From Pasteuria penetrans (GTDB lineage: Bacteria; Bacillota; Bacilli; Thermoactinomycetales; Thermoactinomycetaceae): a stretch of 64,000 nt of DNA. The position numbers and the translations under genes were made by a program. The stretch spans positions 434,001 through 498,000 of the forward strand of contig NZ_UZAC03000001.1 of NCBI RefSeq assembly GCF_900538055.1, in the 5' to 3' direction. The notes under the pieces were generated by a model. It saw only the letters and a list, made by a program, of their open reading frames with translations. It did no database searches and was not told the DNA's origin. Positions 1 to 64,000 of the stretch are shown here, in pieces (within the stretch, counting starts at the first letter, position 1; each line of letters begins with the position of its first letter).

Positions 1-285
1 ATCCTGCAACGCAAGTTATTGTGTGCCGCTGCGCGTTGCCTGCGTCCGAAGGGTCGATTGGTTTATGCTGTTTGTACCTGGACAGAGGAGGAAACAATTC
101 ATCGTGTGGATGAATTTCAATCAGATTTTCCCGATTTTCTACCAGATGTTGAATTACTGCGTCGTTTTCCTCAGAATGTGCGGGATCGAGTTGTGTTAGG
201 GTCCTCTCCCCATTGGTTGCAGATCCTGCCAAAGGATCATTGGGTACCGGATGCCTTCTTCCTGGCGGCCTGGCGAAAGCCGTGA
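1..285 (+). CDS. rsmB: RsmB, 16S rRNA (cytosine-967-C5)-methyltransferase, C-terminal fragment
   Basis: The reading frame is open from base 1 to a TGA at 283-285, so only the last 94 residues are in the window. The segment LRPKGRLVYAVCTWTEEET followed later by DAFFLAAWRKP matches the end of the RsmB/Sun family, where a Pro/Lys-Gly-Gly-like strand, a Cys-Thr motif and an EEN-like helix form part of the SAM-dependent methyltransferase core. The enzyme modifies C967 of 16S rRNA in the cytoplasm. In Bacillus relatives it sits in def-fmt-rsmB-rlmN-prpC-prkC-rsgA-rpe-thiN. Here nothing of rlmN follows; intron debris starts within about 100 bases, while prkC-rsgA-rpe-thiN appears at the far end on the opposite strand. 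The identification rests on family recognition of a partial sequence. Confidence 0.85.
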   Translation: MLQRKLLCAAARCLRPKGRLVYAVCTWTEEETIHRVDEFQSDFPDFLPDVELLRRFPQNVRDRVVLGSSPHWLQILPKDHWVPDAFFLAAWRKP

Positions 286-360
286 TCCCAAAATTTTTAC
301 TATATTTTGGTAAGGAATGTTGTTTATTTGAAAAGGAATAGTCCGATGAGTGTTGGGGAA

Positions 361-399
361 TGGCGCAAGCGAATGGCGCAAGCGAATGGCGCAAGCGAA
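361..399 (+). repeat. Three perfect tandem copies of a 13-bp unit
   Basis: The unit TGGCGCAAGCGAA occurs three times without a mismatch at 361-373, 374-386 and 387-399. It lies at the left edge of the nested intron debris and resembles a short intron piece (CAGCGAAAGCGAACC occurs inside the complete intron copy), so it probably arose by slippage in a degenerate intron. Confidence 0.9.
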
Positions 400-1604
400 C
401 TGAACGAGGGCGCATCGAAATGGACCTTTTATGTCGAAATCGGAGGGTAAGGATCCCTACCCTTGGATCGAGGCTAGGGGGGAAGACCTATGCCCTAGCG
501 GCATGCGGTGTACGGGCGGGATGTGTGTCAAGAAGTCGTTCAAGAGATGAAGGTTGCTCGGCCCTTCGTAACCGGCTGATAGGTAGCAGGTTACAAACCG
601 CCTAGTGCTGCTGGTGTGGAAACACCCCGGTGGTGAGCGATCTAGGAAAAGGCAGGGCATGACCCTGTCAGGTGGGAATCGGGGAGATCAGCGAAAGCGA
701 ACCAGCCGAAGACGCATCGAAAGGTATAGTCCATGTCAAAACCGATGTGGGTCCCGAACGTCGGGATGAACCGTGGGGGATGACCTATCTACTGCCCCGG
801 TGGCATGCGGTGTTCAGGCGGGATGAACCCGATTTAGGCTCTTGATCGGAACTTGAGAGATCGTCGTACGGCGTCTGGCTGTCGCCAGATGTATAAAGAC
901 CGAGGACAAACCGAGGTTCCGTGCACGAAGTCGGATCAGCTCATAGTAGTGAGGAAGCTTCTGTAATGGAAGTGGAGCGAAGGGGCTGACTCATCCTGCG
1001 GAGGACAGTTAGATGAGAACTTTAGCGGGAGATCCGCTGGAGGAGATCAAACGACAACTTTAGTGGAGATCCACTATAGGAGGTCACTGGAACCTCGGAG
1101 CAACATCCCCATAATCGAAGTAGGACCTAAAGGGTCTGAAGATTGGGATGGGATGAGAAGAGCCGGATGATGCGAGAGTATCATGTCCGGATCTGTGAGG
1201 GACTCGGCTGAAATGCCGGGTCTACTCGACGAACTCAATCCAGGCTTTTTCCGTGCAACCGCTTGGGAAACCTGTCGTGTAGACGCCTAGCAGATGATCG
1301 TCGCCAGGCTGTAAAAGCCAGGGGATATCGAGGGGTCTTGCCATATTAGGATCGTACAGGTTTGTAGGTAGCTAGGGAGCTCCGCAATGGAAGTGGGGCA
1401 AAGGGGCCAGCTTTGTCGGACTGGTTCCCGGAAAGATCAAGTGGAGAACGGGAAATCATACCAGTCCTGCCCGTTTACACAACCATCATAATGGACACAC
1501 GTTGTGCACCGTTGATTTATGTGGAGATGGGAAGAGCCAGATATAACGCTGTTGAGTCCAGTTCTATGGGGGGCTTGGTATGAATACCACCAGGTCTATT
1601 CGAC
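400..1604 (+). mobile_element. Degenerate outer group II intron copy, split by an inner intron
   Basis: The bases before 523 (ending GCATGCGGTGTACGGGCGGGAT) and after 1230 (starting GAACTCAATCCAGGC) join into a sequence matching an internal part of the intron itself: the inner copy has GCATGCGGTGTTCAGGCGGG then ATGAACCCG at about 808-830. An older member of the same family was therefore invaded by a younger one. The outer copy continues to a recognisable but degraded domain V plus VI (about 1533-1604) ending CTATTCGAC, the counterpart of the intact CTACTCGAC end. Its 5' part is lost or diverged before about 400. No protein is encoded. Confidence 0.7.
523..1230 (+). mobile_element. Complete ORF-less group II intron, family B, copy 1
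   Basis: It starts GTGTGTCAAGAAG (the GUGYG 5' end of group II introns) and ends CTACTCGAC with the usual A-pyrimidine 3' end. A 34-nt domain V lies at 1160-1193: an AGC triad, a stem capped by GAGA, and a closing strand that restores the pairing. A domain VI hairpin follows, with an unpaired A seven bases from the end (likely branch point). At 708 bases with no RT gene it would need a maturase in trans. Two near-identical copies lie at 4620-5292 and, on the minus strand, 55848-56518. Confidence 0.85.
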
Positions 1605-1960
1605 GTCGTATGGTGCCCGTCGTTTGTCGACAGAGGTAAACAAAGACCGAGAATAAACTGGAGTTTCCATGCACACAGTTGGATCAATTCATAGTGGTGA
1701 CGAAGTCCCTGTAGTGGGGATGGGATGAAGGGGATTGAATGGTTTTCTGATTTTACGGTTTAAGTCCCCGTGAGGTCAGAAGTCATCGGACAGGGGTTGG
1801 ATCAGTGGATTTCACACTGGCCGTAAGCCAAGAATCTAAAAGCCAAGATGGCTTGGCTTGGCATGTTAGGGAGCTCTGGTTATCCAAGGCGGAGTTGGTA
1901 TGGATTTGGATGAAATAGCGGGCCTACTCCGTCCTCAACTCGTGGGGTGGATTGGATGGT
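1605..1960 (+). mobile_element. Third, strongly degraded group II intron segment
   Basis: Bases 1605-1760 align by eye to the interior of the family B intron, including a diverged stretch around TTCCATGCACACAGTTGGATC, TCATAGTGGTGACGAAG and GGGATGGGATGAAGGGG. It follows directly after the degraded 3' end at 1604, so three intron layers or tandem insertions are stacked here. The end is unclear; a degraded domain VI-like stretch stops near 1935-1950. Confidence 0.5.
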
Positions 1961-2334
1961 AAGGTGTCTTCTGTCTTTCATCCGTGATAGGTTCCCTATG
2001 GGACTCAACCAGAGTTTGGATAGATGGGGCATCCTTCTCTCATTTTCGTCTATGAGTACTGCTATCTAAAACTTTGTTCATTGATGTTGAGTAATAATAT
2101 TTATATAAGTAAAATATACATAATGAAATTTCCGGTATGCGCTTTTTATTTGAGAAAAAATGTGTCCCTCAGGTATAGTTTTGCGAGAGGGTTGGCTGAA
2201 GTGTCATTCCTACTGAACATAACCGAATTTTTTGAAATTGGTAGCGGGGTTCTTTGGCATAGGGTTCTATAAACCCTATTGCAAGGACGATGCCTTTTCC
2301 TTGTTGTTATCTGCTTCTAGTGGGTAGAGACACT

Positions 2335-2372
2335 AAAGGGAGAGCAGGCTTATAGCGCTCTGCTCTCCCTTT
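2335..2372. terminator. Perfect 13-bp inverted repeat, terminator-like
   Basis: AAAGGGAGAGCAG (2335-2347) pairs perfectly with CTGCTCTCCCTTT (2360-2372) across a 12-base loop. It lies 3' of the minus-strand secreted protein gene ending at 2418 and probably ends its transcript, although there is no long T run on either side. Confidence 0.6.
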
Positions 2373-2417
2373 GGGGTTATAAAGGTTACGGTTGGGGCGA
2401 TAGTGTGTTTACACACT

Positions 2418-2768
2418 TTAGGCGAATCGTTGGTAAACGTTTTCTGGTACAAAGTAAATGGAATTATTTATGTTTAGTTTATAGTGGTATTCTACTCTTT
2501 GGGTGTGGATGTTGAAGATGGAGACACGGTTTTGCCATTGAACGGGGAAGTTATTCACGTAATAGCTGACCTGCGTTGGTTGGTAGATAACCGGGTAGGG
2601 GAGTTGTTGGTAGCTACTGACACAATAGCTGTAGGGGGAGTAATCACAGTTAGAATAGGCTGTTGCTGTTATTCTGGATGCTGATGCGGGGGAGGAGGGG
2701 GAGAAGGCAGCGGCTGCTATCGTACCTAGGGCCATTGTGGAAGCGATGACTTTGTATGGGATCCTCAT
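2418..2768 (-). CDS. Small secreted protein with Sec signal peptide, unknown function
   Basis: I chose ATG at 2768 (116 residues) over the upstream GTG at 2786 because AAAGGGG sits seven bases before it. Residues 1-30 form a textbook signal peptide: basic N-terminus MRIPYK, a hydrophobic stretch with ALGTIAAAAF, and an ASA site. The mature part is rich in Tyr, Ser, Gln and Asn, with two Cys about eight residues apart and no recognisable domain. The signal region resembles that of the protein at 44074-44502 (ALGTxAxA then ASA), and both are small, aromatic/Asn/Gln-rich secreted proteins, suggesting a family, perhaps surface or spore-coat related (inference). A strong hairpin follows the stop. 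Confidence 0.65.
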   Translation of the reverse strand: MRIPYKVIASTMALGTIAAAAFSPSSPASASRITATAYSNCDYSPYSYCVSSYQQLPYPVIYQPTQVSYYVNNFPVQWQNRVSIFNIHTQRVEYHYKLNINNSIYFVPENVYQRFA

Positions 2769-3649
2769 TTGGAATGCCCCTTTCACTAATTTAATTTTTA
2801 TTTTTTTATGAGCATGGATTCTATACTCACTTTTGAATGATTGCAGTTGATTCCTATTGGGAACGAGTCATATAAGTTGTCGGGGGGATGATGGGTTTCT
2901 TTCTAAATTCTATTGACAATCATTCCTTATGTCCCATGGTACTTCTTTTGCAGTTGTAATGGTATAGACTGGGGATTAAAAATGGCTTACACTTTGATTT
3001 CTCTTCCCTTTCATATGTGTAAGTTTTCAATGAATACAGGGGACGGTGTGGTTTCGATTGCGTTTACATGTGTTTGGGAAGTTCTACAAAGGATGGTGGT
3101 TGTCCGGTTTTTCGGGGTAGGTCAATTTGAGAACGAGTCATATAGGTTGCCGGGAGGATGATGGGTTCCTTTCTAGATTCTATTGACAATCATTCCTTAT
3201 GTCCCATGGTACTTCTTTTGCAGTTGTAATGGTATAGACTGGGGATTAAAAATGGCTTACACTTTGATTTCTCTTCCCTTTCATATGTGTAAGTTTTCAA
3301 TGAATACAGGGGACGGTGTGGTTTCGATTGTGTGTACATATGTTTGGGAAGTTCTACAGAGGATGGTGGTTGTCCGGTTTTTCGGGGTAGGTCAATTTGA
3401 GAACGAGTCATATAGGTTGCCGGGAGGATGATGGGTTCCTTTCTAGATTCTATTGACAATCATTCCTTATGTCCCATGGTACTTCTTTTGCAGTTGTAAT
3501 GGTATAGACTGGGGATTAAAAATGGCTTACACTTTGATTTCTCTTCCCTTTCATATGTGTAAGTTTTCAATGAATACAGGGGATGGTGTGGTTTCGTGTG
3601 TCGTGTCGAGCTCTATGAGGGATGGGGGAGGGGACCCCCGAAACCGGCA

Positions 3650-5415
3650 GGTGGTAAGCAGGTTTAAGGTCCGAAGGGTGGAAATCCCGAAGCCAGACGG
3701 TGGGAAGAGACCCCTCAGAATACCAACAATAGGGGATAGGATCGCCCAAACGGTGGTTAAGAACCGACTCGAACCCCTCCTAGAGCCACGCTTTGTTCCT
3801 GATTCCTATGGATGTTGCCCGGGGAAATCTGCCCTGGATGCAGTAGATAGGAATAGGAGTCGTTGCTGGAAGTATGCCTGGGGGATTGATCTTGACATAA
3901 AGGGATTCTTTGACAATATACCGCATGATTTGCTTATCATAGCATTGAAACATTGCGGCATTGACAAAAGGATGCTCCGTTATTGTGAGAGATGGCTCAA
4001 AGCCTCGGTACAACTACCCGATGGAACGATCGAAGAAAGGACCAAGGGCACACCACAAGGGGGTGTCGTGTCATAAGCCCCCCTACTGGCCAATTTGTTT
4101 TTGCACTATGCCCTAGATCGATGGTTGCAGGAACATCATCCAGATATTGAGTTCGAAAGATATGTGGATGACGTGATCCTTCATTGTGAAAATCAAGCCC
4201 AAGCCGAAAATCTTCTAGGGGAACTGCAACAGAGAATGGCTCAGTGTGGTCTGGAACTACATCCGACAAAAACCAAAATCTTTTATTGCAAGGATGGCTG
4301 GAAGACAGGGAAGTACAAAGGAATATCCTTTGACTTCCTAGGGTTTACGTTTTGCCCGCGTCAGGCTGTAACCCGTGTAGGGAGAAGAAGGTTTTTAGGA
4401 TTCAATCCAGCTGTCAGCCGGAAATCGAAGAAGAAGATAGCTAAGCGGGGGAAGGAAATAAGAAAACACATGGAGCCAGGTATGGAACTGCATGAGGTGG
4501 CGGAAAGGTCCAATCCCATATTGAGGGGCTGGGTGAATTACTATGGGGTCTTTGATCCCTCACATCTGAGGAAATCCCTACTACGGAGTTTCGATGACAA
4601 TGTTTTGGCCTGGTGGGCCGTGTGTCAAGAAGTCGTTCAAGAGATGAAGGTTGCTCGGCCCTTCGTAACCGGCTGATAGGTAGCAGGTTACAAACTGCCT
4701 AGTGCTGCTGGGGTAAAAAAGTGCCCTGGTTGTGAGCGATCTAGGAAAAGGCAGGGCATGACCCTGTCAGGTGGGAATCGGGGGGATCAGCGAAAGCGAA
4801 CCGTTCGAAGACGCATCGAAAAGGCTAGTTCATGTCAAAACCGATGTGGGGTCCTAACGTCGGGATGAGCCGTGGGGGATGACCTATCTACTGCCCTGGT
4901 GGCATGCGGTGTATAGGCGGGATGAACCCGATGTAGGCTCTTGATCGGAACTTGAGAGATCGTCGTACGGCGGCGTCTGGCTGCCGCCAGATGGAAAAGA
5001 CCGAGGACAACTGAGGTTCCGTGCACGAAGTCGGATTAGCTCATAGTAGTGAGGAAGCTTCTGTAATGGAAGTGGAGCGAAGGGGCTGACTCATCCTGAG
5101 GAGGACAGTAAAATGAAACTCTAGTGGGAGATCCGCTAGAGGAGATCACTGGAACCTCGGAGCAACATTCCTATAATCGAAGTAGGACCTAAAGGGTCTG
5201 AAGATTGGGATGGGATGAGAAGAGCTGGATGATGCGAGAGTATCACGTCCAGTTCTGTGAGGGACTCGGCTGAAATGCCGGGTCTACTCGACAGAAAGAA
5301 GTATAAGAAGCTCGGTAGCATGCGAAAGGCTCGTAGGTGGATCCAGTATATACGAGGAAAGTACGGGGACCTGTTTGCGCACTGGGACACATTAGACGCT
5401 AAGATGGGGCAATAA
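3650..5415 (+). pseudogene. ltrA: Group II intron reverse transcriptase/maturase, broken and intron-interrupted
   Basis: Exon 1 (about 3650-4619) has RT landmarks in order: RRVEIPKPDGGKRPLRIPT, a palm strand with DLDIKGFFDNIPH, GTPQGGVVS, the catalytic FERYVDDVILHC (YVDD), HPTKTKI and FLGFTF, then maturase domain X with ILRGWVNYYGVF. After codon GCC (4617-4619) the family B intron 4620-5292 intervenes. Exon 2 (5293-5415) continues in frame with RKKYKKLGSMRKARRW and ends LFAHWDTLDAKMGQ, the usual C-terminal helix of these proteins. Defects: an in-frame TAA after GGVVS, apparently from a six-base insertion TAAGCC between S and P of the usual SPLLANL; and loss of roughly the first 60-70 residues. 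A non-functional remnant unless the stop is bypassed. Confidence 0.85.
4620..5292 (+). mobile_element. Complete ORF-less group II intron, family B, copy 2, inside the maturase gene
   Basis: It starts GTGTGTCAAGAAG directly after codon GCC of the maturase and ends CTACTCGAC at 5292. Removing its 673 bases joins ...TGGTGGGCC to AGAAAGAAGTAT in frame, rebuilding the conserved WA-RKKYKKL junction. Domain V (5222-5255) is a 34-nt hairpin differing from copy 1 by paired changes (GAGCC with GG becomes GAGCT with AG in the opposite strand), i.e. a compensatory change that keeps the helix. No RT is encoded. Confidence 0.9.
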
Positions 5416-5556
5416 GAGCCACATAATGCGAGAGTATTACGTGTGGTTCTGTGAGAGGGTTGGCTGAGATGCCAGCCCTACTCGACGATTGCGTGTACAT
5501 GTGTTTGGGAGGTTCTACAGAGGATGGTGGTTGTCCGGTTTTTCGGGGTAGGGTCA

Positions 5557-5725
5557 ATAGGTGTTTCAAACTGTCTAGTGTTGCTAGGGTAAAGGGACCC
5601 TGATGATGAGCGGCTAGGAAAGGGCAGGGCTTGATTCTGTTGGATAGGAATCGAGGAGATCAGCACGAGCGGACCGTTGATGATGCATTGGGAATCATAG
5701 TAGGCTATGTCAAAACCGATGTCTA
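5557..5725 (+). mobile_element. 5' fragment of a family B-like group II intron
   Basis: This stretch aligns by eye to family B positions about 60-240: GGTGTTTCAAACTG-TCTAGTG, GCTAGGAAAGGGCAGGG and ATGTCAAAACCGATG match GGTTACAAACTGCCTAGTG, CTAGGAAAAGGCAGGG and ATGTCAAAACCGATG. It begins exactly where the third 270-bp repeat ends and stops without domains V-VI. Confidence 0.7.
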
Positions 5726-5863
5726 CACACAATACAATTGCATTCCCAATTTGGTATTGGGGCTCTGGAGGGTCTCTTTTTTGTCCCCCCTGTGCCATTT
5801 GCGGACCCGTCTCTGGATCTATTTTTTTAATTATTTAATTATAATATAAAATATAATAGGGTA

Positions 5864-6247
5864 ATGGATGAACGTTTTAGAAAACAAAACCGGGGTGATC
5901 GGCAGCGGGGGCAACAGCATTTACAACAGTTGGCATGGCAGTGGGGACTTACACCTCAAGAGCAGGAGAAGATAGATAATAATTCGGATTGGGGGGGTGT
6001 TCAAAAGCGCGGACAGGTACGTCGTCCGTGGTTGCCCCTTTTTGATGAATATGAGTACGGACACGGGGTTTCGTGTCCTATGAGGGATGGGGAGAGTCTT
6101 TTGAAACGGCAGGTGGTAGCAGGTTTCAAACCGCTTGGAGCTGTTGTTGTAAAGAGTAATGGTGGGGAGCGTCTCTGGGGAAAAGCAGGACGAAAGATGC
6201 AGTCGATGTTGAAACAAGGGGGATATCGGAACCTGCTTTTGGATTAA
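5864..6247 (+). CDS. Small ORF of unknown function, probably disrupted by intron sequence
   Basis: An open frame of 127 codons begins ATGGATGAACGTTTTAG. The first 65 residues are polar, rich in Gln and Arg (QRGQQHLQQLAWQWGLTPQ), and could be the start of a real gene. From about 6068 the DNA (GTTTCGTGTCCTATGAGGGATGGG, then GGCAGGTGGTAGCAGGTTT) matches the 5' end of the family A intron and the family B interior, so the rest of the frame is probably intron RNA read by chance. I recognise no domain; likely a truncated gene invaded by an intron. Confidence 0.3.
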   Translation: MDERFRKQNRGDRQRGQQHLQQLAWQWGLTPQEQEKIDNNSDWGGVQKRGQVRRPWLPLFDEYEYGHGVSCPMRDGESLLKRQVVAGFKPLGAVVVKSNGGERLWGKAGRKMQSMLKQGGYRNLLLD

Positions 6248-8230
6248 AGCCATGGGGGGCAACCACCCTCATGGCCACCAACCACGTAGGTCCCCTTTGT
6301 CGGACCTGTCTCGGTTCCCCCCAGTTGAAAGTCGCCTTGGGGGATTTATTCCCTGAATCCTTGTCCATCATTTAGGGTAAGACGGATTCCTCTCTGAACC
6401 TCTCCGAGCCCCTTGTTCCCGTCTTCTCTATAAAACTCTAGCGAGCTTGCCCTTTGAAAAGGACTTCCGACCTCTCTCTCCACCTTTACTGATGTCGTGT
6501 TTTTTCCAAACTAGTGGTGGTTTCAAGATTCCCCTCCCCCCTATTTTTTTATTGTGCGATTTCCGAAATATTATGGACAAACTTCCTGATCCCGTTCACT
6601 GGACAAGTGAAGTTGATGTACACTCTTTTTTACTATATCAATTGAAATACCTACAAAAAATGGGGGGTTCGTTCAAGTAGGCTATTTGCATTGAGAGTGG
6701 GGATGTTCCCAAGATCCCCACATTGGTTTGCATTCTTTTCCCAAGGTTCCGGGGTAGCTCGTTCATCATGGGTATGACCCTTATCGGCAGTAGAAGCTTC
6801 AGAAGGGGAATCCCAAGGGTTCGATGATTCGCGTGGAAACCACTAGTTATAGGAGAAGAACCCTGTAGATAGGTTGTGGTTCCCCTACGATTCTCTTTCC
6901 TAAGGTACGGAAGGGAGGATCCGTTTTTGTGAAACGTGATCATAGGTATATGCATGGTGGGTGGGAGAAGGGGTGTCCCCTCCGCGTTGATGGTGTGCCC
7001 CTGTAGGATTTTTTGAAACGATCCCCCGTTGTTATGCCATAGTGGTATCCCCCGTTTTTCTCCTTTCTGTGGGTTGGGGCGCTATTAGAATTCTAATCTA
7101 AAGTGTGGGGAATCGACGTTCCCTACATTCTGTAGTTTCCTTTAGGGGGGATACTATCTACACATAGGTTTGTGGTCTGGGGCTCGTGTCCGTATCCATC
7201 ATCGTAGAATTCAGAAACTGGAAGGGTATTCGCATTCAGGACATTTTGTACTATGGAATCGGTCAGCCAGAATGCGTCCCGATCTGGCGAAGTTTTTTTC
7301 CTTCGTTCACGCGGTTTACATACAATACCCTTGATGTCCACGGATGCCCTATTAGGTCCCCTGGTATCATAGACCCTCCCTTCAATTTCCGGGGGGAGGT
7401 TGATGATTTAGTGGAGGGCGGCGAACACGGCGAACAGCCCCCTCCTACTTACGTCGCGTTCAGGCGGCTATCCCATCGGAACTAATGGAGTTGGGAAAGG
7501 GGAGAAATCTTTATGCTGAGTATCCCCCTTTTATCTTTCATTTCTCTACCCAATTGGCAAATTCATCCTTAATTATATAGCATTTATATAGAGAACATAT
7601 TGTATGTCCGCTGGAACCCTTTTTTTGTACTATCCCTGTTTTTTTCCTGGAGGATTCCCTTTTATCTTGTTACTTCTTCATCCAACCTCAAACGATCCTA
7701 GGATTGAGTCTATGTTTACGAGCAACCTTAGACGCATGATCACCATGAAGATCCCCCCCACATTATTTTCCCCCTTAGTTTCATAGTCATAGTGGTTTTT
7801 CTCCATTCTTCCTCCCTTTCCCCAGTCGACTGATTTCCAATTCCCTATCACTCAGGGGATTTTTCAAATCATCAACCTCTTTTTACAGGAACCGAAGGGA
7901 TGGAGAATTCATCGGATGACACCTCAACTGAGGGGGAATGTATGGGCCGATATGTCCTCTTTGTTTTCCTCCTTTATCCAACGGTTCATCGTGTGTTGAT
8001 TGTAATGTCATATTGTCTAGGTACCTGAGCAACATGTTGTCCTCCACCCCTGATCTATTCAAATGCCCTTTTTTTGAATTCCAACGAGAATTTCCTCCGT
8101 GCCATTTTCGTGTTCATACCTCACAGGGGACCCGTTCTCCTTGCATTCCATTGAACTTATTATACCGAGGGTCCTAGTAGTCATCACCTTGCGGGTATCG
8201 CCATTTCAACATAAACTTCCTTTTTCGACC
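6248..8230. other. Long non-coding or decayed stretch
   Basis: No ORF here has a believable ribosome site, codon use or recognisable domain. Bases about 7620-7820 share a diverged repeat with about 9440-9630 (for example CATAGTGGTTTTTCTCCATT against GTAGCGATTTTTTTCATTTC), so the tRNA/TetR segment is flanked by direct repeats. Confidence 0.6.
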
Positions 8231-8238
8231 CTATAAGC

Positions 8239-8267
8239 TTAACTTTTGGGTTTGTTCAGGTTATAAT
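8239..8267 (+). promoter_or_regulatory. Probable sigma-A promoter of the tRNA-Arg gene
   Basis: A perfect TATAAT at 8262-8267 lies 37 bases before the tRNA, with a weak TTAACT at 8239-8244 at 17-base spacing. The -10 box and distance fit a stable-RNA promoter; the -35 is poor. Confidence 0.5.
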
Positions 8268-8304
8268 AGGCCAACAGGGGGAAAAATTAGTGAGTGGTCC
8301 ATTT

Positions 8305-8378
8305 GCGCCCGTAGCTCAGGTGGATAGAGCAGCAGTTTCCTAAACTGCGTGTCGGAGGTTCGAATCCTTCCGGGCGCG
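8305..8378 (+). tRNA. trnR: tRNA-Arg, anticodon CCU
   Basis: A 74-base cloverleaf: acceptor GCGCCCG pairs with CGGGCGC plus discriminator G; D-arm AGCTCAGGTGGATAGAGC; anticodon stem GCAGT/ACTGC with loop TTCCTAA, giving anticodon CCT; T-arm GGAGG-TTCGAAT-CCTTC. CCA is not encoded. It reads AGG codons. A T-rich terminator follows, so it is a single-gene transcript. Confidence 0.95.
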
Positions 8379-8381
8379 TTT

Positions 8382-8415
8382 GGGTAGGATCTTTCCTACC
8401 CCGTTCTTTCTTTGT
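8382..8415 (+). terminator. Rho-independent terminator of tRNA-Arg
   Basis: GGGTAGGA and TCCTACCC (8382-8389, 8394-8401) form an 8-bp perfect stem with a 4-base loop, followed by CGTTCTTTCTTTG. Confidence 0.85.
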
Positions 8416-8452
8416 TGATCAAATTACACCAGGGAGGCAACAGAATCATCTC

Positions 8453-9040
8453 ATGCGAAAGAAGAGATACGAGAGGGTTAGCGTCATATTTCGGGCCGCC
8501 ATCAGAATATTTTCGGTACATGGGTTTCACGAGGCTAAGATGGATGAAATTGCAAGATTAGCCGGGATAGCTAAAGGAACAATCTACTATCATTTCAAAA
8601 GCAAAGAAGAGCTATTTATGTGTTTGATCGACGAAGGCATGGATCGGCTGCTCAATTGCATCATAAACAGTCTCCGCAACAAAAAAACATCACATGAGCG
8701 TCTGCGGACCCTGTTGGAAACACAATTGGAGTTTTACAACAACAACCACGAGTTGACGAAACTCCTACTAACCGAGTCCCTCGGTTCTGAACAACGCCAG
8801 TATCATCTCCGCAATAAGATTCGTTCCTATTTGGATCTCATTGACGGGGTGTTGCGTGAGGGGTCGCGCCAGGGGGATTTTTCTTTCATCCATCCGCGGG
8901 AGACCGCAACCGCAATCTTCGGGGCGTTGAGTATTTTATCGTTGGATCGATTTTATAACCTAGAATCGTCCGTAGACGAATGTAAGGAGGAAAAACTGGC
9001 TATTCTGTACGCTACGGCTCATCAGCTACTTCTTCCCTGA
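8453..9040 (+). CDS. TetR/AcrR-family transcriptional regulator
   Basis: 195 residues, the normal TetR size. The N-terminal DNA-binding domain is clear: ILRAA-like helix at residues 10-22, then the helix-turn-helix with MDEIARLAGIAKGTIYYHFK at about 30-49 followed by SKEELF. The C-terminal half is a variable helical ligand-binding/dimer domain without a recognisable ligand signature. A GGGAGG lies about 16 bases before the ATG. It stands alone between a tRNA and a strong terminator, so its target is not the next gene in an operon; TetR proteins usually act as repressors, often of their own gene or a transporter. The nearest downstream genes, two flippases 1.6 kb away, are separated by non-coding repeats. 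Confidence 0.9.
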   Translation: MRKKRYERVSVIFRAAIRIFSVHGFHEAKMDEIARLAGIAKGTIYYHFKSKEELFMCLIDEGMDRLLNCIINSLRNKKTSHERLRTLLETQLEFYNNNHELTKLLLTESLGSEQRQYHLRNKIRSYLDLIDGVLREGSRQGDFSFIHPRETATAIFGALSILSLDRFYNLESSVDECKEEKLAILYATAHQLLLP

Positions 9041-9138
9041 ACCCGTTCCGATTAGACTCCTTTTGTTTTGTTTAAATATATCTAAAAATTTTGATTTTTT
9101 AAGAAAAATTAAAGAGCGAGTGAAAACAGAAAAAATAG

Positions 9139-9190
9139 AATGACCCTGAAATTACTGAAATTATTTAGTAATTATTAGGGTCATTTTTTT
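9139..9190 (+). terminator. Strong terminator after the TetR gene
   Basis: AATGACCCT (9139-9147) pairs with AGGGTCATT (9177-9185), with an inner ATTACT/AGTAAT helix, followed by a run of seven T. Confidence 0.9.
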
Positions 9191-10627
9191 CTAAATATTT
9201 CATTCATACAGAACATTTAGATGAAATGATTGGCTCTTGATCCAATTTTGGGATCGGAATATCATCGGATAGCTTTTATCTGATTTTGGATCTTGAGGTT
9301 GAATCAGGGGATCTTGACTGAACTTCAGGCTGGGAATATCATCAGGTAGCTTTTTCCGGATTCTGTATTTCAAGGATGGATTAGATGGGTGTCTATCCTT
9401 TTCCATACATCCCAATATTTTCCTCCTATCGTGATTGCAAGGGCACTTTTTTCTAAAGATCCCCCTTTATCCTATACTGTTTCACCCCACTCTAGACGGT
9501 TCCGGGGACGAGTTCATGGTTACGAATAACTTCGGACACATATCTTTATGCAGAGCCCCCTTCACTACTTTTTTCTTTGGTTCTATGATGTAGCGATTTT
9601 TTTCATTTCCCTGTTCCTTTGACATATAATATTTTTTATAATTTTATTATAAAATTTTAAAAAGAGTATTGCAGAGCAGAGTACTTCTTCTGAAAAAAAT
9701 ATCAAAAGATTATTATAATATTTTTATAGTAATTTAATAATATATTATAAAAATATTTGTGTTATTACTTAATTTATAGAAAGAGGTAAGGGTAGTTGGT
9801 TCTTATTTTGTTCCTTCTGTGCATGCTGGATAGACTGGATCCTGACGGAATCCCATGCTCAGAATATCGTTGGGTGGTTTTTGATTCATTCCGTATTTTT
9901 CAGGATGGATTGGGTATAGGTTTACCTTTCTCCCATAATGAACTGGTATGCATCCGTCCATTATATACATGTCCATGCTATTTGGTATACAATAGAGGAG
10001 TCGAGTCTGGGAAAATGTGAATATGGGGCTCCACAACGAAATATCCAATTTTACCGAACAATGGTCCCAAAATTGTTCCCAGTATTGCCCCCCAGGCTTG
10101 ATATTCGTCCGGGTTTCAAGATAGACCCACATATCCGAAGGGCGTGTTACATAAATCTGAAGGATGCATAGTTTTTGTTGTGTAGAATAACAAGCAGGAA
10201 TCTCATTATAGAATGGAGAAAACCCAATCTAGACTAGAGGGGAATACCCCCTTAAAAGCTGTGCAGGAGTAACCGACATAACGAGGGGTTCAAACATCCT
10301 CCTCTCCTTTACATTTGTAAGTACTATGATTTCAAACTTTGGTTTATTGATCCTAACAATCCGAAACAAGTAATATAAATAAAAATATAATTATAAAATT
10401 TATTTAAAAATATTTATATCTCTGTTGTGAGCCACTTTCATAATAAATGCGGGGGAAAAGTTATAGGAACAACGTTCACCCATCGATTCCCTCGGTTATC
10501 AGGAGTTGTGAATTTGGATCTTGAAAGGACAAGGCGATAGAAAACATACGATGGGGATTATTTAGTATCCTGGAGTCGCACTAGAATCGCTGATTTGTTA
10601 GAATGAGCGATATATATTTTTGGGGGG
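9191..10627. other. Non-coding, AT-rich stretch with diverged internal repeats
   Basis: Bases about 9300-9410 and 9840-9950 are diverged copies (AATATCATCAGGTAGCTTTTT against AATATCGTTGGGTGGTTTTT, each followed by a CAAGGATGGATT/CAGGATGGATT stretch). 9620-9780 and 10360-10430 are almost pure A/T. I see no gene. Confidence 0.6.
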
Positions 10628-12280
10628 ATGTTGAAACCGTTGGCACGCAATTTTGCACATGGTGCCACCTTCTTGTTCATCACCATGTTGTTGACAAAAA
10701 TACTGGGATTTTTATTCTGGTTTCCTTTCCGAATTATTGCCGATGAATCCGTAGTTGGCCTGTACAATCTAACCTATCCCACTTATAGTATCGTACTTAC
10801 TATCGCCACTGCAGGCATTCCAACTACCGTTTCTAAACTCGTTTCTGAGAGACTCGCTTGTGCGGATTCCTGGGGGGCTCGTCGTATTTTCCGTGCAGCC
10901 GTTTTTGTATTGACGTTTACTAGTGTTCCAGCGAGTATCTTTCTCTGGGTTGGGTCTCCTTGGATTGCTCGTATCATTTCAAAACAGGAAACATATGACT
11001 CCATGGAAATAGAGCCCTCCCTACGCGTTTTGTCCATTGCTGTTCTCCTCGTTCCCCTTATGGGGGCTTTACGGGGATACTTCCAGGGTCAGAGACGAAT
11101 GGCACCCACCGGTGTTTCCCAATTCCTGGAACAATTGGTACGAGTAGTTGTTATGATCGTTTTGGTTTATTGGTTTACAGCCGCTGGTTATAGTAAATCC
11201 ATGGTTAGCGCAGGAGCTATGTCGGGGGCTCTAGCAGGGGGTATAGTCGCACTTCTCTTTATGGTTTTTCTTTACGGGAGGGAATACCGAAAGCAGCTTA
11301 TTCAGGAGGAGAAAATAGGGTTTGAAAATGTACCCATCTCCCGTTATCGCAGTCGAGCGCGGGAACATGGTTCTATTCTTGTGCTGGCGAGGCAAATCAT
11401 GCGATATGCCCTTCCTATATCCCTGGCTTCTCTCTCCCTTCCCCTTTTTCAGGGGGTTGATTCCCTTACGTTTCTCCGTCTCCCCGAGTCCGTTCATATT
11501 TTCGATAACAAAGTTGCAATGGGCATTTATAGTCGGGGTGAGCCCTATGTCAACATCATTACTATTCTCTCTGTTGTGCTCGCAATGAATATTATTCCCA
11601 CTCTTTCCCGCTATCTAAAAAGGGGGGAAATCAATAAAATCAGGTCAAGGATTAGGAGATTGTGGCTCATAACAGTTGCCATCAGCCTGCCCGCTACTAC
11701 CCTGATGGGTATGCTTGCTCCCTCCCTCACCATACTCATGGCCGGGGATAGTCGGGGATCTATGGTGTTGACTCTCTTAGCAGTTTCCGCCATTTTTGGC
11801 AATTTATCCTTGGTAAGCTCAAGTATTTTGCAGGGTTTGGGGTACGATAAGGTTCCCATCCGCCATCTCTTTGTGGTTATTATTTTAAAACTGTTGGGTA
11901 ACTTAACCCTCGTTCCCCTCTTGGGGAGTATCGAGGGTGTGGCATGGGCTACGATTGTTGCTTATGCCGTTGCCTGTGGCTTGAATACAGGATACCTACT
12001 ACGAGAGGTAAATTTGACTGTCGATTTCCGTCATATAGTATTAAAACCCTTGTTTTGTACTGCGATTATGGCGACCCTTCTCCTCCCACCCATGATTTGG
12101 TTAGAAAATCATCTTACCTCTACCTCACGTTTTTTGCATCTAGGGACTATTATCATTATAGGAACGATGGGGGTAGCTATTTATACTGCCCTTGCTTTTT
12201 CTTTTCGTTTGATCACGTCTCAGGATATTGCAACACTCCCCTTTGGCAGGAGGGCACTGATTTGGTGGAGAGGAAAATAA
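10628..12280 (+). CDS. SpoVB/MurJ-type polysaccharide flippase, copy 1
   Basis: 550 residues, the usual length for the polysaccharide-biosynthesis/SpoVB branch of the MOP flippase superfamily, with about 14 predicted membrane helices. The N-terminus (GATFLFITMLLTKILGFLF, then GLYNLTYPTY, then ATAGIPTTVSKLVSE) and the RGYFQGQRRMAPTGVSQFLEQ motif in helices 3-4 are typical. Such proteins move lipid-linked cell-wall or polysaccharide precursors across the cytoplasmic membrane; SpoVB acts in spore cortex formation. The ATG is preceded only by a GGGGGG run touching it, a poor ribosome site. A close paralogue follows at 12613 on the same strand, 332 bases away across an inverted repeat. Which member (SpoVB, YkvU, YabM, MurJ-like) cannot be settled by eye. 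Confidence 0.85.
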   Translation: MLKPLARNFAHGATFLFITMLLTKILGFLFWFPFRIIADESVVGLYNLTYPTYSIVLTIATAGIPTTVSKLVSERLACADSWGARRIFRAAVFVLTFTSVPASIFLWVGSPWIARIISKQETYDSMEIEPSLRVLSIAVLLVPLMGALRGYFQGQRRMAPTGVSQFLEQLVRVVVMIVLVYWFTAAGYSKSMVSAGAMSGALAGGIVALLFMVFLYGREYRKQLIQEEKIGFENVPISRYRSRAREHGSILVLARQIMRYALPISLASLSLPLFQGVDSLTFLRLPESVHIFDNKVAMGIYSRGEPYVNIITILSVVLAMNIIPTLSRYLKRGEINKIRSRIRRLWLITVAISLPATTLMGMLAPSLTILMAGDSRGSMVLTLLAVSAIFGNLSLVSSSILQGLGYDKVPIRHLFVVIILKLLGNLTLVPLLGSIEGVAWATIVAYAVACGLNTGYLLREVNLTVDFRHIVLKPLFCTAIMATLLLPPMIWLENHLTSTSRFLHLGTIIIIGTMGVAIYTALAFSFRLITSQDIATLPFGRRALIWWRGK

Positions 12281-12317
12281 TTCCTATAAAGGGAATCGTG
12301 CCCACTCCTATTGTCCA

Positions 12318-12389
12318 TGGAAATGGGCATAACAATCTGAGGGGGGCCAAAACAAATGGGCCTCCTTGGGGTTGTTATGCCTATTTCCA
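12318..12389 (+). terminator. Long inverted repeat between the two flippase genes
   Basis: TGGAAATGGGCATAACAA (12318-12335) pairs almost perfectly with TTGTTATGCCTATTTCCA (12372-12389), 18-bp arms with one mismatch around a 36-base loop. It lies 38 bases after the first flippase stop and has no T run directly after it. Confidence 0.55.
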
Positions 12390-12612
12390 TTTGCCTGGGA
12401 ACTATCCTATAATTAATTTTCCGAATGTATTTATTTTATAAAATGTTAAAAATAAAAAAATTTTCCGAATAATATTCCATACCCCTATCGACCCCCTAAC
12501 AGATTTCCCCTAATCAATAGGCAACGAATGGATGGGAAAAGGGAAAACTAAATCATAGGAAATCATCTCATCCACGGGTCACCATCCCCGCCGGGGAAGG
12601 GGGATAGAAACT

Positions 12613-14241
12613 TTGGCACGCAGTCTTGTTCATGGCACCGTTTTTCTCCTTATAGCAACATTGATCACCAGGGTTCTGGGAGTAGTTTTCCAAATCGCCC
12701 TGCGTCACATGACGGATGATGCAGTCATAGGTATGTATACAGATGCTGTTTACATATACAATATTGTCCATATTATTGCTACCGCGGGTATACCTGTCAC
12801 GATTTCCAAGTTCATTGCAGAGCAACTGGAACGGAAGGATCTCTATAGTGTGAATCGCACCTTCCGGGCTGCTATGTCCATTCTTTTCCTTACAGCCGGT
12901 TTTGCTGCTATCCTCTTTTGGTTTGGTGCGCCCTATCTACCAGCATTGAATGGGCTTGATGATTCCGTACATATTCTGTCCCTAACCATACTCCTTGTAC
13001 CCCCACTTTCTGTACTCCGTGGCTATTTTCAGGCCCATCAGCGTATGGAACCCACGGCCGTCTCCCAAATTGTTGAACAAATCGTGAGGATTATATTTAT
13101 GATCGTGGTAGTGAACCAATTGAAACAAATGGGTTCGAGCAGGGAAATACTCAGTGCAGGATCCATGTCAGGAGCACTAGGAGGGGCGTTCGTGGCCTTT
13201 CTATTGCTCGTTGTCTGGTATCGGAAGGAACGTCAACCCATAACCTACACGCCAATATCTGTTCGATCTGTTCCCAGTTACCTCTATCGGAGTAGAAGCC
13301 GGGAACGAGCTCCCCTCATGACTATAGCCTATAAGTTGATTAAACACACATGGCCCATCACATTGGTTGCAGTGGCCCAACCCCTCCTACAAACCATAGA
13401 CACTTTTTCTTTTGAGTATCTCCTTCCCGAAACAGGAATCCCAAAAACGGAATTTCATATAAAAACACAAGCAGGGATTTACCGACGGGGTGATCCCTAT
13501 GTAAATGCTATGAACATTCTTGCAACGGCATTGGCTATCAACCTTATTCCTACCCTGGCTCGGCATTCCGCCAAAAACAGACAGAATCTCATTCGTCGTA
13601 CTATTGAACAAACTTGGTCCACAATCACAATGAGTAGCCTGCCCATGGCAACGATGATAGCCTTATTGGCCCCTCATTTGGTTACTATCATAGCCAAGGA
13701 TCCACGTGGTTCCTTTTTTTTGGCTATTTTGGTTACCGCCGGAATTTTTGGCAACGTTTCTTTGGTTAGCTCAAGTATACTGCAGGGGCTGGGGTACAAT
13801 CGCATACCCATTCGGCATCTTCTATTTGCCATTGCTCTTAAACTATCGGGTAACTTCGCCCTCATTCCCTACCTTGGTGGTGTAGAGGGGGCGGCATGGG
13901 CCACACTAATAGCCTATGCCATTCAATGTGGCCTTAATGTTGGTTACATCATTCGTGAAAAGAAACTATCCCCCAATTTGCGGAATATCATCGTCAAACC
14001 CATCCTATGTACCACGGTAATGTCCCTGATCCTATTCGTTCCGTTGCTATTCCTTGAAAACAGTTTACCTTTCCCCCATAAAAAAATGTACGATTGTATT
14101 ATCGTACTTAGCATAGGTTGTTTGGGATTGTTTATCTATATGGGAATGATTTTCCGTTTGAAAATGATCACAAAGGAAAACATCCTATCCTTCCCTCTTG
14201 GTAAAAAAATAATTTCTAAATGGGATAAATTATGGGGATAA
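12613..14241 (+). CDS. SpoVB/MurJ-type polysaccharide flippase, copy 2
   Basis: 542 residues from a TTG start at 12613, supported by AAGGGGGAT eight to ten bases upstream and by alignment with the start of its neighbour (ARSLVHGTVFLL against ARNFAHGATFLF). About 14 membrane helices; the same landmarks as copy 1: ATAGIPVTISKFIAEQ, LRGYFQAHQRMEPTAVSQI and SSSILQGLGYNRIPIRHL. The two are clear tandem duplicates, moderately diverged, and both frames are intact, so both are probably used. No downstream partner gene follows. Confidence 0.85.
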   Translation: MARSLVHGTVFLLIATLITRVLGVVFQIALRHMTDDAVIGMYTDAVYIYNIVHIIATAGIPVTISKFIAEQLERKDLYSVNRTFRAAMSILFLTAGFAAILFWFGAPYLPALNGLDDSVHILSLTILLVPPLSVLRGYFQAHQRMEPTAVSQIVEQIVRIIFMIVVVNQLKQMGSSREILSAGSMSGALGGAFVAFLLLVVWYRKERQPITYTPISVRSVPSYLYRSRSRERAPLMTIAYKLIKHTWPITLVAVAQPLLQTIDTFSFEYLLPETGIPKTEFHIKTQAGIYRRGDPYVNAMNILATALAINLIPTLARHSAKNRQNLIRRTIEQTWSTITMSSLPMATMIALLAPHLVTIIAKDPRGSFFLAILVTAGIFGNVSLVSSSILQGLGYNRIPIRHLLFAIALKLSGNFALIPYLGGVEGAAWATLIAYAIQCGLNVGYIIREKKLSPNLRNIIVKPILCTTVMSLILFVPLLFLENSLPFPHKKMYDCIIVLSIGCLGLFIYMGMIFRLKMITKENILSFPLGKKIISKWDKLWG

Positions 14242-15744
14242 GAATCATGGCACATCCAGACAGGTGTATGCATTGTCCCAAAGGGGGTGTTGATTCTGAT
14301 CCTGGATCTCTGGGGGCGGTCCCATTCTTGATTTAGTCCATAAATGTTATACAACAGCCTCATAAGGGGTAAATACAAAAATGATACGAAAGAAATTTTT
14401 GTTAGAATTCAAGCAAAGGGAAGTTGAATAGGTTAGCAGGGGTGGACAAGCAAGTTGTTAATGTACCTAGACAGATAGTACTGTTCGTACGATCAATTGT
14501 TGGGGGAAGGAGGTATTGGTTAGCTTATTTTCCCTTCGTAGGGGTATCGTTGGATGGATTCTTCCCATTCTTTGGGCCTTTCGTATAGGGTGGTTTCTAA
14601 ATCTTAGTGGCTAGAGAACTGGGGGGATCCTATGATGTATCCTAAATACATAGGAAAATCGGCTCCTGATTTCCATGCCCCCCCCTAATCGAGGAAATCA
14701 GACCTGTATTTTCGTGGGGGCATCTTTTGGGGAATGTCCCTCGTTTATAGTAGATACAAGCGTGTACAACAATAAAATGCACAATAGGTATGGCGAACGC
14801 GAATCCGTGTAATAACAATGACCCATTCTAAAAAATACATGAAAAAAATATTTATTGAAGATTGGATCCCCTATTCCTTACCCTTTGGAATAGGGGGATA
14901 CCCTATGTACTCATGATTTCGGGTGGTTATCAATCCATTGGTAACTACGCGGGGCCGTTGAATTCGCCCGTGAGTGGATTCCAAAAATGGGGTGGGTGTA
15001 CGGAAGGGTGAGACAACCTTTTGAACGTTCGTCTCCCCTATATTTTAAAACAGGTGATCTCATTAGTATTGTAGTTTGTCTATATCTCGGCGGAGGTCAT
15101 AGCACTGGTTTATGAATCGGGATGCAGAAGGTCTGAGGTATGATCACAGTTCCAGGGGACGAGTTATGAATTATGAATGTAGGGGTACTATACAAGAAAT
15201 GAGGATTGATCCTGTTTCGTATTGCCACAGGGGAGGTAGGGGAGCATTGGACTGTGGAGGATTAGGAATAGGGGACCCCCAATTCTTATTGGTAGAATGT
15301 ATGCATCTGTTTGGGTATTGCCATATTGCTATCGATTATATTTCGCCCTTCATTTCCGATGACAATTTCTTGTTTGGATTACCTTCAAGAAAAATCCGCT
15401 GGTTCAACGAACGCGGGACATAAATTAGCGAGGATAAGTTCCCAGGGATCATGGCATGGATAAGATCATCATAACAAGTAGCATTAAGATCAGTAGTTAT
15501 GGAGAGGGATACTGGAAAATAGTTTACAGATTCAATGATGATTATGGGCAGGGATTGGCTGGGGACTTGGTTTATTCCGCACAGAACGAATGTTGGGGGT
15601 TATTTTGTTATGGCAGGATGAAAATGGGGAGAGGGTGACCTACGAAAGGGAATTACATGTTCATTTCCTTGGCATGTGGTACACACCCTTTGCATAAAAT
15701 TGCGGGAGCGTCCCCCTAGGCACAATGGAGAGAGGCGGATGTAA
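14242..15744. other. Non-coding stretch upstream of the parS array
   Basis: No supported gene. A possible terminator for the flippase is CTGATTTCC...GGAAATCAG around 14668-14703. Otherwise AT-rich DNA with short ORFs lacking ribosome sites. Confidence 0.5.
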
Positions 15745-15760
15745 TGTTTCACGTGAAACA
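15745..15760. promoter_or_regulatory. parS: parS site 1 (perfect)
   Basis: TGTTTCACGTGAAACA, the canonical 16-bp Bacillus-type ParB binding palindrome. Confidence 0.95.
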
Positions 15761-15801
15761 TTGGTAATCCCCCCATGATTTGGGCCAATGCTTCAATACT
15801 A

Positions 15802-15817
15802 TGTTTCACGTGAAACA
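15802..15817. promoter_or_regulatory. parS: parS site 2 (perfect)
   Basis: Perfect 16-bp palindrome, 57 bases from site 1, the closest spacing in the array. Confidence 0.95.
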
Positions 15818-17213
15818 AATGGAGGTTGGGTTCGATCGTGTGCGTATATTCTCCAGGGGTTTCTTCAGGTATTTTTGAATGGTTTATCCTACCCAAAGGG
15901 GATTTCCTTTAAACCCTAATTATAAAAACTTATTTATTTTTTTATAAATATAAAATATGAAAATTGATTTATTCCCCTTCAACCGGGTGTCATAACACAT
16001 CCTACATGCGGGCAGCAAGTATTTTTTCACAGGAGGTGTCCTATTATTTACCCATAGATTGCCTCGGTGATCCGAGATCTTACCACTGGAGGGTTCTCTG
16101 ACCCCCGCATGATCCTAAATTACTTTGACTTCCATTGTTTCTCCCTTATTTTCTGTTTTCATTGCTGGTATCCCTCTCCCTATTGGGGTTAGCTTGGTTT
16201 TGCTAATTTTTATTGGCTTACTGCCTATATTTTTCCGGGGTTCCTCTGCTCCCTATATTCTGTGCTGTGTATTACTAGGGCATAATTCCGGGACCTGTTC
16301 GATTACGAGCTAGGTTTAAGGTCTGTGGGGGAACAACAAAAATATATGCTATGGAATCCAATCCTCTGATGACAGAGATTCCATTGGTGCCATCCTATTA
16401 CCCCTGGGGTACTCGCCTCGTTCGTTATGCTACTACACTTCTACACCATACCCCGGATTGTAGTATCTGTTGTCCTTATTCCGCTTTTTCCCTCTGTTTT
16501 CGGTCTCCTTATACAAATCAATAGGATCCTATGCGATAGGGAATCCCCATTTGGATACGATTGGATCTTTTGAGTGGCTTGCTTACTTTCCCCATGGAAC
16601 CTCTCCCATCGTTTAGTAGAATGATGCGGTAGTTGGGATCATGTCGGAGGTGATCTATGCTATCCTGTAATCTCCCTCACAAAACTGCTATGACTTTTGC
16701 GCTTATCGGTTGGTATTCATCACAAATTTGCATACCAACCTGGAGTGCTATTTCCAGATCGAGGGCTGCTATAACTTATTCCCTCAGCTCTCTTAGCAGA
16801 TTCCCTCTTTCGTCTGATGGGATCGATTTTTTCATAACAGCATCGCAAATGTTCTTTAAAATATGGGTTATGAATTGTTACCAGTTTATGTTAGAGCAAT
16901 TCACATGAACAGCCCTCCTAGGACCGAGGTGCGAGTCGCTAGTGATGTGAGGAACATAGGCTAGACCCCATGGACGGATATTTTGAGGGACGTGATTTCA
17001 AGTCTTAAGGAATTCGGTGGTATCGTACCCAACCCACAGGGTCTTCCCGACATTGAGGGGATCGTATCAATAGTAGGGTTTCTTAAGGATGGATTGGGAA
17101 GAGACCTTCCGGGGTTCGGGAATAGAGAAGATAATAGGTTCCCGATGGATTTGAATTGTTCGAGTCCTGACACCATCCCTCCGAATCATGAGATGGATGA
17201 TTCTCCAATAACA

Positions 17214-17229
17214 TGTTTCACGTGAAACA
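17214..17229. promoter_or_regulatory. parS: parS site 3 (perfect)
   Basis: Perfect TGTTTCACGTGAAACA. Confidence 0.95.
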
Positions 17230-17987
17230 TATAGACCCCTTTTTTATGAAGAGAGGGGTAATAGTCATATAGAATCATGTAGGGGGGTTCATAACAATGA
17301 ATGCAATGTATCATATATGAAATCAACAAATTTTACATTTTACCCTTCCGAACATTGAAAAGCAACCCCATTCAATGTGATCTTGGGGGGTGAAGAAAAA
17401 TAGAGGGAGAACTGAAGAGTAATGGGTTTTTGGATCTAAATGGCTACAGGATTATGGTTATTTAGAGGGATATGTTTCCATCCTCCTATCGGATCTATGG
17501 AATTCACAAATAATGAATTCCGGTTTGTTATCTTCTTCCATCATAGGCTTGTATCACGGTTTCAGCATATCTATTCCGAAATATTGGAACTGTTTTCACT
17601 ATATATTTTGATTTATAGGAAAAATGGAGGGAAAACAGCAATCCTATCGAAGACATCGGGAGTGCTTAGAAACAAAAATTTCGGATTATTTTTCTATGGA
17701 TCATAATGGAGGTTTCTTTTTCCGGGATGTTTAGGGGCTGTTATTTTTCGTTTGTAGTTTTTATGGATAGGCAGGGGAACAGTTTTCATTTCACTAATGG
17801 GGTGGAATTTTTCTTTCTTCTTATAGGGTTCGAACATTTTTGTGGTTGGCAACAATGTCCTCTTCCCTCCCGATTTGCATGCAAATTTTTGATAGCCATG
17901 GATATCAAATCATTAGGAATGCGTTGCACAATCTTGGGATAGAATTACAGGGGTATCCCGATGGATACAATTGAGGGGCAAACGACG

Positions 17988-18003
17988 TATTTCACGTAAA
18001 ATA
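17988..18003. promoter_or_regulatory. Degenerate parS-like site
   Basis: TATTTCACGTAAAATA keeps the central CACGT but has three mismatches; it occupies the same position in its repeat unit as the 18813 site. Confidence 0.5.
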
Positions 18004-18140
18004 AGTGAGGGCATAAACTATATTCCAACACATATATAAAATATACAAAAATAACCAAATACAGAAGCGGAAAGTTACTTATATTTCTATATGATAAGAT
18101 TCATGAATATGTTTCACAACGACTGATCTCTCAAATGCTA

Positions 18141-18156
18141 TGTTTCACGTGAAACA
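18141..18156. promoter_or_regulatory. parS: parS site 4 (perfect)
   Basis: Perfect 16-bp palindrome. Confidence 0.95.
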
Positions 18157-18812
18157 TATGAGATATCCCTGTGAAGAGAAGGGTTACTATCCATTGTGGA
18201 ATCGATGGATTTTATATTTTCGCTTATCGGGATGTTGAGAGGAAATCTCATTCAATGCAATCCCTAGGGTCGGGTGAACGGGAGGGGGTTCGAATCATAT
18301 TACCTTTTCGTATCCTGGAACCCATGAACAATGAATTGTGAATCGTTATTTGTTCCTATTATAGGATTGTTCTCCATTTTCAACATATCTACTTTGAATT
18401 GTTTGAACCATTGTTACTACATCTCCTGATTTATAGGACGGATGGTTGAAGGGAAAACAATAACCCTATTTAGGACATCGGTAATTTATATAAATAAAAA
18501 TGGTGGAGCATTTTGAAATCGACCATGCTGCATGTTTCTTCACCAGATCTGTTTAGAATTTGTCATTTTTCGTTGTAGTTTTTATAGTCAGGTGGGGAGG
18601 AATGGTTTTTATTTTTCCGATGGATCGTAGTGGTCCTTTCTTCTTACAGAGACGGCATATTTTTTAGATTGGCAATAATGCCTTCTACCTCCTCAGTTTG
18701 CATGCAAGTTTTTGATAACAATGGATATCAAATGATTCGGAATGTTATGTACAACTTTAGGGTAGAACTGCGGCATCATTTCAGTGGGCACAATGGTATT
18801 GGGTAGATGTAA

Positions 18813-18828
18813 TATTTCATGTGAAACA
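18813..18828. promoter_or_regulatory. Degenerate parS-like site
   Basis: TATTTCATGTGAAACA, two mismatches to parS; its flank (GGGCACAATGG then AGATGTAAT) resembles that of perfect site 1. Confidence 0.55.
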
Positions 18829-18961
18829 AATGTGGTCATAAATCATATCCTAATACATACATAAAATATAGAAAAAATAACCAAATAGGAGATCGGAGAA
18901 TTACTTTTTTACATATAAAATCAGAGAATATGTCCTGTAATGGATATTTTTTCAAATCTTA

Positions 18962-18977
18962 TGTTTCACGTGAAACA
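18962..18977. promoter_or_regulatory. parS: parS site 5 (perfect)
   Basis: Perfect 16-bp palindrome. Confidence 0.95.
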
Positions 18978-19334
18978 TATACAATTTTGGATAGGAAAAT
19001 AATAATCGTATGGAATCACATATGCAGGTTCATAAAAATAAATATAATGGATCGTATGTGAAATCAATAAATTTTATATTAATTCATCAGAATATTGAAA
19101 AATATTATTTGGTTTTATTTTTGTGAGAGGGGGAATAGGGGAGGAGAATAATGAGTCTTTAGACTTTAATGGTTACAAGATCAAGGGTGTTTAGGGGAAT
19201 GGATTCCCATCGTTTCAATGAATCCATGAAATCTATGAATAATGAATTACAAACCATTCGATTGAAAGTCATTTCAGTGGCTATATGAGGAAATCAGGGA
19301 ATAGGTCCTGCAATGTATGACTTTTCTAATACCA

Positions 19335-19350
19335 TGTTTCACGTGAAACA
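19335..19350. promoter_or_regulatory. parS: parS site 6 (perfect)
   Basis: Perfect 16-bp palindrome. Confidence 0.95.
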
Positions 19351-20049
19351 TATCCATCCGCTTCGGGAGAGAGGGGTCTCCGGATTTCAATAGGTAAGGG
19401 GTAGGAGGTTCCTAATCTATAAATATTTCATGCAATTTTTTTTATAGTTTGGATCGCATATCCCATATGGTTTGACGTGTACCTTCCATTGAAGATGTGT
19501 TTCGCACCTCATAGTTGAATATATTTATTCTATAATAAGGGATGATATCTTCCGTGGGGACCCACCAAGAACATGGTGCTAACTACCTTCATTTTACAAA
19601 AATATTCATAAAAAATAATTTTTGTATAGATTAAAACATGTGCAAAGGGAATTTTCAGATCCTCATGGGGGTTGTCTAGAGGGATCGATTCCCACCGCCC
19701 CAACGGATCTATGGAACTCATGAATAATGAATTGTGAATCGTTACCCGTTCGTATAATGGGCTTGTCCCCTCATTTTCAATATATCTACCTAGAGTCGTT
19801 TGAATCGTTTGTACTACATCCCTTGTTTTATAGGACAAGTTATTATCAGTGAAAATAATAACCCTATCAAAGATATTGGGGGTGTTTGGAAATAAAAATG
19901 GGGGATCATTTGTAATTTGCTCATGCCGGATTTCTATTCCCTAGGGATGGTGGTTAGAAAATTATTTCCCGTTCGTGCCCCCGAGGGTGTGTGGGGAGAA
20001 ACGGATTCTATTGAATTTGGACTGAATTATCGGACCTGGGTTTTTAGAC

Positions 20050-20651
20050 CCGGGAACGAGGGTTGAATCATTGTTCAGTAGGTCGAATGGTTCATGATAG
20101 GGTCCTGTATTCCCATCCTCTCAGATTTGCGGTTGTAAGGAACAATGGGGAGAGCGTCTGGAAAAAGACAGGTCGAGAGATTCTTGTCCGGTGTGAATCA
20201 GGGAAATTAGCAGGGCGAACTATCTACTGTCCTGGCGACATTCAGTGCGCGGATGGAGGGACGATGATTTAAGCCCCCATAGGGTGAGAACTATGGCACG
20301 GACCCCGGGCTAAGGCTGGGGGTAAAAGGGCTAAGGATATACTAAGGCCTTCATGAACAGCAACTTATGATAGGGATAAAATCTTTGTAATGAGAGCAGG
20401 ACGAGGGGGTTGAATGGCTTGGCTTGGGCCAGCTAATACACAATCCGGGATAAGGGGATGATCGTAAGTTTGGATCAGATAGCATTGAATCGGAATCAGG
20501 ACAAAACACAGCAGGAAGGGATATGGAAAATGTAATACCAGATGGGTACTGAATGGACAAAATCCTATGGGACCATAAGAGATGCATAATGAGAGAGTAG
20601 TACGTATGGTGCTGTGAGAGGGTTGGCTGAGATGCCATCCTTCTACTCGAC
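20050..20651 (+). mobile_element. Degenerate full-length family B/A-like group II intron
   Basis: The 5' half (GGTTGTAAGGAACAATGGGGAGAG, then CTGTCCTGGCGACATTCAGTG) matches the start and middle of family B in diverged form. The 3' end has a worn domain V (around 20580-20615, GAGATGCATAATGAGAGAG) and a domain VI with GGGTTGGCTGAGATGCC, ending CTACTCGAC at 20651. It encodes no protein and sits between the parS array and parA. Confidence 0.65.
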
Positions 20652-20811
20652 GTATACAGAAACAAGTAATATGAATAAGGGTAGAATGATATATAAAATA
20701 TTATATAATTTATAAATAAAAACACATTCCCCTGTCGTTAGCCACACCCGTATTCCTTGGGCCCTCTCTATTTGGTGTTTGTGGGGTATAGGTAGGAGAT
20801 GGTATTTCCAG

Positions 20812-20827
20812 AGTTTCACGTGAAACA
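20812..20827. promoter_or_regulatory. parS: parS site 7 (one mismatch), in the parA upstream region
   Basis: AGTTTCACGTGAAACA differs from the consensus only in the first base. It lies 158 bases before the parA start codon, where ParB binding could also affect transcription of the operon. Confidence 0.85.
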
Positions 20828-20984
20828 ATAGCTATTGGCGTTCAATAGAAGTAAACTAGTGTGGGGGTATATTTCCCCGCTATCATTCGTAATGAGCAGT
20901 TGGGTGTTTCCATGGAGTTGCTTTGGGAACTCTCAAGGGTTCATTGGGCTGAATAATTTCTAGGAATGGAGGGGGGAGATCCAA

Positions 20985-23149
20985 ATGCCCAATACTAAGG
21001 TTATAGCCATTGCTAATCAAAAGGGGGGTGTGGGCGTGCGCCCGTGAGGTGCAGTGATTAGCCCCTAGAGGGGCCTAGGATTGGGGAGAAATTCTAGCAA
21101 CCGACGGCTTACCGATGACGGAAACGTCCTACGGGAAAAAAGCATGCCGAAAAAACAATTGCCCAGTGAACTGATTTCTGCAATTGTTATGGTTGTAGAT
21201 GGTAGGGTTAAGATAATATGTTCTGAAGTCGAGCTTCTTAGGCCCGGATCCCCCGGGGTATGTTCTGTAAGTAGGCATACGGATACCCCTGCAAGGCTCC
21301 TTGTCCACGGGCCCTTGCACTCCTCGTGGTGTCCCATCGCGTGCCTATAGGTACGTTGATAAAGGAGTGAATGACGACCTAATCCATCGTGAGATCATTG
21401 CATACAGAACGGGGACAACCTACGATGGATCCAGGAATCTCTTGGATTTATTAAGGTTGCGGACTTCCTATAGTAGTCAGAGCTAGGGAAAACCTAGTAC
21501 GGGGCGAAGGGGAAGAGGGGGGATTGGTGGATGGATATAGACCGATCACTGCGTAGAGGCGGTGGCCTGAGGGTATATTTTTCATCAATTCTCCTGGAGA
21601 GCCGTATACGCTGAAAGGGTGCGACACGTTTCTGGGGAAGTCCTATTATGGGCGAATACAGACCATCCTGTAATCGGGGAAATGATACGTAGTTTTTGAA
21701 GCAGGGTGAGAACTGAACCGGTGAGTGGGACGGGGAAATGATCTTCCTGGACCCCCCTAATACTCCTGCATGCATAGGGATAACATGTGGTGAAATTATC
21801 TCGTGTATGAAGCCAGGTGAAGGCGGCTGAAAACGACCATGGCTGGTCTTTCTGTGGTAGTGGTTGTTGATAGGCCGGGGGGCCGATAGGATACCTAAGA
21901 TGAGTATGTTGCTTGGTAAGCAACTGACAAAGAAATGAAGAAAAGGATCCAGAACATAATCAATCCGAAAGGATTGGGCTTAGATTATCTATTCTGAGAG
22001 GGGTTACTGCCGAGTACTTATCCTTTCGGGGAAAGGTGGGGGCACGGGGAATTCCGTGTTAGGACCAATGGATTCAGAATTTCCATCTAAGGGTATAAAG
22101 GAAGGCTAGCTGGTTCGGAACGTGGAAAGCAGGGAACCTTTCGGGCCCCTTATGAGGGGATCCCAACGTTCACCAGCGGAAAGGGTACTTGGTGACAAGT
22201 TTTATCACCTGTGAAAGCGGGGTCATAGTACCATTAGGATCATAGAGATCGAGGGATGGACCCCAGTCCAGATAGGAGTTGGTTCTGGAGGGAACGCCGT
22301 ATGAAGAGAAATTTTCATGTACGGTGTGGGGCGGGGGAAAAGATGGAGGGAACGCCGAAATCTTACCTATCGCCATCGTATGTACGGTTCGGAGTGGGGG
22401 CTACGGTTTTATGAGATGGCCTACCCTACAAGACCACGACATCTGTTAATCTTGCGGCTGGTTTGGCACTTCTTGGCTGTAAGGTTCTCCTCGTTGATAT
22501 TGATCCACAGGGGAATACAACGAGTGGATTGGGATGTGATAAGTCCTCAATTCAGCGTTGTATCTATAATGTACTGATTCATGAGGCCCCTTTGGAAACG
22601 GTGGTGTTCAAAACACATGTGGATAATCTTTTTCTGTTGCCAGCTACTCTGCAGTTGGCAGGTGTGGAAATTGAATTGGCCCAGGCCATTTCCCGTGAAT
22701 TGCGTCTACAGAGAGCCTTGCAGGTATTGGACCCATCATTTGAATTTGTTATTATCGACTGTCCTCCCTCCCTTGGGATTATTACACTGAATGCCCTCAC
22801 GGCTTCCCATTCTGTTCTAATACCCATTCAGTGTGAGTTTTATGCCCTGGAGGGTTTAGGACAGTTGTTGCATACAGTTCGTATTGTACAGCAACATCTA
22901 AATAAGTTTCTCGCCATTGAGGGTGTTCTGCTGACGATGTTTGATGCCCGTACGAATCTATCCACACAGGTGGCTGGTGAGGTTCGGAATCACTTTGTTG
23001 ATAAGGTATATACAACAGTAATTCCTCGCAATATTCGTCTTTCGGAAGCACCTAGTCATGGTCAATCTGTTTTGCAATATGATGCGAAATCACGTGGCGC
23101 AGAGTGCTATCGTGAGTTGGCCAGGGAGGTAGTGAGGAATAATGGATAA
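20985..23149 (+). CDS. parA: ParA (Soj) chromosome-partitioning ATPase, split by a group II twintron
   Basis: Exon 1 (20985-21035, ATG after a GGAGGGGGGAG ribosome site) encodes MPNTKVIAIANQKGGVG. Exon 2 (22430-23149) resumes KTTTSVNLAAGLALLGCK, so the intron lies inside the Walker A motif KGGVGKTTT. The joined protein is 256 residues, normal for Soj. Exon 2 also has the switch strand LLVDIDPQGNTTSGLG and Walker B region FVIIDCPPSLGIITLNAL, and no stops, which suggests selection on the spliced product. ParA is a DNA-binding ATPase that works with ParB-parS to segregate and organise the origin region. parB overlaps its stop by 8 bases. Without splicing, translation stops three codons into the intron; an internal start in exon 2 would give a protein without the P-loop. 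Confidence 0.92.
21036..22429 (+). mobile_element. Outer group II intron in parA, ORF-less, domain V interrupted
   Basis: It starts GTGCGCCCGTGAGG and ends CTACCCTAC; both ends are fixed by the ParA reading frame. Its domain V is in two parts: 21599-21618 and 22377-22390, which together make exactly 34 nt: GAGCCGTATACGCT, GAAA loop, and a closing strand ending GTACGGTTC. Domain VI (about 22396-22426) pairs GGGGGCTA with TGGCC-TA-CCC, leaving a bulged A at 22423, seven bases from the 3' end. A possible EBS1 is GTCCAC at 21303-21308, complementary to GTGGGC at the 5' exon end. Without the inner intron it is 636 bases and has no maturase gene. Confidence 0.88.
21619..22376 (+). mobile_element. 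Inner group II intron nested in domain V of the parA intron
   Basis: It begins GTGCGACACG at 21619, in the apical loop region of the outer domain V, and ends CGCCAT at 22376. Its own domain V is at 22294-22327: 34 nt with CGC in place of AGC as triad, a GAGAAAT cap and a closing GTACGGTGT strand. Domain VI follows, with GGCG (about 22331) pairing CGCC at the end and an unpaired A at 22369, eight bases from the 3' end. At 758 bases it has no ORF. CCTTTC (22022-22027) is complementary to GAAAGG at the 5' exon end and could be EBS1. The 3' boundary was chosen because it alone restores a 34-nt outer domain V. Confidence 0.82.
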
Positions 23150-24020
23150 AGGAAAAAATAAAAAAAGACAGTCTGCAGCATTGGGGAGGGGTTTGGATTC
23201 GTTATTGCCCAGTGAGGGGGAGAAAATTTTTTCAGTAGCCGTTGCAAATTTATGTCCTAATCCTTATCAACCGCGGACCCATTTTGATGAAGGACAGTTG
23301 GTGGAATTAGCAGAATCCATCCGAAAACATGGTATCCTCCAGCCATTGATTGTGCGTAAAAAATCTGTGGGTTATGAAATTGTAGCAGGGGAGCGTCGTT
23401 TCCGGGCAGCTAAAATGGCGGGTCTCGAAACGGTACCTGCAGTGGTAAGAATCTTGCATGAAGAGCAAATGATGGAAATAGCACTTATTGAGAATGTGCA
23501 GCGTGCCGATCTCAATCCAATAGAGGTAGCTCATGGTTATAGACTTTTAATGGAGAATTGTGGTTTGAAACAGGAAGAATTGGCTGAACGCACCGGTATG
23601 AGTCGTTCCCATGTGGCTAATACACTCCGTTTGCTTCAACTTCCAAAGGAAGTTCAGGGATATGTTTCCTCGGGTTCCCTGACTATGGGACACGCCAGGG
23701 CTATTCTGTCTGTAAGGGGAGAGGAGAAGCAGAGGGTTCTGGCCGAACGGGTGATGGACAAGGGAATTAGTGTTCGACAGCTAGAGAGTTTGATTCAGGG
23801 TCAGGTAGCTGGTGACCAGAGAACAGAAGGGGTTTTGGAAGAAAAATCTCCCCCCCTTCAGCTATCCTCCTATGAAAATTTTTTTCAAGATCTATGGGGG
23901 ATACCGGTTCAACTGCGCTATAAGAAGACGAAAAAGAAAACAGGGGGGATTGATATTGTTTATCATTCGAAAGAGGAAATAGATAGAATTGTCGAGGATT
24001 TGAAGAAGAAATTGAGTTGA
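23142..24020 (+). CDS. parB: ParB (Spo0J) chromosome-partitioning protein
   Basis: 292 residues, normal length. The N-terminal CTP-binding domain has PYQPRTHFDEGQL, GILQPLIVRK, the GERRFRAAKMAGL box (about residues 82-94) and ENVQRADLNPIE. The central helix-turn-helix, GLKQEELAERTGMSRSHVAN (about 141-160), reads parS. The C-terminal ~45 residues form the dimer domain, preceded by a variable linker. ParB loads at parS, spreads as a CTP-dependent clamp and recruits SMC; with ParA it separates sister origins. The ATG overlaps the end of parA by 8 bases, implying translational coupling. The matching parS palindromes lie upstream of parA. Confidence 0.97.
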   Translation: MDKGKNKKRQSAALGRGLDSLLPSEGEKIFSVAVANLCPNPYQPRTHFDEGQLVELAESIRKHGILQPLIVRKKSVGYEIVAGERRFRAAKMAGLETVPAVVRILHEEQMMEIALIENVQRADLNPIEVAHGYRLLMENCGLKQEELAERTGMSRSHVANTLRLLQLPKEVQGYVSSGSLTMGHARAILSVRGEEKQRVLAERVMDKGISVRQLESLIQGQVAGDQRTEGVLEEKSPPLQLSSYENFFQDLWGIPVQLRYKKTKKKTGGIDIVYHSKEEIDRIVEDLKKKLS

Positions 24021-24027
24021 TTTTGGT

Positions 24028-24060
24028 GAATAGGGACATCGAAAGAAATGTTCCCTATTC
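24028..24060 (+). terminator. Hairpin after parB
   Basis: GAATAGGGACAT pairs with ATGTTCCCTATTC (one bulge) around a short loop, seven bases after the parB stop. No T run follows directly; the next element at 24164 supplies one. Confidence 0.6.
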
Positions 24061-24133
24061 TTGGATTTGGGTTGGGCTTTGATTTTGAGATATGGGTTGG
24101 AACCTCCCGGATTCAGGGTTTCAATGGGTCCTT

Positions 24134-24238
24134 GAGGTTGTGCATCCCGAATTTGGTGTTCGGGGGTCCTTTTGGGCCCTTTTTTTCCTCCCCGTGCCTC
24201 TGGGGACTCGTCTCTAGATCTGTTTTTCGTTGATTATT
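24134..24238 (+). repeat. Dispersed terminator-bearing repeat, copy 2
   Basis: The pattern GTTGTGCATCCCGAATTTGG, then GGGTCC-TTTT-GGGCCC followed by seven T (24164-24187), then TCCTCCCCGTG and GACTCGTCTCTAGATCTG recurs at about 5740-5830 and 51826-51910 with the same order of parts. The hairpin plus T run is a good plus-strand terminator and could serve the parAB operon. Confidence 0.7.
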
Positions 24239-24791
24239 TTAATATAGTATTTAATAAAATATGAAGTGAATCTAAGTACCCTATAGATCTATTCTACTTT
24301 ATTGTTTTTCTTCCACATAGGCTCTCCCTGTTGGAACCTGTTTTGGCGGTTCAACCCCCGGTTTTGGGTCCACCACGGTCCAATAGTTCAACATCTTCCC
24401 TGTGGGGGTGCGGAGCAGGATCAATCCCCATTTTTTATATAGTAACTGGTGCTGGTGCTGGAATTAAAAGTCAGTTGATTTGGTTTTTTCCGATATTAAT
24501 TATATTTCAAAATGATATATATTGATTGCTAACAGTTAATGAATTACTTCTGTATAATATGTATGGATAATTTGTAATGTAAATAAAAAATTGAATAGTA
24601 TGAATGTTTTGGACTGGATATGTGTGAAACGTAACGATTATGGTTGGATTTCTACTATAACCATGGAAACTCGGTTTTTGAACCCATGATCGCGGAAATG
24701 AATGCCCTATTCCGCACACCTTGGCACGCCAAATAGACCGGCCTATAGTTCCGATTATTTTATGAATTTTTGAAATTATTAGATATGCTCA
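24239..24791. other. AT-rich non-coding stretch
   Basis: No supported gene between the repeat and the transposase. It includes ACTGGTGCTGGTGCTGGAATT (24449 region), the complement of a GCACCAGCACC motif seen elsewhere in the window. Confidence 0.5.
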
Positions 24792-26461
24792 TCACGATAT
24801 GGCTTCTCTCCTTCTTATTCTTATAAATTTTACTATATATTCGGAGACTTGAGATGTGTTATACGCTACACACTTTGCGAACATTGTCAACCTAGCTCTT
24901 CGTTCACCACGCACCTTAAGTCGGCGAGCTCCGTAAGCATTTTTTAGTGCGGAGCAAACGCCCTCAATGGCCGCACGACTGTTCCCTGCTTCCCTATATT
25001 TTGTCTCCTCCAATTGATCTCTTTGCTCCGCCGCCGAGTACGTTCGGTCGGTTAATCTTATGGTTCTTCCCCCTGTTTTGTTGAGTTTGCCAATGCACTG
25101 ATCCGCAAAGGGGCACTTCTTGCAATCCTCCCCGTTGAAATAAGCCACACTGGTCCCGCTCCCTGGTTTTCTCCCTGGTTTGTACTGGCTGTTCTCGGGT
25201 TCCTTGTTTGCCACGCACCGTGTAATTTCCTTTGTTCTTTTGTCTCGCACAAACGTGCTTGCCCTCAATTTATCGGGGTTCCCCCTTCGGCCCGTCATAT
25301 TGGTGAAGCATAGCGAAATACCCTTTGATTGGGCAAGTTCGCTTATCTCATGGCTGTAGTACCCCCCATCGGCACACAACCGCATTCCATCATGGGGAAC
25401 CCATGTTTCTATGTACTCCTTCGCAAAGGCCGTATCTGGATGAAGGGAACCTTTCATATCAAAGAAGGAAATTAGGCTTACTCCCTTCTCTCCATCACGA
25501 TCCTCTACGATTTGTCCGGAATATCCCCCTGTTTGTTCTTCTTCCTGTACTGAGCATCAGGATCATAAGGGCTTTGTAGACTACCAGAACGCACCTTGGA
25601 GAGCATCCTGAGATTTCCTTGTTCATCCTCCTCAGTTTGTTCCCAGATCACCCTTTCCAGCAATGCATACTCCTTGGTTGATCTGATGTTGTCATAGTGG
25701 GAGACCTGTTCCCTTACAGCCAAGCAAACCCCAATTAGCTCTGCAGTCCTATGATCCCTTGCTGTTGCCCCTTTTTTGGGGGGAAGGGGAGGCTGATAGC
25801 CCAATGATTGCCGACTATCGATGTCTGTTAGTTTACACCCCTTCTCCAGAAAAACCCCCCACTCCGCGGGGAGGGGAATCAGGAGTTCAGCCGAGATACA
25901 AACCACATTTTTCGCCACCAGATAGATCACGTCATTACGGGTCAATTTCCTTATGTTGCTGTTGATTAGCGTGCTATCCATTCTACGGCAGGTGGATGTC
26001 ATACCTACTATTGACTTTTGGAAGGTGGTGAAGTGCTGAAAGGAGTCCCGTGTAACATTGCATTTTGTTTTCTCCTCGTATGCCAACAACCGTTTTCTGC
26101 CTTCGTATAATGTTCTCCTACCTATAAGGGGCTTTCCTTTTTTGCCCCCCAGAGCTTCAAAGAACACTCCTTCCCGTGGAATACGTTCGATCAATTCCCT
26201 GTCTGTCCACCCAAAGGTTTCTTTAATGGACTCCAGGATTATGGTAAAAAGGATATCCTTGCAGGGTTGACCGATAGTATTATGATAATCGGCATATGTT
26301 TCCTTGTACCATGAAGCATGTTTCTCATAATACTCGCAAAGGGTTGCAAGTTTAATTTCTTCCTTGGTGGAACACCAGCGCCACTTATCCGCGAAGCATT
26401 CAATCCATTCCTCTACCCCTTCCAAGTTCGACTGTTCTATGGTACAATACCCTGAGACCAT
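24792..26461 (-). pseudogene. IS1182-family transposase with one frameshift
   Basis: Two minus-strand frames make one transposase. The N-terminal part (26461-25505) has the RRTLYEGRKRL and RMDSTLINSNIRKLTRND motifs of IS1182/DUF772-type proteins. The C-terminal part continues in the next frame: NKQTGGYSGQIVEDRDGEKG, then DMKGSLHPD, the DDE-type LCADGGYYSHE, a Cys cluster CKKCPFADQC, and a final RAAIEGVCSALKNAYGARRL. The frame changes near 25530 (KQG in one frame, KQT in the other), where an A-rich GAAGAAGAACAAACAGGG lies. One indel seems likely; programmed frameshifting is possible but not typical of the family. GGGAGGTTGATAACAG precedes the ATG. I could not delimit terminal inverted repeats. 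Confidence 0.85.
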
Positions 26462-26832
26462 CTGTTATCAACCTCCCTTTATAGTGGGTATAAAGAGGAT
26501 TGTATAGGAATAACAGATGGTCTTCAAGTTTCTTTGAGGGTATTTTTCAGGTAATACATATAAAGTTGTTTCGAATGTACGTAAGGAAGGTAGGGTCATA
26601 TCCTATTTTGACTATATATTCGGAATATTATTATAATATCGGTAACCTAACCATAATTATGGAACCGAGCTTCTATAGATAGTATGGTTTCATAAAAGTT
26701 TATGTAGTTATTTTTATGAATCCGCAAAAGCCCACTTTCCATTTTTATTCGAACCTCAGGAAACAATTGTGAACCTTTTTAACGGCACCAGCACCATGGA
26801 TAGAAACAAGGAAAATTGATGCATCAGCTGAT

Positions 26833-27573
26833 ATGGTTGACAACTCGCGTGATAAAATGGTGGAATTGGCGGGCCTTATCGACGGGAATTTGAGGGTAAG
26901 CAAAAAGATTGCCTATGGTGTACAAATGAAAATCAAGGAAGATGCTCCAGATGATATGAAGGGGTCAGTGAAAGAGGCTTGGGGGGATTTGTCTACACGA
27001 ATTTTGTCTTACGACCTTCATAAAGGGGGTGTAAAAGTAGGGGATATTGTTAAGATACCCCCTATGAAGGGGGCTCGCGAAGCAGGTCAGGAAAGTCGTC
27101 GCAGTAGGGGAATTGACCCGGCTCAACAAGGTTCGTCGACAGATTCTTCGGAGGAGCGACCGTTTATCGCCTTAGCTGAAATTTTGCAGGAAAATGGTCA
27201 GAAAAGGCTTTATTTTTTCAGGGAAGATGGGGGGTTTGAGTTTACCGAGGGGGACCAGAACGGGGAAGGTATCATCCGGGCGAAGAGGAACATAATAGGG
27301 GATGCCATCGAGGATGTCTGGGATTTTTTCACTGATGATATCACTTGTAGTGATGTGTGCGGTTATTTACTGAATTTTCTTTGTGATGGATCTGGCTTTG
27401 CATTTCTTAAAGTAATACCGCGTTGTACGAGGTTTTGTTGGGCCACATGGGGTCTTGCGGTACCAGCAGCTATTTGTTACACTGCGTGTGCTACAATACA
27501 CTTCGCGGTATGTTGGCGGTTGTCCAAAACTACATGTACCCACGGATGTTGGAGAGCCGGGTATTCCAGGTGA
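26833..27573 (+). CDS. Protein with Cys-rich hydrophobic C-terminus, bacteriocin-precursor-like
   Basis: 246 residues. The first ~165 are hydrophilic, rich in Asp, Glu, Lys and Arg. The last ~80 change abruptly to a hydrophobic, aromatic, Cys-rich segment with ten Cys (TCSDVCGYLLNFLC, then IPRCTRFCWATWGL, AICYTACATIHFAVCW, and a final TTCTHGC). A polar leader plus a compact Cys-rich hydrophobic tail recalls halocin C8-like and SdpC-like antimicrobial precursors; that is my inference, not a firm match. The start is uncertain: the frame is open upstream to a stop at 26770 without another ATG, and no good ribosome site precedes 26833, so the true N-terminus (perhaps a signal peptide) may be eroded. 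A terminator follows, then a membrane protein gene. Confidence 0.6.
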   Translation: MVDNSRDKMVELAGLIDGNLRVSKKIAYGVQMKIKEDAPDDMKGSVKEAWGDLSTRILSYDLHKGGVKVGDIVKIPPMKGAREAGQESRRSRGIDPAQQGSSTDSSEERPFIALAEILQENGQKRLYFFREDGGFEFTEGDQNGEGIIRAKRNIIGDAIEDVWDFFTDDITCSDVCGYLLNFLCDGSGFAFLKVIPRCTRFCWATWGLAVPAAICYTACATIHFAVCWRLSKTTCTHGCWRAGYSR

Positions 27574-27591
27574 TTCAAAAGATTACAAATT

Positions 27592-27627
27592 AACCGCGGG
27601 CGAATGTGTAGTACCCGTGGTTTTTTA
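27592..27627 (+). terminator. Rho-independent terminator after the Cys-rich gene
   Basis: AACCGCGGG pairs with CCCGTGGTT across a 13-base loop, followed by TTTTTTATT. Confidence 0.85.
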
Positions 27628-27944
27628 TTCATAGATTACCCTTACAGGGCTGGGTTCAAAGGTCCCTTTTGCTTCCCTTAGACTTTTCCATGGCTATAGA
27701 CTTATCATTTTCGGGGCCTATGTGCTTCGAAATGGTAAGATGAATATGACAGTCAATTCGATCCCCAAATTATGTATTGACGTGAATTTTTTACTTACTA
27801 TGGGCGGTTATTATAGCACTCCTGATAGTATAAAGTTTTGATCGGGAGGGTACGTATTTCCGATTCATGCCAATTTTTTTAATTTCTTAATAAATCATGT
27901 GATATGGTAAACATCAAGTGAATTATAAAAAGGGTGTGACCGGA

Positions 27945-28943
27945 ATGCAACAGAACCCCCCCGAGTTTCCTTGCGGGGAACCAGGGTCCCCACATATACG
28001 CCGCACCGTATTGAGATTTGGTTTTTTGGCTTTATTGTTTCATATTATGATGCTTCTACATATTAGCCTTTACGGGATACGTTTTGGATCCTTTCTATCC
28101 CCCTTCTCTCCCCATTTTGGTGCTTTGGATTGGAGCCTCTTATTGTTTATTTTTATGATTGTCATTCATGTGTTGCCATTAGGGGGGGTCATCCGAAGTT
28201 ATCTCCTGTATATATGCACCAGGGTTGATTTCATACGCACACACAGATTGAAATGCTTACAGATAGCGCAGAGGAGGGGCGTAACTAAGCTACAGTGGTA
28301 TGTGATTTCATGGGCTGGTTTCATCTGGTTTTTGGTAACTATGGCTTTTTCCGCATGGGTGCAGAAATCACTCATTGTATTAACCTTAGGGATTGTGGGT
28401 TGGTGGGGCAGTTTTCATTGGCAAATCCTTCGTGAACGTCGTTGGTGCGTTGGGGAAATTGAGGAAGAGGTGGATATTCGCTCTTTCACTGGAACTAGTA
28501 TCGCCTTCCTACTTCTGTATATAATCCCCATATACTGGTATATGTATCGGGATGATATGTCGTATCAAATGTTCTTGGGTTTTGTTGCGCTTGCATATTC
28601 CCTCAGGGTATTTCCCACTTGGGCCCATTTCCTACTTGGTAAAAGGCCCTTTCTTCTTAGGTCCTTCGTTGATAAGGAGGAGGGCCTAGAATTTTCTTCC
28701 ACCTCGTTATTTTATGATAATTTTGGGAGAGGGCACCTCATTGCTGACATACGAAAAAGAAAAGAGTTTTTTTTAAAAAAATATAAATTTTTATTCATAT
28801 TATTTTTTTCTGCGATAGGGGTCATTGCCGTGCTTTTCATAGTAGAGGATATTATGGATTGGTTCCGATGGCCCTTGGCCAAACTTCGGACCCCAAATAT
28901 CCTTGAGCAGTTTTTTCTTACTCTGAATGTAAGGATGAAGTAA
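27945..28943 (+). CDS. Multi-pass membrane protein, paralogue of the 53365-54273 product
   Basis: ATG at 27945 (332 residues) is preferred over upstream GTG codons because AAAGGGTG lies about nine bases before it. It has about six to seven hydrophobic helices. The central segment QWYVISWAGFIW, then VGWWGSFHWQILRERRWC, matches RWYIPHFVGPLG and VGWCISFRWQIRRECRWC in the protein at 53365-54273, so the two form a family with the signature GW-x2-SF-x-WQI-x-RE-x-RWC. I do not recognise the family. Both members lie near secreted or Cys-rich peptides, so immunity or export of a peptide is conceivable (inference). No operon partner; 317 bases and a terminator separate it from the upstream gene. Confidence 0.65.
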   Translation: MQQNPPEFPCGEPGSPHIRRTVLRFGFLALLFHIMMLLHISLYGIRFGSFLSPFSPHFGALDWSLLLFIFMIVIHVLPLGGVIRSYLLYICTRVDFIRTHRLKCLQIAQRRGVTKLQWYVISWAGFIWFLVTMAFSAWVQKSLIVLTLGIVGWWGSFHWQILRERRWCVGEIEEEVDIRSFTGTSIAFLLLYIIPIYWYMYRDDMSYQMFLGFVALAYSLRVFPTWAHFLLGKRPFLLRSFVDKEEGLEFSSTSLFYDNFGRGHLIADIRKRKEFFLKKYKFLFILFFSAIGVIAVLFIVEDIMDWFRWPLAKLRTPNILEQFFLTLNVRMK

Positions 28944-29368
28944 GGCTCCTTTCCCCCATAAAGAAATGCGAGGGAGTTTCCCCCAAGGGGCTAAAAATTA
29001 GGACCTCAAATTCCCCCTGGAGAATATACACACCCGCTTGGATGTTGTCATCCCGTCGGTGTATGGAAAGTTGCTTGGAGAGGGAAAGTGTTTCATATTC
29101 CTATAGCCTTATTCCAGGGATGGGTTTCAATATCCCTATTTTGGGATTAACTGATCCCTTAATTTTTATTTTAATGGTTTGTCTTACCTATCTTATAGAA
29201 TCATACCTCATAGGATTTTCTCATCCTGCCTTTTCCCAGGGATCTTCCTCCCATTGTTCTTTACAACAGAGTTCTTAGGTAGCTTGGGGTCTGTATATCA
29301 TCTGCCAATTTCGGAGAGCCTCCTATTCCACGGACACAACATGACACACAAAACCAGGGTTTGAACCG
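28944..29368. other. Non-coding stretch
   Basis: No supported gene; the plus-strand ORFs here lack ribosome sites and domains. Confidence 0.5.
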
Positions 29369-29818
29369 CTATGATAACTTCACGATATTCATGGTACTTC
29401 CTGATACGGTTACTGAACTCGGACCCATGTTCACCACGCGTAGGGAATCAAAGGAAGGACCAGTGGAAGAGTCAAGGATGGCCGGGGCCGCTAGAAAACC
29501 CTCAATGAAATTTCTCGTGATAGTCTCCCCATTGAGTTGCATTTCTAAATTAGATGGACCCAGTAGGAACGTGGTAAGGGTTGCTTCGTAGGTACTCTGG
29601 GGTGCTAAGGAAAAAACATCGGAAGGGACACTTATAGTAATAGCAGAACCATTGGAAGTGGAAACAAAGTCAAAGGTCATAGCTCCCCCTATGGATAAAC
29701 TTAGCAAACCACTTTGTATAGCATACATATTATTTGTGGTGGGAATAGAAGGGGGAAAGGTAACACCCGGGATACAGCAGGGGAAGAAACAACAATTTGC
29801 TAGAAAAAAACATTCCAT
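29369..29818 (-). CDS. Beta-rich protein with a short Cys-rich N-terminus
   Basis: ATG at 29818 follows GGAGGAAATAAAG at ideal spacing, giving 149 residues. The N-terminus has MECFFLANCCFFPCCIPG, five Cys in 14 residues, then a Thr/Ser/Asn-rich body with alternating hydrophobic residues (FVSTSNGSAITISVPSDVF, TYEATLTTFLLG, SLRVVNMGPSSVTVSGSTM) that reads as a beta-sandwich. The body recalls the TNF/C1q-like C-terminal domains of exosporium filament proteins (BclA type), but there are no Gly-X-Y repeats; I offer this only as a possibility. It is a single gene with AT-rich DNA upstream. Confidence 0.55.
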   Translation of the reverse strand: MECFFLANCCFFPCCIPGVTFPPSIPTTNNMYAIQSGLLSLSIGGAMTFDFVSTSNGSAITISVPSDVFSLAPQSTYEATLTTFLLGPSNLEMQLNGETITRNFIEGFLAAPAILDSSTGPSFDSLRVVNMGPSSVTVSGSTMNIVKLS

Positions 29819-29833
29819 CTTTATTTCCTCCAC

Positions 29834-30470
29834 AGGTATCGTCTGTATATTTTATATATACGTATTATTTAATATATAATACATTTTTTAGTTATCAATA
29901 CATAATATAAAAAATATGATAAAATGTTTGTGCAATGTGGACAATAAGAAATAAAATGTGTTCAATTCAGATAATGAAAAATTATGAATCATTAACAAAT
30001 AGTTAGGATAATTACTTTTATATAAAATTGCAAGGATATAAAAGGATATAAAAATGCAGTGGGGAATACGAATAGGTGGCCTGTTGTAGGTGTAGATCCT
30101 TGGGTAAGGTTTTCGGTGGCTTCTCCCCCCCTTTAGGGATCAAATTTATATTTATAATATTTTTATTTTATTACTAAGATAAAAAAGTGCATTTGGGAGT
30201 CTGGCCCTATTCTCCTCCTTTCGCGTAGTCACGATTCACTGATCCTGCCTTGATTTGTAAAAAATGGTAGAACATTTCTGTTTTCTTCCTCTTGACATTA
30301 TTTTATAATATTACGTAAAAAATTATGTATATATGGGGTAGATTCTCGCTTCACGATACTTGATATTTCTTGATCATTTTCCTACTTGGCGGAAAAAAAT
30401 GGGGAATGATCTCCTGGGGACAAGTTATAAAAATTGGGGGTATCCATCGAACAGGCTATTCAAACGGTTG
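29834..30470. other. AT-rich non-coding stretch
   Basis: Long A/T runs at 29860-30060 and 30140-30330; no gene seen. Confidence 0.5.
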
Positions 30471-30474
30471 GGGA

Positions 30475-30880
30475 GCTAGCTCTGTACGATAAAAACGGAA
30501 GGAATTTCAGGGGCTTGGACGTGGTTGGCTAGCCCAGGAGAGAGATGAGTATCTGGGAGATCAGAGGAACGATGGAGGACGCTGCAAAATCACCGGAGAT
30601 GGCTATAGAAAGCATACCCTATCTACCCATAGGGTCCCATTATCTTTCCGATTCCACGGTTACGGAGCACCAATTTCCCGTCGGTTCTGGCCGGTCTCTA
30701 CTTCCATTTTGAACCCCTCCCTGTTGAAAAAAGCTTGTTCCCTTCGGGACAGACGATGTATCGTTGTGGGGAGGGATCGTCCCGGCAAGGCAAGGCAAAC
30801 GAAGTAGGTACTCACGGAGGGGATTCCCCCTTCCCCAACGTCTTATGTGTTTTTCCATCATAGGGTAGGGCCGCTTGAAT
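30475..30880 (+). repeat. Decayed copy of a dispersed coding-like repeat (family at 46.2 and 60.2 kb)
   Basis: The plus strand here matches the minus strand of 60240-60745 and 46170-46640: CTGTACGATAAAAACGGAAG, then GGACGTGGTTGGCTAG, GATTCCACGGTTACGGAGC, CCCTCCCTGTTGAAAAAAGC and TTCCCCAACGTCTTAT. Frames are broken at many points, so this is the remains of an unknown gene. Confidence 0.7.
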
Positions 30881-31199
30881 GCGTGGAATCTTCGTCTCCT
30901 GCAAGGGCCGGATACCCCACCATTCATACTGCGAGGGTACCTACCTGGGGATTCATGGCGGCCGAGGGAAAAGTAGTTCTTTCCATGTTGGTATAGGATG
31001 CGGATGGGATGGTACTTGGGATCTTTTTTATGTTGGATACCTCTCTTCCGAAACGTTGGATATCTGGGATCATGTTTTCAAAAATATTTGCCCACGGGGC
31101 TTTATGATCGGTTCTCCGGATTGTCATCGACGCTCATCTTGGTTCCACAGGACAGCCATTCGTACCCATGGTTCCCTATGGATGGGCAACGGAGTTCAT
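30881..31199. other. Stretch without a supported gene
   Basis: Several frames are open for 60-120 codons but none has a ribosome site. One plus frame (GFMAAEGKVVLSMLV, then DADGMVLGIFFMLD) looks protein-like but is broken by stops. I cannot identify it. Confidence 0.4.
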
Positions 31200-31477
31200 T
31201 CTGGACCAGCCCACGTACAATTCCGAAGCAAAGAGATGATCATGAGTTAGATACGATGGGTCTAACTGGACGCACAATCTGATAAGGAGCAAGTTGGACC
31301 GGGTACCATTGGCTCGAAACTCGGATTGAACACAGCAGAGGAAGGTACAAAGAACGCAACACCAGACTGGGGTTTTGAATGGGTAAAATCCCATAGGACC
31401 ATAGAAACCACATAATGCGGGGGGGTAGTACATGTGGTTCTGTGAGAGAGTTGGCTGAGATGTCAGCCCTACTCGAC
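31200..31477 (+). mobile_element. 3' fragment of a family A-like group II intron
   Basis: It shares CCAGCC-ACGTACAATTCCGAAGC and GAACACAGCAGAGGAAGGTAC with the fragment at 52968-53260. It ends with a worn domain V (AACCACATAATGCGGGGGGG, then GTACATGTGGTTC) and a domain VI with GTTGGCTGAGATGTCAGCCC and the CTACTCGAC end at 31477. Confidence 0.75.
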
Positions 31478-32303
31478 GAAGAGTTAATTTTGTTTATACA
31501 GACTATAGGACACACAACCCGATGAAAAGTTCAGCTCTCCCTCTAGAAAAATCCATTGGTGGAAAAGTCCTCCTAGGTATTTTTTATTTATGAATTACCT
31601 TTTTAATTAATATTTTCAAAATAATATACTTGTTGTATACATAATAATGAACATGGTTGCCCAATTTTATGGTGCTTGTCCTTATCTATCAAGCCATATT
31701 GTATATTTTTATTTTTTAAAATTTTTTTGTTAATTCTTTTTATTTTCTTATTTTTTCTTACCCCTTGTCTGCAGTTATCATAATATTTTATTTCAACAAT
31801 ATATAAATTTTATAAATTATATTATAAATTGTTATTAATTTATAATATAATTTTAATTATCAATTGAATCGAATATAATTAATATATTGTGTGAATTGTG
31901 TTATAATATTTTGAATAAAAGAAAGGTATGCAATCAAATAATAATTGAGTAATTATAGAACTAATACCGATGTTTTAAAAAATTATAAACGGAAAAATTT
32001 TGCAACTTATCCAAAATTCCGCTTAGTTGATTAATTATTCATAATATTCCATAAGGAAACCTGTGAAAAAAAACACCTCTATTGACCCCCATGACTGTAG
32101 GTTGATAGAATTAAGGGGAGGCTATGTGGGACGAGTTCAGCACTGCAGAGATCCTTTATCTTTTTGGATAACCCTAAAAATGCGAAACATCGTTTGATCC
32201 CCTACACCTAAAAATGGGCCCATCCAGCGAAGTAGCCATAATGGGTAATTCCCATTCCCATGAAACGGGATCCAACATCAAACTCCGCAGGAGGTAATAG
32301 AAA
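31478..32303. other. Extremely AT-rich upstream region of the actin-like gene
   Basis: 31565-32040 is almost pure A/T with poly-T and TAATTA runs. A single CTTATCCAA at 32006 resembles a DnaA box, too little to call an origin. It probably holds the promoter of the actin-like gene at 32304. Confidence 0.5.
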
Positions 32304-33509
32304 GTGGCAAAAACACCAATCTACATTGGCAATGACATAGGCTATTATGGTACTAAAGTCGTCAGCCAACGTGGCGGTAAGTTTTTCAAGCTCTTTGTGC
32401 GCAATATGGTTGTTCCTAACCGCGTTGGCGAGATTACGTATAACAATGACTCACACAACATCATTTACAGGGAGGATGAAAGCGACAGGGAATGGTTTTG
32501 TGGTAAATTGGCCGTTGAGCAATCCGGTGATGATGAGCTCTTTGATTCCCATAAACGTCGTCTTTTCAGTCCCACCTGGTTCCGTGAACAGGAATACCTC
32601 ATTATGTTTCGTGTGAGTACGGGTTTGATGCTACAGGAGGATGATGAACCCATACTTTCCGTGGCCCTTCCTACCGACCACTATATTGACTACAGGGAGG
32701 AAATCAGGAGGCGTCTCATCGGTTCCCATTCCTTCGAGGTAAAACAGGGCAACCTACCCTTCCGCCGCATCCATTTCGAAATCAAACCCGAAAACCTTTA
32801 TGTCATCAGTCAACCCATGGCCACGTTGTTCCATATTGCTCTAGACCGGGACGGAAAGCTCCTGAATGAGGACCTTTTCATCCAAAAGGTAAGCATCAAC
32901 GACTTGGGCTTTGGAACATCGGACGTGGAAACACTACATGGGGAAACCATTATCAAACGGCAAAGCTTCACCTCACGTTATGCTATGCTCAGTGTGTACC
33001 AGCGTCTTGCAAAACGGTTGCTGGAATTCACGATGCAGGTTGATCCTGACAAGAATGGTAAGGAATATCCTATCTGGAGCCTCCCACGTATCGTTCGTTC
33101 AGGGGAGATTAGCTTCAAGGGTACCACCCATGATGTTAGCGATCTCATCAATACGTGCATACAGGAAGTGGGGAACTCCCTTATCGACGAGGTGTGGAAG
33201 AGACTCGACTATGGGGATGATATCGCCTATATTATTCTGACGGGAGGTGCCTCCATTCCTTTCAAACGATTCTATCGTGAACGATTTCGTGAAAAGTTGA
33301 TTTATGCCGAGGACTACGGTATCGAGGCACAGTTTGCCAACAGTTTTGGCCTATGTAAATTTGCCCAATCTAAGGCCAAGAGTAGGGAAGAGCAAGAAAA
33401 ATCGTCTGATATAGGTGCATCAATCCCAATACAGCAACAATTTCACATACCGGATGCTACTTATGATGCCTCTACCACCCCAAGCAAGGGGGAAATGAAA
33501 GAAACATGA
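32304..33509 (+). CDS. Actin-like ATPase of the ParM/Alp type
   Basis: 401 residues from a GTG start with AGGAGG nine bases upstream. Actin-fold nucleotide motifs are present in order: phosphate-1 GNDIGYYGTKVV (residues ~9-20), phosphate-2 NDLGFGTSDVETLHG (~199-213) and the adenosine motif YIILTGGASIPF (~311-322). Length and divergence fit bacterial plasmid-segregation filaments (ParM, AlfA, Alp7) rather than MreB, FtsA or DnaK. These form filaments that push replicons apart with a DNA-binding adaptor encoded next door; the following gene is a candidate adaptor. The gene lies between parAB and rsmG, a place usually held by noc, suggesting an integrated plasmid or phage module. Its frame is intact. 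Confidence 0.85.
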   Translation: MAKTPIYIGNDIGYYGTKVVSQRGGKFFKLFVRNMVVPNRVGEITYNNDSHNIIYREDESDREWFCGKLAVEQSGDDELFDSHKRRLFSPTWFREQEYLIMFRVSTGLMLQEDDEPILSVALPTDHYIDYREEIRRRLIGSHSFEVKQGNLPFRRIHFEIKPENLYVISQPMATLFHIALDRDGKLLNEDLFIQKVSINDLGFGTSDVETLHGETIIKRQSFTSRYAMLSVYQRLAKRLLEFTMQVDPDKNGKEYPIWSLPRIVRSGEISFKGTTHDVSDLINTCIQEVGNSLIDEVWKRLDYGDDIAYIILTGGASIPFKRFYRERFREKLIYAEDYGIEAQFANSFGLCKFAQSKAKSREEQEKSSDIGASIPIQQQFHIPDATYDASTTPSKGEMKET

Positions 33510-33790
33510 TCCCCTCTGATATCCCAATGTGACGTAGTCCCATAACAAAATCACATGGAGGCAGCTACGCGTCTTGATCTGTCCCCCGTGTGGTAGGGGG
33601 GAACAAAGAGAGAAGGAAAGGCAACGTCCGTATCGTTAGGTCGCCGTATCGTCGATGCAGAAAATAACCTATGGAACCATAAACTTCCTGGGAATGGGGA
33701 CACGGTTTGAACCCTTCTTGTAATGAACAGATAAAAGGAGGGGGGTCCGTTTTTATAACCGTATAGCGAAAAATTATTGTAGGTGGGGAG

Positions 33791-34474
33791 GTGGACACTA
33801 TCGTTCAAAGATTGCGAGCCCGCCATTATCGCCATCATCATTGGGTTCCTATGGTTTCCCCATCACAGTTTCCGTCGTCCTCCGCACAGGGGATACAACA
33901 GCAGATGCATCATCAAAATCCTGAACCGTATTCGATTGCTATTTACTATCCCGAACCCTTTCCTCCCTCCTCCTATGAGAACTCTCGGATGCCAGATCAT
34001 GAGTACCATGATTCGGTGGAATCCATCCATCTCCGACCCTTTCCGCCTGTGCCCGTGGCTCCATCATCCCCTTCTCATTCTCCCCCCCCTCAGGAACCAC
34101 GTCGTTCCTTCCTCCGTCATCTACGAAGTCGAAGGCGGAGCCACATACAGAGGCAACAGATGTTACGACAGGCTGTGAATCCCGTATCTGTGCAGTCCCG
34201 GGAGAGCTGCTCATCGTCCTCTAAGGATCATCGTTATTGGGTGGATTCATCTGTTTTGAGGGACCCAAAGCAAACTACTCCCCCCACCCGTTGGGAGTTC
34301 AATCTTCCATCCAGTCTGAAGAAGGAGAATGTCCCCTTGAAAAGCGCCCTTTCAGACAGCCCAACCCAAGAGGATAACGGTGGTGTGCCTGTCGATCCTC
34401 GTGACCTCAACCAGGAACAACGACGTGCTATCGCTGAAAGAGAACTCAGCAACCTCATCAACAGTTTAGGATGA
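33791..34474 (+). CDS. Pro/Ser-rich basic protein, possible adaptor of the actin-like filament
   Basis: 227 residues from a GTG start (GGGGAGGTG). The N-terminal half is low complexity: His-rich (RARHYRHHHW), then Pro/Ser-rich (PFPPVPVAPSSPSHSPPPQ). A strongly basic stretch RRSFLRHLRSRRRSHIQRQQ lies near residues 103-125, and the C-terminal ~80 residues end in a helix EQRRAIAERELSNLINSLG. No known domain. It is 281 bases downstream of the actin-like gene on the same strand and ends 17 bases from the convergent rsmG. DNA binding by the basic region and a ParR-like role are inferred from position only. Confidence 0.55.
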   Translation: MDTIVQRLRARHYRHHHWVPMVSPSQFPSSSAQGIQQQMHHQNPEPYSIAIYYPEPFPPSSYENSRMPDHEYHDSVESIHLRPFPPVPVAPSSPSHSPPPQEPRRSFLRHLRSRRRSHIQRQQMLRQAVNPVSVQSRESCSSSSKDHRYWVDSSVLRDPKQTTPPTRWEFNLPSSLKKENVPLKSALSDSPTQEDNGGVPVDPRDLNQEQRRAIAERELSNLINSLG

Positions 34475-34491
34475 AATAAAAAAATATCCAG

Positions 34492-35241
34492 TTACACCAA
34501 GGGGTGCCGTGTGGGTACACCCACGGCACGGGGATAGTCAGAAGGGGTCACCCCTTCTTTTTTGATTGTGAATAGGGTCCTTTCTCCGTGGTTATGTGGA
34601 AGGGAAAATTGCAATTGATCCCCCCAGTTTCCCCCCAATCTCCATAAAACGGATTCCACGGCTTTCAACTCCATGGCAGGGGGGGGAGGTCCCTTCATGA
34701 TAACAAAAATTCCCCCCCGTCGAACAAAGGGTAGGGTATATTCCAGTAGAACAGGCAGGGGAGCCAATGCTCGGGCTACTACCATGTCAAAGGCTTCCCT
34801 CAGGGAGGGGTTATGTGCTAACTTCTCGGCGCGGCCAACCAAACACTCCACACGTGATAAAGCAAGTTGTTGGCAAACCGTTTGTAGAAAGGAAACTTTT
34901 TTGCTTCGTGCATCCATTGTGGTTACACGCAGATCAGGGGAAACAATTTTAATAGGAATCGATGGGAAACCAGCTCCACTACCTACATCTAGTAGGTTTT
35001 TTATTTTGTCGTTTTTGAGGGGTTGTAACTGACAAAGGGCAAGAGAATCATAAAAATGCTTACTATACATACCCTCATCATCCAGAATGCGTGTTAAATT
35101 GCAACGTTTATTTCCTTCTCTTATCAAATCGGCATAGGCAGCAAATTGGGACAAATCTTTATCTGATAGTTTCAGACCTATTCTTTTACACCAATTGCGG
35201 AATTCTTCATGAACCGGTAGTTTCTGCCCTCCGGGGTTCAC
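34492..35241 (-). CDS. rsmG: RsmG (GidB), 16S rRNA (guanine-527-N7)-methyltransferase
   Basis: 249 residues from GTG at 35241. Class I methyltransferase landmarks: [33 protein letters not shown] (SAM site, about residues 79-111) and [18 protein letters not shown]. The Bacillus-type C-terminus [17 protein letters not shown] is present. It methylates G527 of 16S rRNA (the streptomycin-pocket loop). The start overlaps the 3' end of mnmG by 35 bases, so the two are co-transcribed and probably coupled. It is the last gene of the yidC-mnmE-mnmG-rsmG block and runs convergently into the actin-like module. Confidence 0.97.
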
Positions 35242-37129
35242 TTTTCCCTTTCACCCCCAGTTTTCGTTGTGCAGCCAAATGAATCATCAGTACTGAGAGA
35301 TCAGCAGGTGTTACCCCGGCGATTCGGGCTGCTTGACCTAATGAACGGGGTTGAATCGCCGACAATTTTTCACGCGCCTCCATGGACAATCCCTTGAGAG
35401 CATGATAATCCGTGGAAACCGGCAGGGGTTGTTTCTCCATACGCTGCATTTTAGCAGCCTGACTCTTTGCACGTTTGATATATCCATCGTACTTGATTGC
35501 TATTTCCACGGCTTCAGCAACCTCCTCCGTTACCCCTTCCCCCGGCTCAGAGGAACCTAACCTGGCTACATCACCATATTGGAGGCCAGGACGACGGAGC
35601 AGATGTGCTAGGGACGTTGGCTGTGTAAGTGACGTGGTCCCCAATGAATCCAATATTCTTTGCATCTTTTCTGTGGCCTGTAGGATTGTTTCCTGCAGTC
35701 GGGTGTGTTCGGCCATGATCGCATCCCGTTTCTTCGCAAACGCCCTATATCTTTCCTCACCAACCAAGCCCAAGCGGTATCCCCATTCCGTCAGACGCAA
35801 ATCCGCATTGTCATGTCGTAACAATAAACGATATTCCGCCCGTGACGTCAACAATCGATAGGGCTCTGCTGTTCCCTTTGTTACCAAATCGTCAATCATT
35901 ACACCAATATAAGCCTGTGAGCGTGCCAGTACCTGCATCTTCTCGCCACGTGCCAAACGTCCCGCGTTGAGACCTGCCAGAACCCCTTGTCCCGCTGCCT
36001 CCTCATATCCAGAGGTTCCATTGATTTGACCAGCAGTAAATAGCCTCTTCACACATTTTGTTTCCAGTGTGGGCCATAACTGTGTAGGTACAATGACATC
36101 ATATTCGATCGCATATCCAGTACGAATCATCTCCGCTTGTTCCATCCCGGGGAGCGTTCGTAGAATGCGTAATTGTACATCTTCGGGTAGGCTAGTGGAT
36201 AAACCCTGAACGTAAATTTCTGATGTTGCTCGACCTTCCGGCTCCAGAAAAATCTGATGGCGGTCCTTATCTGCAAACCGAACGATCTTGTCCTCAATAG
36301 AAGGGCAATACCTTGGCCCCACCGCGTTCACTAGACCTGAAAACATGGGCGCACGATGGAGATTCTCCTGGATGCATTGGTGGGTGGTGGCATTGGTATA
36401 GGTTAGAAAACAAGGCATTTGCGCAGGATCATCCAAAAACTGTTGTGCTGGTGTCCTATAGGAAAAGAAACGTGGTGTTGGATCACCCTCTTGCCTCTCC
36501 ATTACCTTTGTATTTACTGTTCTAGCATCCACCCGTGGCGGTGTACCCGTTTTGAAACGAACCAATGAAAAACCCAGCGATTGCAATGAGGCGCTAAGTG
36601 CTAGAGAAGGACGTTGGTTATTTGGACCGCTCCCGTAGGATAAATCACCTATAATGACCCGACCACGTAGGTATGTACCTGTAGTGAGGATCACTGCCTG
36701 GGAATAATAATTCACCTTTGTTTCCGTGCGTACGCCTCGACAGACACCCTCCTGAACGATGAGCTCATCTACCATGGCCTGACGTAATACTATATTTTCC
36801 TCTTCCTCCAACAAACGGCGCATCATTCGCTGATAACGTTCTTTATCTGCTTGGGCTCTGAGGGAAAAAACAGCGGCTCCCTTGCTTGCATTAAGCATTC
36901 GCATTTGTAGATAAGTTTGATCTGTCACATGACCCATAGCCCCGTCTAGGGCATCGATTTCTCGTACAACGTGACCCTTGGCGGGTCCGCCAATCGAGGG
37001 ATTGCAGGGCATATAGGCCACATGATCTAGACTCAGGGTCAAAACGAGTGTACGACAACCCATACGGGCAGCTGCTAAGGCTGATTCACAACCCGCGTGC
37101 CCAGCGCCCACGACAATTACATCATACAC
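35207..37129 (-). CDS. mnmG: MnmG (GidA), tRNA uridine-34 modification enzyme, FAD-binding subunit
   Basis: GTG at 37129 is chosen (640 residues) because GGAGGTGATCAC sits just before it and [23 protein letters not shown] is the usual N-terminus. That is the FAD GxGxxG site; [23 protein letters not shown] and [12 protein letters not shown] are family signatures, and the C-terminal domain has [27 protein letters not shown]. With MnmE it installs (carboxymethyl)aminomethyl groups on U34 of tRNAs reading split codon boxes, using methylenetetrahydrofolate. Only 20 bases separate it from mnmE. Confidence 0.97.
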
Positions 37130-37149
37130 AGTGATCACCTCCATATCCT

Positions 37150-38556
37150 TCATTTTCCTAAGCAAAAACGGGAAAAAATGGAATCCAATAAGTCCTCCTG
37201 CACAGTAGAACCCACTGCCTCACCCAAACATTCCCAGCAGTTTCTAATATCTGCCTCGGCTAGATCAATCGGCATACCGGATCGTAATGCCTCCGCCGCT
37301 GTCCCCAATGCTTTTTGGGCGCATCGTAAGGCCTCAGATTGACGTAAATTGCATAGATGGAGTGCAGTAGTCTTATCGGACATTGTAACCGCATCAGGAA
37401 AACCTTTCCGGACCAATGCCCCCTTGAGTTCAGATAATCCTATTTGCTGTTGGACGGAGCAAGAAATCCACTCACTCTCCCCGGGGAGGAATTCGCGCAG
37501 GGTGGACCGATCGATTTTCTGTGGCAAATCAATTTTGTTGACAATAATGAATTCGGGTTGTTGATCCATGTCCATCAACCAACGCTGCTCCTCCTCTTGA
37601 AGGGGCTGGGAACCATCGACCACCCAAACCACTACATCAGCCTGCCGACGCGCACGCTGTGCTCTTTCTACCCCCATTTGTTCCACTCGGTCCACGGCGT
37701 CACGCAATCCCGCTGTATCTACCAACAGGAAGGGAAAACCATCAATCGTAACCTCTACTTCAATCAAATCCCTTGTTGTACCAGCAATATCCGTTACAAT
37801 GGCTTTCTCGGTACCCGCCAGGGCATTGAGGAGTGAAGATTTTCCTACATTGGGTCGCCCTATGATTACCACCCGGATTCCCGCTTGCAATCGTTCCCCC
37901 TGGTGGGCGCTTTCCAACAAATCTGCGATTGTTTTCTCCATGATTATGAGCTGCGAGAGGGCGTCCTTTGCAACCACCTGATCGGTATCATACTCTGGGT
38001 AATCGATAGTTACTGCAATATGGGCCAATAACGTCAACAAAGAATCACGCAATTCATTCACAGCCCCGGAAAAATGCCCCCTGTGTTGGGCCAATGCCGC
38101 CTGAGCTATTTTTTCCGTACGTGCATGAATCAGATCCATTAGGGCCTCTGCCTGTGCCAAATCAATTCGACCGTGGAAGAAGGCGCGTTTTGTAAATTCA
38201 CCAGGTTCCGCCAAACGGGCCCCCGCGGCTAAGAGAGCTTCTAAAACCATCTTAACCAGTACAGAACCCCCGTGACAACCAATCTCTACTACATCCTCGC
38301 ACGTGAAGGTGCGAGGGGCACGCATAACACTCACTAATACCTCATCAATACAGATACCGGTCACGGGATGATGTAAAAAGCCGTGATGGATGGTGTGGGA
38401 GGGAACCTCTAATAGGGAATGAGCTGTTCCCTTTGTTACCTTAGCTGCAATCCCGATGGATTCTGAACCACTCAAACGCAAAACAGCCACACTACCTTCC
38501 CCAGGTGGAGTGGCCACGGCCGCGATGGTATCCATGAAAGGGGCATCGTTTGTCAA
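37150..38556 (-). CDS. mnmE: MnmE (TrmE), tRNA-modification GTPase
   Basis: A TTG at 38556 is preferred (468 residues) because GGGAGGTG lies seven bases upstream; an ATG at 38535 would give the classical [14 protein letters not shown] start but has no ribosome site. The N-terminal tetrahydrofolate-binding domain is followed by the G domain: [16 protein letters not shown] (G1), TDIAGTTRD (G2), DTAGLR (G3), NKID (G4). The C-terminus ends FCLGK, supplying the essential Cys of the CIGK-type motif. Partner of MnmG, encoded next. Confidence 0.96.
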
Positions 38557-38587
38557 ACAGATACACCTCCCTTTTATGCAAAAAACT

Positions 38588-39508
38588 CTACAAAACGTCC
38601 CGTGGGACATCCTTACTTGGGGAACCATTCCCCTTATGCCCCGATTCCGATTGCCCATCTTCCCTACCCGAATCTGATCTTTTCTGTTGTAAACGCATGG
38701 GACGCGCATACAAAATGAAAAAAGCCAATGATTGGAAAAAGAAAGCTATATTGGCAGCAATTAGATAGAGGTTGGCAGCCACGGGCATAATGGCGGCCAC
38801 AATCAGGGTGCTAACCGTAAAGGAAAATAACATCATCCTCCAGGGAAGATGTGATTTTTGTGAGATCATTTGAGTTCCCCGGATAACCAATCCCATAACC
38901 TGTACACCTAACACGGCGAGCGCTGAGAGGAGGGGAAACAACCAGTAGGGACCTAACTCCCCTAAGGTAAAATGAAGGAATCTCTCTTCCCTCAAGGGAA
39001 TGTAATGAAGGATAGCCCGGAATAACCCAAAAAAAAGGGGGGCTTGCATCATGATCGGAAGACAACCCACCTGGGAAAGAGAACCAACACCTCGCTGCTC
39101 ATAGAAATTACGCATTGCCCTGTGCAACTGCACAGGGTCATCCTTGTATCTTTTCTGCAGGTCCTGAATCTCCAGGCGCAAACCCTGAATCATAATTTGT
39201 ATCTTATTCTGGCGCCAGATGAGGGGGGAAACCAGGAGCTGAACCGTCACAGGGATAAACAAAATGGCCATTGTATAAGTACCGAGGAGGTACCGTAATC
39301 CATCCAACAATTGAATCATGGGTACTGTTAGCCAGTGATCCCACAGATCCAACGTTTGCGATTGGTGGTACACCTGCTCTGAAGTCCATAGTTCCTGGGG
39401 ATAGGAGGAGGAACTACATCCCGATAAGCTCAATGATAAGTACAACACAAGGGGAAAGAATCCCCTCCTCACATGGACCCATTGCAATCCTGATTGGCCC
39501 CCCTTCAT
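38588..39508 (-). CDS. yidC: YidC/Oxa1/SpoIIIJ-family membrane insertase, second copy
   Basis: The frame is open from 39658, but I choose ATG at 39508 (306 residues), nine bases after the stop of the upstream yidC and preceded by AGGA. A lipoprotein signal with lipobox SLSGC follows a hydrophobic run at about residues 16-32. The Oxa1 core has LLVSPLIWRQNKIQIMIQGLRLE, then YKDDPVQLHRAMRNFYEQRG, the GCLPIMMQAPLFFGLF helix, and three further membrane helices. A basic C-terminal tail ends the protein. It inserts membrane proteins alone or with Sec. mnmE follows 31 bases later, where jag lies in Bacillus; no jag is present. Confidence 0.9.
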   Translation of the reverse strand: MKGGQSGLQWVHVRRGFFPLVLYLSLSLSGCSSSSYPQELWTSEQVYHQSQTLDLWDHWLTVPMIQLLDGLRYLLGTYTMAILFIPVTVQLLVSPLIWRQNKIQIMIQGLRLEIQDLQKRYKDDPVQLHRAMRNFYEQRGVGSLSQVGCLPIMMQAPLFFGLFRAILHYIPLREERFLHFTLGELGPYWLFPLLSALAVLGVQVMGLVIRGTQMISQKSHLPWRMMLFSFTVSTLIVAAIMPVAANLYLIAANIAFFFQSLAFFILYARPMRLQQKRSDSGREDGQSESGHKGNGSPSKDVPRDVL

Positions 39509-39521
39509 CCAATACCGTTTC

Positions 39522-40559
39522 CTAACGACCCTGCTTCTTTTTCTTTTTCCTTTTCTTTTTCCCCTTTCCGGTACTCTTTTTTTGAGTGGATCCTTCATAG
39601 GAATCATTAGGGGATATTGATTCTCCTGTTGCGTCCTTAACACGTGCCTCCGCTTCAATAACTACCTTCCCCTTTTTCTTGGGGCTTGCCTTTTTTGCCT
39701 GCGGCTCGCTCCCTCCCGCTAAACGGCGGGGACGTACGTAAAAAAGATAAAACGCGGAGGATTGCAACAAGGCAATCGTATTGGAAGAAAATAAATACAG
39801 GCTGGATGCTACGGGGAAACTGACGAAAAACGCGAAGGTAATGAGAGGGCCCATGATCAAGAGAAGCTGGGGAGGAATATTGACTTGACCCATATTCAGT
39901 TGTTGCTTTCCCTGGGTCATGAAATTGACAACTTGCCAGAGAAACATCATGGCAGCAGCCAGTGAGGGAGCTAAATAATAGGGATCCTTCTGACCAATAT
40001 CATCCCAAATGAAAAATCCTTCCCCACGCAGGGGTGTATAGTGGAGGGTTGCCTGGTACAATGAAACGAAAATTGGAGTCTGCAACAGCATCGGAAGGCA
40101 TCCCATGGAGGCGAACTGACTCGTGCCATGCATGGTATAGAGGTCACGTATAGCTCCGTGTGCTCGAAGGGGATCACTTTTATATTTTTCACGTAATCTG
40201 CGAATCTCTGGATAGAGCTTTTTCATCTTCACCAAAGCTAAATCCTTCTTCCAAACCAAGGGAGCCAGAAGGATTCTCACAGCAGCGGGAACCATGAGAA
40301 AAGCCCATGCATAGAGACCCAGATAATCCTTTGCGTAATCTAGAACTTTGATGAAAAAGGGTACTGGGAGGAACCGGGCATACCAAGGGAGCGAAGAGGG
40401 GTCGTTGTATACCCTTTCCGGTGTCCATGGATCCTGTTGGTAATCCGGTACTCCACTACAACCACTCGAGGTAAACAGAAAAAGAACGAGGATAATAATA
40501 AAAAAGAACATATGCCTTCTTGACCTGAGGACGGAAATGAGATTCCTCAACGTTGACAC
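39522..40559 (-). CDS. yidC: YidC/Oxa1/SpoIIIJ-family membrane insertase, first copy
   Basis: 345 residues from 40559; a later ATG at 40511 is also possible. Lipoprotein signal FFFIIILVLFLFTSSGC, then the Oxa1 domain: RILLAPLVWKKDLALVKMKK, REKYKSDPLRAHGAIRDLY, MGCLPMLLQTPIFVSLYQ, and later helices LLIMGPLITFAFFVSFPVA and LYLFSSNTIALLQS. The long Lys-rich tail KKKGK...GKKKRKKKKKQ resembles ribosome-binding tails of Gram-positive YidC homologues. It is the first gene of the block, and the second yidC follows after nine bases. rnpA and rpmH, usually upstream, are not recognisable. Confidence 0.93.
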   Translation of the reverse strand: MSTLRNLISVLRSRRHMFFFIIILVLFLFTSSGCSGVPDYQQDPWTPERVYNDPSSLPWYARFLPVPFFIKVLDYAKDYLGLYAWAFLMVPAAVRILLAPLVWKKDLALVKMKKLYPEIRRLREKYKSDPLRAHGAIRDLYTMHGTSQFASMGCLPMLLQTPIFVSLYQATLHYTPLRGEGFFIWDDIGQKDPYYLAPSLAAAMMFLWQVVNFMTQGKQQLNMGQVNIPPQLLLIMGPLITFAFFVSFPVASSLYLFSSNTIALLQSSAFYLFYVRPRRLAGGSEPQAKKASPKKKGKVVIEAEARVKDATGESISPNDSYEGSTQKKSTGKGKKKRKKKKKQGR

Positions 40560-42330
40560 GCCCCCTCGAACAGGACCTGTCCTAATCTACCCTTCCACTT
40601 GGACAGGAACACAGGACCCATTAAACACCTTTCCTCCTCTAGGTTTTGGCTGGGAGAAAACAACACAAAGCAACCCACCCCATCGCCGATTTACAATAGC
40701 CCATGAGACCAGGGATTGGTAGCGGACTGCCTTCTTTCCTCCTCCGCAATTCAGGGGGACAAATGGTGGGAAAGGGGTCAAGACTCTCCTATATTGGTAT
40801 AGGATCATCGCAACAACCATGGTGAGAATCCCCTAGGAATCCATGACCCCCTATATCATTCTGGGAAACAGTCCCCATCTGTAGTTCTTTGATCAACCAG
40901 CAAATAAAGGAACGCTTGACGTTTCGGTAGCACCACGAATGGGGAATGCGTACCCCGAAAAAGTACCAGAAAAAACAATCCCCAACGGTAGAACAGTAAC
41001 CACCTTCACTATTAAGTACAAAACGAAGGGGGAAATATCGATACGTTTTTGCGGAAAGATTATAACAGGGTTTAGGGCGGGGGACAAACTACGTTCACCG
41101 AAGACCGAAAAAGGTAACCTTCAGGATGTTGTTGGTACCTGAACACTGCTTATGAAAACGTGGGCCGTCCTTTTCCACCATATGCTCAAAAGAGCATGCG
41201 TTAGAAACATGGGTACTATGTCTTCATTAGGGTACGTGTTCTTTATGGAGATCCCGGAGATTGGGGAAACATGGATTATAAAAACAACCCCCCGATTTTT
41301 AGGGGGTCAGCAACCCGTTTCGGATCGTTGATGTATACACCGTTGTCCTTCTGAAACGCGGGAGGGCTTTCCAACCCTATGTCCGGGAAAGTCGAACTCG
41401 GAGGGCGAGCCAACAACTAGCAGTAAGCGACATTATAACGATTTTGCAATGGAAAGTCAAGGAATAGGAATCTATATCCAAACGGATATAAAATGGGCCC
41501 AAAAACATATTCTGCGGGTGGTATAGTGAGGTATCTTCCTATTTTTTTCTAAAGAAATGGATATTTTTCTGATTTAGGAATGGTAACAATTCCTGATGCT
41601 CTTAAATTCAAACGTGAACCCCTTTGGTATTGTATAGGTAGGAACGGAATTTCCCTAGATCCCAGTACAGGAAGGGGTTGCCTGAATTCCGACAGACGCG
41701 GATTGGGATAACCGCCCTAAGGGGTTTAGGGTCTAAAAGTTATGAGTAAGGTTCCTAAACATTCATGAATCTATCCGAATTTTTAATTTATAATATATTT
41801 ATTTGCTAAACAAAATAGATGTTTTTTCCTAAACATTACTACCACGGATGCTGCCGCGAAAAAAGGTATCAAACTTATTATAATATTTTTGTATACTAAA
41901 TGATGTGTTTGATAAATGTTTATATTTTTAATGGGTATAAAACAGTTTGTTTGAGTATTTCCGGCATAAGTGCTTGGGGGTGGAAGGATACCCCTTTCTG
42001 GGGGATTGCACCTGAAAATTTAATACGATCGGCTATTTTTTGTTGAAACACCGAAATCACTGTGAGATCATAGGAACCGGTTCCTGTCTTGCTTGCCCCT
42101 TTTGCGCACACCAAAGAAACCGACATGAAGTCGAATTTTATTTTTTATTTAAATAGTATTATATATTAAATCCTATGTAGTTATGGGTGATCTTATCCTT
42201 CTCTTCCTGATCTTTTTTTGAAGATAACGGACGACCTGGGATCAATGATAAGCAGATCCTTTTGCCATCATGGCCCGTGCCACCCTCATCTTACCACGCA
42301 CCTTCATTTTGGCGGCCTGAAAACGATTCC
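40560..42330. other. Decayed or non-coding stretch upstream of yidC
   Basis: No supported gene. A plus frame at 40899-41142 (TLDVSVAPRMGNAYPEKVPEK, then TVTTFTIKYKTKGEISIRF) reads as a beta-rich protein fragment but has no start signal. A minus ORF at 41920-42126 (68 codons) has no ribosome site. AT-rich DNA at 41780-41940. Confidence 0.5.
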
Positions 42331-43489
42331 TCATAGAAGAACACCCCCCCCCTCCACAGCCGCACAACGATTACCCTTCTCTTTTTCTCTTTGTACTCTG
42401 GTTGCTCCATTTTGTCCCGTTGTTCCGCCGTTGAATAGGACTGATCTGTGGTGCGCAGGACCCCCCCTCTTCAGAGGTTTGGCGGCACATTGCTCGGCAA
42501 ATTTACATCCCCCGCAGGTCCCCTCATGGAAGTGGGCTACCATCTTACCCTTGCCATTTTCTCCGGGTTGGTACGTGGATGAGTCGGGGGTCTTGCCACC
42601 AGGACACCGATGGATCTTTCCATCCTTCCCCCTCTTGAACCCACTTACCCTCTTTTTACTGGGATTTTCCTTTCTTCCCAACATATCGGTTGGGTGTATA
42701 GATAGTACGTTCTTTAGCCGCCCTCCTTACCTCATGGCAGTTGTACCCCATGGTTGGATATATAGTCAACTCCGAAATCCTTATCGGAATGAAGTGCTCC
42801 TTAGGTATTTGCATGGGTGATTATACTCAATCCCTTCTCCCCATCATGGGCCTCGACAAGGTTACCAACATACCCTTCACACAATGGCTCACCCTCGATC
42901 TTGGGCGTCTGGATCAAAGGGGCTTTGCAGACTGCCTGATGGCAAGGTGGAACGCACCATGAGTTTTCTTTGCCTTTCCTGTTCAACTCCCTCTGTCTGC
43001 TCTCCTATCACCCTTTGCAACAGTATATAGACTGGGGCGGATTGAAACTCCTTGTACTGGTTCCCAAAGTGTTCGAGGGTTAGGCAAATCTCTAGCAGTG
43101 TTGCCCTCCGTTTCATCTTATCCGTTAGGTGATCCGCTGGTAGAAGGAGGGAGGGATCCATAAGAACGGGCCTGGGCTCCGTTCACATAGGCTATCCTGC
43201 AATCGGGTTGCAAGAAGATCTCCCATTCGGAAGGAAGAGGGAGAGCAAGTTTGGCCATCGTACGGACTGCAATCCTAATCACCAAGAAAATCAACATATT
43301 GCGGCTCAATTTCCTGATAAAGCTGTCGATAAGGGTTGAATCCATCCGATAAAAACTGGGGTCTATATCCACGATCCCCATCAAAAATTGGGTGGAGTTG
43401 GAGTAGAATTGTTCCTTCACCTTATAGTCTTCGGTTTCCTCATAGACATTGAGGCGATTTCGACTCTCGTATAGTGTTCTTTCGCCCAT
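42331..43489 (-). pseudogene. Degraded IS1182-family transposase
   Basis: Fragments in several minus frames line up in order with the better-preserved transposase at 24792-26461: GERTLYESRNRLNVYEETED and RMDSTLIDSFIRKLSRNM (43489-43118), then LQRVIGEQTEGVEQ and SGSLQSPFDPDAQ (about 42889-43100), then the C-terminal TCGGCKFAEQCAAKPLKRGG and CAAVEGGG (42684-42331). Many frameshifts and deletions; not functional. Confidence 0.85.
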
Positions 43490-43490
43490 A

Positions 43491-44073
43491 AGTGGTCTAC
43501 ATACGAGGATGCATATTTGGTGAAGAACCGGCCAGGGAGGATAAAAACCAATTCTATATCTGAAAGAGGATTCGGATCCACCGTGGATAATAGATGATTC
43601 TACAAGTAAGTTTCCCTTTGTTCTATTTCCTCTGTTTCGTAGACATTGGGTATTGTGTTATAATATTGGAGAGCTATCTGTCTTCTAGTCCCCTTATATT
43701 TTTTGTCTATGATAAGGAAGATTATACAACAAGAGCAGATGGATTTCCCATTATCTCTTACCATGTTTTTAATCAACAAGATTTAATTATCACGGTTTGG
43801 TACATAATAATCTAAGCAAACTGTTTATTATGAAATATCGTGTTGATCTATTTTCTGGGGATGCATTGAATGAAAGAGAAAGTACTATCAAATAACCCAC
43901 TATATTTATTAAATTTTATTATAGGTAGGGGAGGGAACCAAATTTCGGAAACCAATGCTCTAGGCGGTACTTGTCGGATCGTTCCTTTTTGCGGTAGCAC
44001 CATAATTGAATTATACATAAAAAATAGGGGGAACAATACCCCTATTTAATTTTTGAAAAATGGTATATAAATG
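43491..44073. other. AT-rich non-coding stretch
   Basis: No gene seen. Contains GTTCCTTTTTGCGGTAGCACC (43981 region), related to a short dispersed motif near 45190 and 48710. Confidence 0.45.
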
Positions 44074-44502
44074 TTATAAACTACTTACAATCTTGATATT
44101 GAGATGATTGGTGATCTGTGAGGAGAGGAGATAGTACTGAGAACCTATAATGGTTTGATAGTACTGTACCCCACTTATCATGACAGGGAGAACCTGTAAT
44201 ACATTGGTCTGTAATGTTGAGATTGGGAGGGGAAGCTGTTGGATGTTGTGAACAACTATGGCGTTACTCTGAACCGTTGGAAGGTAGACACTGAAGTTGT
44301 TCAATTGATTTATCTTGACATTGGGTGGAAGAACAAATGTCTGGCAACCACTGGACCATCCTCCATAGGTTAGTTGCACAGTTTGGTTGATATTTGCACT
44401 TATACTTATTGGTTCTGCCGAAGCCACTGAAGCAGATACGGCGAAGGCTGAAGCCAGGGTACCGAGAGCTGCTATGGAACCTACGACTTTACGATGAGTC
44501 AT
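44074..44502 (-). CDS. Small secreted protein with Sec signal peptide, unknown function
   Basis: 142 residues; the ATG at 44502 has AAAGGAGG 11 bases upstream. The signal peptide is MTHRKVVGSIAALGTLASAF with an ASA-E cleavage site at about residue 29. The mature part is rich in Gln, Asn, Val, Ile and Tyr, with alternating pattern (NQTVQLTYGGWSSGCQTFVL, QNN-like repeats) suggesting an all-beta fold, and a single Cys. The signal peptide resembles that of the 2418-2768 product. Surface or spore-coat location is possible; there is no operon partner. Confidence 0.7.
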   Translation of the reverse strand: MTHRKVVGSIAALGTLASAFAVSASVASAEPISISANINQTVQLTYGGWSSGCQTFVLPPNVKINQLNNFSVYLPTVQSNAIVVHNIQQLPLPISTLQTNVLQVLPVMISGVQYYQTIIGSQYYLLSSQITNHLNIKIVSSL

Positions 44503-46150
44503 AATTGAAACGTCCTCCTTTAGGATGTATGTCCTATAATAGATTGGGAAAACACTGTCACTTCAATGGCAAAGAGATCTGCCCCACCCTAACTGCCTAC
44601 TATGATCCGCTTTTTGGTGGCTTAATGTTGCTACTACTTTGGGAATATCTAGATTGGCTATATCCTAGAAATGGACGGATCTCCCGGATCATAGCAGCAT
44701 TGGATATGATGTGACTAACAACCCAACCCTCAGGGACAATTATACATGAAATGGGTATCATTGTGAACAATTAGAATGTTTATTTGTCTCATCAAATGAA
44801 AGATTTATCTGATACTGGGTTATTCCCCCGTTTTTTTAGAGCATGTCCCTACGATTATGGTCTATACTACTTATGAAACTATTTGTATATTGGACAAAAT
44901 ACAAATGGTTTGAAAGATTACCGGTGTTTTTTCCTTGAATTCAGGAACCCCTTACACGGGAGTAAGGATTGGCCTGTGAGGTAGGCCTTGGCTTAATGTT
45001 GGACCCTGGGTTGTTATCCCAAGCCCACTTCTCTGGGGTGTGGGTGCAAGGAATAGGGACGGGTTACCGTCACCATTCCAACTAGGTCATTTTTTACCTT
45101 CCAATATCTATTCATTAATAAATATTTTTTAAAAATAAATAATTTATCATCAAGATATGGGGCCAAGGGAGGTTGTTTTCGCATCATTGTTCCCTTTGCG
45201 CCAGCACTTCTAATGTAAAATTATAGTAATAATGTGTTCTGAATGTGATTTTCAGCAAATTTTTCTCCGACCTAAGGGCATTAATGGCAGTATTCGAACG
45301 GGTGTGTGTACATTCTTCAGAGGGAACATCCTCCTGTATTCTCCTAAGAATAATTTTCTTATTAATTTGTATAAACAAAAAATTCGTTCTTGTTCTTCGT
45401 TCTCCTATTGTCAATTTTCATTATATACAATATGGTAAATTTCAATTTGTGCACAATTCAATACTATTTATGCTTTCTTCCTGATCCCTTCTTTCCCGCT
45501 GTTTTTTGTGATAACGAAGGCAGAAGGGGATCGCTATCCGGTGGGCACAGCCTTGCCATCAAGATTACAACAGGCTCGACTTGTACTACGCTTCCCATTT
45601 CCATTGAGGTTTTCCAGGACATTCGTACTCCGATTCGACTTTCGATAGGCAAGGTTGTGCCTGAGATGAATGGTGATATCGTGTAGGTTCTTTCCCGTTA
45701 CTTTCACCTTTTTCAGAGCCATTGTTGCATAATCACCGCAGATCCCCATGCCAGGTCCCATAGGCTGTCTTCGGATCGGAAGCCAGAACCTTTCTTGTGC
45801 AATCTCCTGGCGGCATTCTACGGATTTCTAAAGGGATGATGGGCCCCCGTTGGGCCTATCTGATGCGGGATCATTCATACGAATGGTTGTCCTGAGGCGA
45901 GAGTGGGCGCGTTGGTAACGATCATGGGAACCGATGTCATGAGCGAAGATTTTTGAAAACAGGGTCCTAGGTGTCTAACGTTTAAGGGGGGTGCTTGTAT
46001 CCAACAGTTAAAGAAGCTTCCAGACACCATCCCATCTGCGTCCTATCACTATGAAAGGGCTACTTTTCCCCTTGTCCGCCAATTCCCGGGTAGGTGGCCT
46101 TAGTCTGAAGGGCGGGGCACCGGCCCTGTGTAGGGGGCAAAAGATTCCAC
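44503..46150. other. Mostly non-coding stretch with a possible structured RNA and decayed frames
   Basis: 44940-45060 holds several nested hairpins (see findings). 45464-45761, minus strand, has protein-like frames joined by a frameshift (ALKKVKVTGKNLHDITIHL, then RMSWKTSMEMGSVVQVEP), perhaps a dead gene. No intact gene is supported. Confidence 0.4.
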
Positions 46151-46169
46151 TTTGTCCGAGCGGGTATCC

Positions 46170-46640
46170 TATCGGGAAATAAGACGTTGGGAACGGAGGA
46201 ATCCTCTTGCCGAGGATTTTACTTTGTTTGTCTTTCCAGGGTGCTCAACCATACACCGTTTGTTCGGAAGAAGACGAGTTCTTTCAACAGGGAGGGATCC
46301 TAACAGAAGTAGGGATCGGCCCAGGACCGACGGGAAATTGGCGTTCCGTAACTGTGGAATCAGGAGGGTAATAGGATTCCTATGGGTATTCATGGTACGA
46401 TTTTTTTGTATATTTCCTACGACTTTACAGCGTTATCCATCGTTTCTTTGATTGTTTTTCCGCCCCAGATATTCATCCTTTTCCTAGCTAGCCAACCACG
46501 TCCAAGTCTCTGGAATTCCCCTCGTTTTTATCGTACAGGACTAGGTACCCAACGATTTGGACAGCTTTTTCGGTTGATATTTTTGATTTTTGTAATCATG
46601 GTAAATGCTCTAGGAGATCGTTCTTCATTTTTTTCCCGCC
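46170..46640 (-). repeat. Decayed copy of the dispersed coding-like repeat
   Basis: Minus strand aligns with 60240-60745 (minus) and 30475-30880 (plus): CTGTACGATAAAAACGAGGG, TTGGACGTGGTTGGCTAG, GATCCCTACTTCTGTTAGGA and CCCTCCCTGTTGAAAGAAC. Reading frames are broken. Confidence 0.7.
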
Positions 46641-47081
46641 AATAGGGGTTGATAGAAAAGTACAAGTATCGTGGAGCATGAGTTTACGTCCTCGTTAGAA
46701 TTTTCGTTCTACCGAGGTATTTTGTCCAATCAATGGCCTCCTTCACCCAAGTACCATGGGGGATGGGGAAACCATGAATCCCAAAATTTGTGCCTATGCC
46801 GGAAATTATATATTGATTTTATAAATTTATAATTAATTCTACAGATAGAATCCACTATATATAATAAATTGATATCTGTTGTGGTATGGGTTCCCTAATT
46901 AATATTGCATATAATGAATAATATCAATCCGAATATAAATAATTAACTCAAGGATAAATTGAGTTGGTTTTTGGGGATAAAGTTGTTACAATTAGTGCAT
47001 GCGGACGGATGGATCGATTGTGGGATCAATTTATTCATCACATTTATTTAAACTTTTTAAAAAGAAGGGGGTTTTGCATAG
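46641..47081. other. Upstream region of the Def-Fmt gene
   Basis: AT-rich from 46800; presumably holds the promoter. No gene. Confidence 0.4.
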
Positions 47082-47918
47082 ATGGCCATACGCAGCATCT
47101 TACTGTATCCCAATTCCGTCCTGAGGGAAATGGCGAGTCCGGTGTTCCATTTCGATGAGAATATCCATAAACTCCTGGACGATATGGTGGAGACAATGTA
47201 TGGGGCTTCCGGGACCGTACTAACGGCTCCACAGATAGGTATTCTGCAACGTTTGATGGTCATCAATAGTAAAAAGATCAAACCAACATCACAACCCAAA
47301 TCAGAAACTTCACATTTGGAGATCATCAACCCTCGCCTTATCCAACGTGAGGGGGAGAAATGGAATCCCTCAGAGGGTTCCCTATCGGTCCCAAATCTCT
47401 GGGGAAAGGTGCAGCGTTTTGAATACATCACAATCCGAGCCCAAGATCGACGGGGGAAGGAGATTGAAATCCGGGCGGAAGGGCCCCTGGCTTGGTCTAT
47501 CCAGCATGGGATGGACCATTTGGATGGGGTATTGTTCACGGACCGAATGAGAGAACAATACGAGGATCGAGAACTGGATATACGAAAAAGTGCACGAGAA
47601 ATGCTCCATCGAGTAGAAGGGTTACTCCCATGGCCTGCTGCATTCTTTCAGCACACTAACGGTACAAGGTGGAAAATATGGGGGGCCAAGACCCGTCCCA
47701 ATACGACTACTACAGAACCGGGATGCGTGGCTGATGTGGATCATGAGGAGGGAGTCGTCTGGTTAGCGACACCTGATGGCGAGCTTGGATTGTTGGAAAT
47801 TCAAATCATTAGGGAAAATCAACAAAAAATATCAATCAAAGATTGGTTGAAGGAAAACTATGTCCAAATTGGGGAACCCTGGATTTATGCAAAATCCGCT
47901 GCACTACAACCGGTTTAA
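47082..47918 (+). CDS. Chimera of a peptide deformylase domain and the Fmt C-terminal domain; catalysis doubtful
   Basis: 278 residues. Residues 1 to ~175 are a deformylase fold: MAIRSILLYPNSVLREMASPV, a weak motif 1 GTVLTAPQIG (GxGxAAPQ expected), motif 2 EGSLSV where EGCLS is expected, and motif 3 QHGMDHLDG where QHExDHL is expected. The metal-ligand Cys is Ser and the catalytic Glu is Gly, so deformylase activity is unlikely. Residues ~180-270 (RVEGLLPWPAAFFQHTNGTRWKIWGA, then DGELGLLEIQ and SIKDWLKE) match the tRNA-binding C-terminal domain of methionyl-tRNA formyltransferase; the catalytic domain is absent. Neighbouring def-fmt genes probably fused by deletion. The frame is intact and the start clear, but AAGAAGGGGG is a weak ribosome site. 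Working def and fmt genes would have to lie elsewhere. Confidence 0.85.
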   Translation: MAIRSILLYPNSVLREMASPVFHFDENIHKLLDDMVETMYGASGTVLTAPQIGILQRLMVINSKKIKPTSQPKSETSHLEIINPRLIQREGEKWNPSEGSLSVPNLWGKVQRFEYITIRAQDRRGKEIEIRAEGPLAWSIQHGMDHLDGVLFTDRMREQYEDRELDIRKSAREMLHRVEGLLPWPAAFFQHTNGTRWKIWGAKTRPNTTTTEPGCVADVDHEEGVVWLATPDGELGLLEIQIIRENQQKISIKDWLKENYVQIGEPWIYAKSAALQPV

Positions 47919-48835
47919 CCGGACGTCGGTCGTGTGAAGGGAGAGAATGGAACAGGGGGTGAAACGGATTAAATCAATTCCGGTATAACCGTTACCCCTC
48001 TTGTCTTAAGGAAACCTCGCCAGTAAAGAGGACAAACATCCTTTTTCGGTTTTAGGTTGGATAGTGGATTGAGGTTCTTCTTGTACGATGAATTGGTTGT
48101 ACCAACCTACCGTATCAGAAAGGAAAACCCCTATTCCCCTACCCATTTCATGAGGAGATGATCAATTCACTCCACGGTTGCCCATCGAAAGTTGGTCCGG
48201 CACCCATAACATATATAATTTTATATTATTATGTATTAATTTAATGTGGTTAATGCCATGATGTGCGAGCACAGGGGTAGATAGGCCCCTAAGATCCTTG
48301 GGGATGTTCCTAAATTATAACGGAAGGAAACTAAAATTTATACACAATCAAGGTTAATTTATCCTCCTCCTTGCATTATTTTTGTCGTCTATTACTGGAT
48401 GTGTTGCAAAAACCCGAAAGATGCACAATTCCTATACACAGGGCAGTAAACCTGTTTCCACAGCGGATTCCTCCCACAGGACGGGGGTAGTATAGTCCAG
48501 ATTCAATAGAAAGGTGGTTCATATTAAAATTGTTGTAATATTGGCTTCAACAGAGTCTCTATTCATTGATGACGTTGGGTGTAAGTAGTAGTGGTGGTAA
48601 CAGTTACCGTTCCCATCATGTCATTTTTTATCCCTTCATGCTCCATATAAATAAAATTTTTAAAAACAAAAAAATTGTAGGTGGATTATGGAACAGGGGT
48701 AATTTTGTTCTTGCGCCAGCGCCATTTGTAAAATATTTTACGATAAGAATTACGAAAACAGTATGCGCTGGATCCCGTACCACCTTACCAATTCATCGAA
48801 ATCTATGCATCTGGCGACAGGAGGAAGATGGCATT
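47919..48835. other. Non-coding stretch before trmK
   Basis: No separate gene. The open frame from 48566 into trmK includes NFVLAPAPFVKYF, a chance or repeat-derived reading of the dispersed GCGCCAGCGCC motif. Confidence 0.45.
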
Positions 48836-49612
48836 TTGTCGCGACACATATCCAAACGTTTACGGGCCATCGCAGCCCTTGTACCCGAGGGGGACAGGGT
48901 AGCTGATATAGGTTGCGATCATGCCCAACTCCTCATCCATCTGGCCCTCACCCACCGGCTACGAATGGGCATAGGGGGGGATATCCACCCGGGACCCCTG
49001 GCGCAGGCGCAGCTAAACCTACAAGCACAGCCCATTTCTCTACCGATTTCGTTGCAATTAGGAAATGGATTAAAAGTCCTACAAAATTACATTGTAGATA
49101 GTATTGTGATTGCAGGCCTTGGAGGGAAAAAAATCGTTACAATGTTGGAGGAGGGTTCCCATTTTCTCAGGGGTGTCCATACCCTGGTCCTACAACCCAA
49201 TAATGGCAGTGCAATGGTACGATATTGGTTAGCAAACCACCAATGGTGTTTAGTAGAGGAGGATCTCGTAGAGGAACGGGACTACCTCTATGAGATCATG
49301 GTCGCCCGACCCGGGTGGGGGGACCTCCCCTATCGGTCCCATGTAATCGCACGCTCTTTCCTAAGGACCTTTGGACCACTACTATGGAAAAAACGTCATC
49401 CTCTGCTCGCAAAACGATGGCAAAGGGAATGGGAACGCTGTGGGCGTGTTCTAGCCTCGCTACAAAATCCATCCCATCCGCATACTCAACACTGGTGGTA
49501 TTGGAGGGATATCCTAAGGGAGGGGAATAAGATTCTCCATCAACGATGTCGTACCCACAGCGAATACCAACCGCTTCTTCCCCCCTCCCAACGGATACAA
49601 ACATCATTCTGA
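48836..49612 (+). CDS. trmK: TrmK, tRNA (adenine-22-N1)-methyltransferase
   Basis: The frame is open from 48566, but I choose TTG at 48836 (258 residues): AGGAGG lies about 11 bases upstream, and LSRHISKRLRAIAALVPEG matches the usual family start. The SAM site is VADIGCDHAQLLIHLA (DIGSDHAYL in relatives); VIAGLGGKKIVTML (usually AGMGG) and LVLQPNNG are further signatures. It methylates A22 in the D-loop of certain tRNAs. yqfO follows one base after its stop, reproducing the Bacillus yqfN-yqfO pair usually found downstream of sigA. Confidence 0.92.
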   Translation: MSRHISKRLRAIAALVPEGDRVADIGCDHAQLLIHLALTHRLRMGIGGDIHPGPLAQAQLNLQAQPISLPISLQLGNGLKVLQNYIVDSIVIAGLGGKKIVTMLEEGSHFLRGVHTLVLQPNNGSAMVRYWLANHQWCLVEEDLVEERDYLYEIMVARPGWGDLPYRSHVIARSFLRTFGPLLWKKRHPLLAKRWQREWERCGRVLASLQNPSHPHTQHWWYWRDILREGNKILHQRCRTHSEYQPLLPPSQRIQTSF

Positions 49613-49613
49613 T

Positions 49614-50759
49614 ATGAGAGGAAGAAACTTTTTTATGAAGGGAAAAGAAGAGGTGGAGGGGAAGGTATTCACACACCTTCTCGATACCCTGGTACCACCC
49701 AATTATGCTGAGCCCAAGGATCCTATTGGACTGCAAATTGGAGACCCCAACGCTGGCGTGAAGGGGGTTATATTGACACTGGATTTGAATGAACAGACCC
49801 TGCAAGTGGCACGGGAAAGAGGAGCCAACTGGGTCCTTGTTCATCATGCACCCCTATACAGACCCTCCAACTCCGTAACCACGAATCTACCCACAGGACG
49901 TTTGATACGCCAATGTTTGACAATGGAAATACAAATTTTTGTGTTGCATACGAATTTGGATGTGGTACCGTGGGGAATCAACGAGGTTCTGGCGCAGCGT
50001 TTAGGGTTGCAATCATCCACCCCCCTTCTGTCCCAGGGGCGGCCCCTACATCATAAGTTAGTTGTATATGTGCCCATGGAACACCTCGACACCTTGAAAA
50101 GGTCCATTTTTCGCGCTGGCGCTGGTCACATAGGGAATTATAGTCAGTGTTCCTTTTTTATGGAAGGGGAGGGTTCCTTCTTTTCAGAGGAAGGTGCACA
50201 ACCCGCGGTGGGCACGGTGGGACGACAGGAATTTGTTAGGGAAGCTCGTCTAGAGACACTGGTACCCATGGATGTGTGGCCCAGGGTAAGAGAGGCTATG
50301 TTGCAAGCCCATCCCTATGAGGAAGTAGCTTATGATCTTTACCCGTTGAAAAATGTAATGGATAACGTGGGTATGGGAAGGATTGGTCAGTTGGCCCAAC
50401 CATCCTTTCTGGGGGATTGGGCCAAAGAGGTTGGCCGTGCTTATGAAATCAGCCATGTCCGTTATGTTGGTAATCCCCGCAAAAGAGTGCAAAGGGTTGC
50501 ACTACTTGGGGGCTCTGGAGGTAAGTTTTGGCCAGAAGCATTACGCCAGGGGGCGGATGTTTATCTTACCGGAGATCTGGATCATCATACCGTACTGGAC
50601 GCACAGGCAGCAGGTCTCTGTCTTGTGGATCCTGGTCACTGTGTAGAAGGGTTAGGATTATCAGCCTTGGAGGAAAGACTCCAAAAAGTCTTCCCCCAAC
50701 TACCGTTTTATACTCTTATAACACCCAACCCATTCCAAATCGCACTCACACCCTCATAG
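49614..50759 (+). CDS. yqfO: YqfO/Nif3-like dinuclear-metal protein
   Basis: 381 residues, the length of Firmicutes YqfO, which carries a PII/CutA1-like insert (here about residues 140-245, LVVYVPMEHLDTLKRSIFRAGAGHIGNY through AHPYEEVAYDLYPL). Metal ligands lie in VLVHHAPLYRP, VLHTNLDV and TGDLDHHTVL plus a C-terminal DPGHCVEG. The biochemical role is unsettled; it is proposed to be a GTP cyclohydrolase I type 2-like or NAD-related enzyme. ATG at 49614 lies directly after the trmK stop; coupling is likely. An AGGAAG precedes a second in-frame ATG seven codons in, which could be the true start. Confidence 0.92.
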   Translation: MRGRNFFMKGKEEVEGKVFTHLLDTLVPPNYAEPKDPIGLQIGDPNAGVKGVILTLDLNEQTLQVARERGANWVLVHHAPLYRPSNSVTTNLPTGRLIRQCLTMEIQIFVLHTNLDVVPWGINEVLAQRLGLQSSTPLLSQGRPLHHKLVVYVPMEHLDTLKRSIFRAGAGHIGNYSQCSFFMEGEGSFFSEEGAQPAVGTVGRQEFVREARLETLVPMDVWPRVREAMLQAHPYEEVAYDLYPLKNVMDNVGMGRIGQLAQPSFLGDWAKEVGRAYEISHVRYVGNPRKRVQRVALLGGSGGKFWPEALRQGADVYLTGDLDHHTVLDAQAAGLCLVDPGHCVEGLGLSALEERLQKVFPQLPFYTLITPNPFQIALTPS

Positions 50760-50949
50760 AAAAACATAGTGGTTGGAGGGAAATGGATAGAAAAATGGAC
50801 GCTCAGTAGAACAATGAGGAGGATATAGGGAACAGAAGGAAATATAATGGGGAAAATTAGATAGGGGACTGCTAAGGTTTCCATCACCGCTGGCGGGTGT
50901 GACCCTCCTGGACTATATTCCCTTCTATCCTATGACGATTAGTGGGAAA

Positions 50950-51795
50950 TCAACGGAATTGAAATAACATTTGCGACCAATAGAACACATCGCTCCCTTG
51001 GTATGATCCCCGAGCAAACCCGATACTCATATGACTGTGTTCTACGTGTAGTAGGCTCTTTTTGCTATCCTCGTTCTGTATCCAAGAGGCAGTAACCTGT
51101 TCTGCATGGGCATCCCTAGCGCTTACCAACAAGAGTTCATCAACCCGCTTGAAAACAATTTGTAAATCAATAAGCATATCAAAACTGTTTCTCTCAACTA
51201 CAGAACCATCGGTGAGAGGAATGGACCAGTGGTGATGAAAGTATTGATTTTCTGCCATGTGGAGGGTCTTACAGCGTGCTACGTGTTGCCCTTTATTATG
51301 GAGGATAAGTGAACCGAGGCCATTTTGCTGTCTAAATTCATTAATTTTATGGAATACCCCATTTTCCAACAGTATATCTTCAGCAATCTTAGGTTCCTGA
51401 TTCCCAACACAAATGCGCGAGTAGGAGGCTCCAGGTTGCGTGTTGAACATTATGGTTTGATGGGGATCTGGAACGAAGGCTACCAACGACGAGACCGTTC
51501 TGCCATCCCTTACGGGACCAAGATGATAGCGCCTGACAGCCCCTTGATGACTTCTTTGTGGAAGGGGGGTGTGAAAGAAAGAGGTTATGCCCTGATTACA
51601 ACATGGAGCACGGGAGGGGCGTACACGGCTGGGATGGTTGTATCCTTGTTGCATTGGATCATAACTCCTTAGTGGATTTTTGATACTAGTGGTGGCCGCC
51701 GTCCCCGGTTTGTTATCATATGATATCCCATGGATGTGAGGATGGGTATTCAGGGGTTCCCTCATTTCAAAGGGCGGGGGGTGCCAAGTATTCAT
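50950..51795 (-). CDS. CAP/SCP-domain protein (YkwD-like), possibly spore-associated
   Basis: 281 residues. The first ~130 are low complexity, rich in Pro, His, Thr and Arg. The last ~135 form a CAP domain: KINEFRQQNGLGSLILHNKGQHVARCKTLHMAENQYFHHH, with later VTASWIQNEDSKKSLLHVEHSHMSIGFARG and VFYWSQML matching the usual W-x-S-x2-HR-x-N-I, H-IGVG and YWTQ blocks. The canonical HR of the third block is altered (KKSLL). No signal peptide is visible. Bacillus members of this family (YkwD, SafA-linked YdhD types) are often coat or cell-surface proteins. It is a single minus-strand gene. Confidence 0.75.
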   Translation of the reverse strand: MNTWHPPPFEMREPLNTHPHIHGISYDNKPGTAATTSIKNPLRSYDPMQQGYNHPSRVRPSRAPCCNQGITSFFHTPLPQRSHQGAVRRYHLGPVRDGRTVSSLVAFVPDPHQTIMFNTQPGASYSRICVGNQEPKIAEDILLENGVFHKINEFRQQNGLGSLILHNKGQHVARCKTLHMAENQYFHHHWSIPLTDGSVVERNSFDMLIDLQIVFKRVDELLLVSARDAHAEQVTASWIQNEDSKKSLLHVEHSHMSIGFARGSYQGSDVFYWSQMLFQFR

Positions 51796-51825
51796 TATTT
51801 TTCATATAATTTTTTTATGAGGTTG

Positions 51826-51910
51826 CATCCCAAATTTGGTGTCAGGGCCCCGCGGGGGCCCTTTTTTATCCTCCCCGCGTCATCTAATGACCCGTCTCTG
51901 AATCTATTTT
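51826..51910 (+). repeat. Dispersed terminator-bearing repeat, copy 3
   Basis: GTTGCATCCCAAATTTGGTG, then GGGCCCC-GCG-GGGGCCC and six T (51845-51867), then TCCTCCCCGCG and GACCCGTCTCTGAATCTA: same layout as 24134-24238 and 5740-5830. Confidence 0.75.
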
Positions 51911-52071
51911 TATTAACTATTTCAATCTAATATATAATAAAATCTAAATTGACTCTAATTACCATCCATTTTATATAAAAATATTTATTAATAAATATAT
52001 AAACCGGGGCTTTCTAAACGATGTCGAAAATGGGTACCGCAGGGCAGTCGTCCTATATAATTTCAAAATAT

Positions 52072-52910
52072 TTACACAATACCCACACGTGGTTGAAGGG
52101 CACCCCGAAAAAATAGCTCCTCCCCAATCGATGGAATAACTATTACTAGCACACTACTTAACCAATCAACCGATGGGCGAACAAATTGGCTAGATGAATA
52201 TGGAATATATAAAAATTTATATGTTAATGAATTAAAGAGAATGTAAACCGTCTCAAGAACACAAGTCCACAAAAGGCCCATTATTGTGGGTTCGTTATTT
52301 ATTCCCAGCTGGACTAATATCTCCCGCCAGTTACGGGAAACACCCCAACCTACAGCAAGTATAGTCAACAATACCTCTTTACATCCTAGAATAAATAAAA
52401 ATATATGATTTGTTATCCTATCCCAATAGTCATACATGGTGACTGGCTGAAAATATCTAAAATATATAGAATAAGTTACACAAGAAAGCATCCACCATAC
52501 CGTTATATAATGAATGTGTCGTTGGGGATCCAAGTGCAATTTAGACATTATATACGACCGGAACGTAGGCCATACAAAAAATATACCCAATAATAAGTAA
52601 ATAACAATACTACTAAAAAAGAAAAGTTGATCTAATATTGACGAATGGAAAGGTTGTTCGGACAGGGATCCTCCTCTTGTAAAAGCGGGTACAAGATAGT
52701 ATAAATGGTACACCATCCAAATCATATATAAAATCACTAGGAAAACATCCATCATCGCCTTGCGATGTAACCAGAAGAACTTTTGAGGAAAATCCTTCCT
52801 AAACATTATCTCCCTCTGGAGATAAACACGATCAGATCTCACAACAAAAAAAACCAGCAACACCTGAAGCAATGCTCTGCCTAAAAAACCGTTGTAACAT
52901 ATTGCAACAT
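52072..52910 (-). pseudogene. Truncated, frameshifted copy of a CPBP intramembrane protease
   Basis: Near-identical to 59262-60098 but broken twice. The ATG at 52910 leads after nine codons to a TAG, because a run of seven T on the coding strand has become six (frameshift). At the 3' end the frame stops just after EELFFRGALQPRVGI, so the second catalytic motif and final helices are missing. The leader GGGAGGTTGATA is kept. It is the decayed half of a segmental duplication of about 860 bases. Confidence 0.9.
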
Positions 52911-52967
52911 TATCAACCTCCCTTTATAAAAAATAAATGTTTTTAATTTAATAATAAGGATGCGAGA

Positions 52968-53260
52968 AGGCCTCCGTGAACAGAGTCGGATCAACTCATA
53001 GTAGTGGAGAACCCCTTGTAATGGGGGTGGAGCGAAGGGGTTGAATGGTCTGCCTGGACCAGCCAACGTACAATCCGAAGCAAAGAGATGATCGTGGGTT
53101 AGACCCGATGGGTCTAACTGGATGTACAATCTGAGACAAGGAGGTGATCGCAGTTGGACCAGGCAACATCGGATCGAAATCCGGATAGAACACAGCAGAG
53201 GAAGGTACGAAGAACGTGACACCAGACTGGGGTTCTGAATGGGCAAAATCCTATATGGGG
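52968..53260 (+). mobile_element. Internal fragment of a group II intron without domains V-VI
   Basis: It shares GAGTCGGATCAACTCATAGT, then GGGGTGGAGCGAAGGGG, with family B and CACAGCAGAGGAAGGTAC with the 31.2-kb fragment. It breaks off at about 53260 before domain V. Confidence 0.7.
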
Positions 53261-53364
53261 TGTCGGGTCAAAAGCATGGACGGCACGGGTTGGCCATTTA
53301 GGTACCCCCTACCCTACTTCGGTTGCATCCCAAATTTTGGATGCAACCGAATGAACCTGTTTCT

Positions 53365-54273
53365 TCATAGTTCCGTTACTATTATATATACCAGATATAG
53401 AGTAAATAAAATGCAGGAGGATACGATAGGGAGAACCCAATCCCATAATAAAGCATCCTTCTGCACCCTCCTTTTTTCAGAGGGAGACAAGGCAGGGGCG
53501 GAGGGAGACAGTTCGCCGAAATTTCCGTACCAACAACTAGCTTCTAATAGGAATCCACAAAAAGTCTTTTGGGACGTTGCTCTACGTTGCCCTAGACAGA
53601 GATGGATCCAGTTCGGGGAAAGGCATGTGTGAACAAGGACAAGGATGCCAATAGAAACTCTTTGTATTTCTTTTTCCCACCCGTTTCCATAGGTATGAAA
53701 GATATATAGGGCTATAGTGTACCATATCAATAACTGAAATATCCTCCCATACAAAAAATGCAGGTCGATGGATCCCGCCTCGGAACACCATCGGCACTCC
53801 CGCCTAATTTGCCATCGGAAGGATATGCACCAACCAACAACCCCTGCCAATAGGATCCAAAGAGCACCCCTCTGCGGTTCCATACAAACGAACACGAGGG
53901 TGGAAGCAATCATCCCCAGGGGACCAACAAAATGAGGGATATACCACCTCCATTTTGAGAAACCTTGCACCTGGTATAAGCGGAGACATGTTTGCCTGTA
54001 AGCTTGCATTTCCAGAAGCTTTCTGTAGGAATCGTACCATTGATGTTCTAGCTCCTGTTGTCGGGGAAAGAAGTTTACATTGAAGGAAATCCAAAACGAA
54101 AATATGGCCAATGTCAATGTAAAAATGGTCGAAAAATGGAAAAAACCACCATACATACTGATGGGCAATATCATGAGAACATGGGATGCTAAACCAACCA
54201 TGAAGGAAAAAGGGATCATCAGCCGTTTGGAGTTAGAGTGAGGGGTTTGGCTACCCTGTATGGGTGTTTCCAT
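53365..54273 (-). CDS. Multi-pass membrane protein, paralogue of the 27945-28943 product
   Basis: 302 residues with about six hydrophobic helices. ATG at 54273 follows AGGAGG at a longish spacing of about 15 bases. The signature VGWCISFRWQIRRECRWC and the preceding SKWRWYIPHFVGPLG align with its paralogue; the C-terminal tail ends in a further helix. Between two CPBP protease copies and small Gly-rich membrane proteins, it may belong to a peptide production or immunity locus, which is inference. Function unknown. Confidence 0.65.
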   Translation of the reverse strand: METPIQGSQTPHSNSKRLMIPFSFMVGLASHVLMILPISMYGGFFHFSTIFTLTLAIFSFWISFNVNFFPRQQELEHQWYDSYRKLLEMQAYRQTCLRLYQVQGFSKWRWYIPHFVGPLGMIASTLVFVCMEPQRGALWILLAGVVGWCISFRWQIRRECRWCSEAGSIDLHFLYGRIFQLLIWYTIALYIFHTYGNGWEKEIQRVSIGILVLVHTCLSPNWIHLCLGQRRATSQKTFCGFLLEASCWYGNFGELSPSAPALSPSEKRRVQKDALLWDWVLPIVSSCILFTLYLVYIIVTEL

Positions 54274-54403
54274 GGTGAGTGAGTTTTACCTCCTGTTCCT
54301 AATACCGCTAGGGTAATTGTGGGGCTAACGCACTCCACAGCAATGCCCACGATCCTTCTTTGACCGAGAGATGAGCCTTATGATCATCACCGATCCGATT
54401 GGA

Positions 54404-54600
54404 TTAAGATCCCCGGCCCAGGTAGTTTTGGAGTAACAAGGGATCAAGGGGCGGACGCTCCCCTGGAGCATGGTCCCACGACCCCAAACTATACCCACAT
54501 ATAGCATCACAAATAGCACCAAACAACCCTCCCCCACACAATATAGCTACCAGGCACAGGGAGAAGATCCAGCCAACTTCCCCTATGATAGCTATTAACG
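54404..54600 (-). other. Fragment of a Gly/Cys-rich hydrophobic peptide
   Basis: A minus frame reads EVGWIFSLCLVAILCGGGLF followed by GAICDAICGYSLGSW and ends at 54404. It has no start codon and resembles, in sequence and position, the start of the Gly-rich membrane proteins just upstream, so it is probably a decayed third member. Confidence 0.35.
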
Positions 54601-54716
54601 GTCAAAAGGAAAGAGCCCTGGAGAAAATGGGATGTTCCGCAGGAAAATCTCACCACCCTTGAGCCAAGTTCCCGGTTGAGATCCTTCGATTCGAAGACTT
54701 TCAGGGCCACAATATA

Positions 54717-55097
54717 TCAAAGGATTAGGTATCCTATTATGATGCCCAGCACTGCACCAATGATAGCACCGACAGTGGCGCTCGCAAGAAGTCCTTTTAT
54801 ACTACGGTCGCTAGATGAAAACACCGTGAAGGCACAAAACATAGTACTTGCTAACACCCAGTCCTTATAATTATCAGATATAGGGAATAGATCCGGCCAC
54901 AATATATCAAGAATCAAGCATCTCACAACGATACGCACAGCTACGCTGAAGGCTGCACCAAGAACAACTCCTATAAGGACACCCCTGATACCCTTACGGG
55001 CAAGAACTACAGCACCCACTAGGGCACCAATTACAATGCATAACGACAAATCTTCCTTGCAACCATTGGATACGGAAAATCGATCCAGCCAATTCAT
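54717..55097 (-). CDS. Small Gly-rich membrane protein
   Basis: 126 residues from ATG at 55097 (GAGGATGGATCAGAA upstream). Four hydrophobic Gly/Ala/Val-rich helices, e.g. IVIGALVGAVVLA, GVLIGVVLGAAFSVAV and ATVGAIIGAVLGIIIGYLI. The two halves resemble each other (both have a polar RK/RS-IKG turn before a GxxxG helix), suggesting internal duplication. A shorter paralogue follows at 55425-55661. No family recognised; GxxxG packing is common in bacteriocin-type and holin-like peptides, but also in ordinary membrane proteins. Confidence 0.55.
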   Translation of the reverse strand: MNWLDRFSVSNGCKEDLSLCIVIGALVGAVVLARKGIRGVLIGVVLGAAFSVAVRIVVRCLILDILWPDLFPISDNYKDWVLASTMFCAFTVFSSSDRSIKGLLASATVGAIIGAVLGIIIGYLIL

Positions 55098-55424
55098 TTC
55101 TGATCCATCCTCATCCCGTGGGTGGTGGGAATAGGGCCGTTTATGACAATCCCTTACGATGGAGTTGAGCCGGGCTATAGTCCGAATGCCAACGATGAAT
55201 GTGGGAAAACCAATACACGGAGGCCAGGGGTGCCATTGTAGGAAGTAGGGAATATCCTATCCAACACAATGATAAACCACAACCCTCTTAGAGGTAAGAA
55301 AGGAAAACAATGACAAACATCCAGTAGTGAGAGCCATCCCCGTGAATTTCCCAAAGTCCAAGGAAATAGGGGGGCTCTCTAGGCCCATGGTCATTAATTA
55401 GGTACCAATGACCCCACCGAGGAG
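55098..55424. other. Spacer between the Gly-rich genes
   Basis: No gene; contains the upstream region of the 54717-55097 gene. Confidence 0.4.
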
Positions 55425-55661
55425 CTAATTAAAAAATATTGGGACAAATAATGGATGCGACCACAATATATCAAAAATCAAGCATCTCACCACAATGAGC
55501 GCAGCTGCGCCGGTGGCAGCTCCCACCAGGGTACCCACGAGGGTTCTCCTACTACCATCACTACGACCGAGAAATATAGCCCCTACTAGAACGCCAACTA
55601 TAATATCTAATAGCAACCCCTTCTTGCAAACACTGGATATAGGGAATCGATCCAACCTCAT
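55425..55661 (-). CDS. Small Gly-rich membrane protein, shorter paralogue
   Basis: 78 residues. MRLDRFPISSVCKKGLLLDI aligns with MNWLDRFSVSNGCKEDLSLC of the neighbour, and IVVRCLIFDILW with IVVRCLILDILW. It lacks the second half. The upstream region GAGGATGGATTAGAAATGAATGAGG is also shared, but the first ATG is one base out of frame with the alignment, so the product either starts at the second ATG or has suffered a frameshift. Tandem duplicate, possibly decaying. Confidence 0.5.
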   Translation of the reverse strand: MRLDRFPISSVCKKGLLLDIIVGVLVGAIFLGRSDGSRRTLVGTLVGAATGAAALIVVRCLIFDILWSHPLFVPIFFN

Positions 55662-55847
55662 TCATTTCTAATCCATCCTCATCTGTAGGGGAGGATACAA
55701 CCCATCTCTGACGCCCCTTTGTGGTCAGGTCAGCCTTGATCTGAAGGCTAACGAAAAATGTGAAGAAAACGAAAAATGTGAAGAAAACGAAAAATGTGGA
55801 GGAGAGGAAACCAACACAAAGTCGAGAGATGTCATTCTGAAAGGTAC

Positions 55848-56518
55848 GTCGAGTAGACCCGGCATTTCAGCCGAGTCTCTCACAGAACCGGACTTGATAC
55901 TCTCGCATCATCCGGCTCTCCTCATCCCATCCCAATCTTCAGACCCCTTAGGTCTTACTTCGATTATGGGGATGTTGTTCCGAGGTTCCAGTGATCTCCT
56001 CCAGTGGATCTACCACTAAAGTTCTCATCTAACTGTCCTCCGCAGGATGAGTTAGCCCCTTCGCTCCACTTCCATTACAGAAGCTTCCTCACTACTATGA
56101 GCTGATCCGACTTCGTGCACGGAACCTCGGTTTGTCCTCGGCCCTTTATACATCTGGCGACAGCCAGACGCCGTACGACGACTCTCAAGTTCCGATCAAG
56201 AGCCTAAATCGGGTTCATCCCGCCTGAACACCGTATGCCACCGGGGCAGTAGATAGGTCGTCCTCCACGGTTCATCCCGACGTTGGTTGCCCACCCCGGT
56301 TTTGACATGGACTATGCCTTTCGATGCGTCTTCGAACGGTTCGCTTTCGCTGATCTTCCCGATTCACACCGGACAGGGTCATGCCCTGCCTTTTCCTAGA
56401 TCGCTCATTACCAGGGCACTTTAACCCCAGCAGCACTAGGCGGTTTGTAACCTGCTACCTACCAGCCGGTTACGAAGGGCCGAGCAACCTTCATCTCTTG
56501 AACGACTTCTTGACACAC
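55848..56518 (-). mobile_element. Complete ORF-less group II intron, family B, copy 3
   Basis: Read on the minus strand it starts GTGTGTCAAGAAG at 56518 and ends CTACTCGAC at 55848 (671 bases). Its 34-nt domain V (55918-55885) is fully paired with an AGC triad. It is nearly identical to the copies at 523-1230 and 4620-5292 but has different flanks (TGAGTTGT before, GTACCTTTCAG after), so it is an independent insertion, here between genes. Confidence 0.88.
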
Positions 56519-56623
56519 ACAACTCAGCATAGGGATAGACCACAACCTTCCCTGGGGTAGAGAAGGGAGGACTAATAACAAATATCCAGAAGGAAATAGT
56601 AGAGGGGAAACCAGCTAGACCCA

Positions 56624-56974
56624 TTGGGTGAAAGATTGGGGCTGGAGAGGCCCAAGACGGATTTTAAGAACCCTCCTGTATATGATCCGAATGCCCCGAA
56701 ACCCTTCCCCATTGTCTTAAACACTCAACCCATCGTTACTTTAATTGTATATAGCAAGGATGAATCCCTGAATAGCGGTTTTCACTATGCAAAGAGCTGG
56801 CTCTTGAATTTCGTAGATGTGGTTCAGTATTCCTTGGAGATTGGGCCTTTCTTTAAAGGGTACAAACCCTTGATTCACATACATGAGAGATTACGTGCCG
56901 GATTTATCCCTCCCTCATTTCATAACCCCATAATGATCAGACAAATGTTTTCATCCACAAATCCACAACAATAA
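56624..56974 (+). CDS. Hypothetical 116-residue protein
   Basis: Frame from TTG at 56624 with GAGGGGAAA 13 bases upstream. The sequence is non-repetitive and protein-like (VYDPNAPKPFPIVLNTQPIV, FVDVVQYSLEIGPFFKGYKP) with no recognised domain or signal peptide. It faces the convergent gene at 57135. Could be a truncated gene. Confidence 0.35.
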   Translation: MGERLGLERPKTDFKNPPVYDPNAPKPFPIVLNTQPIVTLIVYSKDESLNSGFHYAKSWLLNFVDVVQYSLEIGPFFKGYKPLIHIHERLRAGFIPPSFHNPIMIRQMFSSTNPQQ

Positions 56975-57134
56975 CCCGCCCCAGGGAGAGTCTCTGGATG
57001 TGTGCAAGCATTATTATAACCACCATTTCAATTTTTTCCCTATACAGACGACACCCGACCCAGCAGCAATTGAAGGACCCACCACGGGAATGAGCCGCAC
57101 AGCGCTCTTAAGCGCTACTTTACGGACGACCTTC

Positions 57135-57830
57135 TTAAAGACCCCCTATCTTTACGATATTTCTTCGATGAATCGACGAATCGACTAGGGCGCCAACGCC
57201 CCCAAGACCAGCCGCTGCTATCCCACAATCCACTGTATCCCCCCAGGTCCAGTCCCTCTTAGTTCGCCTTGGGGATATATCCATCCCCCCCTCGGCATAA
57301 GCGGACATAGCATAGAGGCTACCCACATCATTTTTGTTATACTTGATGAAAAAAGCCACCGGAGGAAAAAGTGACTCATCAACCTGTGAAACCAAGGTAC
57401 CCACCTCCCGCCCACTTGCCTTATCCACAATCATATGCCGCATAAGATAGGCAGACAGGGGGGAATCCTTCAAATTATTCTGTATTTCCTTGGAAGTATC
57501 TGTTGTTGGAACCAGTTTAGACAATCGGGCACTTTGGATATCCACTCTCATATCTTTTTCGCGCAATTTTTCCGATAATTCCTCCTTGAGTGGTTGTTTC
57601 ATGTGTTCCCTTATAGGTTCAGACACATCACTGGAAAGTTCTTGCTCTGTCACTTCGATCTCCCTTAATCTTGATTCAGGATCTATTCATTCAGAGGATA
57701 GTATGTCATGCGTTAGGTTTTCTGATGAAATATGTTGCTCCCCACTGGGGGGCTTTTGAACTGAATTAGCTGTTGAAATCAAGGGGGTGCTAAACAAAGA
57801 AACAACAGACACAATCATAAGCTTTTTCAT
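57135..57830 (-). pseudogene. Secreted protein with an in-frame TGA, peptide-precursor-like
   Basis: From ATG at 57830 the frame gives MKKLMIVSVVSLFSTPLIST-ANS, a clear Sec signal peptide, and stays open for 47 codons to a TGA at 57687-57689. The same frame then continues 184 codons, through EQELSSDVSEPI, KASGREVGTLVSQVDESLF and VAFFIKYNKNDVGSLYAMSA, to a Gly-rich hydrophobic end VDCGIAAAGLGGVGALV. A single point mutation, or reassignment/readthrough, would explain this. A GTG at 57653 with AAGGGAGATCGAA before it could start a shortened cytoplasmic product. A signal peptide, polar middle and Gly-rich hydrophobic tail recall SdpC-type toxin precursors (inference). Confidence 0.6.
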
Positions 57831-57979
57831 ACAGGACGTTTTCAAAAAAGCATCTCCAATCTATATGTTCAGTGATTTTCGATCATTCAAACAGATTCCC
57901 ATATCGACATTGTATTAACACCCACAATATGGGAGCAATAACGGATACCCTAGAGTCTATTGCCAATCGTCCATCCTAG

Positions 57980-58707
57980 GGAATCAGGTATTCCTGTGAG
58001 GATTCGGGAAACCCGGGATCCCCACCTAACCCATTCTTACAATCCAGAATTAGGAAAAAAAGCCCAAGGATATTTTGGGTCCGAAGTTTGGCCAGCTCTT
58101 GAATCCTGATCATGGATGGTTGTGAAATACCTCTGTCCCTTACGGGTTGATACATCATCCATACCAATACGTATAGGCCCATTCCGTGATTCTGCATCCT
58201 CTAGGGCCCGATCCTCCAATTCCCTTTTCCTATTAGGCAAATGTATTTGAAAGTAATGCTTGGTCAGAGCACCGTCCCTTGGCACACAATAATGGTCCGC
58301 AGCTTGGGCTGCTTACGGTACTTACATTTCCACCGTTGCGGTTCCAGTTTTGACTCCTGAATCCATGAGTCGCATTTTGGGTGAAGAAAGGTTCGGAAGC
58401 TACCAAAACCTATTTTGACTAACTTTTGCCCTTTTTCTCGGGATTTTTTACAGGAACACTGGGTTTCGGGTGAGGGTTTTTCGACCACTGATTTAAGTAC
58501 AGATCGGATGGTTCTCATATCCTCATACTCGGATTCTATTTCCTCTAGGCTTATCAGTTCCACTTCATTGGTTAGAGGGGGGCACGGTACATATAGGATC
58601 CATTTTCTTATCTTCTTTGGTGGATCATGGATGTCCCTCCTACAGAAACATTTAGCATATCCATAGTAGGGTATTCTCATAAAAATTTCAACGTGGTGTC
58701 TACACAT
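57980..58707 (-). pseudogene. ISL3-family transposase remnant
   Basis: The minus-strand frame 58707-58264 has Cys/His pairs of the N-terminal zinc-binding region (MCRHHVEIFMRIPYYGYAKC...CFCRRD). In the next frame RIGMDDVSTRKGQRYFTTIHD (about 58165-58105) corresponds to the first catalytic-Asp block of ISL3 transposases (IGIDEFAxRKGHxY). The rest is missing and frames are broken. Confidence 0.7.
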
Positions 58708-59102
58708 TATTCATTTTTCCCGAAAAGTACAATGAAAACTCCAGATCCATATTCAGAATGGAACATATTCAATTTTAAATTCATTTATACTGAGCAAAAC
58801 ATTGCAGTATGGGTATGCTGATTCAATTCTTTCCGTTGTCTTTTTTATTATGAACCATAAAAAATAGGACCATCCTAGGTCCTCCTGGTTCCGTAACCAT
58901 TAAAGTACGGAGACCCGTTAAAAAATACCTCCAGGGGGGCATTTTAGTGAGCAAGGATAAGGAACCTAAAATTACCTTTTTTGGGGGGCGATACCAAATT
59001 TGGGATGCAACCGAAAAATTGGTCCTGAAAATCCTCCTCGAAAACCTTATCCATAAATTCACACCCACAAAAAGATAATGATAGAAGGTTGTTCGCATCC
59101 CA
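58708..59102. other. Non-coding stretch with short dispersed repeats
   Basis: Contains CAAATTTGGGATGCAACCG (58995 region, inverse of the start of the terminator-bearing repeat) and TCGAAAACCTTATCC...AAATTCACACCCACAA, also found near 61040. Confidence 0.45.
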
Positions 59103-60098
59103 CTACACAGATAGCCAATTATTGTACATATGTAATCCTATAGATAACCATATTGAATAACGAGAAGCCAACCATCCATATATCAGGGAAACCAAAAAAA
59201 TACTAAGAGTCCCAAACCAATTATACTGAAAATGTATTATAGTAAACAAAATGCTAGTGATCCAAATACCCACACGTGGTTGAAGGGCACCCCGAAAAAA
59301 TAGCTCCTCCCCAATCGCTGGAATAACCATTATTAGCACGCTACTCAACCAATCAATCGATGGGCGAACAAATTGGCCAGATGAATATGAAATATATAAA
59401 AATTTATATATTAATAAATTAAAAAGAATGTAAACCGTCCCAAGAACACAAGTCCACAAAAAGCCCATTATTGTGGGTTTGTTATTCATTCCCAGCCGGG
59501 CTAATACCTTCCGCCAGTTGCGAGAAACACCCCAACCTACAGCAAGTACAGTCAACAGCACCTCTTTACACCCTAGAATAAATGAAAATATATGATTTGT
59601 TATTCGATCCCAATGGTCATACATAGTAACTGGCTGAAAATATCTAAAATATATAGAATAAGTTACACAGGAAAGCATCCACCATACCATTATACAATGA
59701 ACGTATCGTTGGGGATCCAGGTGTAATTTAGACATTATATATGATCGGAACGTAGACCACATAAAAAATATACCCAATAATAAGTAAATAACAATACTAC
59801 TAAAAAAGAAAAGTTGATCTAATATCGGCGAATGGGAAGGTCGTTCGGACAGAGATCCTCCTCCTATAAAAGCAGGTACAAGATAGTATAAATGGTACAC
59901 CATCCAAATCATATATAAAATCATTAGGAAAACATCCATTATCGCCTTGCGATGCAACCAGAAGAATTTCTGAGGAAAATCCCTCCTAAACATTATATCC
60001 CTCTGAAGATAAACACGATCAAATCTCACAACAAAAAAAACCAGCAACACCTGAAGCAATGCTCTCCCTAAAAAAACCGTTGTAACATATTGCAACAT
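59103..60098 (-). CDS. CPBP-family intramembrane metalloprotease (CAAX protease-like)
   Basis: ATG at 60098 (331 residues) follows GGGAGG with six-base spacing; an upstream TTG would add two residues. About eight membrane helices. Catalytic motifs lie near the C-terminus: EELFFRG (EExxxR, about residues 269-274), then FTIIHFQYNW (FxxxH) and a final SIGLHMYNNW (HxxxN). CPBP proteins include prenyl proteases and, in Gram-positives, bacteriocin self-immunity and maturation proteins. A decayed duplicate lies at 52072-52910. The surrounding peptide-like genes make an immunity or processing role plausible but unproven. Confidence 0.85.
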   Translation of the reverse strand: MLQYVTTVFLGRALLQVLLVFFVVRFDRVYLQRDIMFRRDFPQKFFWLHRKAIMDVFLMILYMIWMVYHLYYLVPAFIGGGSLSERPSHSPILDQLFFFSSIVIYLLLGIFFMWSTFRSYIMSKLHLDPQRYVHCIMVWWMLSCVTYSIYFRYFQPVTMYDHWDRITNHIFSFILGCKEVLLTVLAVGWGVSRNWRKVLARLGMNNKPTIMGFLWTCVLGTVYILFNLLIYKFLYISYSSGQFVRPSIDWLSSVLIMVIPAIGEELFFRGALQPRVGIWITSILFTIIHFQYNWFGTLSIFLVSLIYGWLASRYSIWLSIGLHMYNNWLSV

Positions 60099-60153
60099 TA
60101 TCAACCTCCCTTTATAAAAAATAAATATTTTTAATTTAATAACAGAGATGCGA

Positions 60154-60215
60154 GGTCGGGTAGATCCGGTATTTCAACCGAGACCCTCACAGAACCGAAC
60201 ACTCTCGCGGGGCTC
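60154..60215 (-). mobile_element. 3' tip of a group II intron
   Basis: Minus strand shows a domain V remnant (GAGTGTTCGGTTCTGTGAGG) and a domain VI with GTCTCGGTTGAAATACCGG ending CTACCCGAC, one base from the family CTACTCGAC end. Confidence 0.65.
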
Positions 60216-60239
60216 TGTAGGGAGCGAGGGTTCCACGCA

Positions 60240-60745
60240 TCCAGGCGGCTGTCACATTGGAAAATAAAACGTTGGGAAAGGGTTGAACGGGGAATCTTTT
60301 TGCCGAATATCCACTCCGTTTGTCCTGCCAGGACCTCCCAACGATACACCGTCTGTTCGAAAGGAAACGAGCTCTTTTAACAGGGAGGGGTCATAACGAA
60401 AGTAGGGATCTGCTAGCCACGGACTGAAAATTGCCGTTTCGTAACCGTGGAATTAGATGGGTAATAGGACTCTTATGGGTATATAAGGTGCCCGCTTTCG
60501 ATAGCCATTTCTGATGATTTTGCGGCGTTCCTGTCATCTCTTTGATCGTCTTTTCGCTCTAGATATTCATCTTTCTCATAGTTAGCCAACCATGTCCAAG
60601 TTCTTTCTATACTAAAATTTACCCAGTTTTTATCGTACAAGACTAGATACTCAACTGGTTTGGCGGTCAATTCCGTTGATACTTCCAATTTTGTAAACAT
60701 TGCAAACGCCCCAGGAGATAGTTCTCCATTTTCTTACTGCAAACA
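60240..60745 (-). pseudogene. Best-preserved copy of a decayed dispersed gene family
   Basis: Minus frame 60742-60473 reads GELSPGAFAMFTKLEVSTE, VEYLVLYDKN and TWTWLANYEKDEYLERKD. After a stop and shift, another frame reads FHGYETAIFSPWLADPYFRY, DPSLLKELVSFRTDGVSLGG and NPFPTFYFPM. Decayed copies at 30475-30880 and 46170-46640 keep pieces of both parts. I do not recognise the product. The conserved order of parts argues for a once-functional gene rather than a structural repeat. Confidence 0.6.
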
Positions 60746-61191
60746 GGAGCTGGTAGAGTGGTAAAAGTGTCAGTGGGTCATGAGCTTATACTCTCCTCTG
60801 TATCCATATTTTTTTATTTTTATGGAATAGAGGAGGAGGATGAGTAAAAAAGAATAGGAATCTGCTACCTCTTTTGACAAAGTAGGATGGGGATAAGTAG
60901 TTGGTAAATACATAAAAATACGTAAAAAGAATAGGAATGGGACCAGGATTCAAATATAAATTTTATTTTTTTTAATAATAAAAATTTTGTGCATAGGAAT
61001 CCGAGAAGGAAGTCCCAAAAGTGGGGGGAAATCCCCTCTGAAAACCTTGTTCAAAAATTCACACCCACAATGGGGTGCTACCGGTTTGTTCGTACCCCTC
61101 CATTTTCTTTATCAGCAGAAAGATAATTTTTGGATGAATTCTAGACTAGATCAACCATTCAAACCCACCCCATAAGCACCTCATTTGGTAC
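60746..61191. other. Non-coding stretch after thiN
   Basis: No gene seen; AT-rich at 60800-60990. Confidence 0.45.
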
Positions 61192-61866
61192 TTAGGTATC
61201 CTGATCCTGGCTTTCTATCACGAGGCAAGCACCGAATTGAATGGACAATCGACCTAAAAAGGGCGCTATCAAACGATTACTCAAACCGTAGACAGGGGCA
61301 CGCGGTAACGCAGCACCATCCAGGGGATACTGGAACCCCTCGAGTACAATCCCTTGGACCGTATCTGTAAGCGGCAATAGAGAGATATGGGTATACCCTC
61401 CATTCTTCCCCATCCATAGGCTACCGGGACCCCGCAACAGACGGAAGCGATTCGTGGGATGGAGCAACACGGCGCGTATATTCCTTCGTTCTAGCCATTC
61501 CAACAACATGACGTTAGCCATTGCATGATCAGCCCTTGGCCCCCCCCAGGCGCCCAACAGGATAATCTCATTTGCCTGATAAATGGTAATAGCCAACCGA
61601 CAGGCGGCATGAGTGTCGCTTATATCCTTATCATGGGGAAGAATGTGAATAGGTATATTCGTATCCTGAATGGATCGCTTAAGAGCGGGATCTAGAGTGT
61701 CGAGATCACCAATCAGGGCATCAGGGAATAAATTGGCTGCCAACAGATGGTACAAACCCCCATCAACAGCAAGCACTATAGCGGATGGTGTACAATATTC
61801 ATTCAATTCCCGTAAACTGCATTCACCACCCGCTATCACGATGGCCCTTCTCCTTCCCCCTTCCAC
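61192..61866 (-). CDS. thiN: Thiamine pyrophosphokinase
   Basis: 224 residues from GTG at 61866, one base after the rpe stop, so coupled. Motifs: VIAGGECS near the N-terminus, LAVDGGLYHLLAANLFPDALIGDLDTLDP (D-rich metal/ATP loop), HDKDISDTHAACRLA, and GAWGGPRADHAMANVMLL. The enzyme transfers pyrophosphate from ATP to thiamine to make thiamine diphosphate. Last gene of the prkC-rsgA-rpe-thiN run, the Bacillus order. Confidence 0.95.
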   Translation of the reverse strand: MEGGRRRAIVIAGGECSLRELNEYCTPSAIVLAVDGGLYHLLAANLFPDALIGDLDTLDPALKRSIQDTNIPIHILPHDKDISDTHAACRLAITIYQANEIILLGAWGGPRADHAMANVMLLEWLERRNIRAVLLHPTNRFRLLRGPGSLWMGKNGGYTHISLLPLTDTVQGIVLEGFQYPLDGAALPRAPVYGLSNRLIAPFLGRLSIQFGACLVIESQDQDT

Positions 61867-61867
61867 T

Positions 61868-62518
61868 TCATGTATCCTCCCTACAGCGGATATTTCCTAT
61901 CGCCCCCCCACGGTCACTCTGGCCAAAAACAGCGGATCCTGCTACCAGTACATTCGCCCCTGCCCGAATTGCATGTGGGGCTGTAGCTGCATCGATACCA
62001 CCGTCCACCATGATGGGTAGCTTGGGGGCCAACGAACGGATCCTTTCAATTTTAGGCAACACGAAGGGCAGAAAGGCTTGTCCACCAAACCCTGGATTCA
62101 CTGTCATAATAAGAACCATATCAAGCTCGTCCAAAATCGGTTCTATCATGGAAGCAGGCGTAGCAGGATTGAGCGCTACGCCTGCTTCGACACCACAGGA
62201 GCGAATACATTGCAGCAAACGATGGAGATGGGGAGAGGTCTCATAATGAACTGTGATACGTTGCGCACCGCTCCCGAGATAAGCATCCAATAGACGATCG
62301 GGTTCTTTCACCATCAGATGGAGATCAAAGTAGAGGGTTGTAACCTTACGGAGGGAGGAAATGATGGGTGGACCGAACGTAAGATTGGGAACAAAATGTC
62401 CATCCATTACATCCAAGTGCAAACCATCAGCACCTGCTGTTTCAACATCCTCTATCTCCTCTCTAAGACGGGAAAAATCCGCTGCCAGTAGGGAGGGAAA
62501 AACCGTAACCATACTCAT
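61868..62518 (-). CDS. rpe: Ribulose-phosphate 3-epimerase
   Basis: 216 residues, a TIM barrel of the pentose phosphate pathway that interconverts ribulose 5-phosphate and xylulose 5-phosphate. Seen: FPSLLAADFSRLREEI at the start, DGLHLDVMDGHFVPNLTFGP (metal His and Asp), FDLHLMVKEPD, VALNPATP, MTVNPGFGGQAF and MVDGGID near the C-terminus. The ATG overlaps the rsgA stop (ATGA). Confidence 0.97.
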   Translation of the reverse strand: MSMVTVFPSLLAADFSRLREEIEDVETAGADGLHLDVMDGHFVPNLTFGPPIISSLRKVTTLYFDLHLMVKEPDRLLDAYLGSGAQRITVHYETSPHLHRLLQCIRSCGVEAGVALNPATPASMIEPILDELDMVLIMTVNPGFGGQAFLPFVLPKIERIRSLAPKLPIMVDGGIDAATAPHAIRAGANVLVAGSAVFGQSDRGGAIGNIRCREDT

Positions 62519-63420
62519 CGACCCCTTTTATAGCGAGGGCGAATTCCTGCAAGCATGTGGAGATAATTATTGTATCGACTCTCGACAATGGTACCTTGCT
62601 GCACAGCCTGCTGGATCACGCATCCAGGCTCATTATGATGCAAACAGGCCCGGAAACGACAAACACTCTCTTCCTTCACCCATATAAACTCAGGGAAACA
62701 CTCAGCCAAATCCTGGGGGTGATAAATTTCCAGTTCCAATTGGCTAAAACCTGGTGTGTCTGCTATTTGTCCCCCACCGGGGAGGGGGAACAACTCTACC
62801 GTTCTTGTTGTGTGACGACCCCGAGGGCGTCTACGACTTACTTCACCTGTTTGTAATCTATGGTCTGGCAGAAGATGATTGAGAAGGGTGGATTTACCAA
62901 CTCCGGATTCCCCAGCCATCACTGCCACACGACCGCACAACAGTTTCGAAAGTGTCTCAATAACTTGTCGGATGCTTCTATCCGCCCCCAGAAGGAAGAC
63001 GGGATATCCCACCCCGTCATAGATATTGTAAAAGATGAGGGCAGTTTCCTCATCCACTAAATCGGTCTTTGTAAAAATCAACAGAACCTCAAGTCCTACC
63101 TTCTCGATCTGGACGAGTAGGCGGTCCAATGTTAGGGTGTGGACGGGTGGCGAGGCCAACGAGGCGGTAACAAGTACCACATCTACGTTGGCAACGGCTG
63201 GGCGGAGAAGTTCATTCCGGCGTGGCTGAACGGCTACAATTACGCCCATACCATCCCTGTTCGTTGCATGAGTATCATATTGCACATAATCGCCCACGAG
63301 GGGGTGAATCTTTTTTCCCTTACAACGAAATACACCCCGTGCTTTGCAATCAATCCTACTCCCATCCCCTGTCAAAACCCCGTACACGCCGCTTACACTC
63401 GTTACAATTTGTCCCTCCAC
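62515..63420 (-). CDS. rsgA: RsgA, ribosome small-subunit biogenesis GTPase
   Basis: GTG at 63420 is chosen (301 residues) because GGGGAG lies six bases upstream and VEGQIVTSVSGVYGV matches the family start; the frame is open to 63462. An OB fold comes first (HPLVGDYVQY), then a circularly permuted GTPase with G4 TKTDL before G1 GESGVGKSTLLN and G3 DTPGF, with the T-loop RGRHTTR. The C-terminal zinc knuckle is CRFRACLHHNEPGC. RsgA assists late 30S assembly. 22 bases separate it from prkC. Confidence 0.96.
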   Translation of the reverse strand: MEGQIVTSVSGVYGVLTGDGSRIDCKARGVFRCKGKKIHPLVGDYVQYDTHATNRDGMGVIVAVQPRRNELLRPAVANVDVVLVTASLASPPVHTLTLDRLLVQIEKVGLEVLLIFTKTDLVDEETALIFYNIYDGVGYPVFLLGADRSIRQVIETLSKLLCGRVAVMAGESGVGKSTLLNHLLPDHRLQTGEVSRRRPRGRHTTRTVELFPLPGGGQIADTPGFSQLELEIYHPQDLAECFPEFIWVKEESVCRFRACLHHNEPGCVIQQAVQQGTIVESRYNNYLHMLAGIRPRYKRGR

Positions 63421-63442
63421 GATTTTCTCCCCGCACTCCGAT

Positions 63443-64000
63443 TCAATCGAATGAAACATCATTGCAACTCTTAGTACCTGGTATATGGACGATTACCTGT
63501 AAGGTCTCACTACCCACTGAGGGAGATCCTTCTGGCGGTGATTGCGCAACTACATGGGCTCTCGTGGGGTTTGGATAAATACCGGTAGCATCACAGTACT
63601 TAACCGTTGCGCCATCCTTTGTAGCACGGGATTCATATCCCCCCACATAGTTTTTAACAACAGACCCTTCTATAGGGGAACCATCCATGGAAGCATCCCC
63701 AGGGTACATTGCCCCTACAAAGAGCCGTATAGGATCCCGTTGGCTGGCCATTTGTCCTGGGGCAGGTTGCTGTTTCCAAATAGCCCCCGCATCCGTTCCC
63801 GGATGATAGATAGAATAAACCACGGGCAAAGGTAGTCCTCTCTCCTTTGCGAACTTTCTCGCCTCGTCCCGGGTGGAAAAACGGGGGAGCCTCAAAGAGC
63901 TGGACACATCCCCCTGAAGGGAAGGGTCTTTAGTATCCGTAGGATCATTCCGTATAAAATTCCATAGGGCAATGAATCCCCATACGCTTAATACCAGAAT
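63443..64000 (-). CDS. prkC: PrkC-type serine/threonine kinase, C-terminal part with membrane helix and PASTA domains
   Basis: The frame is open to the window edge at 64000. It begins with a membrane helix ILVLSVWGFIALWNFI, then an extracellular part with PASTA-like repeats: FSTRDEARKFAKERGLPLPV, WKQQPAPGQMASQRDPIRLFVG, and VVKNYVGGYESRATKDGATV through VVAQSPPEGSPSVGSETLQVIVH. PASTA domains bind peptidoglycan fragments and signal to the kinase domain, which would be outside the window. Position before rsgA-rpe-thiN supports PrkC rather than a penicillin-binding protein. About two PASTA units are visible, fewer than in B. subtilis. Confidence 0.9.
   Translation of the reverse strand: MLVLSVWGFIALWNFIRNDPTDTKDPSLQGDVSSSLRLPRFSTRDEARKFAKERGLPLPVVYSIYHPGTDAGAIWKQQPAPGQMASQRDPIRLFVGAMYPGDASMDGSPIEGSVVKNYVGGYESRATKDGATVKYCDATGIYPNPTRAHVVAQSPPEGSPSVGSETLQVIVHIPGTKSCNDVSFD

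Follow-up and report, generated by a model that had tools for sequence, protein, structure and literature searches.

A putative group II twintron splitting the Walker A codons of chromosomal parA in Pasteuria penetrans

The chromosomal parA gene of Pasteuria penetrans is interrupted within the codons of its Walker A motif. In the window, by which we mean the whole analysed stretch of 64,000 nucleotides (NZ_UZAC03000001.1, positions 434,001 to 498,000), exon 1 (MPNTKVIAIANQKGGVG) occupies 20985-21035 and ends with AIANQKGGVG at 21035. Exon 2 (22430-23149) starts with AAGACCACG for KTTT at 22430, reads KTTTSVNL onwards and is open across 239 codons to the stop; it matched Pfam AAA_31 from profile position 15. 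Like all parts of the parA-parB locus described here it lies on the plus strand. Its end is overlapped by parB (23142-24020), which scored 121.6 bits for ParB_N and 126.5 bits for HTH_ParB in Pfam. In the unspliced reading the fourth intron codon of parA is a stop. Translation of the joined exons, 20985-21035 plus 22430-23149, gave a stop-free ParA of 256 residues with the Walker A sequence KGGVGKTTT restored. The original prediction, made from the sequence alone, had put an intron at 21036-22429 between KGGVG and KTTTS; the coordinates proved correct to the base and the joined reading frame intact. It had also named a second intact parA elsewhere, with this copy unexpressed, as a finding that would speak against it. 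In the own genome (assembly G000; 2.52 Mb, 4 contigs, 97% complete) no second ParA of the soj kind was found with exon 2 or with PF13614: exon 2 scored 519 bits at its own locus, the next match being 30% identical with an E-value of 5e-6, and PF13614 gave 192 bits for parA and 35-78 bits for three other matches.

Two introns in one gene

The whole insertion, 21036-22429, measures 1394 nt, begins with GTGCGCCCGTGA and ends with CCTACCCTAC. We assigned the outer intron to group IIA (LtrA type) by RNA features and homology because the copy in the window lacks an intron-encoded protein (IEP). Its 5' part (21036-21618) would, by the predicted domain limits, comprise domains I-IV and the 5' strand of domain V. 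An interrupted 34-nt domain V with a GAAA loop had been predicted, and indeed 21599-21618, which includes the loop, and the 3' strand at 22377-22390 folded together into such a structure with a 2-nt bulge at -17.7 kcal/mol; relatives carry the same domain unbroken. Alignment with relatives places domain VI and the 3' end (CTACCCTAC, common to most of them) at 22391-22429. With 21619-22376 left out, the first 620 and the last 160 bases of the intron aligned with the introns of eight relatives, barring their protein-coding part. The 5' part scored 93.9 bits with an RNA model, R1, that was itself built from an alignment including this part. In the own genome the only full-length match of the outer intron was the intron itself, one further match of 59 bases lying in an ssb intron, and a DNA search of plasmids with the 5' part returned no match.

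The inner intron (21619-22376, 758 nt) encodes no protein and is unrelated in class to the outer one. It belongs to RF02004 (D1D4-5), its core of domains I-IV (21708-21889) scoring 71.6 bits at a gathering score of 34.5, and its domains V and VI (22292-22376) gave 58.7 bits with RF00029, a match that ended exactly at the inner 3' splice site. It was the only RF02004 match in the own genome and its own only full-length match there. A match to RF01998 at 22181-22261 (E 0.19) was taken as chance. The covariance check on 21036-22429 that had been proposed with the prediction was positive for the inner intron and negative for the split outer domain V, which had no Rfam match even at E<=1. Relatives were used in its place: domain V was unbroken and scored 58-64 bits with RF00029 in all nine parA loci searched.

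Plasmid introns lend support to the borders of the inner intron. Its last ~90 bases matched 241 plasmid records (31 at 80-90% and 210 at 60-80% identity), 209 of them from Enterococcus. Among the ten matches listed, nine stopped at the last base of the inner intron and the tenth three bases earlier. Four plasmid regions were fetched, and the three that were scanned all contained RF02004 and RF00029 matches together with an annotated reverse transcriptase (RT) gene. Two of these introns (L192 and L193) have a GTGCG..CGTTCT start resembling that of the inner intron (GTGCGACACGTTTCT); no start was found in the third. These starts and the RF00029 match ending at 22376 bear out the claim that the inner intron has a GUGCG start and a domain V of its own. 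The likely inner EBS1, one of two candidate sites, is CCTTTC at 22022-22027, which can form six of six Watson-Crick pairs with the IBS1 GAAAGG in the loop of the outer domain V (21613-21618). The other candidate is a second CCTTTC at 22137. L192 has a perfect EBS1 of its own close to the former position, and no Watson-Crick EBS1 was found in L193.

The outer intron, its empty sites and its descent

At least 20 of the 42 order genomes, the own one included, carry a group II intron at this very base of parA, which leaves at least 19 of the 41 others. A scan for the 3' junction detected 17 of the 42, again with the own genome, and the intron was complete in all 16 others. Three further introns (G006, G024, G025), which have CCACCCTAC as their end, were detected in other ways. 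Among the 22 order genomes outside the at least 20, ten were inspected and all ten had an unbroken motif. A search of 20 relatives with exon 2 yielded parA loci in 19 (the exception was G013), and an insertion separated KGGVG from KTTT in nine of the 19. The Walker A motif was unbroken in 89 of 100 parA loci; the other 11 were the window's own, those of nine relatives and one from a record named as Paenactinomyces guangxiensis (L038). When the sample was widened to the phylum, 2 of 398 genomes matched, the own genome and G344, which belongs to another class and has the intron at the same site of its own distant parA.

The 19 complete introns of relatives are 1628-2570 nt long and all start with GTGCGTCCGTA; their 3' ends are CTACCCTAC, except for CCACCCTAC in G024 and G025. 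Domain V has the form GAGCC...GAAAGG...GGTTCGGAG and is unbroken in all 19 and in the truncated intron of G006, with GAAAAG for GAAAGG in G026. In comparison with these 20 relatives only the window's copy is interrupted, directly after GAAAGG. Because their domain V is unbroken, all 20 represent the empty site of the inner intron. This comparative evidence is the decisive part and makes it very likely that the nested arrangement is real, with a complete group II intron lodged in a second one and a separate domain V and separate borders for each. The predicted group II twintron within the Walker A codons of chromosomal parA is strongly supported, and an outer lineage common to about half of the sampled order makes the case both stronger and wider.

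Comparison of the introns also indicated how the outer intron would recognize its exons. Exon 1 closes with six bases of the form GTN GGN, two Walker A codons whose third position is free; in the window this IBS1 is GTGGGC (21030-21035). EBS1 lies at one aligned place in every parA intron, at 21303-21308 (GTCCAC) in the window, where it forms five Watson-Crick pairs and one G-U pair with IBS1. Over 20 introns 97 of 120 IBS1-EBS1 pairs were Watson-Crick, compared with a mean of 74.3 when exons were reassigned at random, uncorrected for relatedness; none of 10,000 shuffles reached 97. G009 was one base out of register in the alignment and was counted so; a shift by one base fits. This covariation means that the intron and the silent third bases in the codons of the ATP-binding motif vary in concert. 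The base preceding EBS1, delta (T at 21302 in the window), pairs with the first A of exon 2, and the δ-δ' pair was T-A in 19 of 20 parA introns, the window's included; G005 has an unpaired G. IBS2-EBS2 was nearly invariant without covariation (64 pairs, compared with 63.9 on average after shuffling), and in the window this pairing is weak.

Sister introns of the outer family were present in other genes, with exons joining in frame. Five relatives (L182, L183, L185, L186, L187) carry maturase-encoding introns at the same place in mutS, between FYEMF and F(D/E)DA; others were seen in nrdB (one relative), a cell-wall hydrolase gene (two) and an HU gene (one). Pfam matches to one exon each were MutS, Ribonuc_red_sm, Peptidase_M23 and Bac_DNA_binding, and by eye the setting of the hydrolase gene looks like part of a conjugative element. 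The HU gene of G012 (L180:968-5134) is apparently split by two maturase-encoding introns with a middle exon of ~17 codons. The δ-δ' pair is A-T in mutS (five) and in the hydrolase gene (two), T-A in HU (one) and G-C in nrdB and in ssb, a fit in 10 of 11 introns; the eleventh is the second HU-site intron with a misplaced 5' end. L181 pairs at five of six positions in this comparison. A delta base changing in step with the first base of exon 2 is a mark of group IIA.

All 19 complete introns of relatives encode proteins, of 353-582 residues. Of these IEPs 10 were scanned and 16 aligned. Intron_maturas2 was recognized in each of the 10 (eight over the cut-off), RVT_1 was over the cut-off in three of the 10, and MatK_N gave weak matches below the cut-off in three of the 10. 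The active-site motif YADD occurred in only one of the 16 aligned IEPs, that of G037, which also had a strong RVT_1 match; in G041 the motif is HVDD. The best solved relative of the IEPs is LtrA (PDB 5g2x, E 1e-75). dN/dS over the whole IEP was 0.19-0.33 in 8 of 12 close pairs, four having no finite value, and 0.02-0.08 for exon 2 where computed. Such low values imply that the IEPs are kept by purifying selection and are consistent with a role in splicing. Most of them have kept the maturase domain and lost the RT motif, as MatK has, and may be splicing-only maturases.

The presence of the intron changes at least eight times on the exon-2 tree (36 rows), and intron-bearing and intron-free genomes are mixed: G037 and the intron-free G010 are close sisters in one genus. 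This pattern, together with the intron in the distant parA of G344 and the YADD and RVT_1 match retained in G037, would be expected if the parA introns were not an inherited resident and had repeatedly and independently homed into a conserved DNA site. We grant such homing a substantial chance, somewhat below even. It is opposed by the 15 of 16 aligned IEPs without YADD, by the maturases of the family (f3) as a single clade, which was not rejected (p-AU 0.484), and by five close pairs in which synonymous divergence of IEP and exon 2 was alike, as under shared descent. A second IEP tree was built without six rows with long or near-identical branches (G011, G006, G035 and G032 from parA, and two HU-site rows). 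Long residence with losses and some homing fits the data best. In G036, four family IEP copies with 644-codon frames scored equally (on C1, C4, C12 and C19, one copy being in L188), which looks like recent mobility.

Likely splicing order and possible help in trans

The original prediction held that the outer core cannot fold until the inner intron has left and that splicing must be sequential. Both statements were too strong. Of the 14 pairs in the outer domain V, 12 bridge the inner intron and can form with it present, and a purely thermodynamic model has the basal ones forming with or without it. In the same model the inner intron lowered the probability of three distal spanning pairs from 0.87-1.00 to 0.40-0.51, and the two pairs that close the GAAA loop were lost. 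Because most pairs span the insertion and the loop-closing pairs are lost, removal of the inner intron first is likely and not compulsory. The spanning pairs would also allow the outer intron to splice as one unit of 1394 nt, with the inner intron kept as a large loop of domain V and no sequential step. We regard this as unlikely. The insertion lies two bases past the GAAA loop and so opens it, the distal helix is weakened in the model, and in group II introns the loop and the distal helix of domain V contact domain I. We thus prefer inner-first splicing.

The claim that neither intron carries a maturase was correct: neither parA intron encodes a protein, and most likely the maturase gene of the outer intron was lost in this genome. 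Help by a protein made elsewhere is probable for this reason. R1, which was built with both introns, recognized at least two places in the own genome (150 of 524 candidates scored), namely parA and a protein-less ssb intron of the same family with 703 nt (minus strand, L147:2076-2778 = G000:C1:261575-262277), whose EBS1 and delta pairs are perfect. The ssb exons correspond to positions 1-65 and 66-104 of Pfam SSB and join SCANY to LKKGSL. The interrupted ssb adjoins an S6-like ORF.

An apparently free-standing maturase gene with a degenerate RT is located at 1.78 Mb (minus strand, L176:2229-3653 = G000:C1:1778728-1780152). Its product, 475 residues from the likely start, scored 241 bits to the parA maturases, compared with at most 76 bits for other RTs of the own genome. 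It has GDEW in place of YADD, 51 bits for Intron_maturas2 and RVT_1 below the cut-off. In 6.5 kb around the gene there was no match to domain V (E<=0.1) or to a 5' intron end (E<=1). This protein may serve both the outer parA intron and the ssb intron in trans, a reading that has to be tempered because in the IEP trees it branches between parA-site and other-site maturases and does not join the parA group. The genome might harbor an organelle-like system, in which immobile, protein-less introns in core genes, with a nested pair in parA and a single one in ssb, would depend for their removal on one free-standing, RT-degenerate maturase in trans. The relatives offer a stepwise series, from IEPs with an intact RT motif via RT-degenerate IEPs in cis to no IEP, of which this system would be the end. 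We put it forward tentatively, as a proposal with slightly more risk of being wrong than right.

The own genome bears an extreme load of group II introns: when 150 of 350 candidates were scored, RF00029 gave at least 117 matches at E<=0.001 across 2.5 Mb. In one stretch of <7 kb (L148:2375-9164 = G000:C1:1851374-1858163) nearly identical pieces of group II introns are arrayed in tandem, with ten domain Vs, seven cores of the RF01999 type and repeated spacings of 87 and 667 bases. A smaller cluster is present at 549-6203 of the window. Several RT genes of the genome are broken or short.

One might suspect that parA is decaying, that the introns no longer splice and that ParA is not made. A second intron inserted into a locus without a maturase, the broken or short RT genes and the long branch of the window's ParA in the exon-2 tree (0.9), which is compatible with relaxed constraint, could be read in this way. 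Decay is nevertheless quite improbable, as exon 2 is open over its 239 codons, EBS1 matches the local codons with five Watson-Crick pairs and one G-U pair, both domain Vs fold, and the maturase-less sister intron in ssb retains perfect EBS1 and delta pairs. A false join of two separate introns in the assembly, for which the many RF00029 matches and some identical, hard-to-assemble tandem copies might be cited, can practically be discounted, since inner and outer intron are both single-copy and 20 relatives possess in one piece the domain V inside which the inner borders exactly lie.

Taken together, we hold with high confidence to nested introns as the explanation of the parA locus as a whole. 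On the evidence of sequence comparison, a group IIA intron of the LtrA type would have settled in the Walker A codons of parA in an ancestor of many members of the order or in a donor to them. An ORF-less intron of the RF02004 class then presumably inserted next to the GAAA loop in domain V of the outer intron, at a sequence matched by the likely inner EBS1. In the transcript the inner intron would most likely be excised first, restoring the outer domain V. The outer EBS1 would then pair with the Walker A codons, and the outer intron would remove itself and join KGGVG to KTTTS to give ParA. The reactions are probably aided by a protein made elsewhere, with the RT-degenerate maturase at 1.78 Mb as the leading candidate in the case of the outer intron.

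Comparison with known systems

Copertino and Hallick reportedly described the psbF twintron of the Euglena chloroplast in 1991. The parA locus resembles the chloroplast twintrons of Euglena, as portrayed in a 2015 review, in that a needed gene carries one intron inside another, the inner one often being expected to leave first; those are found in an organelle with many degenerate introns and ours on a bacterial chromosome (PMC4424553). A bacterial counterpart in a protein-coding gene is the group II twintron of Trichodesmium erythraeum, for which sequential splicing was shown in vivo (PMC4649490). Its inner intron lies in domain 1, IEPs are encoded by the outer as well as the inner intron (5.4 kb) and the host gene specifies a conserved protein of unknown role, whereas in parA the inner intron sits in domain V and no proteins are encoded (PMC4649490). 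Thermosynechococcus elongatus likewise has an ORF-less intron within another group II intron and IEPs able to act in trans, but its inner intron lies in the domain IV ORF and its inner copies are identical and mobile (PMC2882425). A literature search, judged by the titles listed and not covering subscription papers, found no report of a parA intron or of group II introns in Thermoactinomyces, and the word intron is absent from the genome paper of P. ramosa.

With LtrA-type group IIA introns the outer intron shares exon recognition by EBS1 and delta, and the IEPs of its relatives are nearest to LtrA; it differs in that the IEPs at the parA site mostly lack YADD and the window's copy lacks an IEP altogether. 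The relatives' IEPs are also like MatK of plant trnK introns in having lost RT motifs and kept the maturase domain; they are, however, bacterial and form a separate series of degeneration that includes the YADD-bearing IEP of G037 (PMC4424553). The same review states that most bacterial group II introns, the known bacterial twintrons too, lie outside housekeeping genes, that bacteria, in contrast to organelles, rarely have degenerate or ORF-less forms, which probably do not last long there, and that a systematic survey provided one bacterial example of a degenerate IEP (PMC4424553). Unlike this bacterial pattern, the nested pair lies in the middle of the motif with which an ATPase for chromosome partition binds its nucleotide, and its outer lineage is widespread, with a protein that mostly lacks the RT motif and yet is under purifying selection. 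It thus offers a bacterial and partly cultured system, a Paenactinomyces strain having the outer type, for the putative steps from mobile introns to host-dependent splicing.
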